Source: Niveispirillum lacus
Lineage (GTDB): Bacteria; Pseudomonadota; Alphaproteobacteria; Azospirillales; Azospirillaceae
Length of the DNA stretch: 64,000 nucleotides
Direction of reading: 5' to 3'
Assembly: GCF_002251795.1 (NCBI RefSeq)
Contig: NZ_NOXU01000022.1
Location: 62,001 to 126,000, forward strand
Shown: one piece after another, positions 1 to 64,000 of the stretch
How the letters are laid out: every line of letters starts with the position of its first letter
How positions within the stretch are numbered: position 1 is the stretch's first letter
Position numbers and translations under genes: made by a program
The notes under the pieces: model-generated
What the model saw: the letters and a program-made list of their open reading frames with translations, nothing else
Databases searched by the model: none
Told to the model about the DNA's origin: nothing

Positions 1-886
1 TGGCGACCTGCCGCCGGGTGTCACGGCGAAGGACCTGACGCTGGCCGTGATCGGCAAGCTGGGCACGGCTGGCGGTACCGGCTATGTCATCGAATATGCG
101 GGCAAGGCTTTCCGCGATCTGTCCATGGAAGGCCGCATGACGGTCTGCAACATGGCCATCGAGGCCGGTGCCCGCGCCGGCCTGATCGCCCCCGATGAAA
201 AGACCTTCGATTATCTGCGGGGCCGCAACCGTGCCCCGCAGGGTGCGGATTTCGACCGGGCAGTCGAATACTGGAAGTCGCTGCCCAGCGATGAGGGCGC
301 GGTCTATGACAAGGTCGTGGAACTGAACGCCGCCGATATCGTGCCGCTGGTCACCTGGGGCACCAGCCCGGAAGACGTGGCGCCCATTACCGCCAATGTG
401 CCCAGCCCGGCCGATTTCAAGGACCCGCACAAGGCCAAGGCCGTGGAACGCTCGCTGGCCTATATGGGCCTGACGCCGGGCACGCCGCTGTCGGAAGTGC
501 CGGTGCAGAAGGTGTTCATCGGTTCTTGCACCAACAGCCGTATCGAAGATTTGCGCGCCGCCGCCAGCGTGGCCAAGGGCCGCAAGGTGGCCGACGGTGT
601 CTATGCCATGGTTGTTCCCGGTTCGGGACTGGTGAAGAAGCAGGCCGAGGAAGAAGGCCTGCACACGATCTTCACCGAGGCCGGCTTTGACTGGCGTGAG
701 CCCGGTTGTTCCATGTGCCTGGCCATGAATGACGACAAGCTGAAGCCCGGCGAACGCTGCGCCAGCACGTCGAACCGCAATTTCGAAAGCCGCCAGGGCC
801 CCGGTGGCCGCACCCATCTGGTCAGCCCCGCCATGGCCGCTGCCGCTGCCATCAAGGGCCACCTGACCGACGTGCGCAGCCTCTAA
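1..886 (+). CDS. leuC: 3-isopropylmalate dehydratase large subunit, C-terminal part (5' truncated)
   Basis: Isomerises 2-isopropylmalate to 3-isopropylmalate in leucine biosynthesis, as the large subunit with LeuD; cytoplasmic 4Fe-4S enzyme. The reading frame is open from base 2, so the gene starts before the window. The visible part has the aconitase-family blocks [28 protein letters not shown], the cluster-ligand motif [10 protein letters not shown] and a second ligand region GCSMCLAMN, ending in the usual [15 protein letters not shown] tail. A terminator follows at once. leuD, which often lies directly downstream in related genomes, is not in this window. Confidence 0.97.
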
Positions 887-911
887 GATCACGAAAAATC
901 TGACAGCGATG

Positions 912-940
912 AAGGGGCGTCCAATGGGCGCCCCTTTTTC
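912..940 (+). terminator. Rho-independent terminator after leuC
   Basis: A GC-rich inverted repeat, GGGGCG (914-919) with CGCCCC (929-934), is followed by a run of five T. It lies 26 bases after the leuC stop, so leuC transcription probably ends here, before the next gene. Confidence 0.8.
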
Positions 941-966
941 ATTTCCGCACAGGATCGCCGCTTGCA

Positions 967-985
967 ATTGCGAGTGATTCGCAAT
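967..985. promoter_or_regulatory. Fur-like 19-bp operator overlapping a promoter
   Basis: A 19-bp element has perfect 7-bp inverted arms, ATTGCGA (967-973) and TCGCAAT (979-985), around a GTGAT centre. This is the size and general form of a Fur box (known family); the right half TGATTCGCAAT resembles the common Fur half TGATTCTCATT. It sits between a possible -35 TTGCAA (962-967) and -10 TAGGTT (985-990) spaced 17 bp, so bound repressor would block the promoter of the gene at 1027. The Fur assignment is inference. Confidence 0.5.
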
Positions 986-1026
986 AGGTTTGAGACATTG
1001 ATGGTCAAGCAAGTCTGGAGGCGGCG

Positions 1027-1599
1027 ATGAATGATATGGCGCTGTGGTGGCCCGATCTGGCGGCCGGAACAGGTGTTAGAGACAGCCGAACGGGAGGCAT
1101 CGACCATGCGGAACGGGTGCGATATCTGACCGATCTTCAGCAAGGGGGAACGGTCTTTACCCTGACGCGCGGGGAACAGCTTCTGCTCTGGTCAGCGCGG
1201 CGCTGGCGCCATGGAAGGTTCCGCTGGGACCAGGTGGAGATGGAATTCCGCCGCATGCTGCCGGGCGGTTGGCAGGATGCCCTGATCGCCTGGGAAGAGG
1301 CCCTGGAACTACTGCATCAATATCCGACCGGTCGGCCCGATATTGGAAATGGCTGCCGGTCGGCCCTGTCCACCGACGAACGTGCCCTGCTGACGCTGGT
1401 CGCGGTACTGCAACGCGGGCCCCGTGCCCGCGTGTCGGCCGCGTGGCTGTTGTCCCATCTGATTGCATCCGCCCGGCAGCGAGACCTGGCAGCCGCCTTG
1501 TTGGGCCTGGCAGCGACCCTGTCGCTGGCGGGAACGGAACTGCCCCTGCGGGCTTGTCCCGTTCCCGTCATTGATCATCTGAAAGCCGTGTCCGGATGA
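1027..1599 (+). CDS. hypothetical protein, possibly iron-regulated
   Basis: 190 residues that I do not recognise. The protein is probably cytoplasmic: no signal peptide or membrane segment, rich in Leu, Ala, Arg and Trp. The middle looks helical (about residues 60-100, with an EEALELLHQYP stretch), as does the C-terminal half (about 115-170). The start is supported by GGAGG five bases before the ATG. A Fur-like palindrome lies over the promoter, so a role in iron or haem metabolism is possible, but nothing in the protein itself shows this. It converges on gpt with a 9-bp gap. Confidence 0.75.
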   Translation: MNDMALWWPDLAAGTGVRDSRTGGIDHAERVRYLTDLQQGGTVFTLTRGEQLLLWSARRWRHGRFRWDQVEMEFRRMLPGGWQDALIAWEEALELLHQYPTGRPDIGNGCRSALSTDERALLTLVAVLQRGPRARVSAAWLLSHLIASARQRDLAAALLGLAATLSLAGTELPLRACPVPVIDHLKAVSG

Positions 1600-1608
1600 T
1601 CGAACCGG

Positions 1609-2094
1609 TCAGCGCTCGATCTGGAGATAGCTCACAGGCAGCAGGTCCCAGGGGAAGTAAATCCAGGTATCCTGGCTGACCTCAGTGATGAAGGTATCGA
1701 CCAGGGGGCGACCCGCCGGTTTGGCATAGAGCGTGGCAAAATGGGCGTTGGGCAGCAGCTTGCGCACATAGGCGGCCGTTTTACCCGTATCGACCAGATC
1801 GTCGATCAGCAGCCAGTCCTTGCCGCCATCGGTGACGGCGTCGGCGGCTTTCAGCACCTTGATTTCACCCTGCGTCTGGTGATCATAGCTTTTGACCGAA
1901 ATGGTCTCGACGACCCGGATATCCAGTTCGCGCGCGATGATGGCCGCCGGAACGAGACCGCCGCGCGTGATGGCGATGATACCCTTCCACTGGGTGTGAT
2001 CGGCCAGCCGCCAGGCCAGGGCCTTGGCATTGCGGTGCAACTCTTCCCAGGTGACGGGGAAGTTCTTATCGGGGTTCTGGATCTTGTTGGTCAA
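1609..2094 (-). CDS. gpt: xanthine-guanine phosphoribosyltransferase
   Basis: Purine salvage: transfers phosphoribose from PRPP to xanthine or guanine in the cytoplasm. 161 residues from the proposed start, close to the E. coli enzyme (152). Family blocks: [41 protein letters not shown], the PRPP-binding loop [28 protein letters not shown] and [10 protein letters not shown]. The frame stays open upstream to 2244 but that extension does not match the family. The only sensible start is TTG at 2092-2094, just before [15 protein letters not shown]. An ATG 20 bases upstream is out of frame, and its short reading frame ends in the TGA overlapping this TTG. Confidence 0.9.
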
Positions 2095-2275
2095 GGCGGG
2101 CCTGCTATCATGGGTTTGGCGCAGGAATATCCCATGCCGGGGCCGACGGCAATCACGTCGGATCGGCGTTGCGCACAAGCCCCGCAAAATCCCGTTGCAA
2201 TCCCCATCCGCATCGGATACAAGCGCCACCTCACCGGACGGCACCCTTTACCGGGTACCGAAGATCGGAAAATGC

Positions 2276-2352
2276 GCGCCCGTAGCTCAGCTGGATAGAG
2301 CACCAGACTACGAATCTGGGGGTCAGAGGTTCGAATCCTTTCGGGCGCGCCA
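2276..2352 (+). tRNA. tRNA-Arg (ACG), copy 1 of 4
   Basis: 77-nt cloverleaf: acceptor GCGCCCG/CGGGCGC, discriminator G and encoded CCA. The anticodon loop CTACGAA gives anticodon ACG, whose wobble A is normally converted to inosine to read CGU, CGC and CGA. T-loop TTCGAAT is intact. Its 5' flank differs from those of the other three copies. Confidence 0.97.
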
Positions 2353-2386
2353 TTCCGAACCATCCAGTCCGGTCGATCATGGCGAT

Positions 2387-2463
2387 GCGCCCGTAGCTCA
2401 GCTGGATAGAGCACCAGACTACGAATCTGGGGGTCAGAGGTTCGAATCCTTTCGGGCGCGCCA
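2387..2463 (+). tRNA. tRNA-Arg (ACG), copy 2 of 4
   Basis: Identical in sequence to copy 1, including encoded CCA. It starts 111 bp after copy 1, separated by a 34-bp spacer beginning TTCCGAACCATCC. Confidence 0.97.
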
Positions 2464-2497
2464 TTCCGAACCATCCAGTCCGGTCGATCATGGCGAT

Positions 2498-2574
2498 GCG
2501 CCCGTAGCTCAGCTGGATAGAGCACCAGACTACGAATCTGGGGGTCAGAGGTTCGAATCCTTTCGGGCGCGCCA
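2498..2574 (+). tRNA. tRNA-Arg (ACG), copy 3 of 4
   Basis: Identical to copies 1, 2 and 4, and preceded by the same 34-bp spacer as copies 2 and 4. All four probably form one transcript. Confidence 0.97.
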
Positions 2575-2608
2575 TTCCGAACCATCCAGTCCGGTCGATC
2601 ATGGCGAT

Positions 2609-2685
2609 GCGCCCGTAGCTCAGCTGGATAGAGCACCAGACTACGAATCTGGGGGTCAGAGGTTCGAATCCTTTCGGGCGCGCCA
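2609..2685 (+). tRNA. tRNA-Arg (ACG), copy 4 of 4
   Basis: Identical to the other three copies. After the CCA the sequence changes to TTTTCTCCC instead of the spacer, so the array ends here. Confidence 0.97.
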
Positions 2686-2719
2686 TTTTCTCCCATTGCC
2701 TGTTCCGTCTAGCCCGTCA

Positions 2720-3124
2720 TCAGCCCGGATGTACGGCTGCCCACCGGCCATTTTGTGTTCGACCACCATATCCATAGGCATCGCCATTGGTCTCGTGGAC
2801 ATAAACATAGCATTCCGCGTGAAGCGGCCCCAGGAGGGCAGCCATTCCCTGATAGGCTGCCTGCACGAACGCGGTCGTTTCCGCTTTGGTGTTGGTGCCC
2901 GCCGTCACCTTGATATCCAACCAAAAGGCCGACAGCCCGTCGTTGGTGGGCCTTTTGCCGGCGATGAACCAGCCCTCCGGGTCCGCCGCCTCCACCAGCA
3001 CTGCCGTCACGCCAGGGTCCTTACCAAGCTTTTCAGCCCCAAGTCGGGCAGCCAATCCCGCGATCTGGGCGCGCAGTTCGGGGCGTGGTTCGGGCGTTAC
3101 ATAGCGCACATTAATCATGGGCAT
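2720..3124 (-). CDS. tautomerase family protein (4-oxalocrotonate tautomerase/MIF-like)
   Basis: 134 residues. Members of this superfamily use an N-terminal proline, exposed after Met removal, as catalytic base for keto-enol tautomerisation. The ATG at 3122-3124 gives MPMINVRYV, placing Pro directly after Met, and AGGAGA lies six bases upstream. The GTG one codon earlier would bury the proline, so I chose the ATG. The length suggests a two-module form rather than the 62-residue 4-OT subunit. It is divergent from a LysR regulator 98 bp away, which probably controls it. The substrate cannot be told. Confidence 0.8.
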   Translation of the reverse strand: MPMINVRYVTPEPRPELRAQIAGLAARLGAEKLGKDPGVTAVLVEAADPEGWFIAGKRPTNDGLSAFWLDIKVTAGTNTKAETTAFVQAAYQGMAALLGPLHAECYVYVHETNGDAYGYGGRTQNGRWAAVHPG

Positions 3125-3195
3125 CACACGTCTCCTGTGAGGGGGGGGTGCCCCTTTCTGCCCTTTTGATATTCATTCGTGAACGCTATGATTAT

Positions 3196-3210
3196 CTATA
3201 GCTACGATAG
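3196..3210. promoter_or_regulatory. LysR-type T-N11-A operator candidate
   Basis: CTAT-N7-ATAG inverted repeat containing the LysR-type signature T-N11-A (T3197, A3209). It lies 12 bp upstream of the LysR start and between the divergent tautomerase and lysR genes, where such regulators normally bind. Confidence 0.5.
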
Positions 3211-3222
3211 CGATCTCATATA

Positions 3223-4062
3223 ATGCTTGATCTTGAATCCGTCCGTTTGTTTGCCCTGGTCGCAGAGTATGGCAACCTCACCCGTGCGGCACAGGCGGCC
3301 GGCACCGTTCAGCCCGTCGTCAGCCAGCGGATCAAATCACTGGAGGGTGTGCTGGGAAAACGGCTGCTGGATCGCAGCCCCCGTCTTGTGCGCCTGACCG
3401 AGGCTGGCGCCGCCTTCCTGGATCATGCGCGGACCTTGCTGGCGGCGCATGACGCGGCGATTGCCGCAGTCGATATCGTGCCCTCCCACATCACAATCGG
3501 CTTCAGCGACCATGCACTGGGTGCCCATTTTGACCTGACGCTGAAGCGGGTGCGGATGGCGTTGCCGCCGCATGCGACGATGGCTGTCCATCTGGGCCAG
3601 TCGGCCGACATCCGGGATCGGTTTGAGGGTGGCCTGATTGATCTTGCCATCGTCCGGCGGGAGCATGGGGCGGAAGGGGGAGAGATACTGGGCACCGATG
3701 CGTTGCAATGGCGGGTGCCGCCCGGCTGGTCCTGGTCTGACGGCCCTCTGCCTCTTGTGCTGCTGCCCCCTCCCTGTTCCGTCCGGGCGGTGGCGATCCG
3801 GTTACTTGAACAGGCCGGCATTCCCTGGCGAGAGACATTCACAGGCGGAAGCTGTCTGGCGCTGGTGGCGGCGGTGCGCGCCGGCCTTGGCGTGGCGCCG
3901 CTGGGCAATATCATAGGCGGCGGCCTGGCCGTGGTGCCGGCATCCACCGGCGTGCCGCCGCTGCCGCCGTCACAGATTGTCATGTTGGCGCGGACCCCTA
4001 ATCTCACGACATCGGCAGCCGCGCGCGCCCTGGCGGCCAGTGTGCGGGATCTGCTGGCCTGA
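3223..4062 (+). CDS. LysR family transcriptional regulator
   Basis: 279 residues. N-terminal winged helix-turn-helix (residues 1-62: MLDLESVRLFALVAEYGNLTRAAQAAG, then QPVVSQRIKSLEGVLGKRLLDR) is followed by a substrate-binding domain (about 88-275). The effector is unknown. It is shorter than the usual 295-305 residues. The divergent tautomerase gene and the T-N11-A box between them suggest a local regulator/target pair. The htpG promoter begins only a few bases after its stop. Confidence 0.9.
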   Translation: MLDLESVRLFALVAEYGNLTRAAQAAGTVQPVVSQRIKSLEGVLGKRLLDRSPRLVRLTEAGAAFLDHARTLLAAHDAAIAAVDIVPSHITIGFSDHALGAHFDLTLKRVRMALPPHATMAVHLGQSADIRDRFEGGLIDLAIVRREHGAEGGEILGTDALQWRVPPGWSWSDGPLPLVLLPPPCSVRAVAIRLLEQAGIPWRETFTGGSCLALVAAVRAGLGVAPLGNIIGGGLAVVPASTGVPPLPPSQIVMLARTPNLTTSAAARALAASVRDLLA

Positions 4063-4069
4063 AACCCCG

Positions 4070-4098
4070 CTTGCGCTCTGCGGTCGCCTGTCCCATAT
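4070..4098 (+). promoter_or_regulatory. RpoH (sigma-32) type promoter of htpG
   Basis: -35-like CTTGCGC (4070-4076) and -10-like TCCCATAT (4091-4098), with 15 bp between the first element and CCCATAT. This resembles the heat-shock consensus CTTGAAA...CCCCATNT. The position, about 60 bp before the htpG ATG, and the target gene both fit. Confidence 0.5.
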
Positions 4099-4157
4099 CC
4101 AGCATCGGCGTTAACGCCACCCTCATTGGATGTACATCGCAGAACAAGGTGAGAGAG

Positions 4158-6038
4158 ATGAGCGAGGAACGGCTCAGTTTCCAGGCCGAGGTCAGCCGCC
4201 TGCTGGATATCGTGGCGCACAGCCTCTACTCGGAGAAGGAAGTCTTCCTGCGGGAACTGATCTCCAACGCGTCGGACGCGTGCGACCGGCTGCGTTATGC
4301 CGCCCTGACCGACGGGTCGCTGCTGGGGGATGACCGCGACTTCAAGATCCGAATCGTCGCCGATAAGGATGCCAAGACCCTGACACTGGTCGATAATGGC
4401 ATCGGCATGAACCGCCAGGATCTGGTGGAGAATCTGGGCACGATTGCCCGGTCGGGAACGTCGGCCTTTGTCAAGAATCTGTCGGGCGACAGCAAAAAGG
4501 ATGTCAGCCTGATCGGGCAGTTCGGCGTTGGCTTCTATTCCGCCTTCATGGTGGCGGAGAAGGTCGAAGTGTTCAGCCGCAAGGCAGGCGAGGCCGCCGG
4601 CTGGCGCTGGGTCAGCGACGGTCAGGGCAGCTTTACCGTGGCCGAGGATGAGAATGCCCCGGCCCGCGGCACCCGCATCATCATGCATATCCGCGAGGCG
4701 GAGACGGAGTTCCTGGCGGAACACCGCCTGCGCCATGTCATCAAGACCTATTCCGACCACATCGCCGTGCCCATCCTGCTGGGCGCCGATACGACAGACA
4801 GTGTAAACGCGGCCAACGCGCTATGGACCCGGTCCAAGTCGGACATCACCGAAGAGCAGTATAAGGAATTCTATCACCATGTCGGCCACGCCTTTGACGA
4901 GCCGTGGCTGACCCTGCATTGGCGGGCGGAAGGGGTGATCGAATATACGGGCCTGCTGTTCGTGCCGCAGCAGCGGCCCTTCGACCTGTTCGATCCGCGC
5001 CGCGCCCATCATGTGAAGCTGTATGTCCGCCGCGTCTTCATCACCGATGAGGCGGAAGGGCTTGTGCCACCCTATCTGCGCTTCCTGAAGGGTGTGGTGG
5101 ATAGTGAAGACCTGCCGCTGAATGTCAGCCGCGAGATGCTGCAGAACAACCCGGTCCTGACCAAGCTGAAGGCCGGGATCGTGAAGCGCGTGCTGGGTGA
5201 CCTGAACAAGAAGGCCGCCGATCCGGAACAGGCCGCCGATTATGCCCGCTTCTGGGACGCGTTCGGCGCTGTCCTGAAGGAAGGGCTGTATGAGGATTAC
5301 GCCCACCGCGACGACCTGCTGAAGCTGCTGCGCTTCCGCACGACGGAAAGCAAGGGCGAGCTGGTCAGTCTGGCGACCTATATCTCCCGCATGAAGGAAG
5401 GCCAGGACGCCATCTATTACATCACGGGCGATGAGAAATCGGCCGTGGAGAAGAGTCCCCAGGTCGAGGGTTTCCGCGCCAAGGGCGTGGAGGTGCTGCT
5501 GCTGACCGATCCGGTGGATGAATTCTGGGTCGGATCGGTGCGCGAAACCGAGGGCAAGCAATTCAAGTCGGTCACGCGCGGCGGGGCCGACCTTTCCAAG
5601 ATCAAAGGCGAGGAAAAGCCAGAGGATGAGACAAAGGACAAGGCGTCGGATGGCGACCTGTCATCGCTGACCGCCCTGTTGAAGCTGACGCTGGGGGAGC
5701 AGGTCAAGGATGTCCGCCGTTCCGAGCGCCTGACCGACAGTGCTGTCTGTCTGGTGGCCGATGAGGGCGACATGGATATCCACCTCCAACGCTTGCTGAA
5801 GCAGCACGGGCAGTTGGGGGCGGATGCCGCGTCCAAGCGCGTGCTGGAGATCAATCCTGGCCACCCGCTGATCCGCCGGCTGGCCGAAAAGGCCACGCAG
5901 GACGGGGCGGCGACCTCGCTGGAGGATGCGGCCTGGCTGCTGCTTGATCAGGCCCGCATCCTGGAAGGCGAGACGCTGCCCGACCCGCTGTCCTTTGCAC
6001 GCCGCATGGCGGCGTTTGTGGAGAAAGGGCTGGGTTGA
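4158..6038 (+). CDS. htpG: molecular chaperone HtpG (Hsp90)
   Basis: ATP-dependent cytosolic chaperone of the Hsp90 family, 626 residues, normal length. N-terminal GHKL ATPase motifs: FLRELISNASDACDRLRY, DNGIGM, and IGQFGVGFYSAF near residues 117-128; then the middle domain (LYVRRVFITDE, PLNVSREMLQ) and a C-terminal dimerisation domain. The frame opens earlier, at 4071, but family alignment and the AAGGTGAGAG site put the start at 4158 (MSEERLSFQAEV). A terminator follows, and a heat-shock-type promoter lies upstream. Confidence 0.97.
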   Translation: MSEERLSFQAEVSRLLDIVAHSLYSEKEVFLRELISNASDACDRLRYAALTDGSLLGDDRDFKIRIVADKDAKTLTLVDNGIGMNRQDLVENLGTIARSGTSAFVKNLSGDSKKDVSLIGQFGVGFYSAFMVAEKVEVFSRKAGEAAGWRWVSDGQGSFTVAEDENAPARGTRIIMHIREAETEFLAEHRLRHVIKTYSDHIAVPILLGADTTDSVNAANALWTRSKSDITEEQYKEFYHHVGHAFDEPWLTLHWRAEGVIEYTGLLFVPQQRPFDLFDPRRAHHVKLYVRRVFITDEAEGLVPPYLRFLKGVVDSEDLPLNVSREMLQNNPVLTKLKAGIVKRVLGDLNKKAADPEQAADYARFWDAFGAVLKEGLYEDYAHRDDLLKLLRFRTTESKGELVSLATYISRMKEGQDAIYYITGDEKSAVEKSPQVEGFRAKGVEVLLLTDPVDEFWVGSVRETEGKQFKSVTRGGADLSKIKGEEKPEDETKDKASDGDLSSLTALLKLTLGEQVKDVRRSERLTDSAVCLVADEGDMDIHLQRLLKQHGQLGADAASKRVLEINPGHPLIRRLAEKATQDGAATSLEDAAWLLLDQARILEGETLPDPLSFARRMAAFVEKGLG

Positions 6039-6044
6039 CGGTGG

Positions 6045-6074
6045 AAGGGCGGCTCATCCGGGCCGCCCTTTTCG
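6045..6074 (+). terminator. terminator after htpG, probably bidirectional
   Basis: Perfect stem AAGGGCGGC (6045-6053) with GCCGCCCTT (6062-6070), followed by TTCGTTTT. The next gene converges and ends at 6077, so the same hairpin may serve both sides. Confidence 0.8.
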
Positions 6075-6076
6075 TT

Positions 6077-6637
6077 TTAAGCTGCCTTCAACAGCCGTGG
6101 CCCCAGATAGCGGATCAGGGCAAGGGCGTCGGGTGGAGGCTGTCGTTCGATACGGCGGTAATCGCGGCAATCCTGGGTGCGGCTGACCAGCCCCTGCTCC
6201 ACCATTTCCCGCCGCAGCAGGGCGAAATCGCGGAAGCTGTGCATCTTGTCCAGCAAACGGCTGACCCCCTGTTCGGTCAGGATTTCGCGGGCCGGCAGGC
6301 GTGACCACAGCACCCAGAGGCAGGTGGCCTGCTCGTTATACTTGTTGGGCCAGCGGATCAGGCGCCCTTGCTCATCGAAATGGCGCAGCAGACGGCGGAT
6401 GCGGGCAAAATCAACCTCTGGCCGAGGGGCCGGGGCTGGGTCGGGATTTTCCAGCCGGTCCAGGGCCGCCGCCTGGGCGCGGAAATGCTGGAAATTGCGG
6501 TAACCGGCGCCACGGGCCAGCATGTTCAGCAAGCTGACATGGCCGGGCGGTCCCGTATGGGTATCCAGTTGTGATTTCAAGGATTTGGCAAGCGCACTGA
6601 TATCTGCGGCCTGAAAGGACAAGAGTTCTCTCGACAT
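6077..6637 (-). CDS. DUF2087 domain-containing protein
   Basis: 186 residues, cytoplasmic. The C-terminal half (about 85-165: RLLRHFDEQGRLIRWPNKY, ILTEQGVSRLLDKMHSFRDFALLRREMVEQGL) matches the DUF2087 pattern of a small winged-helix-like fold, often attached to or next to regulators. The N-terminal part (about 15-65) resembles the SLLNMLARGAGYRNFQHFRA motif seen in small DNA-associated proteins. A regulatory role is a guess. It stands alone between htpG and phoU. Confidence 0.7.
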   Translation of the reverse strand: MSRELLSFQAADISALAKSLKSQLDTHTGPPGHVSLLNMLARGAGYRNFQHFRAQAAALDRLENPDPAPAPRPEVDFARIRRLLRHFDEQGRLIRWPNKYNEQATCLWVLWSRLPAREILTEQGVSRLLDKMHSFRDFALLRREMVEQGLVSRTQDCRDYRRIERQPPPDALALIRYLGPRLLKAA

Positions 6638-6847
6638 GGATCGACATCCCGCGGGACATGCCTTGATCCGTTTACGGACCGCCGGTGGTCGCCATCTTGC
6701 CGACGCGGCACGCCCCCTTGGGCTGTGACCGTCGAAAAATTATCATGGCAGGTTTAGCGGCCCGCGAACGGGCTGGCGACGCCTGGGTGATCTGCCGACC
6801 TGATGGTGACGTTAACAGAAAGCCGTCGGCAGAACCAGAGCGTTGGT
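6638..6847. other. intergenic region between the DUF2087 gene and phoU
   Basis: 210 bp with no convincing gene. It holds a 9-bp inverted repeat, TCTGCCGAC (6791-6799) and GTCGGCAGA (6825-6833), with a 25-nt loop, just past the phoU stop; there is no T-run. The upstream promoter of the DUF2087 gene must lie in the left part. Confidence 0.5.
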
Positions 6848-7579
6848 TCAGTCCGGCATCACCGTCATGGTCGCGGTATCGTCACCCTTGGCCCGTTCTT
6901 CATCCAGCGGTTGACCGCTTACCCGGAAACACAGGGTTTCCGCGATGTTGGTGGCATGGTCGCCGATACGTTCCAGGTTCTTGGCTGCAAACAGCAGATG
7001 GGTGCAGGCGGTAATGCGGGCCGGGCTTTCCATCATATAGGTCAGCAATTCCCGGAACAGCGCGGTGTAGGCACGGTCCACATCCGCATCCTTGCGGCGA
7101 ACAGCCAAGGCCGCGTCGGCATCATTGGTGTCATAGGCGCGCATCACATCACCCAGCATACCGGCTACAGCCTGTCCGATGGGGAGCATGGATCGGGCCA
7201 GGGCCACTTCCGGCTGCGAGTGCAAGGTCATCGAACGTTTCGCAACATTGGCGGCGAAATCGCCGATTCGCTCCAGATTGTTGGCAATGCGCAGGCCGGC
7301 GATGACCACACGCAGGTCGTTGGCCTTGGGATGGCGCAACGCCAGCAGGCGCACCACCTGCCCCTCCACCTGCTGTTCCAGGGCGTCGATCCGCCCATCG
7401 CGCTCCATCACCTGGGCAGCAAGGTCGGTGTCACGATCAGCAATGGCAGCCACGGCATTGCCGATCTGTTCCGCCGCCAGCCGTCCCATCTCCCGCACCA
7501 GATTGTGCATGACATTGAGCTGCTCGTCGTAGGCGGTGACGATATGGCGGGTGGGCAAGGCGCTGGATTTTTCGTCCAC
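6848..7579 (-). CDS. phoU: phosphate signalling protein PhoU
   Basis: 243 residues. Negative modulator of the PhoR/PhoB two-component system through the Pst phosphate transporter; peripheral to the inner membrane. Two three-helix-bundle repeats carry the PhoU metal-binding type motifs: RIANNLERIGDFAANVAKRS (about 98-117) and FAAKNLERIGDHATNIAE (about 200-217). Start is GTG at 7577-7579 with GAGG eight bases upstream. pst and phoB are not adjacent here. Confidence 0.95.
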   Translation of the reverse strand: MDEKSSALPTRHIVTAYDEQLNVMHNLVREMGRLAAEQIGNAVAAIADRDTDLAAQVMERDGRIDALEQQVEGQVVRLLALRHPKANDLRVVIAGLRIANNLERIGDFAANVAKRSMTLHSQPEVALARSMLPIGQAVAGMLGDVMRAYDTNDADAALAVRRKDADVDRAYTALFRELLTYMMESPARITACTHLLFAAKNLERIGDHATNIAETLCFRVSGQPLDEERAKGDDTATMTVMPD

Positions 7580-7696
7580 GGAACTGACCTCGGCGGTGTT
7601 TACTGAAGGAATGTCAAGAAACCATCTAACACAAATGCCCCGGCCTGTGGCACGTTCAAGAAAAGTTCATCTTGTTGCCAACGGTCACCCTCCATC

Positions 7697-9001
7697 ATGA
7701 CACCGCACGAGCTGCTCGCCGTCATTGACAAGCATGAACGCTGGCTGAAGCGGCTGACGGGTGGTGCCCGCGCCATGATGGCCCTGGCTGACCTGCAAGG
7801 TCACAATTTCTCCGGCGCCAATCTGCAGAATTCCAAACTGTCGGGTGCCAACCTGTCGGATTGTGATTTTACCGGTGCAAACCTGACGGCAGCGGACCTG
7901 TTCGCGGCGCGGCTGACGCGGGCCATTCTGGTCAATGCCAACCTGACCAACGCCGACATGCGGGGGGCACATCTGCGCGGGGCCAGGTTGAAATGCGCCA
8001 TCCTGCGGGGAGCGGATCTGCGTGGTGGGGCGCTGCTGGACCGGCGGGCGCCCAGCAATGTGAAGATGGAACCATCCGACCTGCGTGGCGCCGACATGGA
8101 TGATGCCACCCTGTCCAACGCCAATCTGGCCGGGGCCGATCTGTCGGAATGCTCACTGGTCGGGGCGGATTGTTCTGGCGCACAGATGGCCGGATGCAAC
8201 ATGGCCCGGTCTGTGATGAAAAGTGCGAATTTCGCCGGCTGTGATATGCGCGGCGTCAATCTGCACAGCGCCAATTTGATGGGCGCCAAGCTACGCGATA
8301 CCAACCTGGCGGGGGCCGTGCTGGCCGGGGCCAATCTGCGCAATGCCGACCTGCAAGGGGCCAACCTGGAAGGGGTGGACCTGTCCAATGTTGACATGCT
8401 GGGGGCCAATTTCAGCCGGTCGGCGGAAACCTTCTCCGCCTCCATCCAGCGTATCCTGTCGCAACATCAGGCCTGGATCACCAGCAATGGCGACAAGGGC
8501 GAGCGCGCAGACCTGGAAGGCCAGGACCTGTCGCATATCGACCTGATTGGCGCCAATCTGGGCGGCGCCAATCTGAAGGGTGTCAATTTCTCTGGTGCCA
8601 AGCTGCGCGATTGCCTGTTCGTGATGGCTGACCTGTCGGGCGCTGCGCTGAATTTCGCTGACCTGACCGGGGCAACACTGGATGGGGCCAACCTGCGGGG
8701 CAGCAACTTGTCCGGTGCTAAATTGGACAATGCCAAGATTGGGTCGGTCGAGATCAAGGGACCGAATGGTCGTGGCACGGGCCGTAAATGGCCTGCCAAC
8801 CTGTCCAACACCATCATGGTTCAGGCCAGCCTGACCCGCGCCGCCATGCGCGGTGTCAACCTGGCGGGTGCCGACTTGCGCGCGGCCGACCTGACAGGGG
8901 CCAACCTGCTGGAAGCCAATATCAGGGGCGCCAATCTGACCGACGCGGTTACCATCGGCGCCACCTTGCCAGCCCCGGACGAGGATGATGATTTCGCGTG
9001 A
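7697..9001 (+). CDS. pentapeptide repeat protein with two homologous halves
   Basis: 434 residues, mostly A(D/N)LXX pentapeptide repeats that fold as a right-handed beta-helix. Each half opens with a short helical cap of the form I-x(3)-H-x(2)-W followed by a G-x-R-A-(D)-L-x-G turn: IDKHERWLKRLTGGARA near residue 10, and ILSQHQAWITSNGDKGERA near 252. The protein therefore looks like a duplicated cap-plus-helix unit. No signal peptide. Some family members mimic DNA and bind gyrase, but nothing here shows the target. It is divergent from phoU and convergent with a kinase gene. Confidence 0.88.
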   Translation: MTPHELLAVIDKHERWLKRLTGGARAMMALADLQGHNFSGANLQNSKLSGANLSDCDFTGANLTAADLFAARLTRAILVNANLTNADMRGAHLRGARLKCAILRGADLRGGALLDRRAPSNVKMEPSDLRGADMDDATLSNANLAGADLSECSLVGADCSGAQMAGCNMARSVMKSANFAGCDMRGVNLHSANLMGAKLRDTNLAGAVLAGANLRNADLQGANLEGVDLSNVDMLGANFSRSAETFSASIQRILSQHQAWITSNGDKGERADLEGQDLSHIDLIGANLGGANLKGVNFSGAKLRDCLFVMADLSGAALNFADLTGATLDGANLRGSNLSGAKLDNAKIGSVEIKGPNGRGTGRKWPANLSNTIMVQASLTRAAMRGVNLAGADLRAADLTGANLLEANIRGANLTDAVTIGATLPAPDEDDDFA

Positions 9002-9025
9002 GGATGCAAGGCGCGGCCGCGCGTG

Positions 9026-9583
9026 TTAGGACACCCGTTCGCGTATCAGTTCGGCGACAATCATCACCGGCTGCCGACCAGTCAGGGTCATCAACCTTTC
9101 CGGGGCTACGAAACGCCGGCACAGGCCTTCCACCACGGTCTGGAAGTGTAGCTGCATCCAGGGATTGGCGGACCGGATGCCGTCGGAGAGAATAGGGTGT
9201 TCGCCCCAGGGCATCAGCACCACCAGATCGTAATCAGCCATGGCGCAGACGGCGCGGTCCAGCAGTGCCTCCGTTGCAGGAATATCATCCACACCAAAGC
9301 CGTTGATCAGCCAGAAGGCAGCCATGTCCAGCGGCGTGCGGTCAGTGATCAACCCATCCCTGTCACGGGCCAGATCAAGGGCCAGATCATCAGCATCGTT
9401 GGTCAGCATAAGGCGGTGTCCGTCACGCGACAGGCTGTGCGGGTCGAAACCAGCGGCCAGCCTTTCGCGCATCCGTTCTGAGCGGACTGGAAGGTTCAGC
9501 ATGGTGGAGAGTGCGGTCGCCAGACGGGTCTTGCCCGTGCCGGCACTGCCTGTGATCCCAATCCGTGGCCGCCGTTGCATCAT
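9026..9583 (-). CDS. P-loop nucleotide kinase-like ATPase (AAA_28/NadR-like)
   Basis: 185 residues with Walker A GITGSAGTGKTRLA (about 9-22), an LITDRTPLDMAAFW stretch typical of nucleoside or NMN kinase-like P-loop proteins, and a Walker-B-like YDLVVLMPWG. The chosen start is the first ATG of ATGATG at 9583, with GGGGAGAG six bases upstream; the open frame continues to 9625. It is divergent from a periplasmic binding protein gene. The substrate is unknown, so NadR-type kinase is a family resemblance only. Confidence 0.7.
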   Translation of the reverse strand: MMQRRPRIGITGSAGTGKTRLATALSTMLNLPVRSERMRERLAAGFDPHSLSRDGHRLMLTNDADDLALDLARDRDGLITDRTPLDMAAFWLINGFGVDDIPATEALLDRAVCAMADYDLVVLMPWGEHPILSDGIRSANPWMQLHFQTVVEGLCRRFVAPERLMTLTGRQPVMIVAELIRERVS

Positions 9584-9684
9584 CGACGTCTCTCCCCGCC
9601 CTTGCCCGTTCCGTCGCGACTGCACTATGCCCTATAAAGTCGCGCGCGCCGGTTGATCGGCGATCTGGGTCCAAGGATAGCATC

Positions 9685-10584
9685 GTGCCAACCAAGCCCG
9701 CCGCCAATCCCCGCCAAAGGTGGGGGGCCGCCAGCTTTTTCGTCTTCGGTCTGATCTGTGTCGCCAGCATGGCGATGCTGATGCCGATTGCGGCGAAAGC
9801 GGGGCCGGTGCGGGTCGTGTCGTTGAACCTCTGTACTGACCAACTGGCCCTGGCCCTGTTGCCGCGGGAGCGCATCGCCGCCTTGTCCTTCCTGGCTGCT
9901 GATCCCGGTCTATCGGCACTGGCAGCGCGGGTGGGGGATGTGCCGCTGGTACAGGGTATGGCAGAGGAGGTGCTGCCGCTGGCGCCTGATCTGGTGCTGG
10001 CCGGAACCTTCACCACCCGCCCTACGATCGCGCTGCTGCGCGCGCGGGGCGTGCCGGTGCTGGAGGTCGGGCTTGTCCAGGATTTTGAGGGAATCCGCGC
10101 CCAGATCCGACAGGTCGCTGCCGCTCTGGAGGTACCGGGGCGGGGCGAGGACATCATTGCCGAGATGGATGCCACGTTGGCTTCGGCACTGGCCCCGGCG
10201 GGAAAGGCCGGCCGCCTGCGCGTCCTGTCGCTGGCGCCCGGTGCCTTTACCGCCGGGACCGGTACCCTGACGGATGCGGTGATGCGAGCGGCAGGGCTGG
10301 TCAATTATGCCGGCGAAAAGGGTCTTTCCGGCTACGGCTATCTGCCGGTGGAGATGGTCGCGGGCGATCCGCCGGATCTGCTGATTGCCAATACCAGTGA
10401 AGGTGGGCATCCATCGCTGAACGGGCAAATGCTGGCCCATCCGGCATTGAGTCGGGCGGTGCCGAGCCAGGCACGGCCCAGCGTGCCGGGCAAGCTGTGG
10501 ACCTGTGGTGGACCGTTTACGGCGGAAGCGGTGGCCCTGTTGGCGCAGGCCCGTGACCGGCTGTTGGCAGCAAGGGGGAATTGA
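9685..10584 (+). CDS. ABC transporter periplasmic binding protein (cobalamin/Fe-siderophore type)
   Basis: 299 residues of the PF01497 type (BtuF/FepB class), which deliver B12 or ferric siderophores to an inner-membrane importer. A signal peptide spans about 34 residues (hydrophobic FFVFGLICVASMAMLMPIA ending AKA). The mature part starts VRVVSLNLCTDQLALALLP and keeps PDLVLAGTF and GYGYLPVEMVAGDPPDLLI. GTG at 9685 is preferred over the longer ATG start at 9565 because AAGGAT lies just upstream and it gives a clean signal peptide. The stop overlaps the permease start (TGATG). Confidence 0.85.
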   Translation: MPTKPAANPRQRWGAASFFVFGLICVASMAMLMPIAAKAGPVRVVSLNLCTDQLALALLPRERIAALSFLAADPGLSALAARVGDVPLVQGMAEEVLPLAPDLVLAGTFTTRPTIALLRARGVPVLEVGLVQDFEGIRAQIRQVAAALEVPGRGEDIIAEMDATLASALAPAGKAGRLRVLSLAPGAFTAGTGTLTDAVMRAAGLVNYAGEKGLSGYGYLPVEMVAGDPPDLLIANTSEGGHPSLNGQMLAHPALSRAVPSQARPSVPGKLWTCGGPFTAEAVALLAQARDRLLAARGN

Positions 10585-11570
10585 TGCGGCGCACGGTACC
10601 CTGGCTTCTGGGGCTGGTCCTGATCCTGTTCTTTGTCACCTCCCTGGCCGTAGGTCCCGCTGCGGTGTCGCTGCCATTGGCTGTCAGGGAATGGTGGACC
10701 GGCGGCGACGGGACGGCCGGCGTGATCTTTGCCCAGATCCGGCTGCCGCGTGCCCTGTTAGGTCTCGGTATCGGGGCCGTGCTCGGCCTTTCGGGAGCGG
10801 CCTTGCAGGGATTGCTGCGCAACCCGTTGGCAGAGCCTGGCGTCATCGGTGTTTCTGCCAGTGCCGGCCTTGGGGCGGTCATCGCATTTTACTCCGGGGC
10901 CAGCCTCGTGTTCCCGCTGGCCCTGCCCATCGGCGGCATGGCGGGGGCGCTGATCGCCGTCACGCTGCTTTACCTGCTGGCCGGGCGGCAGGCATCGGTT
11001 CTGACCCTGATCCTGGCCGGGGTGGCGATCAGCAGCCTCGCCGGGGCTCTGACTTCCTTGACATTGTCGTTGTCGCCCAATCCGTTCGCCTTAACGGAAA
11101 TCGTGTTCTGGATGCTGGGGTCGCTGGCCGACCGGTCGATGAACCATGTTGGCGTGGCGGCTCCCTTCATGGCGGTGGGGGCCTTGCTGCTGCTTCTGTC
11201 GGGGCGCGGTCTGGATGCGCTGTCACTGGGCGAGGGGACGGCACAGTCCATGGGGTTCAGCCCGCGCCGCACCGGCACCCTGGTCATTCTGGGGACCGCC
11301 CTGTCGGTGGGGGCGGCGGTGTCAGTCGCGGGCGCCATTGGTTTCATCGGTCTTATCGTCCCGCATCTGCTGCGCCCGCTGGCCGGGGCCCAGCCGTCCC
11401 GCCTGTTACCCCTGTCGGCGCTGGGCGGGGCGGCCTTGTTACTGGCGGCCGATACGGCCCTGCGCCTGGGCGGTCCGGGACCGGAGTTGAAGCTGGGGGT
11501 GGTGACGGCCTTACTGGGCGCGCCGTTTTTCCTGGCCCTGGTGCTGAGGACGCGCACAAGGGTCATGTGA
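10584..11570 (+). CDS. FecCD/BtuC family ABC transporter permease
   Basis: 328 residues, about ten membrane segments; inner-membrane channel for cobalamin or ferric siderophore import. Family motifs: RLPRALLGLGIGAVLGLSG, LRNPLAEPGVIGVSASAGLG, ALSLGEGTAQSMG and AGAIGFIGLIVPHLLRP (the coupling-loop region). ATG at 10584 shares a base with the upstream stop. The matching ATP-binding subunit is missing downstream, where aguB follows after 55 bp, so the ATPase must be encoded elsewhere or be lost. Confidence 0.92.
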   Translation: MRRTVPWLLGLVLILFFVTSLAVGPAAVSLPLAVREWWTGGDGTAGVIFAQIRLPRALLGLGIGAVLGLSGAALQGLLRNPLAEPGVIGVSASAGLGAVIAFYSGASLVFPLALPIGGMAGALIAVTLLYLLAGRQASVLTLILAGVAISSLAGALTSLTLSLSPNPFALTEIVFWMLGSLADRSMNHVGVAAPFMAVGALLLLLSGRGLDALSLGEGTAQSMGFSPRRTGTLVILGTALSVGAAVSVAGAIGFIGLIVPHLLRPLAGAQPSRLLPLSALGGAALLLAADTALRLGGPGPELKLGVVTALLGAPFFLALVLRTRTRVM

Positions 11571-11625
11571 CCGGCGGCTGAAACTTGGCTATGCTGCCAC
11601 GCAAACGCACAGAAGGATGGAAAAG

Positions 11626-12504
11626 ATGCGCAAGGTGACTGTTGCCGCCACGCAATTTGCGTGCAGTTGGGACCGTGAGGCCAATATTGCCAAGGCTGAG
11701 GCGTTGATCCGCCGGGCTCATGGTCAGGGTGCGCAGATCATCCTGATCCAGGAACTGTTTGAAGCGCCCTATTTCTGCCAGGACCAGAAGCCGGAATATT
11801 TTGAGCTGGCATCACCGGTGGAGAATAACCGGCTGATCCAGCATTTCCAGGCGCTGGCCCGTGAATTGTCGGTCGTGCTGCCGCTGTCTTTTTTCGAAAA
11901 AGCCAATACGGCGCATTATAATTCCCTGGTCACCATTGATGCGGATGGATCGGTCCTGGGCCTTTATCGGAAAAGCCATATTCCAGACGGACCGGGTTAT
12001 CAGGAGAAATTCTATTTCAGTCCGGGCGACACCGGGTTCCAGACCTATCAGACCCGTTATGCCCGCATCGGCACCGCCATCTGCTGGGACCAGTGGTTTC
12101 CGGAAGCAGCGCGTGTCATGGCGCTGCAGGGGGCGGAACTGCTGTTCTATCCAACGGCCATCGGGTCGGAACCGCAGGACGACACGCTGGACAGCCGCGA
12201 CCACTGGCAGCGTGTCATGCAGGGGCATAGCGGCGCCAACCTGATGCCCGTGATTGCCAGCAACCGCATCGGCAAGGAGACGCTCGAGACGGGCAGCATC
12301 ACCTTCTATGGATCCAGTTTCATCACTGATGCCAAGGGGGCGAAGCTGGTCGAGGCCGATCGCGTGTCTGAGACTGTGCTGGTCCAGGAATTCGATCTGG
12401 AGGCCATCGCCCGTATCCGGGCCGGATGGGGTGTATTCCGCGACCGGAGACCGAGCCTGTATGGTCCGATCCTGACACTGGATGGCAGCCGGCGCCACGG
12501 TTGA
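11626..12504 (+). CDS. aguB: N-carbamoylputrescine amidase
   Basis: 292 residues, nitrilase superfamily. Hydrolyses N-carbamoylputrescine to putrescine, CO2 and ammonia in the agmatine route. Catalytic triad by family pattern: Glu43 (LIQELFEAPYF), Lys116 (YRKSHIPDGPGY) and Cys153 (TAICWDQWFPEAAR). The second ATG is chosen as start because AGAAGG directly abuts the first and is well spaced for the second, giving the typical MRKVTVAATQ. The agmatine deiminase gene aguA, its usual partner, is not in the window. Confidence 0.95.
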   Translation: MRKVTVAATQFACSWDREANIAKAEALIRRAHGQGAQIILIQELFEAPYFCQDQKPEYFELASPVENNRLIQHFQALARELSVVLPLSFFEKANTAHYNSLVTIDADGSVLGLYRKSHIPDGPGYQEKFYFSPGDTGFQTYQTRYARIGTAICWDQWFPEAARVMALQGAELLFYPTAIGSEPQDDTLDSRDHWQRVMQGHSGANLMPVIASNRIGKETLETGSITFYGSSFITDAKGAKLVEADRVSETVLVQEFDLEAIARIRAGWGVFRDRRPSLYGPILTLDGSRRHG

Positions 12505-12530
12505 AGCTGTTTTCAAAAACCTAATACAAG

Positions 12531-12562
12531 TGTAAATTACAAGTCCTACAGCTTTTAGGACT
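12531..12562 (+). promoter_or_regulatory. palindrome and RBS-masking hairpin before the polysaccharide export gene
   Basis: An 11-bp palindrome TGTAA-A-TTACA (12531-12541) is followed by an inverted repeat AGTCCT (12542-12547) and AGGACT (12557-12562). The second arm contains the AGGA Shine-Dalgarno sequence of the gene starting at 12564, so the hairpin would hide the ribosome site. ACAAGT occurs twice, 12 bp apart (12526 and 12538). This suggests control of the operon at both DNA and RNA level; no regulator is identified. Confidence 0.4.
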
Positions 12563-12563
12563 C

Positions 12564-15500
12564 ATGATTTACATTGCCCGCCTCCTTGCGCTGCTGTTGG
12601 TCCTTTTCCTCCCGCGTGCGGCGATAGCCGATCCGCCGGGGGCGCCCCTAGGGCGTGTCGAGAGAATGTTCAGCGACCGGGCCGGGCAGGAACTGCGCCT
12701 GTTCGGCCGCGATCTTTTCGATGGCGCGGGCGTGGCGGAGGGGCCGGCGCTGGGCGCGGTCGGCGATGATTACCGGCTGGGGCCGGGGGATGAACTGTCG
12801 CTGCTGCTGCGCGGACAGGCGGCGCGCACAAGCCGGCACCGGATCGGCGCCGACGGGTTGCTGCTGATCGATGATCTGCGCCCCATTCAGGCGGCCGGCC
12901 GGCCTTTGGGCGAGGTGCGGGCCGAACTGGAGGCGGCGGTAGCTGCCAGCCATGTGCAGACCCAAGCCTTTCTCTCGCTCCTGTCCATGCGGCGGGTCGG
13001 GGTTCTGGTTCTGGGCCAGGTGGCACGGCCGGGCCGTGTGTCGCTGCCAGCGTTTGCCACGCCACTGGATGCCCTGATTGCGGCGGGTGGGGTGCTGCCG
13101 GATGGTTCGCTCCGCAGCATCCGGCTTGTCAGGCCGGGGGGTGAGGGGGCCGGGCTCGATCTGTATGATCTGCTGACCCGGGGCGAGGGGGCAGCGGCCG
13201 ACCTCTTGTCGGATGGAGTGCGGCTGATCGTGCCGCCGCTGGGGCCGACCGTGGCAGTGGCGGGATCGGTGAAACGGCCCGGCATCTATGAGTTGCCGCC
13301 AGGCCCGGTGTCGGGTACGGGACCAGACGATACAGCCGATCTTCTGACCTTGGCCGGTGGGGCGCTGCGGCCGGGGCGGGACCGGTCCAGTCTTTTACGC
13401 CTGTCGCCCGAAGGGCTGGAAAAGCCGCTGCCGGTCAGTGCCGGATCGCCGGTTACCCTGCGCGATGGCGACCTGCTGATCCATGCGCCTGATGGTGGGG
13501 CGCGGGTGGGCAGTGTCAGCCTGTGGGGAGCCGTGGCTGAACCGGGAGGGCGGGTCCTGGCCGAAGGGATGCGGCTGGCCGATCTGGTGGATCGCGATAT
13601 GTTGTTGCCGGACGCCTGGCTTCCCATGGCTGTGCTGTTGCGTCGGACGGCGGCAGGCGGGGCGCCGCAGATGCGGGCGCTGGATCTGTCGGCGCTGCTG
13701 GCAGGGCGAGAGGCGGAACCGGCGCGCGACGGTGACCGGTTGGTGGTTCTGTCGGCGGCCGATATCGGGTTCCTGCGCAGCCGTTCGGTGCTGGCCCTGC
13801 TTTCGCAACAACCACCCGATCCACTGCATTTGGCGGAATGTGCCGGGTTGGCATCGCTGGCAGCAGCCCTGTCGGCTGATCCTGACGGTGTGCTGGCCGC
13901 CGGACCCTTGGCGCGGGCATCCAGTGGGGTGGAAGGGCCGCCGCTGCCCTGTCCACCGCTGTTCCAGGGGGTGGACGGCGATCTGCTGCCGTTCTTGCTG
14001 CACCAATCGGTGTTCATGCGGCGCGGTGTGCTGCGGCCCGGTCCTTATCCGCTGGCTGGACCCATGGCCCTGTCGGCCTTGGCGCCAATGGCCGGCGGCA
14101 ATTTTGCGGGCAAGGGCAATGTCGCGCCCGGGCAGGTCGCGGATGCCGTGGGCGATGGGGTTCTGCTGTCGGGTCCGGTGCGGCAGCCCGGTCTGCGTTC
14201 CGTGGGGGAAGAAGGGTTGAGCCTGCGCGCCCTGCTGTCGGGTGCGGGGGCCCCGCTGCCCGATGCCTATGGGTTGGCGGGACTGCTGGAACGGGCCGAT
14301 TCCGCCGCGTCTGGCCGCCGGCCCAGTCTGTTTGCCCCGGCAGAGGTGGTGGAGGGTCGGTTCGACCTGCGCCTGCGCGATGGGGATCGGGTCACTCTGT
14401 TCCGGCATGACGAAGTCATGGCCGTTGAGGGGGATAAACTGGACCCGGTGGACCCGTTGGACCCCGCGCTGCGGGCTCTGCTGTCGGAGCGGATGGTGGC
14501 CCTGCGCGGCGGGGTGGTGCGTCCGGGGGAATATCCGGTGGCAGGGCCGTTACCCCTGCCGCTGCTGCTGCGCGCGGCGGGCGGGGTGAAGCCCGAGGGT
14601 GACCCCTCGCGCCTGGAACTGCTTCCCCCACCGCCAGGACCGCGCGGGGAGGGCGACGGCGATTCTCGTGCTGTGGTCCCGCGGGAGATTACGGGCGGAG
14701 TGGCGGCTGTGGATATGATCCCGCCAGGTGCTGCCTTGCGGGTGGCCCTGCGCCAGCGGCCGCAGGAACGCCGTGGCGTGTTGCTGGCCGGCGAGGTGGC
14801 AGAGCCCGGCATCTATGACATTGCGCCGGGAGAAACCCTGTCCATGCTGCTGCGCCGGGCCGGTGGACTGACGGGGGAAGCGTACCCGGCTGGGGTGATC
14901 TTCACCCGGGAAAGCGCTCGTCTGGCCGAGGAGGAGGGGTTGCGCCGCAATGCCCGCGAACTGGACCGGCAATTATCGCAGATGCTGGGTGGCAAGAACC
15001 CGCCAGACCCGGCGCGGGTGGAACTGGTCCGGGCTTTGGCCGCCGACCTGCGCGGCGCGACCGCGCTCGGCCGCATTACAGTGGAGGCCAACCCCGAGGT
15101 GCTGGGCGAGCGGCCAGAACTGGATATCCCGTTGCAGCCGGGGGACCGGGTACATATCCCCAAGCGCCCCCTGACCGTTACCGTGTCAGGTGAGGTGCTG
15201 GCCCCGGCATCGCTGCTGTTCGATCCTGAGAAAGAGACGATGGATTACCTGCGCGAGGCAGGTGGCCTGACCCGCTTTGCCGATGATGACCGTATCTTTG
15301 TCATCCAGCCCAATGGCGCGGCGCAACCCCTGGAGAGCGGATGGTTGGACCATGACGTGGCCGCAGTGCTGCCCGGTTCCATGATTGTGGTGCCGCGCGA
15401 TGCGGAACCGTTTGAATGGCTGCCCCTGACCCAGAGCATCACCACGATCCTCAGCCAGATCGCCTTCAGCGCCGCCGCCATCGCGGCCATATCGGAGTAA
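12564..15500 (+). CDS. multi-SLBB polysaccharide export protein (Wza-like)
   Basis: 978 residues, more than twice the length of E. coli Wza. N-terminal signal peptide (MIYIARLLALLLVLFLPRAAIA). A Poly_export domain (about 65-150, GDDYRLGPGDELSLLLRG) is followed by about six SLBB-like units, each with a G-x-V-x-x-P-G-x-Y/L core: near 150 (GQVARPGRVSL), 232 (GSVKRPGIYEL), 320, 490, 650 and 750 (GEVAEPGIYDI), and a last one at 870 (SGEVLAPASLLF). The C-terminus (ITTILSQIAFSAAAIAAI) resembles the outer-membrane helix of Wza. Probably an outer-membrane or periplasmic conduit for exopolysaccharide. A glycosyltransferase follows after 3 bp. Confidence 0.88.
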   Translation: MIYIARLLALLLVLFLPRAAIADPPGAPLGRVERMFSDRAGQELRLFGRDLFDGAGVAEGPALGAVGDDYRLGPGDELSLLLRGQAARTSRHRIGADGLLLIDDLRPIQAAGRPLGEVRAELEAAVAASHVQTQAFLSLLSMRRVGVLVLGQVARPGRVSLPAFATPLDALIAAGGVLPDGSLRSIRLVRPGGEGAGLDLYDLLTRGEGAAADLLSDGVRLIVPPLGPTVAVAGSVKRPGIYELPPGPVSGTGPDDTADLLTLAGGALRPGRDRSSLLRLSPEGLEKPLPVSAGSPVTLRDGDLLIHAPDGGARVGSVSLWGAVAEPGGRVLAEGMRLADLVDRDMLLPDAWLPMAVLLRRTAAGGAPQMRALDLSALLAGREAEPARDGDRLVVLSAADIGFLRSRSVLALLSQQPPDPLHLAECAGLASLAAALSADPDGVLAAGPLARASSGVEGPPLPCPPLFQGVDGDLLPFLLHQSVFMRRGVLRPGPYPLAGPMALSALAPMAGGNFAGKGNVAPGQVADAVGDGVLLSGPVRQPGLRSVGEEGLSLRALLSGAGAPLPDAYGLAGLLERADSAASGRRPSLFAPAEVVEGRFDLRLRDGDRVTLFRHDEVMAVEGDKLDPVDPLDPALRALLSERMVALRGGVVRPGEYPVAGPLPLPLLLRAAGGVKPEGDPSRLELLPPPPGPRGEGDGDSRAVVPREITGGVAAVDMIPPGAALRVALRQRPQERRGVLLAGEVAEPGIYDIAPGETLSMLLRRAGGLTGEAYPAGVIFTRESARLAEEEGLRRNARELDRQLSQMLGGKNPPDPARVELVRALAADLRGATALGRITVEANPEVLGERPELDIPLQPGDRVHIPKRPLTVTVSGEVLAPASLLFDPEKETMDYLREAGGLTRFADDDRIFVIQPNGAAQPLESGWLDHDVAAVLPGSMIVVPRDAEPFEWLPLTQSITTILSQIAFSAAAIAAISE

Positions 15501-15503
15501 ACC

Positions 15504-16262
15504 GTGCAGGCGCGAACCCTGACCATCATCACCGTGGTGCGTGATGATCCCGCCGGGCTGGTTGCAACCCGCGATAGTCTGGCGGTCCAGTCCTGGCAGG
15601 ATTTTGAATGGCTGGTGGCCGACGGTGGGTCTGAGGCATCCACGCTGTCCGCCCTGTCGCCACCGGGACCTGTGCCCGACTGGCTGAGCAGCATGCCTGA
15701 TGGCGGGCCCTTTGCCGGGATGGACCGGGCTCTGGTCAGGGCCAGCGGGCAGTATGTGTTGTTCTTGAATGCTGGCGATTGTCTGGCGGATGGCGACGTC
15801 CTTTCCGACTTGATGCCGGTGCTGTCCGAGGCGCCAGACCTGCTTTATGGCGACAGTCTGGAAGACCCTGGAGACGGGCATATGCGGCGAAAGCGGGCGC
15901 GGCATTGGCGCTGGGCCTTTTATGGGATGCCAGCCCATCACTGTGCCTTGTTCTACCGTCGGGGACTGCTGTCGGGGTTGCGCTTGGATCAGGGGTACCG
16001 GATCGCCGGGGACTATGCCTTCACCCTGGACGTTCTGTCCCGTGCCAGCCGGATCGTGCAAGTTAACCGCGTCGTGGCGCGCTTTGCTCCCGGCGGCCTG
16101 TCGCGGCGTCTGGCAGCGTTGGGCCGCCGCGAGCAGTATCAGGTTCGTCGCCGGCTTCTGCGTATGTCCGCCCCTAAGGCAGGGGTGATCATGTTGCTAC
16201 AAATTGTCGCAGGTGTGGCTCGAAACTTATGCCCAAGTGGGTATGCCTTTTGGCGATTTTAA
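15504..16262 (+). CDS. glycosyltransferase family 2
   Basis: 252 residues. GT-A fold: TIITVVRDDPAGLVATRDSLAVQSWQDFEWLVADGGS, then FAGMDRALVRASGQYVLFLNAGDCL (nucleotide-sugar/metal site) and a YRIAGDYAFTLDVLSRA acceptor region, as in WcaE-type colanic-acid transferases. GTG start with GGAG six bases upstream; cytoplasmic face of the inner membrane. It follows the export gene with a 3-bp gap, so it is in the same operon. The sugar is unknown. Confidence 0.88.
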   Translation: MQARTLTIITVVRDDPAGLVATRDSLAVQSWQDFEWLVADGGSEASTLSALSPPGPVPDWLSSMPDGGPFAGMDRALVRASGQYVLFLNAGDCLADGDVLSDLMPVLSEAPDLLYGDSLEDPGDGHMRRKRARHWRWAFYGMPAHHCALFYRRGLLSGLRLDQGYRIAGDYAFTLDVLSRASRIVQVNRVVARFAPGGLSRRLAALGRREQYQVRRRLLRMSAPKAGVIMLLQIVAGVARNLCPSGYAFWRF

Positions 16263-16470
16263 TCCGCATTTGCATCGGGATTAATCCCCCAAATTCTGTT
16301 AACATGCCATTTACATAACAAAATCAAGCACTAAGCGTTTCCATAACGAACACGGGCATTAACCTTTCCAGAACGGAAATGGTCGCAGCCCGCTACAACC
16401 ATCCGTATTGGAGGCGCTGTCATGCTTCTCTATATGTAGTGGCAATAACCGGTGCTTAAGGAGTCCAGTA
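16263..16470 (+). promoter_or_regulatory. AT-rich control region with repeated TTTCC-type sites before the XRE gene
   Basis: 208 bp, clearly richer in A+T than its surroundings. Two related motifs lie 27 bp apart: TTTCCATAACGAA (16338-16350) and TTTCCAGAACGGAAA (16365-16379), the second a near-perfect palindrome (TTTCC-N5-GGAAA). They are good candidates for an operator, possibly of the XRE protein encoded next. AAGGAG at 16458-16463 is the ribosome site of that gene. Confidence 0.45.
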
Positions 16471-16947
16471 ATGCTTGAAAAGAGAAATCCGCCGAAGGTG
16501 GGGCTCGCCCAGGCCTATTCCCTGTCCAAGCGGGGCGAGGGTCCGAACCCGATTGACATTCATGTCGGTCAACGCCTGCGACTGCGCCGCACCCTGCTGG
16601 GCCTTAGCCAGGAAACGTTGGGTGAGGCGGTGGGGATCACCTTCCAGCAGCTGCAGAAATATGAACGTGGCGCCAACCGCATCAGCGCCAGCCGCCTGTT
16701 CAACCTGTCGCAGGTCATGGGCGTGCCGGTGACGTTCTTCTTTGACGATCTGCCGGCGCCGGAATCAACACTGGTCCCTGAAGACCAGCCCAGCGAGACA
16801 CAGGAATTTGAATCCATGGCCCGGCGCGAGACGCTGGAACTGGTGCGCGCCTATTACCGGATCCCGGAAGAATCAGTGCGCCGTCGTACGTTTGAGTTGG
16901 TGAAGACGCTGGCCGGCGATCCGGAAGACAGCACGAAGGCCGTGTGA
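16471..16947 (+). CDS. XRE-family helix-turn-helix transcriptional regulator
   Basis: 158 residues. HTH_3 domain at about 28-85: IGQRLRLRRTLLGLSQETLGEAVGITFQQLQKYERGANRISASRL. The C-terminal tail (about 110-155) is helical, with ETLELVRAYYRIPEESVRRRTFELVKTLA. ATG at 16471 is chosen because AAGGAG lies seven bases upstream; the frame continues to 16408 without such a site. It lies between two halves of the polysaccharide locus, so regulation of that locus is likely but unproved. Its last 94 bases overlap the convergent glycosyltransferase. Confidence 0.88.
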   Translation: MLEKRNPPKVGLAQAYSLSKRGEGPNPIDIHVGQRLRLRRTLLGLSQETLGEAVGITFQQLQKYERGANRISASRLFNLSQVMGVPVTFFFDDLPAPESTLVPEDQPSETQEFESMARRETLELVRAYYRIPEESVRRRTFELVKTLAGDPEDSTKAV

Positions 16948-17834
16948 TCACGGGTATCCGACAGCAAAGTGCCGGTTGTTTCGGTCTGGCTGGCCGTCAT
17001 TCTTGCGGCCAGCCAGTCGCGTTTCAGGTCGATCGACCAGTAGTAGAAGGCCCGTGACAGGGCGTGGTGCAAACCGGCCTTGCCATCCAAGAAGCCCAAA
17101 TGCCAGAGATAAGCGTGCAGGAAAGCCAGGAGTGGCCGCCCCGGCAGCCGCGCCAGCACCTGTTTTGCCACGCGGCGCAGGCCCCGTTCACCGGCCAGCA
17201 AGGCCGAAGCACCGCCATCATTGGCCAAGGCCGCTTCCCAATCCGAGTAGCGATTGTGGCGGTCAAACCAGTCAGCCAGCGGTTTGGCGTCGGCATGTAT
17301 CAGGGTAGCGGACAGACGCCCGGTCTGGCCCTCAACCATCGGCTGGTAATGCCCCTCCACCTCCCACATTCTCGACACATGCAGATCCGGGCAAATGGGA
17401 AAGCGCGACCGACGTCGGTGCAGCAGGGCGATCTTCCGGTACGGGGTGCCGTGACGCAGCAGCCGGCCAAGCCAGACCGGCCGACTATTCACCCAATAGG
17501 CATTGTGACTGGGTCCCGACCGCATCAAATCGTCAATCTCTGCAACCAGTTGGGGAGTGATACATTCGTCCGCGTCAACAAAAAGCACCCAGTCATGGCG
17601 CAGGGACGGGTGTGACAGGCACCATTGTTTCTTCTTTGGATAAGCCCCGTTCCAGTGAAAGTTCACCACCTCGGCCCCGCGTGCCGCAGCGATGGTGGCG
17701 GTTCCATCGTGGCTGTCGCTGTCGACCACCAGTACCTGCGCAAAGGCCGACAGTGGCGCCAGACAACGGGCGATGTTGGCGACTTCGTTACGGGTCATGA
17801 CAATCACACTGACCGGGATGGCGCTGCCCATCAT
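16854..17834 (-). CDS. glycosyltransferase family 2 (WaaE/KdtX-like)
   Basis: 326 residues. GT-A motifs: IPVSVIVMTRNEVANIARCL, VLVVDSDSHDGT and WVLFVDADECI (DXD-type metal site), with HLWHLGFLDGKAGLHHALSRAFYYWS near the C-terminus as in LPS-core type transferases. Its start overlaps the wzz-like stop (ATGA), so the two are co-translated. The last 31 residues are antisense to the XRE gene and have no family character; the functional protein may effectively end near residue 285. Confidence 0.85.
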   Translation of the reverse strand: MMGSAIPVSVIVMTRNEVANIARCLAPLSAFAQVLVVDSDSHDGTATIAAARGAEVVNFHWNGAYPKKKQWCLSHPSLRHDWVLFVDADECITPQLVAEIDDLMRSGPSHNAYWVNSRPVWLGRLLRHGTPYRKIALLHRRRSRFPICPDLHVSRMWEVEGHYQPMVEGQTGRLSATLIHADAKPLADWFDRHNRYSDWEAALANDGGASALLAGERGLRRVAKQVLARLPGRPLLAFLHAYLWHLGFLDGKAGLHHALSRAFYYWSIDLKRDWLAARMTASQTETTGTLLSDTRDHTAFVLSSGSPASVFTNSNVRRRTDSSGIR

Positions 17835-18766
17835 ATCCCCCGCCGATACCCATGCCGCGCCGCCAGCACGAACAGCCCCAGCCCGAATCCGGCCAGGGCA
17901 CCGGCCGGGATCAGCGGCACGGGGTTGGGCCAGTCGGCCAGCGCTGGCGCTGCCGGTGGCTCCAGCAGGTCGGCGGCGTAGGGGAGCCCGACCTCCAGCA
18001 TCATCAGTGTTTCCTCCTGTTCTGCCACCATGCCGGTCAATTGCCGCGACCGGTCCAGATTGGATATGCCGGACAGGCGGTCATTGACATGGACCATCTC
18101 CGCTTTCAGGCGGCGACCCGCCTCCGACCGCAGATGCGCCTCTGTGGCTGCATGCAGCCGGGTAAGCAGCAGCAGCGCAAAGCTCCGCTTCTCATGCCGG
18201 AATACCAGGCGGCGCAGCGGTCCTTCATTAACCGCCTCGACTGCCAGTTCCTTCTTCAGTAGCCGCGACAGATCCACCGCATCAGGCGGAGCCCAGCCGG
18301 GATATCCAGCGAGCCACCGCAGTGACCGGACCGTCCAGGACCCGATTCCTAGTGGGGGGCGCCAATCTCCAGCTTCCGGATCCCATGCATCTTCAAACAG
18401 ACCGCGCATCACCGCCGTATCAGCACTGAGCCGCTCAGCGACCGGCACAGACGTCAGCAGGGCCAGATAACGGGCAAAATCAGACACCACCTCTTCTGCT
18501 GATCCCTGTTCCGCAATGCCGCGACCAGCGGCCGGCGACAGTGCCGGTGCACGCGGACCCATGGCCGCCGGGCCGCTTCGCCCTGGTGGTCCCACAACCA
18601 TGCTGACCGTGTATCGGGGCGTCACCAGATGCAGCGACAGGACGGTCATCGTCAGTCCCGCCAGGGTACAAAGCAGCAATCGTTGCCATTGAGCGGCCAA
18701 GGCGCGCAGCAGTTCACCCATTTCGGGTCTCTGCCTATCCAGCCTGGGGGCGAAGCTGTCGGGCAT
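17831..18766 (-). CDS. Wzz-like chain-length determinant/polysaccharide co-polymerase
   Basis: 311 residues. One membrane segment near residues 28-50 (LLLCTLAGLTMTVLSLHLV) and one near the C-terminus (about 283-303, VPLIPAGALAGFGLGLFVLAA) enclose a periplasmic helical domain, the topology of Wzz-type co-polymerases that set polymer length. The pre-TM2 region (ALADWPNPVPLIPAG) carries the proline-rich motif of that family. No kinase domain. It lies between the polymerase-like gene upstream (52 bp) and a glycosyltransferase (4-bp overlap). Confidence 0.8.
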   Translation of the reverse strand: MPDSFAPRLDRQRPEMGELLRALAAQWQRLLLCTLAGLTMTVLSLHLVTPRYTVSMVVGPPGRSGPAAMGPRAPALSPAAGRGIAEQGSAEEVVSDFARYLALLTSVPVAERLSADTAVMRGLFEDAWDPEAGDWRPPLGIGSWTVRSLRWLAGYPGWAPPDAVDLSRLLKKELAVEAVNEGPLRRLVFRHEKRSFALLLLTRLHAATEAHLRSEAGRRLKAEMVHVNDRLSGISNLDRSRQLTGMVAEQEETLMMLEVGLPYAADLLEPPAAPALADWPNPVPLIPAGALAGFGLGLFVLAARHGYRRGI

Positions 18767-18818
18767 CGGCCAGGCCTGCCTGCACTTGTGTTCTCCGAAA
18801 AGGAGAATGACTCAGTTG

Positions 18819-20030
18819 TTATCGCCGGTAAAGACTCATATAGGCCCGCCCTGTCACTAAAGAGAGGAGAAGCGAGAAGCAGAGATACTTGAAACTTGTA
18901 TGTAGGAAGGCACCGAGCAGCAGGGAAGGGCTTGCCGCCAACAGCAGCATGGGCATGTCCCGCGCCGCCCTTGCCAGCACTCCCGCCAGCAGTCCGGCCA
19001 AACACAAGATCAGTGCCAGACCCAGCGCTCCCAACTTCAGCAAGAAGTAGCTGGCCGCACTGTGAGTGTAGGAAACGCGCCACCAGCCGACGGCAGGATT
19101 GGGCACCAGGGCGCCCCAGCCATCGCCGATCAGGAAAGATACCGGGTGGCGACCCACCTGCTCCAGCACGGCCAGTAACTCATCAACGCGGTTGTTCAGG
19201 CCTACACTTTCTGTCTTGTCTGCCAGCAGCGCAGCCACCCCGGCCACCCGCGCGCCCACCCCGATCAGAGAAGCCGAAGCCAGCAGGAACAGGGTAAGAA
19301 ACAGGGCCGGCCGTCGCCAAAGCCAACGCCCCATGCCCAGCCCCAAGGCCAATAGCGACAATAGCAGTCCCGCCCGGTGCAGGGTCGCCGCCTGGGCCAG
19401 CAGGCAACAGAGACATCCCGCCGCCGCCAGCAGTGCCTGAACCCGTTCGGCAGCGGTCGGTTGCGATGCCAGAAGCCAACGCATCGACCGCAACCCCAAC
19501 CAGACCGATGCAAATGGGACCAGCGCGCTGTTCAGCAGATAGTAGCGTCCTTCGCCCAGGGCGGATGTGCCAACCGCCGACAGCGCCATGCCGGTGTCAT
19601 ACCACCAACGCACGGTAAACAGGACACCGGCTGCTGCCGCTGCGTCGGCCAACCGGTCGGCCTGATCAGTCGTCAGCCGGCCCAGGATCGGCGCCAGCAG
19701 CAGGGGCAGGGCCAGGAACAGCATGGGTACGATGTCGCGCATCATGTCAGTCAGCCCCCAGCCATTCCACAGGCCGCGGACAAAACCCTGCCACAGCAGC
19801 CAGACCAGGATGGCTGATCCCGCGGCCAGGGGAGCCGGTGCGCGTGCGACTTCCAGCCCAGCAAAGAAACGCCAGGGGCCGGTGATCCCCACGAACACAG
19901 CAATTCCGGCGAAGACCAGCAATTCCTGCGGCCGGATGCCCGGCGGCGCGGGCGCAGAGGCCGCGCCATAGGCCAGCACGGACAGGGCCAAGGCCCAAAG
20001 CCGCCCCTCCGTGAGCCGATCCACCCGCAT
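18819..20030 (-). CDS. O-antigen polymerase/ligase-like membrane protein (Wzy/WaaL type)
   Basis: 403 residues with ten or more hydrophobic segments and a larger periplasmic loop at about 260-320 (NNRVDELLAVLEQVGRHPVSFLIGDGWG, then THSAASYFLLKLGALG), as in Wzy and WaaL proteins, which polymerise or transfer lipid-linked glycans. The GDGWG and HSxxxYxLLKLG motifs fit. First gene of the minus-strand polysaccharide operon; GAGGT lies seven bases before the ATG. Polymerase and ligase cannot be told apart here. Confidence 0.82.
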   Translation of the reverse strand: MRVDRLTEGRLWALALSVLAYGAASAPAPPGIRPQELLVFAGIAVFVGITGPWRFFAGLEVARAPAPLAAGSAILVWLLWQGFVRGLWNGWGLTDMMRDIVPMLFLALPLLLAPILGRLTTDQADRLADAAAAAGVLFTVRWWYDTGMALSAVGTSALGEGRYYLLNSALVPFASVWLGLRSMRWLLASQPTAAERVQALLAAAGCLCCLLAQAATLHRAGLLLSLLALGLGMGRWLWRRPALFLTLFLLASASLIGVGARVAGVAALLADKTESVGLNNRVDELLAVLEQVGRHPVSFLIGDGWGALVPNPAVGWWRVSYTHSAASYFLLKLGALGLALILCLAGLLAGVLARAARDMPMLLLAASPSLLLGAFLHTSFKYLCFSLLLSLVTGRAYMSLYRR

Positions 20031-20114
20031 GGCGCGACCTCTGTATCAATTATGCAATTTTGCTATTGTGCCATCGTGAAGGCGCTGGACAAGGGGGTAG
20101 AGGCGGCGTCAAAC

Positions 20115-21257
20115 ATGCCCATCATGACGCACCAGACCGACATTATCACCCTGCCCCACGGCCGCCCTGGTACCGCACGGCGCCTGGCCATCCACCATTT
20201 TGGCACAGGTCAGGGCCCCAAGGCCTATATCCAGGCCGGACTGCATGCCGGCGAATTACCAGGCATGGTGGTAGCCTGGCATCTGCTTGACCATCTCATC
20301 CGTCTGGACGGCGAGGGACGGATCAAGGGGCAGGTGGTTCTGGTGCCCATGGCCAATCCCATCGGGCTGGATCAGGTGTTGCTGGGCGGGCATGTCGGTC
20401 GCTTTGATCTGGCCAGCGGGGTGAATTTCAACCGGGCCTTCGCCGATCTGGGGGACAGGGTCGCGGATTGTTTGCATCCCGGTGATCTGGGGTGCGATGC
20501 CGATACCAATCGTCGGGTGATCCAGCGGGCTTTGGCCAGTGCCGCCGCCTCCCTGCAGCCCAGGACGGAGGTGGACGCACTGCGAAAGCTGCTGCTGACC
20601 CATGCCATCGATGCTGATCATGTGCTGGATCTGCATTGCGACAGCGAGGCAGTCATGCACCTGTATACAACGCCGGCCTGTTGGCCCTTGGGTGTTGCCG
20701 ACTTGGCCGCCCGACTGGATGCGAAGGCTGTCTTCCTGGCCGACCAATCCGGTGGTGAGCCGTTTGACGAGGTTTGTTCAACGCCCTGGGACCGCCTGCG
20801 CGCGCGCCATGGCGGGCCAGACATGCCCATCCCCGTCGGCTGTTCTGCCGTGACCGTGGAATTGCGAGGTGAGGCGGATGTGGCGGATGGGCTGGCCGCT
20901 GCTGATGCTGCTGCCCTGGTCGATCATCTCTGCTGGCGTGGCATCATCGACGCCCCGGTCCCCGTCATGCCCGACCGGGCAGATCTGGCCACGCCGTTGG
21001 CTGGGGTGGACCGTGTCCGCGCGCCGGTGGGTGGTGTCGCGCTTTACCATGTCGACCTTGGCACCCGTGTGCGGGCCGGCGACCATGTCGCCACCATCCT
21101 GGACCCCGCCAGCGGAGACCGCCATGCCTGCCACGCCACCGCCGATGGTCTGGTCTGGTCACGGACCCAGTCACGTTATGCCGGGCCGAACGATATTCTG
21201 CTCTGCATTGCGGGGCGGGAGGTGCTGGTGACCTCCGGTCCATTGCTGACGGCGTAA
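20115..21257 (+). CDS. succinylglutamate desuccinylase/aspartoacylase family zinc hydrolase
   Basis: 380 residues of the M14-like AstE/ASPA family, which cleave N-acyl amino acids. Zinc-site pattern: Q-A-G-L-H-A-G-E-L-P-G (His and Glu, near residues 47-57) and a later DADHVLDLHCDSEAVMHLY (His). A C-terminal biotinyl-like beta domain (about 300-370, ARVRAPVGGVALYHVDLGTRVRAGD) is common in the family. ATG at 20115 is chosen because GAGGCGG precedes it; the open frame extends to 20052. Divergent from the polysaccharide operon with an 84-bp shared promoter region. The substrate is unknown. Confidence 0.85.
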   Translation: MPIMTHQTDIITLPHGRPGTARRLAIHHFGTGQGPKAYIQAGLHAGELPGMVVAWHLLDHLIRLDGEGRIKGQVVLVPMANPIGLDQVLLGGHVGRFDLASGVNFNRAFADLGDRVADCLHPGDLGCDADTNRRVIQRALASAAASLQPRTEVDALRKLLLTHAIDADHVLDLHCDSEAVMHLYTTPACWPLGVADLAARLDAKAVFLADQSGGEPFDEVCSTPWDRLRARHGGPDMPIPVGCSAVTVELRGEADVADGLAAADAAALVDHLCWRGIIDAPVPVMPDRADLATPLAGVDRVRAPVGGVALYHVDLGTRVRAGDHVATILDPASGDRHACHATADGLVWSRTQSRYAGPNDILLCIAGREVLVTSGPLLTA

Positions 21258-21374
21258 CTTTGTTGCCAGCGAAATCGCGGTTGCGCCATGACGTGGCGTG
21301 CCGCGTCGCGGGCTTGGAAAAGCCGGCCGGGCGGTCTAGTTTCCCCCGACATCTTTCGTCATCCAGGCAGCGTC

Positions 21375-22592
21375 ATGAACAAGCCCCTGAACAGCTATCG
21401 TAACGGTCCCGACGAACATGGCCATTTTGGCATTTTCGGGGGACGTTTCGTCGCCGAAACGCTGATGCCGCTGATCCTGGAAGTGGAAAGGGCGTATGAG
21501 GAGGCCAAGGCCGATCCGGAATTCCACGCCGAACTGGCCCATCAGCTCAAGCATTATGTGGGCCGGCCCAGCCCGCTTTATTTCGCCAAGCGCCTGACGG
21601 AGGAGCTGGGCGGGGCCAAGATTTACTTTAAGCGCGACGAGTTGAACCATACTGGCGCGCACAAGATCAATAATTGCATGGGCCAGATCCTGCTGGCCAA
21701 GCGCATGGGCAAGAAGCGCATCATCGCCGAGACGGGCGCTGGTCAGCATGGTGTGGCCACGGCCACCGTCTGTGCCCTGATGGGCCTGCCCTGCGTTGTC
21801 TATATGGGGGCGACCGACATTGCGCGCCAGGCGCCTAACGTGTTCCGCATGAAGCTGCTGGGCGCCGAGGTGCGTGCCGTGACCAGCGGGGCCGGCACCT
21901 TGAAGGACGCGATGAATGACGCGCTGCGCGACTGGGTGACGAATGTGGAAGATACCTTCTACATCATCGGTACTGCTGCCGGCCCGCACCCCTATCCGGC
22001 CATGGTCCGTGATTTCCAGTCCATTATCGGGCGTGAAACCCGTGAACAGATGATGGAGGCCGAAGGCCGCCTGCCCGACATGCTGGTTGCCTGTATCGGT
22101 GGCGGGTCCAACGCCATCGGCCTTTTCCACGATTTCCTGGACGAGCCGACGGTCCGCATGGTGGCCGTGGAAGCCGGTGGCCATGGTTTGGACGTGCCCA
22201 ATGGCCACGCAGCCAGCCTGAAGGGCGGACGCCCCGGCGTGCTGCATGGCAACCGCACCTATCTGCTTCAAGATGATGATGGCCAGATCCTGGAAGGCCA
22301 TTCCATCTCCGCCGGTCTGGATTATCCCGGCATCGGCCCGGAACATTCCTGGCTGCATGAGGTGGGGCGCGTGGATTATGTCAGCGCCACCGACAAGGAG
22401 GCGCTGGATGCGTTCCAGTTGCTGGCCCGGACGGAGGGCATCCTGCCCGCCCTGGAACCCAGCCACGCCCTGGCCGCCGTACAACGTATTGCCCCGACGC
22501 TGTCCAAGGATACGCTGCTGGTGATGAATCTGTGCGGACGCGGGGACAAAGACATTTTCACCGTGGGCAAAGAACTGGGCGTGGCTCTGTAA
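21375..22592 (+). CDS. trpB: tryptophan synthase beta chain
   Basis: Condenses indole with L-serine to tryptophan using PLP, in an alpha2-beta2 complex with TrpA. 405 residues, normal length. PLP lysine Lys97 in [14 protein letters not shown], phosphate-binding GGGSNAIG near residue 240, and the family ends [15 protein letters not shown] and [17 protein letters not shown] at 21375 fits the family N-terminus ([14 protein letters not shown]); the frame opens earlier, at 21288. trpF and trpA, its usual alphaproteobacterial partners, are not adjacent. Confidence 0.98.
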
Positions 22593-22671
22593 GGGCGATT
22601 GTTCCTGACTTGTTCTCATTTTGCGGGTAGGCTATCTTCCGTCATGGACCCTTTGACGGAGGCTGCTGCCC

Positions 22672-24153
22672 GTGCCGCTCGACCTGATTTCGTTGCTGGC
22701 CGGCGCCCTGGCGGGTGCCTTGATCGCGTTTCTCTGGCAGCGCCAGGGGACGGCGACCCTACGCGCCGAGCGCACGGCCCTGCTAGCCGACCGGGAGCGA
22801 GACCGTCTTCATATCGGGGAGTTACGCGGCGAACTGGCGCAGCGCGACGCGTTACTGGCGGACCTGCGCCGGCAATTGACGGCCGAATCGGCGTGGCGGG
22901 CGGCCGCAGTGGCGGAGGCGGCGCGCCTGCCGCGATTGGAGGAGGCGCTGGCGGTCGCCCGGGATGAACAGGCGGAATTGCAGACCGCATTGGCGGAAGC
23001 GCGCACGGCCCTGGACCATGAACGCCGGACCCATGCGGACAAGCTGGCCCTGCTGGATCAGGCACAGGTGCGGCTGGCCGATGCGTTTAAGGCTCTGTCG
23101 GCGGATGCGTTGTCGGCCAATAACCGTGAATTTCTGACCCTGGCGCAGGCGCAGTTTGAGAAGTTCGGGGAGGTTGCGAAGGGCGACTTGGAAAAACGTG
23201 GGGCCGCCATCGACGCCTTGGTTACCCCCATCCGCGACCATCTGGCCAAGTTCGGGGAGGCGGTTGCCGGCATCGAACAGGCGCGCATCGGCGCCTATAC
23301 AGAACTGAAAACCCAGGTGGCACATCTGATGGAAAGCCAAGGGCAGTTGCGCGCCGAAACCGGCAATCTGGTCAAAGCACTGCGGAGTCCGGCCACGCGC
23401 GGCCGGTGGGGCGAGATCCAGTTGAAGCGGGTGGTGGAAATGGCCGGCATGCTGGACCATTGCGATTTCCATGAACAGGCCAGCGTCAACAGTACCGACG
23501 GCAACCGCCTGCGCCCTGACCTGATTGTCCGACTGCCGGGGGGTAAAAGCATTGTGGTCGATGCCAAAGCGCCGCTGGAGGCATTCCTGGACGCCACCCA
23601 TGCGGCAGATGACGAGGCGCGGTTGGCGCATCTGACCCGCCATGCGCGGCATATCCGAGACCATATGAAGGCGCTGGGCGAAAAACGGTACTGGGCGCAG
23701 TTCGATCCAGCCCCTGAATTCGTCGTCCTGTTCCTGCCGGGGGAGAATTTTTTCTCCGCCGCCCTGGAGCAGGACCCCGGCCTGATCGAAGCGGGGATCG
23801 ACCAGTCGGTGATCCCGGCCACGCCTACCACCCTGATCGCCCTGTTGCGCGCGGTGTCTTATGGCTGGCGGCAGGAATCCCTTGCCCGTAATGCCCAGGC
23901 CATCAGTCAGTTGGGTCGCGAACTGCACGAACGGCTGTCGAGTATGGCCGACCATATGATCAAGGTGGGCAAGGGGCTGGGCGGGGCTGTCAACAGCTAC
24001 AATGCCGCCGTCGCCTCGCTGGAGACGCGTGTCATGGTCACAGCCCGGCGGTTCAAGGAACTGAAGGCAACGTCGGGCGGCGAACTTCCTGAACTGCCCC
24101 CGTTGGAACAGGTGCCCCGTCTGCCGCTGCCGATGGTTGAGGGTGAGCGGTGA
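22672..24153 (+). CDS. rmuC: DNA recombination protein RmuC
   Basis: 493 residues. Limits inversions at short inverted repeats; the family carries a nuclease-like fold. An N-terminal membrane anchor (about 5-20, ISLLAGALAGALIAFLW) is followed by a coiled coil to about residue 140. The RmuC core from about 195 has LRSPATRGRWGEIQLKRVVEMAGM, GKSIVVDAKAPLEAFLDA and FLPGENFFSAALEQDP. GTG start with GGAGG nine bases upstream. Separated from trpB by 79 bp. Confidence 0.95.
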   Translation: MPLDLISLLAGALAGALIAFLWQRQGTATLRAERTALLADRERDRLHIGELRGELAQRDALLADLRRQLTAESAWRAAAVAEAARLPRLEEALAVARDEQAELQTALAEARTALDHERRTHADKLALLDQAQVRLADAFKALSADALSANNREFLTLAQAQFEKFGEVAKGDLEKRGAAIDALVTPIRDHLAKFGEAVAGIEQARIGAYTELKTQVAHLMESQGQLRAETGNLVKALRSPATRGRWGEIQLKRVVEMAGMLDHCDFHEQASVNSTDGNRLRPDLIVRLPGGKSIVVDAKAPLEAFLDATHAADDEARLAHLTRHARHIRDHMKALGEKRYWAQFDPAPEFVVLFLPGENFFSAALEQDPGLIEAGIDQSVIPATPTTLIALLRAVSYGWRQESLARNAQAISQLGRELHERLSSMADHMIKVGKGLGGAVNSYNAAVASLETRVMVTARRFKELKATSGGELPELPPLEQVPRLPLPMVEGER

Positions 24154-24399
24154 AGGAAGCGATCACACTTTAGCCGGTCTGGTTCTTACCAGGTGCATGG
24201 GATCTTGACCGATGATCCATCATTGCCTGTGCCCCGATTTCCCTGGCGCTCATCCGTTGAGGGAAACATCGTGGCCATCCCCTGTCGCGGATCGCGATCG
24301 GATGGCGCGGTTGACCTGCGGAGAAACGCCCCGTGCTTGACGCCAGCGCAGGCTTACACCCTACTGGCATCACCAGTGGATTTCCAACGGGAGAACAGG
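24154..24399. other. intergenic region before the TerB-like gene
   Basis: 246 bp with no convincing gene. The reading frame of the next gene is open through most of it but lacks a start with a ribosome site until 24400. A complementary pair CTGGCATCACCAG near 24363-24376 could form a small hairpin just before that gene. Confidence 0.4.
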
Positions 24400-24804
24400 A
24401 TGATCGACCATCACCGCGCCTTGATCTATGCCATGGTGCTGACCTCGGCATCGGATGGCAACATGACCGACGCGGAACTGCATGCGATGGGGGAGAATAT
24501 CCGGTTTCTGCCGGTCTTCGCCGATTTCGACACCCAGAAGCTGGCCCAGGTGGCGCAGGAATGCACCGAGCTGCTGGGCGACCCCGACGGTCTTGATGCC
24601 GCCATCGAGATGATCAAGCGGTCTTTGCCCAAGTCGCTGCGCGAAACCGCTTACATCCTGGCCTGTGAAGTGGTCGCCGCCGACCGGACGGCAACGCAGG
24701 AGGAATTGCGCCTGCTGGAGATGCTGCGCCATGGGCTGGAGGTGGACCGACTGACCGCTGCGGCCCTGGAGCGCGGGGCTCGCGCTCGTTACACGGTTGC
24801 CTGA
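24400..24804 (+). CDS. TerB-like (tellurite resistance) domain protein
   Basis: 134 residues, all helical, with the TerB/DjlA-type pattern: ALIYAMVLTSASDGNMTDAEL (Asp/Glu-rich metal-binding turn) near residue 10, and a second acidic turn AADRTATQEELRLLEMLR near 100. Function in this stand-alone form is unknown. ATG at 24400 has GGGAG six bases upstream, while the longer frame from 24193 has no family match before MIDHHRA. The next gene starts five bases after the stop. Confidence 0.8.
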   Translation: MIDHHRALIYAMVLTSASDGNMTDAELHAMGENIRFLPVFADFDTQKLAQVAQECTELLGDPDGLDAAIEMIKRSLPKSLRETAYILACEVVAADRTATQEELRLLEMLRHGLEVDRLTAAALERGARARYTVA

Positions 24805-24808
24805 GATC

Positions 24809-26131
24809 ATGACGGCCCCCGGCCTGAAGCCCCCGGCCATCGCCGGCTGGTGCCTGTATGACTGGGCCATGTCGGCCTTCAACACGATCATCCTGACCTT
24901 TGTCTTCTCGGTCTATTTCACCAAGGGCGTGTCGGCCGACGCTGACCAGGGATCGGCGGACTGGGCCTTCATGCTGGGCCTGTCGGGACTGGTGATTGCC
25001 CTGCTGTCGCCGGTGCTGGGTGCCATTGCCGACCGGGGCGGGCGAATCAAGCCTTGGCTGGCCAGTTGCACCTTCATCGCCGTGGCGGGATCGGCCCTGC
25101 TCTGGCTGATCAAGCCCGACCCGGCCTTTGCCCTGCCCGCCCTGATCCTGGTGGGTGTGGCGGCGGCAGCGTTCGAGCTTTCGAATGTATTCTATAATGC
25201 GCTGCTGCCGATCACGACGCCGCGCAGCCATCTGGGCCGTGTCTCTGGCTGGGGCTGGGGCCTTGGCTATCTGGGCGGGCTGGTCAGCCTGATCTTGTGT
25301 CTGGTCGTGCTTCTGCAGGCCGATGCCCCGCTTTTCGGCTTGTTGAGCAAGGAAGAATCGGAACCGGTTCGGGCCACGGCATTGCTTGTGGCCTTATGGT
25401 ATGGGCTGTTTGCCGTCCCGCTGTTCCTGCTGACACCCGACCGGGTGGCGGAGGCGGGCGTGACGGTGTCAGGCGCCGTGCGCGACGGCTGGGCCAGTCT
25501 GATCACCACTCTGCGCGCTATGCCCCGTCATGCCAACACGCTGCGCTTTCTGATTGCCAGCGCGCTCTGGCGCGACGGGATCAACACCATTACGGCCTTT
25601 GGCGGCATTTATGCCGGCATCGTCTTCGGCATGGTGGAGGAGCAGTTGATCATCTTTGCCATCGTGTTGAATGTGGCCGCCGGCCTGGGAGCCATCGGCT
25701 TTGCCTGGGCTGATGACCGGATCGGAGCTAAGCCGACCCTGATCGTCAGCCTGATCGGCCTGATCATCACCGGCACCTCGATGGTCTTGGTGGGGACACC
25801 AGCCTGGGCCTGGGCGCCGACCCTGTCGCTGCCATTGGATTTCACACCCGATCAGCAATGGCTTCTGCTGCTGGGCATGGGGCTGGGTATTTTCTATGGC
25901 CCAGCCCAGGCGGCGGCCCGATCGATGATGGCTCGGCTATCCCCACCGGGGCTGGAGACCGAATTCTTTGGCATCTATGCCCTGGCCGGGCGGGCCGTCG
26001 GTGTGCTGGGTCCGTTGGCCTATGGGCTTGCGGTCACGGCCCTTGGCACGCAGCGTGCGGGCATGGCCACCGTGATTGTCCTGTTCCTGCTGGGGACCGC
26101 TTTGTTGCTCACCGTGAAGGAGCGGCGGTAA
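24809..26131 (+). CDS. MFS transporter, UMF1 family
   Basis: 440 residues with about 11-12 membrane segments; inner membrane. The N-terminus GWCLYDWAMSAFNTIILTFVFSVYF and the NVFYNALLPITTPRSHLGRVSGWGWGLGYLGG loop are typical of the UMF1/Atg22-like branch of the major facilitator superfamily. The substrate is unknown. ATG at 24809 is preferred; an in-frame TTG at 24797 would overlap the terB-like gene. Confidence 0.9.
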   Translation: MTAPGLKPPAIAGWCLYDWAMSAFNTIILTFVFSVYFTKGVSADADQGSADWAFMLGLSGLVIALLSPVLGAIADRGGRIKPWLASCTFIAVAGSALLWLIKPDPAFALPALILVGVAAAAFELSNVFYNALLPITTPRSHLGRVSGWGWGLGYLGGLVSLILCLVVLLQADAPLFGLLSKEESEPVRATALLVALWYGLFAVPLFLLTPDRVAEAGVTVSGAVRDGWASLITTLRAMPRHANTLRFLIASALWRDGINTITAFGGIYAGIVFGMVEEQLIIFAIVLNVAAGLGAIGFAWADDRIGAKPTLIVSLIGLIITGTSMVLVGTPAWAWAPTLSLPLDFTPDQQWLLLLGMGLGIFYGPAQAAARSMMARLSPPGLETEFFGIYALAGRAVGVLGPLAYGLAVTALGTQRAGMATVIVLFLLGTALLLTVKERR

Positions 26132-26141
26132 GAGAAGAGGA

Positions 26142-26912
26142 TCACTTCACCACGTAAGGCTTGCCGGCCAGGTCATACATCACTGCCCCTTGAGGCACGG
26201 CATTCAGGTTGATGTTGCGCCGCGTGCCCAGGCCCGGTTCACCATCATAATGCCAAAGATCGTCGCTGTTGACGTAGTACACGGCGCTGGTGCGGAAGGT
26301 ATAGTAACCTTCCCGTGCCACCGACACGGTCAGCACCATTTCCGTATCGGTCTCAAGGGGCTTGGAGCGCAGGGCCTCCAGGCCTACGGCGGCCACGCCG
26401 GCCGAGATGCCCCAAGGGAATTTGGGCAGATCACCGCCCGACAGCTTAGAGGCTAACCCCACACCCGCCGCCAGCAGGGTCAACGGGCCGGGGAATGGAT
26501 CGGCGGCCATACGCGGGCCACTGCTTTTCACCGTCAGCACATCAATGCCCACCGCCACCACATCCGGGCGGCTATCGACCGAGACAAGATGCCCCTGCTG
26601 TACCAGCCGGGTGGTGACCGCCGACAGGAAGGCATCGGCGAATAATGTGTGGTCCTTGCGCATCATATAGACCTGAACCGGCACCTTCCTGCCCATCTGG
26701 AATTCCAGATGGGCGGAAATTGCCGAGGCCACATCGTCCGCCACCACCTGCCATTGACCCGCCGATTGCAGGACGGGCTGTGGCTTCATGGGCACCGAGA
26801 CGGCCACAGGGCGGCCCGAACAGCCCGCCAGCCCCAGGCACAGTGCCGTGGCCAACAGGGGCAGCAGGGTTTTGCGCGGAGCGGTGGGATGGCGGGGGGT
26901 GGCGCGCGTCAT
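26142..26912 (-). CDS. putative lipoprotein, unknown function
   Basis: 256 residues. A lipoprotein signal with lipobox LCLGLAGC puts the lipid-modified Cys near residue 31. The rest has a periplasmic character: HLEFQMGRKVPVQVYMMRKDHTLFADAFLSAVTTRLVQQG, then a hydrophobic/Gly stretch GPLTLLAAGVGLASKL, then a beta-rich end. It may belong to an outer-membrane lipoprotein group involved in envelope assembly, but I do not recognise a named family. ATG at 26912 is chosen because the longer frame to 27032 runs into the PAS gene and would put the lipobox far inside. Confidence 0.65.
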   Translation of the reverse strand: MTRATPRHPTAPRKTLLPLLATALCLGLAGCSGRPVAVSVPMKPQPVLQSAGQWQVVADDVASAISAHLEFQMGRKVPVQVYMMRKDHTLFADAFLSAVTTRLVQQGHLVSVDSRPDVVAVGIDVLTVKSSGPRMAADPFPGPLTLLAAGVGLASKLSGGDLPKFPWGISAGVAAVGLEALRSKPLETDTEMVLTVSVAREGYYTFRTSAVYYVNSDDLWHYDGEPGLGTRRNINLNAVPQGAVMYDLAGKPYVVK

Positions 26913-26982
26913 GATGTTCACGTCCGGTTCGGCGGTGGCTTTGCCTTGAGGTAAGCAACCGGCGTGCCAGCAGTGACCGGGG

Positions 26983-27468
26983 TCAGCCGGGACGCGCGGT
27001 GGTGGCGCCCAGCACACCCGACAAGCCGCCATCCATGCCAGCCACGGGCAGGGCCAAAGCCTCCACTTCCAGCAATCGCCCGTCCGACATTACCGACTGT
27101 TCAGCCGTGAAACGCTGTGGCTGGCCGCTTGACGCCACGGAGCCCAGCACCCGCATGACGCGGGCAAATACCGGCTGGCGCGCAAAGTCGCTGATGGGGC
27201 GTCCGGTGGGGTCCATCCCGTAATTGGCAATGGTGCTGCGACCGAAATGGCGGCCAATAAAGTCCATCCGCCCGCCGCATACGGCAATGTCCAGGCACCA
27301 GAGATCATCGCCTACCACCGCCTGCGCGGCGGGCAGCAGCCGGTCGATATCCGGCAGGTCACGGCCCGGCACAATGGCAGCGGCCCAGGCATCATAGAGT
27401 AGTCGCAAGCGTGGGTGGCGCACATCTTCGCGCCTTTGCACAGGGTCCAGGGTGAAAGCGTCGCTCAT
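26983..27468 (-). CDS. PAS domain-containing protein (PAS_5/DUF1383-like)
   Basis: 161 residues. A PAS-like core (about 50-150) with DDLWCLDIAVCGGRMDFIGRHFGRSTIANYGMDPTGRPISDF is typical of the DUF1383/PAS_5 family common in Rhodospirillales. No output domain. Its ligand and partner are unknown. It lies 70 bp upstream of the lipoprotein gene on the same strand and might share its transcript. Confidence 0.8.
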   Translation of the reverse strand: MSDAFTLDPVQRREDVRHPRLRLLYDAWAAAIVPGRDLPDIDRLLPAAQAVVGDDLWCLDIAVCGGRMDFIGRHFGRSTIANYGMDPTGRPISDFARQPVFARVMRVLGSVASSGQPQRFTAEQSVMSDGRLLEVEALALPVAGMDGGLSGVLGATTARPG

Positions 27469-27536
27469 CGCAACCTAGATGCATCGCCCATGACAGTGTG
27501 ATCAGGGTGGCTGGAAACAGGGGATGGCGCAAGGGT

Positions 27537-28448
27537 CTATAGACCCGGTTCCCGCCCGGCCGGCCGCAAAAGTTCGGCCGCCGCCCGCCGCACCGCCCGG
27601 GTCACGTCGCCCAGGGTGGCGCTGGCCAGCCGGCTGCACTGCCAGACCAGCGGCACATCCAGTTCCGTGCCCGGCAGCAGCGCCACCAGTCGCCCCGCAG
27701 CCAGATGTGGGGCAGCCAACAGCAGTGGATTCATACCCCAGCCAACACCCGCCAGTGCGGCATCGACAAAGGCCTGGGAGGAGGGCAGCCAATGGGTGGG
27801 CGGGGCAGGCACCGGTGCCGCATCGCCCAAGGCCCGGCGCAACCATGCCGCCTGCAACCCGTCCTTGGCGTTGAAGGTCAGGCAGGGCGCGCGGGACAGG
27901 GCGGCGACATCCACGCCATCAGCAAAATGCCGGTGCACGAAATCTGGGCTGGCCGTGGCAACATAGCGCAGCACGCCCAGTGGATGGAGGTCGCATCCCG
28001 GCACGCCGCGGCCCCCCGCCGTCACCGCTGCTACCACCTCTCCGCGGCGCAGCCAGTCGGCGCTGTGGTCCTGGTCATCCAGCACAAGATCGAACAGGCA
28101 GTGAGGCAGGGCCGCCATGGCGGCGATGAACCAGGTCGCCAGACTGTCGGCATTGACCGCGATACGCAGCGGGACCGGCCCCACCGACGGCAGCAGACCG
28201 GGAATGCCAGCCGGCAGCTCGCTTTCCAGCAGGGCCACCTGTTCAACATGCTGGCACAAGCGCAGGCCTGCCGGTGTGGCGGTACAGGGCTGCCCCCGCA
28301 CCACCAAGGCCGTGCCTATGCGTTCCTCCAGCAACTTCACCCGCTGAGAGATGGCAGAGGGTGTCAGGTTCAACTGGCGTGCTGCGCGGTCGAACCCCCC
28401 GGAGCGGATGACGGCGGCCAGCGCCTCCAACAAGGCATAGTCCAGCAT
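27537..28448 (-). CDS. argP: LysR-family regulator ArgP/LysG
   Basis: 303 residues. N-terminal HTH: YALLEALAAVIRSGGFDRAARQLNLTPSAISQRVKLLEERIG, close to the ArgP family. C-terminal effector domain with PVPLRIAVNADSLATWF and DAALAGVGWGMNPLLL. ArgP activates an arginine/lysine exporter in response to basic amino acids; here the divergent neighbour 101 bp away encodes such an exporter, which fixes the assignment. Confidence 0.92.
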   Translation of the reverse strand: MLDYALLEALAAVIRSGGFDRAARQLNLTPSAISQRVKLLEERIGTALVVRGQPCTATPAGLRLCQHVEQVALLESELPAGIPGLLPSVGPVPLRIAVNADSLATWFIAAMAALPHCLFDLVLDDQDHSADWLRRGEVVAAVTAGGRGVPGCDLHPLGVLRYVATASPDFVHRHFADGVDVAALSRAPCLTFNAKDGLQAAWLRRALGDAAPVPAPPTHWLPSSQAFVDAALAGVGWGMNPLLLAAPHLAAGRLVALLPGTELDVPLVWQCSRLASATLGDVTRAVRRAAAELLRPAGREPGL

Positions 28449-28549
28449 GGATTCAGCATTTCTTAATCGGGGTTAGGAACATTACCTACGCTAAATCCGG
28501 CCGGGATGGTAGGCGGGGATGCCTGTTCCTGCCGTCTGGGTCCGCTGCC

Positions 28550-29155
28550 ATGCTTGCTCCTTTTCTGTCCGGATATCTGCTGGGTCTTAGTCTGATCGTT
28601 GCCATCGGGGCCCAGAATGCCTTCGTTCTGCGTCAGGGCTTGCGGGGCGACCATGTCTGGCTTGTCACACTGACCTGCGCCGTTTCCGATGCGGTGCTGA
28701 TTGTCGTGGGGGTGGAGGGGCTGGCGCAGGTACAGACTGCCCTGCCGGCCATTGTGCCCTGGATGCGATATGCCGGTGCTGCCTTCCTGCTGCTCTATGC
28801 CGCCCGCGCCCTGCGTGCTGCCCTGCGCGCCGGTGGTACCCTGTCGCCGGCCGCCGGGGGGGCGCCAGGGCTGGCGGCCACGCTCGCCACCTGTCTGGCG
28901 CTCACCTGGCTGAACCCGCATGTCTATTTGGACACGGTCCTGTTAATCGGGTCGGTCGCGGCGAGCCAAGGGGAGGGGCGCCCGCTGTTCGCGGCTGGGG
29001 CTATTGCGGCTTCATTCAGCTTTTTCCTAGCCCTCGGCCATGGTGCCCGCCTGCTGCGTCCCCTGTTTGCCCGGCCGCTAACCTGGCGTGTGCTTGACGG
29101 GGTGGTCGCCGTCACCATGGCTGTGCTGGCCCTGGGACTGCTGACCAGCGGTTAG
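28550..29155 (+). CDS. argO: LysE/ArgO family basic amino acid exporter
   Basis: 201 residues, five to six membrane segments, inner membrane. Family motifs: GLSLIVAIGAQNAFVLRQGL (residues 12-31) and CLALTWLNPHVYLDTVLLIGS. Exports arginine and/or lysine. Divergent from argP, the expected activator. Its last four bases overlap the convergent porin gene. Confidence 0.93.
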   Translation: MLAPFLSGYLLGLSLIVAIGAQNAFVLRQGLRGDHVWLVTLTCAVSDAVLIVVGVEGLAQVQTALPAIVPWMRYAGAAFLLLYAARALRAALRAGGTLSPAAGGAPGLAATLATCLALTWLNPHVYLDTVLLIGSVAASQGEGRPLFAAGAIAASFSFFLALGHGARLLRPLFARPLTWRVLDGVVAVTMAVLALGLLTSG

Positions 29156-30177
29156 AACCGCGCTTCAACCCCCAGCATGCCAGTCCAGCCGCGCCGCCCG
29201 CCCTCATATCGCACGGCATCCAGGCTCAGGCTGGTTTCACCCAGAACCCGCCAGGACAGGCCGGTGCCATAGGCGTTGTAATCACGGCTCATATCCAGAT
29301 CGACGCCCTGCCACCACAGGGCGGCGCCATAGGGGCCGTTTTCATAGGAGGCCATCATGGTTGTACTGGTGGCCTCATCCCCTTTCAGCCGCCCGCTGTC
29401 GCCATCCTCGACATAGACCACGCCGCCAGAAAATCCGCCATAGAACAGCAGGCCGGCCAGTTTCAGGCTTTCCGTATCACCCAGCAATGGGTTGCGGCTC
29501 TCGGCTGTCACGTAGCCGGCGGCCAGTTCGTAGGACAAAGCCTGCCAGTCGCCCTGATAGTTCAGGCCGGCTTCCCATAGGTCGCGGTCGAGCGCACCCG
29601 GTGTCTGTTGCGCGATATTCTCCACCAAGCTGTCGCGTTTGGGCGCGTAGGAGATGCCCAGGCGCAGGCCCATCACGCGCGGTGTTTCATACAGAATCTT
29701 GGTGGCGTCATCGCTGTCGCGGCCCAGATGGTCGATGGGCGGGGCTGTCGGCGCGATGTCTGTCCACAGACCGTCCATTTGTCCACCGGCCAGCAATGGC
29801 AGCATGTCGGTGGCGCGTTTGGCGGCCCCATCCTCATCCCCGATGCGCAGGCGGCCCCAGGCTGAGTTGACAGTCAGGAAAATCTCGTTGGCGGTCAGCG
29901 GGTCGTTTCGGCCGGGTCGGTCCAGGCTTTTCTGGTAATCACCCGCCCCCAGCGTGGTGGTCAGCGACAGGCCTAGACCGCTGTCGGTTGTCAGGGTGCC
30001 CTCACCGGTTATGGCGTAGGTACCATACAGGTCATGCCCGTCGCCCGACCGCACGATGGCCCCGTGACCGACGCCGCGCCAGTCGAATGCGACCGTGTCA
30101 GCGGTGGCGGGCAGGGCGACCAGCAGGGCGGCAGCGGCTGACAGGCAGGGCAGGAGGCGGACCAAGATCACATCCAT
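29152..30177 (-). CDS. Gram-negative-type outer-membrane porin
   Basis: 341 residues. Signal peptide to about residue 26 (ending ALPATA), then beta-strand alternation through to a C-terminal phenylalanine (MLGVEARF), the outer-membrane insertion signal. NEIFLTVNSAWGRLRIGDEDGAA and ATKILYETPRVMGLRLGISYAP are typical of the porin_4 class. General diffusion channel; substrates unknown. Divergent from yggS. Confidence 0.88.
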   Translation of the reverse strand: MDVILVRLLPCLSAAAALLVALPATADTVAFDWRGVGHGAIVRSGDGHDLYGTYAITGEGTLTTDSGLGLSLTTTLGAGDYQKSLDRPGRNDPLTANEIFLTVNSAWGRLRIGDEDGAAKRATDMLPLLAGGQMDGLWTDIAPTAPPIDHLGRDSDDATKILYETPRVMGLRLGISYAPKRDSLVENIAQQTPGALDRDLWEAGLNYQGDWQALSYELAAGYVTAESRNPLLGDTESLKLAGLLFYGGFSGGVVYVEDGDSGRLKGDEATSTTMMASYENGPYGAALWWQGVDLDMSRDYNAYGTGLSWRVLGETSLSLDAVRYEGGRRGWTGMLGVEARF

Positions 30178-30308
30178 CGGACGGGGTGGTACTGGACCAC
30201 GGGATTGACGGGGCGGACAGGAACGGCTTTACGTGCTGCTGAGGGCGAAAACAAGGCCGATGGCCCGCGCCCCCGACCAATGCCGATTCTCAATCCAGGG
30301 CAAAGACC

Positions 30309-31004
30309 ATGACCGACCCCGTCAACGATGTGGCTGCCAACCTGGCCGAGATCAAGGCCCGTATCAATAAAGCCGCGGCGGCGGCGGGCCGCCCGCCCGG
30401 TGCTGCCCGCCTGATCGCTGTGTCTAAGGTCCAACCGGTCGAGAAGATGGATGCCGCCCTGGCCGCCGGCCACCGCCTGTTCGGTGAAAACCGGGTCCAG
30501 GAGGCCAAGGCCAAGTTCCCGGCGGCCCGTGAACGCTATCCCGACATCGAACTGCATCTGATCGGCCCGTTGCAGACCAACAAGGTGAAGGAAGCGGTAG
30601 CCCTGTTTGATGTGATCCAGACCCTGGATCGGCCGAGACTGGCTGCCGCCCTTGCCGAGGAAGGGCGCAAACGCGGGCGTCTGCCCCGACTGTTCGTGGA
30701 GGTGAATGTGGGGGCGGAACCGCAAAAGGCCGGCATCCCCCCCTCCGACCTGCCCGCCTTTCTGGAAGAATGCCGGGCTGTGCATGGGCTGTCCATTGAT
30801 GGTCTCATGTGTATCCCACCCGCTGACCAGGACCCGACGCCGCATTTTGCCCTGCTCTGTGACTTGGCCAAACGGCATGGGCTGGCAGAAGTGTCGATGG
30901 GGATGAGTGGGGACTACGAACAGGCAGTAGCCCAGGGGGCTACCTTTGTGCGGGTTGGTACCGCCATTTTCGGGACACGGATCAAACCGGCGACCCATGG
31001 CTGA
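30309..31004 (+). CDS. yggS: PLP homeostasis protein (YggS/PLPBP family)
   Basis: 231 residues, alanine-racemase-like TIM barrel without known catalytic activity; buffers pyridoxal phosphate and affects amino acid balance. PLP lysine Lys40 in RLIAVSKVQPVEKM; further motifs LFGENRVQEAKAKF, LHLIGPLQTNKVKEA and EVSMGMSGDYEQAVAQGATFVRVGTAIFG. The next gene starts inside its last eight bases. Confidence 0.97.
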   Translation: MTDPVNDVAANLAEIKARINKAAAAAGRPPGAARLIAVSKVQPVEKMDAALAAGHRLFGENRVQEAKAKFPAARERYPDIELHLIGPLQTNKVKEAVALFDVIQTLDRPRLAAALAEEGRKRGRLPRLFVEVNVGAEPQKAGIPPSDLPAFLEECRAVHGLSIDGLMCIPPADQDPTPHFALLCDLAKRHGLAEVSMGMSGDYEQAVAQGATFVRVGTAIFGTRIKPATHG

Positions 31005-31587
31005 GAATCTGTCGGATTTTCGCGACTGGTCCCTGCTGGCGCGCGGTAGCGCCGATCAGCGTCGCGCCTTTGATCTGCTGATCCACCACCGGCCGTTTGA
31101 CCGGCTGTCGATGTATGAAACCGGTCTGGCCGGTACATTCCCCATCGACCTGGCGGTTTCCGGTTCTGATCTCGACATACTTGTCCAGGCAGACGACCCC
31201 CTGGCCGTGGGGCCGGTCCTGGAGGCTGCCTTCGGCGGTGAGGCGGGTTATGCGTGCCGTTCAGTGCGGGTGACCGACGGCCCGGCCCTGGTTGCACGGT
31301 TCCGGTTGGGTGATGTGCCGGTGGAGATCTTTGTCCAGGCGTTACCCGTCGCCCGGCAGATGGGCTGGCGTCACATGATGGTGGAAGCCCGTTTGCTGGC
31401 CCTGGCCCCGGCGCTGCGCCCAGCCGTCCGTGGGCTGAAACAGGCCGGCATCAAGACTGAACCAGCCTTTGCCCAGCTACTGGCCCTGCCCGGTGACCCC
31501 TATCAGGCGCTGCTGGGCCTGGAAGCGCTGAGTGACAGTGCACTGGCCGACCTGTTGGCCCAACGCTGGTCCGCCATGTCCAAATAA
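30997..31587 (+). CDS. DUF4269 domain-containing protein
   Basis: 196 residues. The core LLARGSADQRRAFDLLIHHRPF, YETGLAGTFPIDLAVSGSDLDILVQ and GDVPVEIFVQALPVARQMGWRHMMVEARLL matches DUF4269, which resembles a nucleotidyltransferase fold (a G-S-D-L-D type motif is present). Function unknown. ATG at 30997 overlaps the yggS end and is preferred to 30946, so the pair is probably co-translated. Confidence 0.85.
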   Translation: MAENLSDFRDWSLLARGSADQRRAFDLLIHHRPFDRLSMYETGLAGTFPIDLAVSGSDLDILVQADDPLAVGPVLEAAFGGEAGYACRSVRVTDGPALVARFRLGDVPVEIFVQALPVARQMGWRHMMVEARLLALAPALRPAVRGLKQAGIKTEPAFAQLLALPGDPYQALLGLEALSDSALADLLAQRWSAMSK

Positions 31588-31648
31588 AGACGATTAAAAG
31601 GCTTGCGGGATCGGAACGACGTCATTATGTTCCGCGCCCATCCAGTGC

Positions 31649-31739
31649 GGAGGGGTGGCCGAGTGGTTGAAGGCGCTCGCCTGGAAAGCGGGTATACGTC
31701 AAAAGCGTATCGTGAGTTCGAATCTCATCCCCTCCGCCA
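31649..31739 (+). tRNA. tRNA-Ser (GGA)
   Basis: 91-nt class II tRNA with a long variable arm. Acceptor GGAGGGG/CCCCTCC, discriminator G, encoded CCA; anticodon loop CTGGAAA gives GGA, reading UCC and UCU. A short TTTTCC/GGAAAA hairpin follows. Confidence 0.96.
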
Positions 31740-31859
31740 TTTTCCCAACGGAAAATGCGCTTCGCCGGCCTGATCGGTCCCTTGGCTTTTGCGACAACAT
31801 GATGCCACTATGATGTGTTCGGGGCGGAGACTGTCCTGACTTTTCATAGCGGGAGCGGA

Positions 31860-32759
31860 ATGGCTTTTGGGGTTTTCCTGCATCGATCCGATTCCATTTA
31901 CGATGACAGCCCGGCAGAGTGGTATCAGTTCCCTCGGCAGTATTTGGGCCGGGTTGAGCCCTGCATTGGCGATTGGATCGTCTATCTCGAGCCCGGCAAA
32001 GTCCGGCACTCGCGCGGTTATTTTGCTGTTGCCCGTGTGCAGCAGGTGATTGCCGATCCGACGGTGCCAGACATGTATCTGGCCATCATTGAACCCGGCT
32101 CCTATCTGCAATTCATCAATCCCGTGCCGTTTCGGGATGGAAGGGCCCCGGTCGAAAGAGGGTTGCTGAACGATGAAGGTAAACTTTCAGGCCGCGCCCA
32201 GTCCGCTGTCCGCCCCATCTCTGCCAGCGATTTCAACCGCATTCTGGAGCGGGGCCTGGAAGAGGGTGAAGCCATCATGCCGCGCCTGGACGATGCCACC
32301 TCTTTACCCGGCTTTGCTGACGGCCAAGCGCCGTTTATCGTTGAACAGCCCCGCGAACGGTTGTCGTTCCTGACATCCCGCGCAGTTCGCAAACAGGCTT
32401 TCCGGCGCATCGTGCTGCGCGCCTATGATGAACGCTGTGTCATCTCAGGCATGAAGCTGATCAATGGCGGTGGCCGGGCCGAGGTGGAGGCCGCGCATAT
32501 CCGACCTGTGGAGCGTGACGGGCCCGACATTGTTAATAATGGCCTCGCCCTGTCCGGTACGGCTCATTGGATGTTCGACCGCGGCCTGATCACCCTGGAA
32601 GATGATCTGGCGATAAGGGTCTCCCGCCATGTGAACGACCGGGAGAGCGTGGAGACGTTCATAAACCGCTCTGGCCGGGCGCTTCCGCCGCTGCGTCCCA
32701 GCGACCGTCCGCATCCTGTTTTCTTAAAATGGCACCGAGAGAACTGCTTCAAAGTTTGA
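31860..32759 (+). CDS. HNH endonuclease, restriction-endonuclease-like
   Basis: 299 residues in two parts. The N-terminal part (about 1-150; DSPAEWYQFPRQYLGRVEPC, GDWIVYLEPGKVRHSRGYFAV) may be a DNA-recognition domain. The C-terminal HNH_2-type nuclease (about 185-260) has CVISGMKL, the AAHIRPV histidine, an N-N-G-L-A-L segment and AHWMFDRGLITL. This layout is seen in COG3440-type predicted restriction nucleases. ATG at 31860 has GGAG just upstream. It lies 120 bp after a tRNA-Ser gene and looks less GC-rich than neighbours, as transferred genes often do. No methyltransferase accompanies it. Confidence 0.82.
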   Translation: MAFGVFLHRSDSIYDDSPAEWYQFPRQYLGRVEPCIGDWIVYLEPGKVRHSRGYFAVARVQQVIADPTVPDMYLAIIEPGSYLQFINPVPFRDGRAPVERGLLNDEGKLSGRAQSAVRPISASDFNRILERGLEEGEAIMPRLDDATSLPGFADGQAPFIVEQPRERLSFLTSRAVRKQAFRRIVLRAYDERCVISGMKLINGGGRAEVEAAHIRPVERDGPDIVNNGLALSGTAHWMFDRGLITLEDDLAIRVSRHVNDRESVETFINRSGRALPPLRPSDRPHPVFLKWHRENCFKV

Positions 32760-32940
32760 GACAGCCCACAGCCGGACCGCAAACCCCGTCCGGAAAGGAG
32801 TATCCAAAGTATAGCAGGCAATTCACTTATTTCGGGCTACCGCATTCCCAGTTAGACTCAGCGCAAATAAGCCCCGCTTCAAGGGGTTGCCACCGACGCG
32901 TCCGCATTCCTTATCCGTGCCAATCCGGAGAGCCCCGACG

Positions 32941-35169
32941 ATGCTGCGTGATCTGCGAATTACCCCGAAGCTGGGTCTTGCGTCCCTGTTGTTCATGGTA
33001 CCAGTGGTGTTCCTGCTCTGGGCGTTGATCGCCAAACAGGGAGAGGCCGTCAGTTTTGCTGAGAAGGAACAACAAGGGACACTTTACCTGCGCGGGTTGG
33101 CCCAGGTGCAGATGACACTGGCCAAGGCGGAGATTGCTGGGGCCGCGGTGGATGGCAAGGCGCTGGCGGATAAGGTGCGCAGCCTGGACAGCCAGTTTGG
33201 CGAGGGCATGGAAGCAGAGGCCCAGGTCAAGGATACGCTAGCAGCCTTGTCAGTCGGGCAGGCGACGGGGGCAGCAAGGGCTGCCCTGCGGTCCCTGATC
33301 ACGAGGGTGGGAGATAAATCCAATCTGATTCTCGACCCCGATCTGGACAGTTACTATGTCATGGACCTTGTGCTGATCAAATTGCCGGACCTGCTGGATC
33401 AAGCCAGCGCCATGTATAGCCTGACCCACAAACTCTATGATGACGGGTCCGTCGATGCCGAGGAGCGGGTGGCGCTCTATGTTTCCCTGGGGGGGCTGAA
33501 AGCGGTGGCTGATGGGTCGGGTAATTCGGTCAAGGCCGCCATTGATGCCAGCGTCGATGGCAGTGTGGCCAAAGCGTTGACCAAACCCGATGCCGACCTG
33601 CAGGCTATCTTCAAGACATTGCTGACCCAGGCAGAGAGCCAGGCCTTGGACATGGCCGCGACGAACACGGCGCTCAGCCGTATTGATGCGCTTTATGCCG
33701 CCGGCTCTGCCGATTTGTCGCGCCTGCTGGAGGCCCGTATCGGCCGGTTCCACCAGGAACAGATCGTGACGTTGGCTGTCACGGCCCTCCTGTTTGCCAT
33801 TGCTGCGGGGTCCGTCCTGTTTGTGGTTCTGCGTTTCATCATCGCGCCCTTGGCGCAGTTGACCCAGTCGATGGGAAAACTGGCCAATGGTGACCTGACG
33901 GTGGCTGTCGCGTTTGCCGATCAGAAGGATGAGGTGGGTGCCCTGGCCCGCGCCATGGCTGTGTTCAAGGCCAATGCCCTGCGCAATCGTGAACTGGAAG
34001 AAGCCCAGCAGCGGGAGCAGGAGGCCCGCGCCCGCCGTCAGGCGGCACTGGAAGAACTGGTGCGTGACTTTCAGATGGCCGTCAGTGGTCAGTTGCGGAC
34101 CTTAGCCAGCGCCTCGACGGAGTTGGAAGCAACAGCCCGCAACCTGTCGCACCAGGCGGATGAGACCACAAGCCGCACCAACGTGGCCGGGCAGAGCGCC
34201 AATCGTGCCACGCAGAATGCCCAGACAGTGGCGGCCGCGACGGAAGAACTGGCGGCCTCCAGCGCGGAAATCGGCTCACAGATCGAACGCACCTCTCTGA
34301 CCACCAAAGAAGCAGTGGCCGAGGCGGACAAGGCGCGCGGTGTGGTCGATGAACTGGCCAATGTGGTGGATGGTGTGGGGGCGGTGGTCGACTTCATCCA
34401 TGCCATCGCGGCCCAGACCAACCTTCTGGCGCTGAATGCGACGATTGAGGCGGCGCGGGCCGGCGAGGCGGGCAAGGGCTTCGCCGTCGTGGCGTCAGAG
34501 GTGAAGAATCTGGCCAGTCAGACAGCCAAGGCCACCGAGGAAATCCAGGACAAGGTCAATGCCGTGAAGGGGGCGGCGGGGCACGCGGTGGGTATCATCT
34601 CCACCATCGCCCGCATCATCGGAGAGGTGGACGGCAATTCCGGCGCCATCGCATCGGCCGTCGCCGAACAGGGTGCCGCGACCGATGAGATCGCTCGCAA
34701 CGTAACCGAAGCTGCCGACCGTACACGGGAAGTCACGGAAAGCCTTGGCACGGTGCGCGAGAGTGCCGAATTCACCAAAGTCGCCTCCACTCAATTGCTG
34801 GCTGCCGCCGGTGATCTGTCACAGCAATCTGAACGGCTGCGGGCTGATGTGGAGGAGTTCCTGTCCGCCATGCAGAAGGCCGGAGAGCGCCGGCAATTTG
34901 AACGCCGTCCCTGTTCGCTGCGCGGAGAACTGACAGCCCGTGGTGCACGTGGAAAGCTGGACCGGTTTGAGGTTACCCTGACCGATATCGGCCTTGGCGG
35001 CTGCGCCCTCACCGGTGTCGCCCTGGCGCCAGGGACGGAGATTGATCTGCACGTGGCAGGCCACACGCTGCCCAGCCGCGTGATCCAACAGGATGGCGAC
35101 CGCCTGCGCCTGCAATTCCGCCTGAATGACCAGACCAGCGACACGGTGGAGCGACTGCTGGCAGCGTAA
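32941..35169 (+). CDS. methyl-accepting chemotaxis protein with C-terminal PilZ domain
   Basis: 742 residues, inner membrane. TM1 at about 12-32 ([18 protein letters not shown]), a helical periplasmic sensor to about 285, TM2 about 285-310, HAMP (about 310-365), then the signalling domain with the hairpin tip [33 protein letters not shown]. The last 95 residues form a PilZ-like c-di-GMP domain: [12 protein letters not shown] (RxxxR type) and [10 protein letters not shown], where the usual Ser of (D/N)xSxxG is Gly. This would link c-di-GMP to chemotaxis. ATG at 32941 has GGAGAG eight bases upstream. The ligand is unknown. Confidence 0.9.
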
Positions 35170-35461
35170 GGGGGGTCTTTGTTGGGTTTGCTTACCATCC
35201 CGGCCTATGCCGGGATGACCTTGCGGCCACGCAACAGAGGTTGCGTTTCGAGGGGCCAAGCGCAGGGGGCCGGCGCGGTTCTCGCGATCAAAAGCCTTGC
35301 CGGACGGGGCATTCAGCCGGGAAGGTTGGCAAAAGCGTGGCTTGCCATGCGGGTCAACCGGGACTTCGGGGACGGTCCGATTACCGCTTCGTTCCGCCCT
35401 TAAAGACAAATGGCGGCCCCGGTCACCCGAGGCCGCCATCATCCCTCAACCCCGACCGTCG
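35170..35461. other. intergenic region between the chemoreceptor and katG
   Basis: 292 bp with no credible gene. It contains a perfect 9-bp stem with a 4-nt loop, CATCCCGGC (35196-35204) and GCCGGGATG (35209-35217), without a T-run; it may be an interspersed palindromic element or a weak terminator. The katG terminator lies at the right end. Confidence 0.6.
35401..35439 (-). terminator. Rho-independent terminator of katG
   Basis: On the minus strand: stem ATGGCGGCC with GGCCGCCAT (plus-strand 35431-35439 and 35410-35418), followed by TTTGTCTTTA. It lies 23 bases past the katG stop. Confidence 0.8.
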
Positions 35462-37985
<2,524 letters not shown>

Positions 37986-38915
37986 ATGACAAACCTGACG
38001 CTGAAGCAGCTTCGCTATTTTGATGCGTTGGCGCGGCTGGGCCATTTCGGGCGCGCGGCAGATGATTGCGCCATCTCCCAGCCGGCCCTGTCGATGCAGA
38101 TCAAGGAGTTGGAGGAAGGGCTGGGCGCACCGCTGTTTGAACGCGGCCCGCGCCAGATTTGGCTGACCGGGTTCGGGGAGGAATTCGCTGCGCGTGTGCG
38201 CGATATTCTCCGGTCGGTCGACGAGTTGGGTGATCTGGCCCGCGCGGCCCGGGATCAATTGGCGGGGCGCCTGCGTATCGGGGTAATCCCAACGGTGGCG
38301 CCCTATCTGTTACCTTCCATCATCGGTGACCTGACCCGCATGAATGCCGACCTGGATATCCATGTGCGGGAAACGGTGACACCCAAGCTGCTGCATGAAT
38401 TGCTGGAAGGGCGGTTGGATACGGCGGTGGTGGCCTTGCCGGTGTCGGAGCCATCCCTGACCGAGGTGGCTCTGTTTGAAGAAAATTTTGTCCTGGTGCG
38501 TCCAGCCGAAGAGCACGGAAAACCCGTTCCGGGGCCAGAGGCGCTGCGTGAAATGCGCCTGCTGCTGCTTGAGGAGGGGCATTGTTTCCGCGATCAGGCC
38601 CTGTCCTTCTGCAACATGAATACCGCCCTGCCGCGCGAACTGCTGGATGGATCGTCGCTGTCGACCCTGGTTCAGATGGTCGGGGCTGGTATCGGCGTCA
38701 CCCTGATCCCCGAAATGGCCGTGGCGGTGGAAACCAAATCCGCCGACGTGTCCATTGCCCGATTCAAGGACCCGGAACCGTCACGTACCATCGGCATGGT
38801 CTGGCGTAAATCCAGCCCGCTGTCGAAACAACTGCTCGATATTGCCGATCTGGTTCGCCGATCGGGGGAGGCACAGCGGGCCACGCGGTGCCCGCTCAGC
38901 CCGCAAACCTGTTGA
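37986..38915 (+). CDS. oxyR: peroxide-sensing LysR-type regulator OxyR
   Basis: 309 residues. HTH at 1-60 (MTNLTLKQLRYFDALARLGHF, QPALSMQIKELEEGLGAPLFER). The redox switch cysteines are Cys200 and Cys209 in EGHCFRDQALSFC, matching the peroxide-sensing pair of OxyR. Activates katG on oxidation; divergent from it. Its last 20 bases overlap the convergent ohrR gene. Confidence 0.96.
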   Translation: MTNLTLKQLRYFDALARLGHFGRAADDCAISQPALSMQIKELEEGLGAPLFERGPRQIWLTGFGEEFAARVRDILRSVDELGDLARAARDQLAGRLRIGVIPTVAPYLLPSIIGDLTRMNADLDIHVRETVTPKLLHELLEGRLDTAVVALPVSEPSLTEVALFEENFVLVRPAEEHGKPVPGPEALREMRLLLLEEGHCFRDQALSFCNMNTALPRELLDGSSLSTLVQMVGAGIGVTLIPEMAVAVETKSADVSIARFKDPEPSRTIGMVWRKSSPLSKQLLDIADLVRRSGEAQRATRCPLSPQTC

Positions 38916-39339
38916 GATTGGCCCGCAACGTCTGGATATTGTTGCGCAGTTCTATCAGGTCCTCCACCCCCATGCCGACGGCGTCCATCAGGTGATCGAA
39001 AAAGTCGGTGGTCTGGTCTTTCAGGCTGCGGCCGCTATCGGTCAAACCGATCAGGACCTGGCGTTCATCGGCGGGGTTGCGTTCGCGCCGCAGATGGCCT
39101 GCCGCCTCCAGTCGCTTCAGCAGCGGGGTTAAGGTGCTGCTTTCCAGGAAAAGCTGCTCCCCGATCTGGCCCACCGTCTGGCCATCCTTCTCCCACAGCA
39201 GCACCATGACCAGATATTGGGGATAGGTGAGGCCCAGTCGCTCCAGCAGCGGCTTATAGACCCGTGTAAAGGCGTGGCTGGCGGAATAGAGCGAGAAGCA
39301 GATGAAATCGCCCAGTTTGAGGGCGGGAGCATCGGACAT
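38896..39339 (-). CDS. ohrR: MarR-family organic peroxide regulator OhrR
   Basis: 147 residues. The reactive cysteine Cys14 lies in FICFSLYSASHAFTRVYKPLL, followed by LTYPQYLVMVLLWE, the winged helix LTPLLKRLEAAGHLRR and the DERQVLIGLT wing, the OhrR signature. It represses the peroxidase Ohr until its cysteine is oxidised. The ohr gene itself is not in the window. Next to katG/oxyR it completes a peroxide-response block. Confidence 0.9.
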   Translation of the reverse strand: MSDAPALKLGDFICFSLYSASHAFTRVYKPLLERLGLTYPQYLVMVLLWEKDGQTVGQIGEQLFLESSTLTPLLKRLEAAGHLRRERNPADERQVLIGLTDSGRSLKDQTTDFFDHLMDAVGMGVEDLIELRNNIQTLRANLNRFAG

Positions 39340-39379
39340 GGCGGCACCTTGATGACAAATCGTCGGCCATCATATTGCA

Positions 39380-39389
39380 TCGCATGCGA
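39380..39389. promoter_or_regulatory. palindrome upstream of ohrR, possible operator
   Basis: Perfect 10-bp palindrome TCGCATGCGA, 41 bp upstream of the ohrR start within ATTGCATCGCATGCGACAT. Its place suits autoregulation by OhrR, which commonly represses its own gene; the match to a specific OhrR consensus is not established here. Confidence 0.35.
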
Positions 39390-39472
39390 CATGATCGCAG
39401 GGGCAATTCAAACATGTCCGGCATCGAAATTTAAGACCTGACAATAATGGCAGCATCAACCAGCAGCACCCA

Positions 39473-40018
39473 TCATTCAGCAGGACCAAAGTTCAGGTGA
39501 TGCTGGAAATGTCCCACTTGCGTCGGAGACGTGATGATCCCCAATGTCATCTGGCCTTTCTGGGTACCGAACATCCACATTTTTGCTGTGAGCAACCGGC
39601 CCGCCCGCGGAATCGTTTGCTGGACGCTGTCGATTTCCTGTACCTGGTCGCGCGCTCGGAACGCAGCTAGAATAGAGGCAAAGGCATCCTGAATATCCGC
39701 CTCGTCTGCCTCCTGAACCTGGATGACACAGTTGCGACGTTCATCCTCGAAAACAAACATATTGGCATTCGTATTGTTGGCGATAACTATTCGGAAATTT
39801 TTAAAGATACTTGCCTTTTCTGGCATCAGGTGGGGAACCAGCGCCTGAGCGGCCCTGATTGTATAGCGGCTTTCATCCAGGTCACCCGCCTGACCCATCT
39901 TCGGTTCGATACACAGCTTCTCGAACGCTTCCATGATCTCTGCTGCACGTGGATCGGCTGCGTGGGCCGGCGTTGTCGCCAGGAGCAAAACGATCCAGAC
40001 CATACGGGCGGCTCGCAT
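39473..40018 (-). CDS. secreted protein of unknown function
   Basis: 181 residues. Signal peptide (MRAARMVWIVLLLATTPAHA, cleaved before ADPRAAEI). The mature protein contains two cysteines (LCIEPKM, RRNCVIQV) and the segments FRIVIANNTNANMFVFEDERR and PRAGRLLTAKMWMFGTQKGQMTLGII. I recognise no family. Likely periplasmic. It looks somewhat less GC-rich than its neighbours. Flanked by smc and ohrR without obvious operon links. Confidence 0.65.
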   Translation of the reverse strand: MRAARMVWIVLLLATTPAHAADPRAAEIMEAFEKLCIEPKMGQAGDLDESRYTIRAAQALVPHLMPEKASIFKNFRIVIANNTNANMFVFEDERRNCVIQVQEADEADIQDAFASILAAFRARDQVQEIDSVQQTIPRAGRLLTAKMWMFGTQKGQMTLGIITSPTQVGHFQHHLNFGPAE

Positions 40019-40149
40019 GTTCTATCCCCTCCGTCTTGGGGACCCGTGTGCCCCCGAGACGGACGATACCCCGCATCGGTGGCTTGATCCATAGAGCTTT
40101 CTTACCATCAGGAATTGTAGTTCGTCCCTGTCAGAAGGGGCAGGCAGAA

Positions 40150-43100
40150 TCAGGCGTCCACCATCTCCGCCGCCTTTTCCAGGTCGACGCTGACCAACTG
40201 ACTGACGCCGCGTTCCATCATGGTCACGCCGAACAGCCTGTGCATGCGGGCCATGGTCAGGCGGTGGTGGGTGACGATCAGGAAACGGGTAGCCCCGCTG
40301 GCCGCCATTTCCTCCACCATATCGCAGAAACGACCGACATTGGCCTCGTCCAGCGGTGCGTCGACCTCGTCCAGCACACAGATGGGGGCGGGATTGCACA
40401 AGAACACCGCGAACAATAGCGACAGCGCCGTCAGCGCTTGTTCCCCACCCGATAGCAGCGACAGGACCTGCAGCTTCTTGCCGGGCGGGCTGGCATAAAT
40501 CTCCAGGCCCGCATCCAGCGGATCATCCGATTCAGTCAGTTTCAGATGCGCGACTCCACCGCCGAACAGCTTGGTGAACAGGCGTTGAAAATGTCCGTCG
40601 ACGAGATCGAAACTGGCCAGCAGCTTTTCCCGCGCCTCGCGGTTGATGGCGCCGATGCCCTGGCGCAGGCGCGCGATGGCAGCCGTCAGATCATCACGCT
40701 CGGTTGTCAGCTTGGCGGTCTCTGCCTCCATCTCCGCCAGTTCGACCTCTGCCCGCAGGTTAACGGGGCCGATGCGTTCCCGGTCCTCCAGCAGGCGCGA
40801 CAGGCGCTGTTCAAGTTGTGAAGGCGGGGGCATTTCATCGTCCGGGTCAATACCGGCGGCGGCCAGCACCTCGCCCGGTTCGCAATCCAGCTTTTCCCGT
40901 ATCCGTTCCACCAGACCCGCCAGGGCGTTCAGGGATTGGGCGACGGCAGCCTCAGCATGGGCGCGGGCCTCACGCGCATCGGCCAGCGCACTTTCGGCCT
41001 TGCGCACAGCCTGCTCGGCCTGGGACAGCGCCGTCTCCGCTTCGGCCAGGGCGTCGCCCGTCTGGCGGCGGCGGCGTTCAGCAGTGGCGATATGACCGCG
41101 CAGGGTCTCCCGCTCCGCCGCAATCTCCAGGGGCCGTTCGGTCAACGCTTCCAGTTCCGCCTGCCCTTCCTCCGCCCGTTCGGTCAGTTCGGACAGGCGG
41201 CTGGCCGCCCCCTCGACACGGGCCTTCCAGGACAGTTGTTCGGCTTCCAGGCTGGACAGGCGGCGGCGGCGTTGTTCGGCATCGCGCTTCACCCGGTCTA
41301 CGGCCCCTTGCGTGCCCGACAGGTGCCCCCGCTGTTCGGCCAGCAGGCCACGGGCATCGGCCACCGCCATGCGCGACAGGGTCGGGTCGGGAAGCGCATC
41401 CAGCGCTGCCTGGGCATCGGCAACAAGATATGCGGCCTCTGCCTTGTCGCTGGTCAGGACCTCCAGCGCCTGGGCCAGGGCGTCGCGTTTCGACCGGGCG
41501 GCGGCGGCTTCGCTGATCAACCGGGATTGGGCGTGGCGCGCCTGATCAACGGCGGTGAAGGCGTGGCGTACGGCGTCGCGGGCCTGTCGGTCACCCGCCT
41601 GGGTTGCCTCCTGCGCGCGCCGTGCCGACAGGACGGCAGCGTCGGCGGCTTCGCTGGCCTCGGCATGGGCGCGGCGGGCGGCAGACAGGTCGGCATCGGC
41701 ACGGTCCAGTGCCAGCTCGATCTCTGCTAGACGGTTGCGCTGGGTCAGGCGGATGGCTGCTGCCGTGGGGGCACCGGGCGTGGTGGTCAGCCCGTCCCAG
41801 CGCCAGGCCCCGCCATCGCGGCTGACCAGGATTTGCCCCGCTGCCAATGTGGGGGCCAGCCGCCGGGCGGTGGCGGCGTCGGGTACCAGTCCTATATGCG
41901 ACAGGCAACGGGCCATTTCCGCCGGGGCCTTCACCTGCGTCGACAGCGGTTCCACCCCTGCTGGCAGAGGGGTCGTGGCATCCAGCGGCGGCAGGGCGCG
42001 CCAATGCCGGGCCGCCGCCTCGTCCAGCGGTGCTGTCAGATCATCACCCAGCGCAGCGGCCAGCGCCTGCTCATACCCAGCAGCAACCGCCACCGCATCG
42101 ATCAGCGGCGGGAACAGGTCCTCTTCTTCCAGGTTCAGCAGCGCCCGCAACCCGTCGCGTTCGGCGCGCAACTGGGTCTCGCGTGCCTCCGCTTGCGAAA
42201 GGATGCTGCGCGCCTCGGCGATGGTGGCCTGCCCATCGCTGCGCGCCTGTTCCAGGGCGCTGTCGGCCTCTTGCTTGGCCATCTCCGCCTGCTCGGCGGC
42301 CTCGCGCGCCAGATCCAGCCGTTGCTCGGCCAGGATCAGCGCCTCGGCCGCCACCTGCAGGGCGTCGTCGTCGCCGATGGTCGCGTCTAATGCTGTCAGT
42401 TGGGCGGCCTGTTCCGATAGACGCTTTTCCAGGGTGGACAGGCGGGCCTGTGCGTCGCGCAGCCGGTTGGCGGTGGCGGTACGGGCCGCCTCTTCGGATG
42501 CGGCCTGTTCCAAGACGCGGGACAGGTCACGTTCCGCCGCCTCCATCGCGTCGCGGGCGGTCAGCAGTGCTTCTTCTGCCGCCTCCAGCTCCATCGCCTC
42601 CTCGGCCTGCGCATCCAGCAGACTGGCCCGTTCCTCGGCCAGACGGGCGGCGGCATTGTCGGCATCAGCGGCCAGCGCGCGTTCACGAGCAAGGTCGGTG
42701 GCCAGTTGCGCCAGCCGGCGCTGCATGGCGCCATGGGCCTCCTTGACGCGGGCCTCCTCGGCATCCAGTTGCTCGCGCGCGACCAGCAGGCGCTGCAACG
42801 CGGCACCGGCGGCGGCATCCTCCTGCCGTAGGGCGGGCAGGGCTTCTGCTGCCTGATCGCGGGCCGTGACGGTGCTGCCGACGGCCAGCATCTGATCACG
42901 GACGGCTTGATCGGCGGTGGCGTGGCCGTCACGGGCGCGGTCCAGCAGGCGGTTGGCCTCCGCCCAGCGTTGATGCAGCAATTGCGCCTCGGCCCGGCGG
43001 ATATGGTCCTGCACCTGCCGGTAGCGCTGGGCTTGCCGGGCCTGTTTACGCAGGCCCTGTAACTGCCCATCCATCGCAGCCAGGACATCCTCCAGCCGGG

Positions 43101-43674
43101 TCAGGTTGGTTTCCGCCGCGCGCAGGCGCAGTTCCGCCTCGTGCCGGCGCGCATGCAGACCGGAAATGCCTGCCGCTTCCTCCAGCAATTGCCTTCGGTC
43201 TGCGGGCTTGGCATTGATCAGGGCGCCGACGCGGCCTTGGCTGACCATCGAGGGGCTGTTCGCCCCCGATGAATGGTCGGCGAACAGAATCTGCACATCG
43301 CGGGCGCGGACCAGTTTGCCATTGATACGGTAGTCCGACCCCGACCCGCGTTCCAGCCGGCGGGTAATCTCCAGCTCCTCGGCGTCTGTAAAGGGCGGGG
43401 GGGCGGTGCGGGCCTTGTTGCCCAACACCATGGTCACCTCGCAGATGTTGCGGGCGGGCCGGGTCGCGGTGCCACCAAAGATGACGTCGTCCATATCCTC
43501 GCCGCGCATACGCTTGGCCGAGGTTTCGCCCATGGCCCAGCGCAAGGCTTCCAGCAGGTTGGACTTGCCGCAACCATTGGGGCCGACAACACCCGTCATC
43601 CCCGGTTCGATCAGCAGCTCTGTCTGATCGACGAAGGATTTGAAACCGGAAAGACGGAGTTTCGTGAATTGCAC
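40150..43674 (-). CDS. smc: chromosome segregation protein Smc
   Basis: 1174 residues. ATPase that compacts and segregates chromosomes together with ScpA and ScpB. Walker A at GVVGPNGCGKSNLLEALRWAMGE near residue 30, long coiled-coil arms, a hinge around residues 480-620, and a C-terminal ABC signature LSLLSGGEQALTALSLLFAVF with Walker B ICVLDEVDAPLDEANV. The GTG at 43672-43674 gives the family start VQFTKLRLSGFKSF; the longer ATG frame to 43746 would overlap the dsbA-like terminator. Confidence 0.97.
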   Translation of the reverse strand: MQFTKLRLSGFKSFVDQTELLIEPGMTGVVGPNGCGKSNLLEALRWAMGETSAKRMRGEDMDDVIFGGTATRPARNICEVTMVLGNKARTAPPPFTDAEELEITRRLERGSGSDYRINGKLVRARDVQILFADHSSGANSPSMVSQGRVGALINAKPADRRQLLEEAAGISGLHARRHEAELRLRAAETNLTRLEDVLAAMDGQLQGLRKQARQAQRYRQVQDHIRRAEAQLLHQRWAEANRLLDRARDGHATADQAVRDQMLAVGSTVTARDQAAEALPALRQEDAAAGAALQRLLVAREQLDAEEARVKEAHGAMQRRLAQLATDLARERALAADADNAAARLAEERASLLDAQAEEAMELEAAEEALLTARDAMEAAERDLSRVLEQAASEEAARTATANRLRDAQARLSTLEKRLSEQAAQLTALDATIGDDDALQVAAEALILAEQRLDLAREAAEQAEMAKQEADSALEQARSDGQATIAEARSILSQAEARETQLRAERDGLRALLNLEEEDLFPPLIDAVAVAAGYEQALAAALGDDLTAPLDEAAARHWRALPPLDATTPLPAGVEPLSTQVKAPAEMARCLSHIGLVPDAATARRLAPTLAAGQILVSRDGGAWRWDGLTTTPGAPTAAAIRLTQRNRLAEIELALDRADADLSAARRAHAEASEAADAAVLSARRAQEATQAGDRQARDAVRHAFTAVDQARHAQSRLISEAAAARSKRDALAQALEVLTSDKAEAAYLVADAQAALDALPDPTLSRMAVADARGLLAEQRGHLSGTQGAVDRVKRDAEQRRRRLSSLEAEQLSWKARVEGAASRLSELTERAEEGQAELEALTERPLEIAAERETLRGHIATAERRRRQTGDALAEAETALSQAEQAVRKAESALADAREARAHAEAAVAQSLNALAGLVERIREKLDCEPGEVLAAAGIDPDDEMPPPSQLEQRLSRLLEDRERIGPVNLRAEVELAEMEAETAKLTTERDDLTAAIARLRQGIGAINREAREKLLASFDLVDGHFQRLFTKLFGGGVAHLKLTESDDPLDAGLEIYASPPGKKLQVLSLLSGGEQALTALSLLFAVFLCNPAPICVLDEVDAPLDEANVGRFCDMVEEMAASGATRFLIVTHHRLTMARMHRLFGVTMMERGVSQLVSVDLEKAAEMVDA

Positions 43675-43713
43675 GGGGCGGGCTCTGTAGCCGGATAGGT
43701 CGGGGCAAATGAC

Positions 43714-43743
43714 AAAGGGGTGGCGCTTATGCACCACCCCTTT
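43714..43743 (-). terminator. terminator after the dsbA-like gene
   Basis: Perfect stem AAAGGGGTGG (43714-43723) with CCACCCCTTT (43734-43743), followed on the minus strand by GTCATTTG. It separates the dsbA-like gene from smc, whose promoter must lie within the remaining 40 bp or upstream. Confidence 0.7.
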
Positions 43744-43764
43744 CATATCTGTCGATGACAGACT

Positions 43765-44406
43765 TTACGAGGCCTTGCGCTTAGCGCCAGCCTTGACCAC
43801 GGCGTCGGTCAACTGATCCAGGTACGCGCCGGCGATGACATATTCGCCATTCACAATGAAGGTCGGCGTGGAATTGACCTGATGTTCCTGCTGGGCCGTG
43901 TACTGGCTTTTGATGATGAAATCTTCCAGCGGCTTGGTTGCCATGCAGGCGTCAAACTGCGCCTGCGACACGCCGGCCAGCTTCCCGATATTGGCCAGAT
44001 TGGCCAGGAAGTTCTGGTTCAACCAGGTGGACTGGCTGTTGAAAATGGCGGTCTTCAGCGCCTGGGTCTTTGCCCCGCCGGCACAGCGCATCAGCATATG
44101 GGCGCGCAGGCCCGGCCCGTTCATCGGGTAATCGCGGAAGATGAACTTCACTTCGCCTGTATCAATGAATTCCTTCTTGAAGGTGGGGAACATCTCCTTC
44201 TCAAAATGCGCGCAATGCGAGCAAGCAAGTGAGGCATATTCAACCACCGTCACTTTGGCGTTTGGATTGCCATAGACGATGTCCGCCGTGGCGGCCTTTA
44301 CATCAATAACAGGGGCTGCCTGACCCAGCGCGGGCAGGGCAGGGGCCAGGGACAGGGCGGCACCGGCGGCCAGGAGGTGGCGACGGGAAAAGTCAGAACC
44401 GCTCAC
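43765..44406 (-). CDS. DsbA family thiol-disulfide oxidoreductase
   Basis: 213 residues. An N-terminal signal with SRRHLLAAGAALSLAPALPALGQA (twin-arginine-like) indicates export to the periplasm. Thioredoxin fold with active site CSHC in EYASLACSHCAHFEKEMFPTF, followed by the DsbA helical insert and the cis-Pro loop NSTPTFIVNGEYVIAG. This resembles the DsbA-like proteins coded next to smc in alphaproteobacteria. GTG at 44406 is preferred because GGTGGAG lies upstream; the frame opens at 44589. Confidence 0.88.
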   Translation of the reverse strand: MSGSDFSRRHLLAAGAALSLAPALPALGQAAPVIDVKAATADIVYGNPNAKVTVVEYASLACSHCAHFEKEMFPTFKKEFIDTGEVKFIFRDYPMNGPGLRAHMLMRCAGGAKTQALKTAIFNSQSTWLNQNFLANLANIGKLAGVSQAQFDACMATKPLEDFIIKSQYTAQQEHQVNSTPTFIVNGEYVIAGAYLDQLTDAVVKAGAKRKAS

Positions 44407-44491
44407 GGATGTGATCTCCACCAAGGGAATGTTTGCGCCGACGATAGGGGATGATGATGGCGGCGGCAAGGCGATCAACGGCACCGGGTGT

Positions 44492-44854
44492 TCAGACCTC
44501 ATCGATCTGGATCGGCCCGGTCCCCAGCATCCCCTCCAGCCGCGCCAGGGCGGCTGCATTGGTGGCGCGGCTTTCTGTCTCCACCTCACGATACAGTGCC
44601 ACCAGTTCGCGGCCCCAATCGGTCAGCGCGGTGCCGCCGCCACCGCTGCCGCCGGTCTGGCCCGTGACGGCGGGTTGGGTGAAGGCGCGGTTGATCTGAT
44701 CGACCAGCAGCCAGGCACGGCGGTAGGACATTCCCATGGATCGGCCGGCCGCCGCGATGGACCCCGTGGCCGCGATGGCTTCCAGAAGCCGGATTTTGCC
44801 GGGGCCGATCTGGCTGCCATTGGCGAAATCCAGGCGCAGAGTCAGGCGGGTCAT
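44492..44854 (-). CDS. ModE-like winged-helix regulator (N-terminal domain only)
   Basis: 120 residues. The whole length matches the DNA-binding domain of ModE: IGPGKIRLLEAIAATGSIAAAGRSMGMSYRRAWLLVDQINRAF, then LTDWGRELVALYREVE. The C-terminal molybdate-binding TOBE domains are absent, so it cannot sense molybdate the way full ModE does. ATG at 44854 with GGAAG upstream is preferred; the open frame reaches 44950 but overlaps the terC gene. No mod transport genes nearby. Confidence 0.82.
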   Translation of the reverse strand: MTRLTLRLDFANGSQIGPGKIRLLEAIAATGSIAAAGRSMGMSYRRAWLLVDQINRAFTQPAVTGQTGGSGGGGTALTDWGRELVALYREVETESRATNAAALARLEGMLGTGPIQIDEV

Positions 44855-44882
44855 GAGCGCTTCCGGTGCAGGGAAATCAGAA

Positions 44883-44908
44883 GGGGGCGGCCGTTGCCAG
44901 CCGCCCCC
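44883..44908 (-). terminator. terminator after terC
   Basis: Perfect stem GGGGGCGGC (44883-44891) with GCCGCCCCC (44900-44908), followed on the minus strand by TTCTGATTT. It lies 28 bases past the terC stop. Confidence 0.65.
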
Positions 44909-44936
44909 CTCAATTGGGTCACAAAAACCTGTTCCG

Positions 44937-45677
44937 TCAATGCCCGCCACTGCTGGCGGCCTTGGCCTTGCGGCGCTTGGCGGCGATCAGGTTCAGGCTT
45001 TCCACGCCGATCGAGAAGGCGATGGCAAAGTAGAGATAGGCCTTGGGAATGTGGAAATGCAGCCCGTCGGCGATCAGGGCCACGCCCACCAGGATCAGGA
45101 AGGCCAGCGCCAGCATCTTTACCGTCGGGTGGTCCTGCACGAACTTCGATGTCGGGCCGGCGGCGAACAGCATCACCGCGACCGCGATGATGACGGCGGT
45201 GACCATGACCGACAGGTCGGTGGCCATGCCGACAGCGGTGATGACGCTGTCCAGCGAGAAGACGATGTCCAGCACCATGATCTGGGCGATGACCCCACCG
45301 AACGTGGCGACCGCACGGGAGCTTCCCGTCTCCTCATGCTGGCCCTCCATTGTATGGTGAATTTCCTGTGTGCCCTTGTAGAGCAAGAACAGGCCACCGC
45401 CCAACAGGATCAGGTCGCGGGCCGAAATCGCCAGATCGAAGACCGTGAATAACGGTTCTGTCAACGACACGATCCAGGCGATGGAAGCCAGCAGCCCCAG
45501 ACGCATGATCAGCGCCAGTGCCAGACCGATCTGCCGCGCCTTGGCCCGCTGCGCCTCCGGCAGACGGTTGGCCATGATGGAAATGAAGATGATGTTATCA
45601 ATGCCCAGCACAATCTCCAGCGCCGTCAAGGTCGCCAGACTGGCCCAGGCATTTGGGTCATAGATCCAGTCAAACAT
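44937..45677 (-). CDS. TerC family integral membrane protein
   Basis: 246 residues with seven membrane segments. ALEIVLGIDNIIFISIMANRLP and MVLDIVFSLDSVITAVGMA carry the paired acidic motifs (GIDN, SLDS) of the TerC family, linked to tellurite resistance and metal (Mn) export. The C-terminus HIPKAYLYFAIAFSIGVESLN is conserved. Divergent from a peptide-binding protein across 154 bp. No Mn riboswitch is recognisable upstream. Confidence 0.92.
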   Translation of the reverse strand: MFDWIYDPNAWASLATLTALEIVLGIDNIIFISIMANRLPEAQRAKARQIGLALALIMRLGLLASIAWIVSLTEPLFTVFDLAISARDLILLGGGLFLLYKGTQEIHHTMEGQHEETGSSRAVATFGGVIAQIMVLDIVFSLDSVITAVGMATDLSVMVTAVIIAVAVMLFAAGPTSKFVQDHPTVKMLALAFLILVGVALIADGLHFHIPKAYLYFAIAFSIGVESLNLIAAKRRKAKAASSGGH

Positions 45678-45703
45678 TGCTTACCCCTGCCCCCAGGAAA
45701 GGA

Positions 45704-45715
45704 ATTGTTAACAAT
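45704..45715. promoter_or_regulatory. perfect palindrome between terC and the oppA-like gene
   Basis: ATTGTTAACAAT, a perfect 12-bp palindrome, lies 26 bp upstream of the terC start in an otherwise GC-rich divergent region. Likely an operator; the regulator is unknown. Confidence 0.45.
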
Positions 45716-45831
45716 CACAGCATAGAGGGGCGATTTGAGAACATGCAATGCTGGCGCACAGGACCTTGCGGACAACGCCTATCGGGCATAGCGTGGCGGC
45801 CAATCCTTGCACATGAGGGAAAAACAAGCCC

Positions 45832-47406
45832 ATGCGCCGTCTGGCCCGTTCGCTGCTGCTGTCCTCCCTGGTTCTGCTGCCTCTGGTCGCCCCGGTCACC
45901 GCGTGGGGGGAAACTGTGTTCCGGCGCGGAATCGGGTCCGCTCCTGGCACAATTGATCCCGGCAAGGCTGACCTTCATCCGGAATCCATCGTTATTTATG
46001 ATTTGTATGAAGGTTTGCTGACGCCGGGGCCGGACGGCAAACCCATTGCCGGTGCGGCGGCCAGTTGGGAGATCAGCCCCGATGGCAGGACCTACACGTT
46101 CAGCCTGCGCCCAGATGGCCGCTGGTCGGACGGGTCGAAGGTGACAGCGAAGGATTTCGTCTATGCCTGGCGCCGGCTGGCCAGTCCACAGCAGGCGTCT
46201 CCCTACGCCTATTATGTCTGGCCCATTGTCAATGGCAAGGAAGTGACCGCTGGCACCAAGCCGCCGACCGAACTGGGTGTGGAGGCGGTGGGTGAGTTGA
46301 TGTTCCGCGTTAAGCTCGCCGAACCTGCCGCCTATTTCCTGGGTCAGGTGGCACACCAGTCCATGTCACCGGTAAAGGAGGGGGCCACACCCGGTCAGGT
46401 AGGCAATGGGGCCTATATGCTGGCCGAGATGGTGCCGCAGACGCATCTGAAGCTGGTGAAGAACCCGCATTTCCGAGATGCAGCCAATGTGAAGATCGAC
46501 ACCGTCATGCATATTGTGACGGAGAATGTGGATACCGAGTTGAAGCGCTACCGCGCCGGAGAACTGGATGCGACCTATACCCTGCCGGTCACGGCGGTGG
46601 CCTGGGCGCGCCAGGAAGCGGCTGCGGACTACATGCCCACGCCCACCTATTCCACCTTCTTCATGGCTTTCAACCTGACGCGCGAACCGTGGAAATCATC
46701 CCCAAAGCTGCGTCAGGCCCTGTCGATGGCCATCGACCGCGACATCATTGTGAACAAGGTCCTGAATGGTGATCTGCGCCCGGCCTATAGTTTCACCCCA
46801 CCCGGCAAGGTGGCGGGGTATGAGCCACCGCTGCCTGCCTGGGCAGCCCTGACCCAGACACAGCGCGATGAACAGGCTAAAAAATTGCTGGTGGAGGCGG
46901 GATACGGACCCGGAGGCAAACCCCTGCCGCCTGTTGAAATTCTGCTGACCCAGAATGAGAACAACAAGCGTGTGATGATCGCGGTTGCCGCCATGTGGAA
47001 ACAGAAGCTGGGCGTGGACGTCGTGATGAATAATCAGGAGTTCCGCGTCGTCTCCTCCATCGGCAATCAGAAGACCTACAAGGACACGCTTTATTACGGC
47101 TGGATCGGGGATTTCCCGGACCCGATCAACTTTTTGAAGCTGCTGCGCAGCGACGTGGCCCAGCAGAATTATCCGGCCTATCAGAACAAGGAGTATGATG
47201 CGCTGCTGGACAAGGCCAATGCCAGCCTGGACCCGGCAGAGCGCCTTGCCCTGTTGGGTCGGGCAGAAGCGCTGTATCAGGCCGACAACCCCTTGATCCC
47301 CATCATGCACAATACCCGCCGCCGTTTGGTCAACCCACGCGTCATCGGCTGGACCAAGGCACCGCTTGATCAGAACCCGACCCGGTTTCTGTCCATCAAA
47401 GGTTGA
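45832..47406 (+). CDS. peptide ABC transporter substrate-binding protein (SBP_bac_5)
   Basis: 524 residues of the OppA/DppA class. Signal peptide to about residue 26 (ending VTAWG). IDPGKADLHPESIVIYDLYEGLLTPGPDGKPIAGAAASW and SPDGRTYTFSLRPDGRWSDGSKVTAKDFVYAWRRL are typical. It captures oligopeptides in the periplasm. No permease or ATPase genes lie nearby, so it must share an importer encoded elsewhere. Confidence 0.93.
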   Translation: MRRLARSLLLSSLVLLPLVAPVTAWGETVFRRGIGSAPGTIDPGKADLHPESIVIYDLYEGLLTPGPDGKPIAGAAASWEISPDGRTYTFSLRPDGRWSDGSKVTAKDFVYAWRRLASPQQASPYAYYVWPIVNGKEVTAGTKPPTELGVEAVGELMFRVKLAEPAAYFLGQVAHQSMSPVKEGATPGQVGNGAYMLAEMVPQTHLKLVKNPHFRDAANVKIDTVMHIVTENVDTELKRYRAGELDATYTLPVTAVAWARQEAAADYMPTPTYSTFFMAFNLTREPWKSSPKLRQALSMAIDRDIIVNKVLNGDLRPAYSFTPPGKVAGYEPPLPAWAALTQTQRDEQAKKLLVEAGYGPGGKPLPPVEILLTQNENNKRVMIAVAAMWKQKLGVDVVMNNQEFRVVSSIGNQKTYKDTLYYGWIGDFPDPINFLKLLRSDVAQQNYPAYQNKEYDALLDKANASLDPAERLALLGRAEALYQADNPLIPIMHNTRRRLVNPRVIGWTKAPLDQNPTRFLSIKG

Positions 47407-47441
47407 ACGGGGCAGGTCGGCGGGTAGCGGGGTTTTAACCC

Positions 47442-48056
47442 CTAGGCCACCTCTTCGACCCCCGCCCGCGACAGGCGGAACACACGGTCCTGCGGCACGG
47501 GCAGACGGCAGGCGGTTTCCTGGTCCAGACCGGCATAATGGGCGCGCAGGATACGCCCGCTCATCCCGTGTGAGATGGCGATTGTCGGGCGGTCCACCTC
47601 GGCCACAAAAGCCAGCAACCGGTCGCGCACGCCCGCGTACCGCTCCCCATTGGGGGCATGGAACTGCCAGCCATGGGGGCCATGGTCAGCCAGCCAGGGG
47701 TTGGCCGCCTCGATCTCCGCCCGCGTCATGCCCTCCCAATCGCCGAACGACACCTCGGCAAGGCGCGCGTCCAACGTGACGGGCAGGTCCAGATGGCGGT
47801 TGATGATGCGCGTCGTCTCCTGCGTGCGGCCCAATGGGCTGGACACCAGTCGCACCTTGTCGCGCCACTCAGGGATATCCGCCATGAGCCGTTTCAGGAT
47901 AACGCCCACCTGGTCGGCCTGGGCACGGCCCCGTTCGGTCAAGTCACTGTCCAACTGCCCCTGGCAGCGGGCAGCAACATTCCATTCGGTCTGGCCATGA
48001 CGGACCAGAAAGATGGGGTGACCGGCGATCACCCGTTGTTCCAGCATCATGTCCAT
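47442..48056 (-). CDS. histidine phosphatase family protein
   Basis: 204 residues. Catalytic RHG at 19-21 (IFLVRHGQTEWNVAARCQGQLDSDLTERGRAQA), then the second Arg in LVSSPLGRTQETTRII, the acid FGDWEGMTRAEIE and the second His in PTIAISHGMSG. Cytoplasmic phosphomonoesterase; the substrate is unknown (phosphoglycerate mutase-like or cobalamin-phosphatase-like forms exist). It follows hemF on the same strand with a 4-bp gap, so it is probably in one operon. Confidence 0.9.
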   Translation of the reverse strand: MDMMLEQRVIAGHPIFLVRHGQTEWNVAARCQGQLDSDLTERGRAQADQVGVILKRLMADIPEWRDKVRLVSSPLGRTQETTRIINRHLDLPVTLDARLAEVSFGDWEGMTRAEIEAANPWLADHGPHGWQFHAPNGERYAGVRDRLLAFVAEVDRPTIAISHGMSGRILRAHYAGLDQETACRLPVPQDRVFRLSRAGVEEVA

Positions 48057-48060
48057 GGGT

Positions 48061-48960
48061 TTACGGCCACTTCACTTCCGGTGGCATGGACATCAGGATC
48101 GCCTCGATATTACCGCCGGTTTTCAGCCCGAACAGGGTGCCGCGGTCATGCAGCAGGTTGAATTCGACATAGCGGCCCCGGCGGACCAGTTGGTGGTCGC
48201 GCTGGGCGTCGTTCCAGACCGCGTGCATGCGTCGCGCCACGATGCGCGGATAGACATCCAGGAACGCCTGCCCTACCGCGCGGGTGAAGGCAAAGTCATC
48301 CGCCCAGTTGCCGGTGTCCAGTTGATCATAGAAAATGCCGCCCACGCCACGCGGCTCGTTCCGGTGCGGCAGGAAGAAGTAGCGGTCGCACCATTCCTTA
48401 TACTTGGCATAGTAACCATCGCCATGCGCATCGCAGGCCCCCTTCAGGGCGGCATGGAAATCGGCCTTGTCCTCTTCCGTTTCCACCCCGTCCAGGAACA
48501 TGGGTGTCAGGTCGGCCCCACCGCCAAACCAACTCTGGCTGGTTACCAGCATCCGGGTATTCATATGCACAGCCGGCACCAGCGGGCTTTGCATATGGGC
48601 GACCAGGGAAATGCCGCTGGCCCAAAAATGTCCGTCGCCACCGGCGCCGGGGATAGAGGCGCGGAATTCTGGAGAGAAAGTGCCATGGACGGTGGAGACA
48701 TTCACCCCCACCTTCTCGAACACACGGCCCTTCATGACGCTCATGACGCCGCCACCGCCGTCACCGCCATCATGGTTGGGGCGGTCCCACGCCTTACGCT
48801 CGAATCGCCCGGCGGGCCGGCCGGCATGCGGGCCACTGGCCAATTCATCTTCCAGCCGTTCAAATGCGGCACAGATCTGGTCACGCAGGCTTCCAAACCA
48901 CGCTTTCGCTTGGGCTTGACGGTCGGCCAGGATGTCGGGCGGCGGCAGGGGTGTCGGCAT
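48061..48960 (-). CDS. hemF: oxygen-dependent coproporphyrinogen III oxidase
   Basis: 299 residues. Converts coproporphyrinogen III to protoporphyrinogen IX with O2, in haem synthesis. Blocks: [64 protein letters not shown] and [18 protein letters not shown]. It lies 41 bp downstream of trmL on the same strand, an arrangement seen in other alphaproteobacteria. Confidence 0.98.
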
Positions 48961-49001
48961 GGGCGGGTCCAGGTGACAGAGGCAGTAGGGGTCTAAACGG
49001 T

Positions 49002-49487
49002 TTAACCGTTCCCGCCCGCGCTGGAAATGATTGTTTGGGCGTCCGCAGTGTCAACCTGCCTTAACACCTCGCCCAGCACCATCGCCGCCGCGATGGCGAC
49101 GTTCAGCGACCGCGTGCCCGGCCGCATCGGGATCAGCACGCGCAGGTCGGCGGCGTCATGCACATCATCGGGCACGCCCGCACTTTCCCGGCCCAACAGC
49201 AGGACATCGTCTGGCCGATAGGTCACCTGTGTATATGGCACGGCGGCCCGCGTGGTCAGCAGGACCAGACGTCCGCGCCGTTGTGCCTGGAACGCCGCCC
49301 AACTGACATGCCGGGTGACATCGGCATGGTCGGCATAATCCATGACAGAGCGCTTCATGCGCTTGTCATCAAGGATAAAGCCGCAGGGTTCGATGATATC
49401 CAGCCCGACGCCGGTGCAGGCGCCAAGACGCATCAGGGTTCCGGCATTCTGGGGAATGTCGGGCTGGTAAAGGGCCAGACGGGGCAA
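49002..49487 (-). CDS. trmL: tRNA (cytidine(34)-2'-O)-methyltransferase TrmL
   Basis: 161 residues, SPOUT-fold methyltransferase that 2'-O-methylates the wobble base of certain tRNA-Leu. Motifs: [52 protein letters not shown] and [22 protein letters not shown] (SAM-binding knot). Start codon is TTG at 49485-49487; no strong ribosome site is visible. It lies 10 bp after the small upstream ORF. Confidence 0.94.
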
Positions 49488-49497
49488 GGTGTTAACT

Positions 49498-49740
49498 TTA
49501 CGTCAAAACGTCCAGGTACATGCCGCGGCGGTAACGGGCCGGCAGGCGCAGCATGCCATCCACAATCAAAGCCGCCAGTTCCTTGGCATTGGGCCAGCGA
49601 TTGCCGGGTCGTCCCATGGGGATGGGGCGACCGCCGGGGCCGGTTACCGCCATCACGCCACGCCGGCCACCACCCTCAATCACGCTGCCACCCAGACCGG
49701 TGGGACCGGCGGAAGAGGGGTTCATGCGGGTATCGACCAT
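49498..49740 (-). CDS. small conserved-looking hypothetical protein
   Basis: 80 residues, glycine- and proline-rich at the front, then KELAALIVDGMLRLPARYRRGMYLDVLT. No signal peptide. I do not recognise it. It is accepted because it ends 10 bp before trmL, fills the gap cleanly and has a structured basic/hydrophobic C-terminus. It could still be a chance frame. Confidence 0.45.
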   Translation of the reverse strand: MVDTRMNPSSAGPTGLGGSVIEGGGRRGVMAVTGPGGRPIPMGRPGNRWPNAKELAALIVDGMLRLPARYRRGMYLDVLT

Positions 49741-49996
49741 GACGATGCCATCCAGACTGAAAGAGTTTGATTTATTCTATAGGGAAAGCAGGCTCGGTGA
49801 AAGGGGTGTCCCCTGCTGCTGCATGGCGGAAATGCCAGCCGCCGCCCCCGCCCATGGGCTTGACTCTGCTTTCCCCCTCGTTTATCAACGCGGCTTCGTT
49901 GGTTGGGGGAGACCCTGACCGGCAAGGTTTTTTTCGTCTTAGGTGCGCCCCGGTTCTGGTTCCGTGGCCGCCAGCAGCAAGAGAATAGGTGCTTCC
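49741..49996. other. intergenic region upstream of rpmB
   Basis: 256 bp. A short AT-rich stretch (TTTGATTTATTCTATAGGG, 49767-49785) probably contains a promoter for rpmB and/or for the minus-strand genes. Nothing else is recognisable; frames here lack credible starts. Confidence 0.5.
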
Positions 49997-50293
49997 ATGT
50001 CCCGCAAGTGCGCCGTGACCGGCAAGGGTGTGCAGACCGGTAACAACGTCTCCCACGCCAACAACAAGTCCCGCCGGCGCTTCCTGCCGAACCTGCAGGA
50101 AACCTCGCTGATGTCCGACGCGCTGGGCCGCATGGTCCGTCTGCGCCTGTCGACCAACGGCATCCGCACCATCGAACACAAGGGTGGCCTGGACGCCGCT
50201 CTGCTGGATATCGCTGATGCCAAGCTGGACACCGATGCCCGCAAGGTGAAGAAGCAGATCCAGAAGGTCCTGGCCGCTAAGACCGCCGCCTGA
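49997..50293 (+). CDS. rpmB: 50S ribosomal protein L28
   Basis: 98 residues, normal alphaproteobacterial length. Begins [24 protein letters not shown] and continues [10 protein letters not shown]; the C-terminus is lysine-rich ([13 protein letters not shown]). The frame opens at 49943 but the family start is 49997, with an AGGTG ribosome site. A hairpin terminator follows. Confidence 0.98.
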
Positions 50294-50336
50294 TCGGCGT
50301 CTGTCGGTTCCAGGTTCGCTGCTGACGGTATCGTCG

Positions 50337-50385
50337 GCCCCGCGAGACACCCGGTCGGGTCGTTTCGCGGGGCTGCTGCCGTTTT
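50337..50385 (+). terminator. hairpin terminator after rpmB
   Basis: Long stem GCCCCGCGAGAC (50337-50348) with GTTTCGCGGGGC (50362-50373), one G-T pair, followed after eight bases by TTTT. The T-run is offset, so termination may be partial. Confidence 0.5.
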
Positions 50386-50476
50386 AGGGGTTTTCTGGTT
50401 CTTTCAGGGGCCGGGCGCCGCCATCCGGCGGTTTGGCTGACGGCACCAACCCGCTCATGTTCAGGCTGCTCCGCCC

Positions 50477-51265
50477 ATGTCGCTGTCCCCCGCCGACCTG
50501 ATCGCCTTTCTGAATGCGGTGCCGCCAGAGGCGCTGCTGCTGTGTCAGGCGCTGTTCTGCTTTGGCACGATCTTGCTCCTGGTGCGGCTGTTCGGGGCGC
50601 CGGGCCTTTATCTCTACATCGCCACCGCCGTGATCGCGGCGAATGTGGAAGTCTTGAAGGCAGTGCAGTTCAGTTTTTATGACCATCCGGTGGCCATGGG
50701 CACGGTCCTGTTCGGATCAACATATCTGGCCACCGATATATTGACCGAACATTACGGGCGCGATGCGGCCCGCAAGGCGGTGTTCCTGTCCTTTGCGGCC
50801 TATCTTCTGTTCACCCTGTTCATGATCATCACGCTCGGCTATCGCCCGATGACGGCAGAACAGGCGGGTGCCGACATGGCGTGGGCCCTGCCGATGCAGG
50901 ACCATATCGCCGCCATCTTTACCCCCGCCCCCGCCCTGTTCGCGGCCGGCATGACGGCCTACCTGACCAGCCAGTTGTTCGATGTCTGGGTCTATCAGCG
51001 CATCCGCGGTGCCACCGGCGACCGCCATCTCTGGCTGCGTAATAATGGCAGCACCATGCTGTCGTCCCTGGTCGATAACGTCATCTTCTCCGTCCTGGCC
51101 TGGGTCGTCTTCGCCCCCGATCCGGTCGGTTGGGAGGCGCTGCTCTACACCTATATCCTGGGCACCTATGGCATGCGGGTGGCGCTGTCCATCCTGGACA
51201 CGCCCTTCATGTACCTGTCCCGGCGCATGGTGCGGCGGGTGGATGGGGCGGTGGTGAAAGGTTGA
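50477..51265 (+). CDS. yhhQ: queuosine precursor transporter YhhQ
   Basis: 262 residues, about six membrane segments, inner membrane. Matches the DUF165/YhhQ family (vitamin uptake-like): FGSTYLATDILTEHYGRDAARKAVFLSF, LTSQLFDVWVYQRIRGATGDRHLWLRNNGSTMLSSLVDNVIF. It imports preQ0 or preQ1 for tRNA queuosine. tgt, the enzyme that uses preQ1, lies 2.7 kb downstream on the same strand, which supports the role. The gene between them is the SIR2-TPR gene. Confidence 0.92.
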   Translation: MSLSPADLIAFLNAVPPEALLLCQALFCFGTILLLVRLFGAPGLYLYIATAVIAANVEVLKAVQFSFYDHPVAMGTVLFGSTYLATDILTEHYGRDAARKAVFLSFAAYLLFTLFMIITLGYRPMTAEQAGADMAWALPMQDHIAAIFTPAPALFAAGMTAYLTSQLFDVWVYQRIRGATGDRHLWLRNNGSTMLSSLVDNVIFSVLAWVVFAPDPVGWEALLYTYILGTYGMRVALSILDTPFMYLSRRMVRRVDGAVVKG

Positions 51266-51309
51266 TGGAAGAACCAGAATTTCACCCAGAAGATTGAAGC
51301 AGCCCCCTG

Positions 51310-51335
51310 ACCTGACATAGGATTTGTTGTCAGGT
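51310..51335 (+). promoter_or_regulatory. inverted repeat before the SIR2-TPR gene
   Basis: ACCTGACA (51310-51317) and TGTCAGGT (51328-51335), perfect 8-bp arms 10 bp apart, lie 16 bp before the GTG start. It could be an operator for control of the SIR2-TPR gene or the end of a hairpin; there is no T-run. Confidence 0.4.
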
Positions 51336-51350
51336 TGGGGGGGATAAGCG

Positions 51351-53864
51351 GTGGATGATGTCGGCGGCGGTGGCGAATTCCGGTCGATCAGTGCTGGCAG
51401 TGAAAGCCGCAGCAGCATTGAGAGCGGCAGTATAGATACAAGCCGTGGTGACATGCTGCGTCGAGTCGCCATGGCCATGGCCAGCGGTTTCATGCCACGC
51501 GACCCGACCCATCGCGGGGGTGCCCTGTTCCTGATCGGTGCCGGCTGTTCACGGTCCGCCGGCGTTCCCCTTGGTTGGGAAGTTGCCGGCATCGCCTGCG
51601 CCATGATGGCCGAGAAACTGGCCCCTGCAGACATGCGGACGCGATTTGAACTGTCGCCAGACCTGTCGAAGAACGAGGCTATCTTCGAGGAAGCACTTAA
51701 ATTCCTGAAGAATAAAGCGCTCCTGGACCGCGCCACCAGTCTGGCAAGCGGTTACAGCCATATCTTTGAGCAATTGTTCAGTGACCAGAGCCAGCAGAAC
51801 GAAGTTATCAGCAAGGCATTGGAGTTCGGGCGAAACCAGATCAATTGGGCGCATATCTGCCTGGGCCAGTTGGTGCATGAACGGTACGTTCATACGGTCC
51901 TGACAACGAATTTCGATACGCTGATTCTGGACGGCATTGTCCGCTGCGGTACGATCCCAGCCGTCTCCGACAGTCTGGACACCATCAATCGGATTCGCGG
52001 CAAGTCACCGCATCCGCAACTGGTGCATCTCCACGGTTCGCGCCATGCCTATTCACAATTCAACAAGGCTGCTGACCTCACCGGCACCACTGATCGCGAC
52101 GATCTGAAACAGATGATCGCGGAGTTACTGCGCGATTCCACCGCCCTTGTCGTTGTGGGCTATGCCGGTGGGGAAGAGGCGGTGATGCGCCATCTGGGCG
52201 AGGCCGTGAAACGGTATCCGGACAAACCCATTTTCTGGGTGACCAAAAGCACCAGCCTGGAAAGCCAGTCAAAGGCGACCCAAACCCTGTTGAGTGGCCA
52301 TGACAAGACCCGAAAGCCCCGTTACTTCATGGGAGGGTGGGACGCGGATGATTTCTTCCGTGCCCTTATGCAACAACTGACCATCAGTCTGCCCAACTGG
52401 ATGCTTGATCCGGTCCAGTTCTGGATGGAACGCGCCCAAGAGATCGTCAAACCATCCAACGTCGTCGGCACCTATGAGAACACCATCACATCGCTAATTG
52501 ATGATTACTCACGGCGGTTGCAACAGCTAAAGGATTGCCAGACTCATAAGGCGGTAGATGCCCCCACTGAGACTGCTGAGAGAATCCGCCAACATATTGC
52601 AGCCGGCAATATCAATGGGGCTTGGCAAGAGACTGAGGCCGCAAGGTCACCAGATGCATATCAGGATGTCCTGGTTGAGCTTTTGCATTTCACCGCGGAG
52701 AATGCCAAGTCATCGGGCGATCATGACCTGATGGAGAAAGTGCTTTGGTGCATTGATCAAATCCATCAGCGGATTGATAAGCAAGGAACAGATTGGGGCG
52801 GCGTCGACGACGCTCTAAAGGAAATTTACGACATTTTTCTTTCATGCAGCCTGGGGGGCTACCCGGAGCAAATACGAGCACATGCCGTCGAAACAGCGAA
52901 AGAAGGTGTTAAACGTCGGCTCCACCTTGCCGCACAGTCGCCGGCACGTTTCAACGCAGCCGTAGCGGATGGCTGGCACCAATTATCGAACCGGTTCGCT
53001 GACATCGGAGACATCAATGCAGGGCTGGATGCCATCCGCCGAGCAGTCGCGATTTATGAGACGCTGGCCGCCGAGAACCCCAGTCGCTTCAATCCAGACT
53101 TGGCAAAGAGCTTAAACATCCTGTCCGTTCACCTGTCCGATGCGGGCGAGACAGAGGGGGCGCTGGATGCCATCCACCGGGCCATCGCGATTTATGACAC
53201 GCTGGTCGCCGATAACCCCAGTCGTTTCAATCCAGACTTGGCACTGTGCCTGAACAACCTTTCCGTCCACTTGACCAGTGCGGATAACGCTAAGGGGGCG
53301 TTGGAGGCCTGCCGCCGGGCCGTCGCGATTTATGAGACACTTGCCGCCGAAAACCCCAGTCGCTTCAATCCAGACTTGGCAAGGGGCTTGAATAACTTAG
53401 CCATTGACCTATCCGATGCGGAAGACGCGAAGGGGGCAGTGGACGCAGTCCGCCGGGCCGTCGCTATTTATGAAGCGCTAACCGCAGAGAATCCAAGCCG
53501 TTTCAATGACGCCTTGGCCATGAGCCTAAGCAACCTGTCCCTTCGTCTAGCCGATATGGGCGACGAGAACGGGGCGCTGAACGCCATCAGCAGAGCTGTC
53601 GAGATCAGAGAGATGTTGGCGGCCGAGAATCCCGGTCTCTTCAATCCAAACCTGGCCGTTAGTCTGACGCTTCTTGCACGGCAGACCTTTGAACATGGTG
53701 ACGGGGCCGGGGCCATCGGCCTAACCGAGCGGGCGATCAGTTTGACCACCCCCCAGGCCAAGGCCTACCCAAGCAGCAAGGCTGGGCGTTGGCTTTCCTG
53801 GATGCAAGCCGAACTCGCCCGCTTCCGCGCCACCTCATCCCCCAGCACCCCCACCCCACCCTAA
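51351..53864 (+). CDS. SIR2-like NADase/TPR protein, candidate defence effector
   Basis: 837 residues. The N-terminal SIR2 domain (about 55-350) has LFLIGAGCSRSAGVPLGWE (GAGCS at 63-67), TTNFDTLI (Asn187), VHLHGSRHAY (His228, catalytic in SIR2) and ALVVVGYAGGEEAVM. A helical linker follows, then five 46-residue TPR-like repeats from about residue 560, preceded by one degenerate unit. SIR2 effectors with C-terminal sensor arrays deplete NAD+ in anti-phage systems (known for ThsA, DSR2 and others). The GTG start with GGGGGGAT upstream is assumed; ATG at 51453 is an alternative. It splits yhhQ from tgt and looks lower in GC than both. No signal peptide. Confidence 0.85.
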   Translation: MDDVGGGGEFRSISAGSESRSSIESGSIDTSRGDMLRRVAMAMASGFMPRDPTHRGGALFLIGAGCSRSAGVPLGWEVAGIACAMMAEKLAPADMRTRFELSPDLSKNEAIFEEALKFLKNKALLDRATSLASGYSHIFEQLFSDQSQQNEVISKALEFGRNQINWAHICLGQLVHERYVHTVLTTNFDTLILDGIVRCGTIPAVSDSLDTINRIRGKSPHPQLVHLHGSRHAYSQFNKAADLTGTTDRDDLKQMIAELLRDSTALVVVGYAGGEEAVMRHLGEAVKRYPDKPIFWVTKSTSLESQSKATQTLLSGHDKTRKPRYFMGGWDADDFFRALMQQLTISLPNWMLDPVQFWMERAQEIVKPSNVVGTYENTITSLIDDYSRRLQQLKDCQTHKAVDAPTETAERIRQHIAAGNINGAWQETEAARSPDAYQDVLVELLHFTAENAKSSGDHDLMEKVLWCIDQIHQRIDKQGTDWGGVDDALKEIYDIFLSCSLGGYPEQIRAHAVETAKEGVKRRLHLAAQSPARFNAAVADGWHQLSNRFADIGDINAGLDAIRRAVAIYETLAAENPSRFNPDLAKSLNILSVHLSDAGETEGALDAIHRAIAIYDTLVADNPSRFNPDLALCLNNLSVHLTSADNAKGALEACRRAVAIYETLAAENPSRFNPDLARGLNNLAIDLSDAEDAKGAVDAVRRAVAIYEALTAENPSRFNDALAMSLSNLSLRLADMGDENGALNAISRAVEIREMLAAENPGLFNPNLAVSLTLLARQTFEHGDGAGAIGLTERAISLTTPQAKAYPSSKAGRWLSWMQAELARFRATSSPSTPTPP
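53025..53714 (+). repeat. five 138-bp tandem repeats coding the TPR array
   Basis: Units start at 53025, 53163, 53301, 53439 and 53577, each exactly 138 bp (46 codons). Units 1-3 share an almost identical 25-bp core, (C/A)CCCCAGTCG(C/T)TTCAATCCAG, then units 4 and 5 diverge. The protein consensus is x-x-A-x-x-R-A-V-x-I-Y-E-x-L-A-x-E-N-P-S-R-F. Such near-identity at DNA level shows recent expansion, so repeat number may vary between strains. Confidence 0.88.
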
Positions 53865-53979
53865 TCCGCCCTGCCATTCCTCACCACTTCTGTACAAAAG
53901 CGCCGTTTTCGCCAATACCGGTAGGCGAGCGGCGCTGTGCGCCTGAGCACCCCCTTCCCTGAAAGTCTGTCTTCACACC

Positions 53980-55197
53980 ATGGCCATCTCCTACCCCGGT
54001 TTTTCCTTCGACATCACGCATCGCGATCCGGCGGGCAGCAAGGCGCGCATTGGCACGCTGTCCACGCCGCATGGTTCCATCCAGACGCCGAACTTCATTT
54101 TCTGCGGCACCAAGGCGGCCATTAAGGGGCTGACGACGGAGCAGATGCGGGAGGAGAAGACCGACATCATCCTGGCCAATACCTATCATCTGATGATCCA
54201 GCCGGGGGCCGATCTGGTGGCCAAGCTGGGGGGCCTGCATAAGATGATGAACTGGCACGGGCCGATGCTGACCGATAGCGGCGGGTATCAGATCTTTGCC
54301 ATGGGCCATGGGTCGGTGGCCGATGAGGTGAAGGGGCGGCGCACGACAACGCGGGAAAAGACCCTGTTGAAGATCACCGAAGAGGGGGCGACCTTCCGGT
54401 CCTACACCAACGGGGAAAAGCTGTTCCTGACGCCGGAAAAGTCCATCGATATTCAGCGCAAGCTGGGCCCGGATTTCGTGGTGCAGTTGGATGAATGCAC
54501 GCCGTTCCATGTGGACCGGAAATATACCGCCCGGTCGATGAAAATGTCCCACCGCTGGGGCGACCGGTCGCTGACCGCGTTCAAGGAATTTGGCGGCATC
54601 TCGGCCAACGGCCTTCCCCAGGCCATGTATGGCATTGTCCAGGGCGGGGTCTATCCAGACCTGCGCAAGGAGAGTGCGGAGATTGTGGGGTCCCAAGATT
54701 TCTTCGCCACCGCCGTCGGCGGTTGCCTGGGGGCCACGCGCGAGCAGATGCATGAGGTTGTGGGCATGGCCATGGCGCATGTGCATCCCACCCGGCCTGT
54801 GCATCTTCTGGGCATTGGCGGCATTGTCGATATTTTCGAGGGCGTGGCGCTGGGCATCGACACGTTCGACTGTGTCAGCCCGACGCGAATCGCCCGCCAT
54901 GGCTGGGCTCTTGCCCCCGGTGCCAAGGGCGAGCGGTTGAACATGCGCAATGCGCGGTTCAAGGATGATGACACCCCCATCGATCCCGACTGCGACTGTT
55001 ACGCTTGCCGTACCGCCAGCCGTGGCTATATCCACCATCTGCTGAAGGCGGAGGAGATGCTGGGCATGCAGTTGCTGACCCTGCACAATGTCCACACCAT
55101 GAACCGCCTGATGCGCGATATCCGTGCGGCCATCATCACCGGCACCCTGGCCGAGGCGCGGCGCAAATGGGTGTGGCAGCCGGGGGACAGTGAATGA
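53980..55197 (+). CDS. tgt: queuine tRNA-ribosyltransferase
   Basis: 405 residues. Exchanges guanine-34 for preQ1 in tRNAs with GUN anticodons (Asp, Asn, His, Tyr). Catalytic Asp in LTDSGGYQIFAM (general acid) and the nucleophile region GIGGIVDIFEGVALGIDTFDCVSPTR; zinc site CDCYACRTASRGYIHHL near the end. GQRTTT-type substrate loop present (GRRTTTREKTLLK). Couples to the next gene by a 4-bp overlap. queA is not upstream. Confidence 0.97.
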   Translation: MAISYPGFSFDITHRDPAGSKARIGTLSTPHGSIQTPNFIFCGTKAAIKGLTTEQMREEKTDIILANTYHLMIQPGADLVAKLGGLHKMMNWHGPMLTDSGGYQIFAMGHGSVADEVKGRRTTTREKTLLKITEEGATFRSYTNGEKLFLTPEKSIDIQRKLGPDFVVQLDECTPFHVDRKYTARSMKMSHRWGDRSLTAFKEFGGISANGLPQAMYGIVQGGVYPDLRKESAEIVGSQDFFATAVGGCLGATREQMHEVVGMAMAHVHPTRPVHLLGIGGIVDIFEGVALGIDTFDCVSPTRIARHGWALAPGAKGERLNMRNARFKDDDTPIDPDCDCYACRTASRGYIHHLLKAEEMLGMQLLTLHNVHTMNRLMRDIRAAIITGTLAEARRKWVWQPGDSE

Positions 55198-56090
55198 GCA
55201 TGCCCGCCAGTGGCAGCGGCGTATCCGCCATCGTGGCCGGCCTGTCCGGCGTGGTGGATGAACATCTGCGCTGGTTGACGCAATGGCACAAGGCGGCCCT
55301 GTTCACGCGCGACAGCGGCCTGTCAGGGCCAGATGCCGCCCCGGAGCCGAAGGGTTTCGCAGCGTGGGCCGGGCGGGTGAAACATGGCAGCATGGCCCAC
55401 CAACCGGCCTTTGACCGGCTGGTGCAACTGCACGATCAGTTGCACCGGATGGGCCGTCTGACCCTGATGCGCGCGGCAGAGGGCGATGCGCCGGATTACG
55501 CCACCTACCAGGCTGTGCTGGATAAGTTTGATGAGTTCATTCAGCAATGTCGGCGCATCGAACGCGCCCTGTCGGTGGCAGGCAGCGGCATTGACCCGTT
55601 AACGGGCCTGCGCAACCGTACCGGTCTGGCGGACGAGGTGTCACGCGAACTGGCGCGGTTTGCCCGCACGGGGCAGCCCTTCTGCGTGGCGCTCTGTGAC
55701 CTGGATAAGTTCAAGTCGGTGAACGACACCTATGGGCATGAGGCGGGTGATCGGGTCCTGGTGGCAGCGGCCGGATGTCTGACGCGCGGTATCCGGGCGA
55801 TTGATGAGGCCTTCCGCATGGGGGGCGAGGAAATCCTGATCCTGCTGAAGGAAACCCACCTGGCCGAGGCACTGGTGGTGCTGGACCGGCTGCGCGCCGA
55901 TCTGGCGGCGACCCCAGTGCAACTGGCCGATGGGCAGGTGCTACATGTCACGGCCAGCTTTGGCGCGGCGGAGGTGATGGGGGAGATCAGCGTCGACGCC
56001 CTGGTCGACCGTGCCGATCAGGCGCTGTATGCCGCCAAACATGGCGGACGCAACCGCGTGGAGGCGTGGCGGGAAACGGCCACGCCCTGA
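55194..56090 (+). CDS. diguanylate cyclase with CZB-like zinc-sensing N-terminus
   Basis: 298 residues, cytoplasmic. C-terminal GGDEF domain (about 130-290) with GIDPLTGLRNRTGL, DLDKFKSVNDTYGHEAGDRVL, active-site FRMGGEEILILL and ADQALYAAKHGGRNRV; makes c-di-GMP. The N-terminus resembles the zinc-binding CZB domain of DgcZ: His24 (EHLRWLTQWH), His80 and His84 (LHDQLHRMG) are kept, but the Cys ligand is not found near residue 55. Its ATG overlaps the tgt stop (ATGA), so the two are co-translated. The zinc role is inference. Confidence 0.88.
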   Translation: MSMPASGSGVSAIVAGLSGVVDEHLRWLTQWHKAALFTRDSGLSGPDAAPEPKGFAAWAGRVKHGSMAHQPAFDRLVQLHDQLHRMGRLTLMRAAEGDAPDYATYQAVLDKFDEFIQQCRRIERALSVAGSGIDPLTGLRNRTGLADEVSRELARFARTGQPFCVALCDLDKFKSVNDTYGHEAGDRVLVAAAGCLTRGIRAIDEAFRMGGEEILILLKETHLAEALVVLDRLRADLAATPVQLADGQVLHVTASFGAAEVMGEISVDALVDRADQALYAAKHGGRNRVEAWRETATP

Positions 56091-56096
56091 TCCCCC

Positions 56097-56675
56097 TCAC
56101 TGAATCACGATCACCGGGAACATGTTGGTCCGGATTGACTTGTCCAGTTCCACGTCCAGATCGGTGGCCAGATCGCGGACCAAGTCGGTCATGGTCTTTT
56201 CCCGCTGCGCCAAAGTGACATCCTCTGCGACGGTGGTGGAGCGAGCGACAGCGGCCGACACACTGCCGGTAAACCCGCGGGAGGTGCCATCAACCACGAT
56301 CTCGACCTGGAACTTCCCCTCATATTTCTGTGACTGGTCTTTGGTGAACCAGCCTTTGATGCCTGTCGTGCGGTCCAGTTCGATCTCCTTGACCGAGGCA
56401 TCCTTAATGATCACACGGGCCCGACCCTGGGGACCGCCAGCCTTCAGGCGCGAGGTGGCCCAGATACGCACGGCGTCAGACGGCGTCAATGGCAGTTCAT
56501 GGTCAATATTGGGTGGAGCCATCGGGGCTGCATAGGTGCTTTCGACCTCAATACTGGCCACATCCAGTATGATGGGTTCCCGACTGGAAAAATCCACAAT
56601 CGACTGTGCCGCGCTCGGCAGGGAGGCCAGCAGCGGTATGGCCAGGGCAAGGGACAGCAGCGAACGGCGCAGCAT
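56097..56675 (-). CDS. secreted protein of unknown function
   Basis: 192 residues. Signal peptide MLRRSLLSLALAIPLLASLPSAAQ. The mature part contains DVASIEVESTYAAPMAPPNIDHELPLTPSDAVRIWATSRL and ARVIIKDASVKEIELDRTTGIKGWFTKDQSQKYEGKFQVEIVVDG, a beta-rich periplasmic type. I know no function for it. ATG at 56675 is chosen because AGGA lies eight bases upstream; an earlier ATG at 56699 would add a Gln-rich tail before the signal. Confidence 0.65.
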   Translation of the reverse strand: MLRRSLLSLALAIPLLASLPSAAQSIVDFSSREPIILDVASIEVESTYAAPMAPPNIDHELPLTPSDAVRIWATSRLKAGGPQGRARVIIKDASVKEIELDRTTGIKGWFTKDQSQKYEGKFQVEIVVDGTSRGFTGSVSAAVARSTTVAEDVTLAQREKTMTDLVRDLATDLDVELDKSIRTNMFPVIVIQ

Positions 56676-56799
56676 GATAGGGTCCTGTTGTTGTTGCATG
56701 GGCACAGAACGCCAGCATCGGCCGGAGCCATGGCACTTTCATGGCACGCATCTTGCCTTCCCGATGGGCAGTCGGCAAGTGTGCCGCGCCGCCGGGAGA

Positions 56800-57228
56800 T
56801 CAGGCCAGACTATTGATGGCGCTGCGTTCGATTTCATCCTGGGTGCGGATCAGGGCCAGGTTGGCCTGGAAGGCCCGGAGTGACGAAATCTGATCCAGAC
56901 GTTCTGCCGCCGGATCAACGTTCGGCGCTGCGATCAACCCATCGGTATTCGCATCAGTGCTGTCAGGCTGGTATTCAGGAATGTAGGCAGGGGTGACCGG
57001 CCGCGCCACCACGCGGGTGCCCTGTCCCTGACCATTCGGGCCACCCACGGCCGTCTGGGAAAAACTCTGTGGCTGATAGGCCTGGGTCTGGTCGGGCTGC
57101 ACCGTTCCATCGGCTGCCGGGATTGCACCGGTGCTGCGCTGGTTCGCCACATTGTTGGCGCTACCGGCCAGACGCTGTGTCTGTGCCAAGGCGCCGGACA
57201 GGGCCGTACTGATGCTGCCGATGGACAT
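56800..57228 (-). CDS. flagellar basal-body rod-like protein (short, orphan)
   Basis: 142 residues. The N-terminus MSIGSISTALSGALAQTQRLAGSANNVANQRS matches the N-terminal D0 helix of flagellar rod/hook proteins, and the C-terminus LRAFQANLALIRTQDEIERSAINSL matches their C-terminal helix, with only a short, Gln/Pro/Gly-rich middle. It is exported, if at all, by the flagellar secretion route. No other flagellar genes are in the window, so its role is unclear. Confidence 0.72.
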   Translation of the reverse strand: MSIGSISTALSGALAQTQRLAGSANNVANQRSTGAIPAADGTVQPDQTQAYQPQSFSQTAVGGPNGQGQGTRVVARPVTPAYIPEYQPDSTDANTDGLIAAPNVDPAAERLDQISSLRAFQANLALIRTQDEIERSAINSLA

Positions 57229-57288
57229 GGTGACTGATCTCCCTACCCCTTATTTTGGTACCAACGGGCGTTCCAGGCAAGGGGGGGA

Positions 57289-57337
57289 CAAAAAAGCTCA
57301 GAAAAGCAACGACCGGCCCTGCTGAGGGGGCCGGTCG
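57289..57337 (-). terminator. terminator of the TorF porin gene
   Basis: On the minus strand: stem CGACCGGCCC with GGGCCGGTCG (plus-strand 57328-57337 and 57310-57319), followed by TTGCTTTTCTGAGCTTTTTT, a T-rich tract. It lies about 50 bp past the gene. Confidence 0.8.
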
Positions 57338-57387
57338 TGCCTGGACCACTTGGATCGGAAGGGGCGGGACGAACCCACCCCACCTTA

Positions 57388-58086
57388 TCAGAACGCGTAG
57401 GTCAGGGTCGCCACGAAGCGGCTGTCACCCAGCGGGCCAGCGCCCTTCACGTCGGTGTCGGTGTACTTCAGATCCAGGACAAACGGATCGAACTTCACGG
57501 CGATACCGCCCTGGTAGTCCTGGTAATCGGTGCCGTTATCCAGCTCGTTGAAGCCGATGGCGCCATAGACGGACACGGTCTCGGTGACAGCAACCGAGGT
57601 GCCGCCCGCGAAGTACCAGGCGTCACCACCAGCAGCGCCGAAGAATTCCGGCGAGTAGTAGAGCTTACCGGTCAGCGTGACCTTGTCGATGGCATAGGCG
57701 AGATCCAGGCCAGCCTCGAAATAATCGAACTCGGCGGAGCCATCGGCACCCGGATAGGTGTAGTAGTAAGCGCCAACCGTGTAGGTCAGGTTATCGACGC
57801 TGTTGGTGTAGCCGGCGATCAGGTCGACCTCGATATCGGCGTCAGAGCCCAGATCGACGTTCGAGCCCCAGGCGGACACGAAGAAACCGCTCTCATGGCT
57901 GGCGGTCAGGCCGGCCTGGAAGGCAGGGTCGCTGTCGGTCTGGCTATAGCCGCGGAACACATAGTCGCTGGTGATGGCAGCCGTACCAGAGAAGCTGAAC
58001 GAGGCGTCTTCAGCCTGCGCGGCGGCAGCACCACCCAGCATGGCGAGAGCAATCGCGGTGGAGGCGACGAACTTGGAGAAACGCAT
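57388..58086 (-). CDS. TorF-family putative porin
   Basis: 232 residues. Signal peptide MRFSKFVASTAIALAMLGGAAAAQA, then FSGTAAITSDYVFRGYSQTDSDPAFQAGLTASHESGFFVSAWGSN, the signature of the TorF/Gcw_chp outer-membrane family; the C-terminus ends VATLTYAF with terminal Phe. Transport substrate unknown. ATG at 58086 has AAGGAG six bases upstream, which is better than the longer frame to 58107. A strong terminator follows. Confidence 0.88.
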   Translation of the reverse strand: MRFSKFVASTAIALAMLGGAAAAQAEDASFSFSGTAAITSDYVFRGYSQTDSDPAFQAGLTASHESGFFVSAWGSNVDLGSDADIEVDLIAGYTNSVDNLTYTVGAYYYTYPGADGSAEFDYFEAGLDLAYAIDKVTLTGKLYYSPEFFGAAGGDAWYFAGGTSVAVTETVSVYGAIGFNELDNGTDYQDYQGGIAVKFDPFVLDLKYTDTDVKGAGPLGDSRFVATLTYAF

Positions 58087-58371
58087 GAACCACTCCTTAT
58101 GAGGCATTTATGGTTGGGTCCCCGCACCCTTCAGCAATTCTGGTGCCAAAGGTGTGTTACTCGGGCTTTCCCGCCTATTATGGGAGTTTCCAACCGGATC
58201 GCCTAGAAGCCGCACATGCTGCTGTGCAACATTCCCGGACACTGTTGCAAAAAAAATACGCAGTGACCTTAATGGTGCACAAAAAGTGGCCAGTTCGCCC
58301 TGAAAATGACACAAGCCGCGCCTTTGCAGGGCGGCTTGTGCATTCCCCAAGCGGTCAGCGCCAGGTCAGGA
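58087..58371. other. intergenic region upstream of the TorF porin gene
   Basis: 285 bp with no gene. The central part has an A-rich tract (CAAAAAAAATACGCAG, around 58242-58257) and a probable promoter for the porin. The right end holds the decarboxylase terminator. Confidence 0.5.
58303..58340 (-). terminator. terminator of the decarboxylase gene
   Basis: On the minus strand: stem CACAAGCCGC with GCGGCTTGTG (plus-strand 58331-58340 and 58310-58319), followed by TCATTTTCAGG. The T-run is interrupted, so termination is likely but moderate. Confidence 0.65.
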
Positions 58372-59502
58372 TCAGATGTAATAGGCTTGCAACGGCGAGA
58401 AGCCGTTAAAATTCACCGCGGAATAGGTGGTGGTATAGGCGCCGGTCGCCATGATCGTGACCTTATCACCAATCTTCAGCGAGGTTGGCAGGCGGTATTC
58501 CGCCTTTTCATACAGCACATCGGCACTGTCACAGGTGGGTCCGGCCAGTATAACTGCTTCCGCAGGCCCGTCACGCTCGGTCTGGATCGGGTACTGGATG
58601 GCTTCGTCCATGGTTTCCGCCAGGCCACCGAACTTGCCGATATCCAGATAGACCCAGCGCTTGTCGTCATTGGCCGACTTGCGCGAGATCAGCACCACTT
58701 CGGATTGGATGATGCCGGCATTGCCGACCATGCCGCGGCCCGGTTCGATGATCGTTTCCGGCAGGCGATTGCCGAAATGGCGGCGCAGACTGTCATTAAT
58801 GGCTTCGCCATAGGCTTGGCTGGTCGGCACATCCTTCAGGTAGCGGGTCGGGAACCCGCCGCCCATGTTCACCATGGACAGCATGACGCCCTGTTCCTCA
58901 CAGGCCTTGAAGATGCCGGCAGCGGTGGCCAGTGCGATGTCCCACTGCTTCAGGTCGCGCTGTTGGCTGCCGACGTGAAAAGACACGCCATAGGGGCGGA
59001 CATCCATCTTCGACGCCTGGATCAGCAGATCACGGGCCATGTCTGGCTCGCACCCGAACTTGCGCGACAACGGCCAGTCAGCGCCTTCGCCCGATGTCAG
59101 AATGCGGCAGAAGACGCGGGCCCCTGGCGCATGCTCGGCGATCTTCTCCAACTCTTCGATGCTGTCGAAAGCGAAAAGATCGATACCCAATTGGTGAGCC
59201 GTGCGGATGTCGCCGGCCTTCTTGATTGTATTGCCAAAGGAGATACGGTCAGGCGTGGCGCCAGCATCCAGGCAATACTGGATCTCCGGGACAGAAGCCG
59301 TATCAAAGCAGGAGCCGTTTTCCACCAACAGGCGCAAGATGGCGGGGGCCGGGTTTGCCTTTACAGCATAGAAGATTCGGCTGTCAGGCATGGCGGTGGC
59401 CAGTTTGTTGTAATTGTCGGCAACCACATCCAGGTCCACGACCAGGCAGGGCGTGGCGGGGGTCTGTTCAGCGAAGAATCGGGCAATCTTCTCGGTCATC
59501 AT
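58372..59502 (-). CDS. ornithine/lysine decarboxylase (PLP type III)
   Basis: 376 residues. Group IV alanine-racemase-fold decarboxylase that makes putrescine (or cadaverine). PLP lysine in RIFYAVKANPAP near 48, the ENGSCFDTASVPEIQYCLDAG region, GGGFPTRY phosphate-binding glycines, EPGRGMVGNAG and the active-site Cys of GPTCDSADVL. ATG ATG start with CGGAG just upstream; either Met may be used. The 5' leader contains a 37-codon ORF and a strong hairpin. aguB at 11.6 kb belongs to the alternative putrescine route. Confidence 0.92.
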   Translation of the reverse strand: MMTEKIARFFAEQTPATPCLVVDLDVVADNYNKLATAMPDSRIFYAVKANPAPAILRLLVENGSCFDTASVPEIQYCLDAGATPDRISFGNTIKKAGDIRTAHQLGIDLFAFDSIEELEKIAEHAPGARVFCRILTSGEGADWPLSRKFGCEPDMARDLLIQASKMDVRPYGVSFHVGSQQRDLKQWDIALATAAGIFKACEEQGVMLSMVNMGGGFPTRYLKDVPTSQAYGEAINDSLRRHFGNRLPETIIEPGRGMVGNAGIIQSEVVLISRKSANDDKRWVYLDIGKFGGLAETMDEAIQYPIQTERDGPAEAVILAGPTCDSADVLYEKAEYRLPTSLKIGDKVTIMATGAYTTTYSAVNFNGFSPLQAYYI

Positions 59503-59554
59503 GGACTCCGAGGCGGCATGAAGCGGGGGATATCAGGGGGTGAAATGGCATGTG

Positions 59555-59575
59555 CCGGGTCTCAGAAAGACCCGG
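59555..59575 (-). promoter_or_regulatory. leader hairpin upstream of the decarboxylase
   Basis: Minus-strand hairpin CCGGGTCT-ttctg-AGACCCGG, perfect 8-bp stem with a 5-nt loop, about 55 nt before the decarboxylase start and after the small ORF. There is no T-run, so it is not a plain terminator. It could be part of a regulatory leader such as the speF motif known for alphaproteobacterial ornithine decarboxylases; I cannot confirm the motif by eye. Confidence 0.45.
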
Positions 59576-59617
59576 TTCCGCCCAAGCGTGCCGCGAAACG
59601 CAGCCGGCCCAGGCGGG

Positions 59618-59731
59618 TCAGATACTGGTCATGACGCCAGGAAGAATCGACGCGCCGATATCCGACACCCGACCGGAACCATCAAAAGACACGGGGAGCG
59701 CAACCGGCACCCCGAACACAACAACAACCAT
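59618..59731 (-). CDS. 37-residue leader ORF upstream of the decarboxylase
   Basis: ATG with GGAGG five bases upstream (minus strand). It codes a peptide starting MVVVVFGVPVALPVSFDG and ending ILPGVMTSI. It ends 115 bp before the decarboxylase start on the same strand. The ribosome site is the best in the region, and the place suits a leader peptide of the kind that controls speF in other bacteria by arrest with polyamine precursors. Translation and conservation are not shown. Confidence 0.5.
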   Translation of the reverse strand: MVVVVFGVPVALPVSFDGSGRVSDIGASILPGVMTSI

Positions 59732-60138
59732 CGTAGCCTCCAATTCGCCGCCTTGTTTAAGGGACGGACGAGGATACGCGTTACGTCGTTGCATAACCCC
59801 ACCGGGTCGACGGCTCCGCCCAGTCTTGAAAAGGACCATCGGGCGGGTGTGGGGGCCATAGGCACGTGCGCTGCGATGTGCGGCTGTATAGGGCCGAAGC
59901 CTCGACGGCGAAAGTGGTTTTTTGTTTCCGGTTCGTGAAAATGCGCATAGGTCCGATACCCCCAGCACAAATCACATTTTCGCCACTTTCAGGTCGGACT
60001 TTGGTCATGCGGGACTTCCATCGTGCATCTGGGAACGCCGAGACGACTTGAGACACCCCGTCTCGGCGGACATTTCCAGGCCCCATTATGGATTGTCCGC
60101 CCGCACATGCTGGTCCTGCCCCGGATCGGCACCATTTC
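59732..60138. other. intergenic region with an extra hairpin, possible small RNA
   Basis: About 400 bp without a supported protein gene. On the plus strand a 9-bp perfect stem GCCGAGACG (60037-60045) with CGTCTCGGC (60059-60067) stands 70 bp upstream of a strong plus-strand terminator. Together they suggest a small RNA gene or a leader of ccmA; the start cannot be fixed. A short ATG frame at 59941 has no good ribosome site. Confidence 0.4.
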
Positions 60139-60178
60139 ACGGCCACCGCACCAGCCCCCGCGGTGGCCGTTTCTTTGT
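60139..60178 (+). terminator. strong terminator/attenuator upstream of ccmA
   Basis: Perfect 11-bp stem ACGGCCACCGC (60139-60149) with GCGGTGGCCGT (60160-60170), followed by TTCTTTGTCT. No plus-strand protein gene ends before it, so it ends a small RNA or acts as an attenuator 79 bp before ccmA. Confidence 0.8.
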
Positions 60179-60257
60179 CTGGAATATCTATCTTTCCGCC
60201 TGTGCTTTCTGGCATTTTGGCCGGCACCCGCGCCCAAGCCAGCCAGGAGCCGTTCCC

Positions 60258-60968
60258 GTGACCCAGGGCCAGAACAGCCGAGCCGAACAGGGCCTTGCCG
60301 CCCGCCGCCTGACCTGTCTGAGGGGAGAGCGGGTGGTGTTTGCGGATCTGGACTTTAGCGCAACGCCCGGTAGTGCCTTGATCTTGCTCGGACCCAATGG
60401 CAGCGGCAAGTCCAGTCTGCTGCGCCTGCTGGCTGGCCTTTCGCGGCCTTTTTCCGGGGTGCTGACATGGAACGGGCAGGACATTGCCCAGGACCCGGAT
60501 GCCCACCGTGCCCGTCTGCGGTATGCCGGCCATCAGGATGCAGTGAAACCTACCCTGACGGCGCTGGAGAATCTGTCGGTCTGGGCGGGTCTGGATGGGC
60601 TGCCTGATCCCGAGGAGCGCGCCGAACAGGCGCTGGTCGCCTTGGCCATGGACCATGTGGCTGATATGCCCGGCCGGTACCTGTCAGCGGGGCAGAAGAA
60701 ACGGGTCAATCTGGCCCGATTGGCCCTGGCGCCAGCCGCTGTGGCTCCGCTCTGGCTGCTGGATGAACCGGCCACGGCGCTGGACCGCGACTCGATTGAT
60801 CGCCTGGCGGTCCTGATCGCCGCTCACCGCCGGGCCGGTGGGCTGGTCGTCCTGTCTACCCATTCTGACCTTAACGTTCCCGAGGCTGTCAGCCTGAACC
60901 TGGCCGATTTCGGGGCTACCGCGGATCAGGAGGAACGAGAGCATGAGGCGGTGGGAGCCCAGGGATGA
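60258..60968 (+). CDS. ccmA: cytochrome c biogenesis heme exporter ATP-binding protein CcmA
   Basis: 236 residues. ATPase of the CcmABCD complex, which releases holo-CcmE during cytochrome c maturation. Walker A LILLGPNGSGKSSLLRLLAGL, signature YLSAGQKKRVNLARLAL, Walker B LWLLDEPATALDRDS and THSDLNVPEA. GTG start with AGGAG eight bases upstream; the frame opens at 59922. Overlaps ccmB by 4 bp (ATGA). Confidence 0.95.
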   Translation: MTQGQNSRAEQGLAARRLTCLRGERVVFADLDFSATPGSALILLGPNGSGKSSLLRLLAGLSRPFSGVLTWNGQDIAQDPDAHRARLRYAGHQDAVKPTLTALENLSVWAGLDGLPDPEERAEQALVALAMDHVADMPGRYLSAGQKKRVNLARLALAPAAVAPLWLLDEPATALDRDSIDRLAVLIAAHRRAGGLVVLSTHSDLNVPEAVSLNLADFGATADQEEREHEAVGAQG

Positions 60969-61630
60969 GCGGTTTCCTGCGACTGCTGCGCCGTGACTTG
61001 CGGCTGGCCCTGCGTCAGGGCGCTGATGCTGCCATGGCGGTGCTGTTTTTTGTCCTGTGCGTGATCATGTTCCCCTTCGGCATCGGGCCGGAACCGGGCG
61101 TGCTGGCCCGGATCGCACCCGGTGTCATTCTGGTGGCGGCCCTGCTGGCTTCGCTGCTCTCGCTGGATCGGCTCTTTCAGGCCGATCATGAGGATGGGTC
61201 GCTGGAACTGCTGTCCTTGTCGGCCCTGCCGATGGAAGCGGTTGCGGCGGCGAAAATTCTGGCCCACTGGCTGGTCACAGGGGTGCCGCTGATCCTTGCG
61301 GCCCCTCTGTTGGCCCTGTTTTTGAACCTGCCGGCCGATGGCTTTCTGATCCTGCTGGCGACATTGCTGCTGGCCACGCCGCTGCTGAGCCTGATCGGTG
61401 GGATCGGTGCGGCCCTGACACTGGGCGCAAGGCGCGGCGGTGTTCTTCTGCCTTTACTTGTGCTGCCACTCTATATTCCCGCGTTGATCTTTGCCGCCGC
61501 CGCCGTCGATTCGGTTTTGACGGGGCAGGCAGCCCGGCCACATCTGCTGTTACTGTCCGGTCTTCTCGCGGCCGCCCTGCCGCTTTCGCCCTGGGGGGCC
61601 GCCGCCGCCCTGCGCGCAGCTCTGGAATAG
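60965..61630 (+). CDS. ccmB: heme exporter permease CcmB
   Basis: 221 residues, six membrane segments, inner membrane. FLRLLRRDLRLALRQGADAAMAVLFFVLCVIMFPFGIGPEP, ASLLSLDRLFQADHEDGSLELL and LARILAHWLVTGVPLILAAPLLAL-type blocks (here KILAHWLVTGVPLILAAPLL) are typical. Works with CcmA. ccmC, which usually follows, is not here; the next gene is an M23 peptidase 240 bp away. Confidence 0.95.
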   Translation: MSGFLRLLRRDLRLALRQGADAAMAVLFFVLCVIMFPFGIGPEPGVLARIAPGVILVAALLASLLSLDRLFQADHEDGSLELLSLSALPMEAVAAAKILAHWLVTGVPLILAAPLLALFLNLPADGFLILLATLLLATPLLSLIGGIGAALTLGARRGGVLLPLLVLPLYIPALIFAAAAVDSVLTGQAARPHLLLLSGLLAAALPLSPWGAAAALRAALE

Positions 61631-61869
61631 ACCGTCTGGAACACAAGGGCTGCGCCGCATTGCGCCTGAATGGTTGCATACCCGTTGGAAGTACATCGTT
61701 AGCGATTCCCGGCTTGCCCGAAAGGGGGGCTTCCCTTAAATTCTCAAGGCCGGCGTCCAGTGCCGGACCTGCGGACTGTAATGTCCGCCAAGTCAAGCCG
61801 CCTCTCGATACCCGGTTCTCCGGGGCACGGTTCCGGCGGCCGAAAAGGGCACTGTGACGGGGGAACGGC
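61631..61869 (+). promoter_or_regulatory. intergenic region with a promoter for the peptidase/bactofilin operon
   Basis: 239 bp without a gene. A sigma-70-like pair, TTGCCC (61714-61719) and TTAAAT (61736-61741) with 16 bp between, lies 128 bp before the peptidase start. No terminator for ccmB is obvious. Confidence 0.35.
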
Positions 61870-63303
61870 GTGTTCGGCTTCTTCATGCGCAGCGAACGGG
61901 TCATCATCGTTGATGATGATGACAATATCCGGTCGGTGACCATCGGTCCGCGGCAAAGGTTGCGCCCCGCGCTTTTAGCGGTGGCGGCCTTGTCCGGCAT
62001 GCTTGTCGCCGGGGCGGGCTGGATGGTAACCGCCTTCGCCCTGCGCGACAGCCGTGACAGTGTTTCCCACATGGATCAGGGGGCTGCCAATCTCGCCACC
62101 CAGCTTGCCGACAGTCGTGAACAATTGTCCCGCGTAGCAGGTGATCTGGAACGGGTCCGTGAGGCCCTGGATTCCGCCCTCGCAGAGGAGGCGGAGTCTC
62201 GCGCCCGTATTGATGCGGCTCTGGCTGTTTTGTCCGACGCTGACAAAGACGGCTCAAAAACCCCACGCCAGGTTCTGGCGGCCATTCGTAACCAGTTGGC
62301 ACCGCTGCGCGTTAATCCGGAAGAGGGCGCAGGCCATCTGCGTGCCGCCCAGGAATCGCTGCAACTGATCACCGATATCGGGCAGGAAGCGGCCTCCCGC
62401 CGCGCCCAATCCGCGATTACTGCGCTTTCTCTGGCCCTGGAGGAGGCGGAAACCGCCCCATCGCCGCAACCCACCCTGACGCTCGCGACGGAGGGGCTTG
62501 GTAAGGCCCTGGCCGAAGCCCAGGCCCAGGCGCAGCGGGCGCGGGCGGAGGCGGAGATGGCTTGGGCCGAACGCAATGACATGGCTGCCGCCAAGGCAGA
62601 AAGCGATCGGCGTCTGGAGGAGGTTGCAGCGGGGCAGGTCGCGCTGCTGACACGCCTAACCGAACATGCCGAACTGCGTATCGAAGCCATTGAAGGGGAA
62701 CTGAAGAATACCGGTCTTAATCTGGATAAGGTGTTGCGTGCGATGGACCAGCCCCCCCGGGGCGTCGGCGGTCCGCTGATCAGCCTGACGGAACTGCCGG
62801 CTCACGGCTTGCCAGCCGCCGCGCAGGCCGCTTTGAACCAGCTCGAGTCGCGCCTGGATCGGCAGGCAAGGCTGCGCGCGCTGGCCAATTATCTGCCCCT
62901 GACCCCGCCGGTCGATAATTTCTATGTCTCCAGTGGCTTTGGCAGCCGTCGTGATCCTTTCACCAAACAATGGGCGGCCCATACTGGCCTGGATCTGGTG
63001 GCCAAGGAAGGGTCACCGGTCACTTTGCCCGCTGCCGGTCGTGTGGCGGCAGTCACCTATGACGAGGGATACGGTCATATGGTGGAGATCGATCACGGGC
63101 TCGGCGTACGCACCCGATACGCCCACATGAAGAAAATCATGGTTAAGGAAGGCGAAATGCTGGACCCTGGCCGGCAGGTTGGCACGCTGGGCGATAGTGG
63201 CCGCAGTTCTGGCCCGCACCTGCATTATGAGGTGTTGGTGGAAGGCAAGCCGGTGAACCCGCTGCGTTTCATGGAGAGGGGGCGGCATGTTTGCGAAGGT
63301 TAA
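61870..63303 (+). CDS. M23 family metallopeptidase (LytM domain)
   Basis: 477 residues. One membrane segment near residues 37-58 (LLAVAALSGMLVAGAGWMVTAFA), then a long coiled coil (about 65-300) and a C-terminal LytM domain: GFGSRRDPFTKQWAAHTGLDLVA (H and D zinc ligands) and SSGPHLHYEVLVEGK (HxH). Both zinc motifs are intact, so it probably cuts peptidoglycan cross-links. GTG at 61870 and ATG at 61885 are both possible starts. It overlaps the bactofilin gene by 17 bp, a common pairing in cell-shape control. Confidence 0.92.
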   Translation: MFGFFMRSERVIIVDDDDNIRSVTIGPRQRLRPALLAVAALSGMLVAGAGWMVTAFALRDSRDSVSHMDQGAANLATQLADSREQLSRVAGDLERVREALDSALAEEAESRARIDAALAVLSDADKDGSKTPRQVLAAIRNQLAPLRVNPEEGAGHLRAAQESLQLITDIGQEAASRRAQSAITALSLALEEAETAPSPQPTLTLATEGLGKALAEAQAQAQRARAEAEMAWAERNDMAAAKAESDRRLEEVAAGQVALLTRLTEHAELRIEAIEGELKNTGLNLDKVLRAMDQPPRGVGGPLISLTELPAHGLPAAAQAALNQLESRLDRQARLRALANYLPLTPPVDNFYVSSGFGSRRDPFTKQWAAHTGLDLVAKEGSPVTLPAAGRVAAVTYDEGYGHMVEIDHGLGVRTRYAHMKKIMVKEGEMLDPGRQVGTLGDSGRSSGPHLHYEVLVEGKPVNPLRFMERGRHVCEG

Positions 63304-63883
63304 GGAACGGATCGACAGCAGCACCAAACCCGCCGGTCGCCCGGCCAGCGGCACCGGCAACGGCGGGGCCGATCGCCCGATGCCGTCCATTGTCAGCCGC
63401 GATATGCGGGTGATGGGCAATCTTGACACGCCGGGGGAGGTGCATGTTGAAGGCATCGTGGATGGCGACATACGCTGCACGAAGCTGATCATCGGCGCTA
63501 CTGGCACGGTCAATGGCCATATCTTGGCCACCACCGTTCGCGTACATGGTCAGGTTCGCGGCGAAATCAACGCCGAAGAGGTATTCATCCTTAACGGCTC
63601 CACCGTTCAGGGCGATGTCGTGCAGACCGTGCTGGAAATTGCACCCGGGGCCAGTTTTGAAGGCGGCATTCGCCGTCGGCAGGGAGACGTACCCGCAGCC
63701 ATGCTGGCCGCGCCCGTTGCCCCCCCTGTCGAGCTGGAAACGGATGGCGAACCTGAACCACTGCTGCTGGCCACGCAAACCGACGAAAGCCTTGCAGAAG
63801 ATGTGGTGGCACCGGTCGTCACCAACGAGCCGCCAGAGGCCGCCAATAGTGGCGATGATCTGAGCGAAAAGAAGGTCGGCTGA
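63287..63883 (+). CDS. bactofilin (polymer-forming cytoskeletal protein)
   Basis: 198 residues. Central beta-helix (about 35-130) with SRDMRVMGNLDTPGEVHVEGIVDGDIRCTKLIIGATGTVNGHILATTVRVHGQVRG, the bactofilin repeat pattern; disordered ends. Assembles without nucleotide into membrane-associated filaments that position cell-wall enzymes. It overlaps the M23 peptidase by 17 bp, so the two are co-translated and probably act together. Confidence 0.93.
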   Translation: MFAKVKERIDSSTKPAGRPASGTGNGGADRPMPSIVSRDMRVMGNLDTPGEVHVEGIVDGDIRCTKLIIGATGTVNGHILATTVRVHGQVRGEINAEEVFILNGSTVQGDVVQTVLEIAPGASFEGGIRRRQGDVPAAMLAAPVAPPVELETDGEPEPLLLATQTDESLAEDVVAPVVTNEPPEAANSGDDLSEKKVG

Positions 63884-63912
63884 TATCCAGCCAAACCTTC
63901 GCTGGCGTCGGC

Positions 63913-64000
63913 TTACCGGCCATCGCCCGAGGGCGGCGGCGGCGCTGCCATCGGTGCTCGGTCAGGGTCGAGCGCAATGCCCCCCGGTGGTGGGGGCGGC
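63913..64000 (-). CDS. proline-rich C-terminus of an unidentified protein (partial)
   Basis: Open minus-strand frame entering from the right edge and ending in TAA at 63913-63915. The 28 visible residues are rich in Pro, Gly and Ala (PPPPPGGIALDPDRAP...), the look of a disordered tail as found at the end of penicillin-binding proteins. The tail alone cannot identify the protein. It converges on the bactofilin gene. Confidence 0.4.
   Translation of the reverse strand, partial: PPPPPGGIALDPDRAPMAAPPPPSGDGR

Follow-up and report, generated by a model that had tools for sequence, protein, structure and literature searches.

A putative Fur box and an unnamed protein family are conserved together across much of the Alphaproteobacteria

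A 190-codon gene of Niveispirillum lacus, found in a 64,000-nucleotide stretch of DNA (hereafter the window), belongs to a protein family that is accompanied by a putative Fur box, and comparison of its homologues indicates that the two have stayed together in much of the class Alphaproteobacteria. Very probably the gene has a part in the response to iron shortage that has so far been overlooked. Its regulation would be of an ordinary kind, that of another Fur target, and the protein is undescribed in the libraries and the open-licence literature that were searched. Unnamed Fur targets are common. Here the pairing of box and gene extends over a large part of the class and, in several lineages, relatives of the gene lie in bacterioferritin and haem operons, which together mark the family as a component probably still lacking from the picture of iron homeostasis. 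That the presumed iron control has been retained so widely adds to its interest, and the family offers a defined deletion target in culturable Alphaproteobacteria.

The window gene and its upstream palindrome

The ORF at positions 1027-1599 (+ strand) is a real gene, since it is kept in same-genus genomes, with a homologue in 9 of the 10 others searched, and since its differences from the closest relative are biased towards the third codon position (25, 9 and 60 differences at positions 1, 2 and 3 over 133 codons). The predicted protein gave no match to Pfam or NCBIfam at E-values up to 10; it is the unrecognised 190-residue protein reported by the initial annotation; the strong ribosome site noted there is also present, as GGAGG at positions 1017-1021 (+), 5 nt ahead of the ATG. 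With a top 19-residue hydropathy of 1.63, the protein (pI 8.8) is probably soluble. On the upstream side, the 3' part of leuC (47-886, +) lies outside the unit and is parted from the box by a terminator-like hairpin (911-937, +). Downstream, a convergent xanthine phosphoribosyltransferase gene (1609-2091, - strand) has its stop 9 nt beyond that of the 190-codon gene, which indicates that 1027-1599 forms a single-gene unit. Further along, four tandem tRNA-Arg genes with the anticodon ACG (window positions 2276-2685, starts at 2276, 2387, 2498 and 2609, 111-bp period) are crossed on both strands by long ORFs that are presumably spurious.

The palindrome, ATTGCGAGTGATTCGCAAT, occupies positions 967-985 (+) and ends 41 nt ahead of the ATG at 1027. 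Its perfect 7-bp arms (ATTGCGA and TCGCAAT) are separated by 5 bp (GTGAT) in a 7-5-7 arrangement, exactly the 19-bp element that had been annotated. No other zero-mismatch copy exists in the 4.97-Mb genome, where one-mismatch copies occur at four places. Within the window the pattern was found 3 times when up to three mismatches were allowed, compared with 3.0 expected; this chance-level count makes the letters alone a weak proof and renders conservation decisive, so that counting inside the window was abandoned as evidence and conservation was used instead. The initial annotation had also placed the box over a plausible promoter, which is the weakest element of its description. A sigma-70 consensus scan found no promoter-like site at the box. 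A promoter is nevertheless suggested by a -35-like TTGCAA (962-967, +) and a poor -10-like TAGGTT (985-990, +) located 17 nt after it, the box filling the spacer between them, and by the enrichment of TTG at the -35-like offset (29 of 82 family boxes versus 11 of 82 at the mirror position).

Nine places of the genome carrying the palindrome with one or two mismatches were inspected, and the neighbours of six were scanned with Pfam. Iron-type genes were recognised at four of these six near-copies: two TonB-receptor genes (L040, L043) and one ABC solute-binding gene (L044), each with the site at its 5' end, and an ORF for a 205-aa membrane protein that begins 46 nt after the site and is followed by DUF2271 (L041). 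The same Pfam scan found no recognised iron gene alongside the one-mismatch sites L039 and L042. TonB-receptor promoters were also considered as an independent training set and were rejected, only 3 of the 30 loci checked (of 62 matches in the genome) having a site of at least 13 of 19 letters; homologues from the window's taxonomic family therefore served for training, and members outside it for testing.

Three FUR-domain proteins are encoded in the genome, homologues of Fur, Irr and Zur; for L097 the best NCBIfam matches were Fur models, with scores below their curated cut-offs. A palindromic site at a putative promoter, kept in orthologues (see below) and present in a genome that encodes a Fur homologue, corresponds to a Fur box, and similar boxes at iron genes agree with this assignment, which bears out the Fur-like box of the initial annotation. 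It is thus very likely that iron-loaded Fur would repress the gene via the palindrome and that expression would be induced in iron shortage, and we infer that the gene is iron-responsive. The Irr and Zur homologues are encoded as well and could in principle read the palindrome in place of Fur. This appears very improbable, because the family motif has the layout of a Fur box and relatives carry near-classical forms such as GATAATGATTCTCACTATC when set against the classical consensus, whereas the Irr element, TTTAGAA-N-TTCTAAA, is unlike the box.

Conservation of the box and the hemP lineage

In the taxonomic family of the window (17 genomes, own included), 20 of 20 places had a site that agrees with the box at 11 or more of 16 letters and lies no more than 260 nt ahead of the matched stretch, including relatives of about 25% identity. 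These places yielded 14 distinct sites, which alone served to train a 19-bp matrix; with a threshold of 10 bits, this matrix was applied to a class-wide draw of 95 listed places. The first readings took in 40 regions and 30 loci, and later ones covered 20 further places plus G391 and G365, the latter two through L249 and L253; own-family places (L067-L069, L141, L161, L169, L304, L317) were excluded from the counts. The upstream interval extended from -250 to +60 of the chosen start for the first 69 places and covered the 310 nt before the matched stretch for the later ones, as well as for the phylum-wide draw described below.

In the first set outside the own family, the box was found upstream of the gene at 63 of 69 places, downstream at 3 of 69 and inside the gene at 0 of 69. 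The weaker-scoring places gave 17 of 21, hence 80 of 90 for the class draw as a whole. Among control windows, which came from 40 regions of the same genomes at arbitrary chosen coordinates rather than random draws, the box rate was 0.005 per 310 bp, and only 2 of the 40 AT-richest windows reached the threshold (Fisher test against 80 of 90, 4e-21). Six of the ten misses are the second of two members encoded on the same strand at one locus, where the first member has a box and the second lacks its own (L149, L157, L167, L308, L315, L318); the remaining four are L079 (7.6 bits), L148, L159 and L306. The initial annotation had called for conservation of box and gene together and had taken absence of the palindrome from orthologues as evidence against its proposal. 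With 20 of 20 and 80 of 90 places carrying the box, the proposal is supported, although the phylum-wide draw gave a lower proportion.

That draw comprised 58 places, with G099, G076 and G000 already in the class set; its count includes L249 and 20 regions, and L297 gave no hit at the local threshold. The box was present at 12 of 35 and 12 of 21 places (24 of 56). Eight of the places without it belong to one genus (L246-L249) and fifteen to a single taxonomic family, f23; L250, L255, L261, L265, L270, L292 and L293 are among the others that lack it. Neither a Fur box nor another recognised iron box was found at L246-L249, L250, L255, L265, L270, L292 or L293. An Irr-type element was considered for the loci of this draw; only at L261 did the match (12 of 14 letters) rise above the best control window (11), and it is not claimed, as the locus is AT-rich. 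Three genomes without the Fur box (L246-L248) share a conserved stretch around TCTAGAA...CTCGATATCGCC ahead of the gene, possibly the site of another regulator.

The f23 loci have hemP directly upstream of the gene (PF10636 in the two that were scanned). The ATG of the gene overlaps the hemP stop as ATGA in 7 of the 7 first loci and in 2 of 5 later ones (L284 and L289; not L296, L298 or L299), a total of 9 of 12. Ahead of hemP, the 7 first loci carry a different palindrome, CYGANTANNTCNNTCAG, which is preceded in six of them by a -35-like TTGAC. This pattern, written after the 7 loci had been viewed, did not occur in 352 kb of control strand. It is not matched by L284 or L289, which brings the tally to 7 of 9 loci with the ATGA overlap. 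By its position and layout, CYGANTANNTCNNTCAG resembles the Iron-Rhodo-box, which is bound by IscR ahead of hemP in Rhodobacter sphaeroides, at sites that overlap the -35 and -10 regions (PMC4618611). In R. sphaeroides, hemP-irpA-bfd-bfr and an oxidoreductase gene apparently form one transcript (PMC4618611), of which hemP, irpA and bfd respond to iron limitation by induction (PMC4176601). This order is matched in L277 of f23, where hemP is followed by the gene, imelysin, bfd, bfr and DHOR (di-haem oxidoreductase), from which we infer that f23 is Rhodobacteraceae-like. The apparent change of regulator in the hemP lineage further suggests that selection acts on the iron control of the protein.

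Bacterioferritin, bfd and hemP neighbours and the proposed role

Most members stand alone, and 48 of 75 have a convergent gene as their downstream neighbour. A minority lie close to genes for bacterioferritin (bfr), Bfd or HemP, a link that the initial annotation did not foresee. In class-draw loci outside the own family, bfr was found within about 2 kb of the gene in 9 of 80 (9 of 62 in the first set and 0 of 18 in the later one) and bfd in 7 of 80, versus 0 of 40 each near the arbitrary control regions. Against the controls alone this adjacency is modest evidence (Fisher test, 0.028 for bfr and 0.094 for bfd). Against chance placement it is strong: random positions would give 0.25 BFD-domain matches over the 80 loci and, on the assumption of five per genome, about 0.4 bacterioferritins. 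The loci are partly dependent, L080 and L090 belonging to one genus, and 4 of the 7 bfd domains pass the Pfam cut-off, the three others scoring 23.5-25.1 compared with 26 bits. In L070, bfd starts 12 nt after the stop of the gene, and in L165 the order is bfd-bfr-gene. The phylum draw also placed bfr and bfd near L252, L254, L259, L284, L286 and L289; the bfd match is weak in L252, L284 and L289, that of L252 being confirmed by Pfam under the handle L277. Smaller ferritin-like proteins are encoded at L272 and L273. Neither bfr nor bfd was found in the 10-kb contexts of own-family members.

From the box and these neighbourhoods, a role of the product in iron or haem homeostasis is likely. Iron-loaded Fur would sit on the palindrome covering the promoter and keep the gene off, and when iron runs short this repression would be lifted and the gene turned on. 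The product, a small, probably soluble and mostly helical protein, would act in trans, presumably in the cytoplasm, by binding bacterioferritin, Bfd, HemP or their haem or iron cargo, and would thereby assist in making iron from stores or from haem usable. Because the recurrent partners, namely Bfr, Bfd, HemP and ferritin-like proteins, handle stored iron or haem, a helper in iron release or in the use of haem iron is the favoured type of activity. That the product is such an in-trans helper, making stored or haem iron available, is put forward tentatively; the explanation taken in full, that of a Fur-repressed low-iron family with an iron-release helper function, we regard as reasonably probable. 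Speaking against it are the lower phylum-draw count, the lineages with neither a Fur box nor another recognised iron box, the mostly solitary position of the gene, the own-family contexts free of bfr and bfd, the modest contrast with the controls, the near-copies L039 and L042, the low-confidence structure models and, in the window member, the missing terminal His and Cys pair. It is conceivable, though somewhat doubtful, that this undescribed class-wide family belongs to the core of the adaptation of Alphaproteobacteria to iron starvation, where it would join the Bfr-Bfd iron store and HemP haem handling as a third partner; its iron control would have been kept though the regulator changed (a Fur box in many lineages, an Iron-Rhodo-box-like site before hemP in one).

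The main rival to an iron-release helper is an iron-sparing regulator comparable to FbpA, FbpB and FbpC, which would be produced in low iron and would lower the amount of iron-rich enzymes via RNA or as an adaptor. The gene, mostly a single-gene unit with its own Fur box that codes for a small protein without an enzyme match, would suit such a regulator, and an iron-sparing response has been proposed for Caulobacter (PMC3751524). We consider it unlikely, since the pI of the family is not basic (median 6.8, range 4.8-10.3) and since the neighbours that recur, bfd, bfr and hemP, suggest iron release or haem rather than sparing.

It could also be argued that the gene is regulated by Fur and that bfd, bfr and hemP merely have iron-controlled promoters in common with it, the product acting elsewhere in low-iron physiology. 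Shared control alone could indeed explain the 3 of 7 bfd cases that are divergent from the gene (L072, L080, L090), and most loci have no bfd, bfr or hemP neighbour. This is quite unlikely, because in one lineage hemP and the gene overlap as ATGA at 9 of 12 loci, and because the order is co-directional in L070, L144, L165 and L167. Moreover, TonB receptors are frequent Fur targets, yet no TonB-receptor family was found among the 25 commonest of the 146 families recorded for 98 neighbour ORFs (98 of the 142 nearest neighbours were scanned).

The protein family and its relation to known systems

The family was present in 17 of the 59 genomes searched, own included. A 20-row profile found it in 77 of 385 alphaproteobacterial genomes, and a 77-row profile in 49 of 398 genomes of the phylum (the class share of the 398 is not stated), 47 of the 49 being Alphaproteobacteria. 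One clear member in another class (L255 of G705, E 1.6e-21) lacks the box and was possibly acquired by horizontal transfer. In the alignment of 77 sequences, two residues are invariant, Arg58 and Glu118 (window numbering); Asp117 occurs in 72 and Gln129 in 70. A Cys stands directly ahead of an [LV]SxDE motif in 66 of 77 members, and 41 of 77 end with a His, mostly as -LH or -VH; 40 of these 41 also have the Cys in the motif before the conserved Asp-Glu. The Cys and the terminal His could be a ligand pair, or the His part of a C-terminal recognition tag. The window member has the Cys (Cys110) ahead of its motif; it lacks the terminal His and the Cys pair that many relatives show.

PDB profile searches with the family gave nothing under E 0.34, two structure models had pLDDT values of 44 and 55, too low to be trusted, and plasmid records gave no match for one distant relative. 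No earlier description of the family was found in the open-licence literature. The family has no adequate Pfam or NCBIfam model, its distant relationship being with DUF6628 (PF20333, function unknown), to which 3 of 77 members match weakly (best E 1.7e-4). The window protein has no match to it in Pfam at E up to 10 and does not reach the gathering score. A DUF6628 search of the class gave hits in 2 of 289 genomes, one over the cut-off; both (G046, G104) were also found by the family profiles, and the locus of the G046 hit, L200, has an upstream box of 20.3 bits.

With the Bfd/bacterioferritin system the family shares a Fur-type box and, in several lineages, gene adjacency, but its sequences contain neither the BFD [2Fe-2S] domain nor a ferritin domain. 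HemP/HmuP, haem-uptake regulators, are likewise small proteins, and hemP is an overlapping partner gene in one lineage; HemP nevertheless forms its own Pfam family (PF10636, 37 positions), to which the window protein has no match, and hemP is a separate upstream gene. FbpA, FbpB and FbpC of Bacillus subtilis, small Fur-regulated proteins mentioned in PMC3751524, are a possible analogue by description; they are of a small basic type, compared with a pI of 8.8 for the window protein and a family median of 6.8. Seven hypothetical genes are listed as Fur-repressed in the Caulobacter regulon (PMC3751524).

Besides the same-strand pairs mentioned above, two other arrangements of family members were observed. 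In L137, two family domains are contained in a single ORF of 368 aa, and in L071, L091 and L143 two members are divergent, with Fur-type boxes in their common intergenic region.
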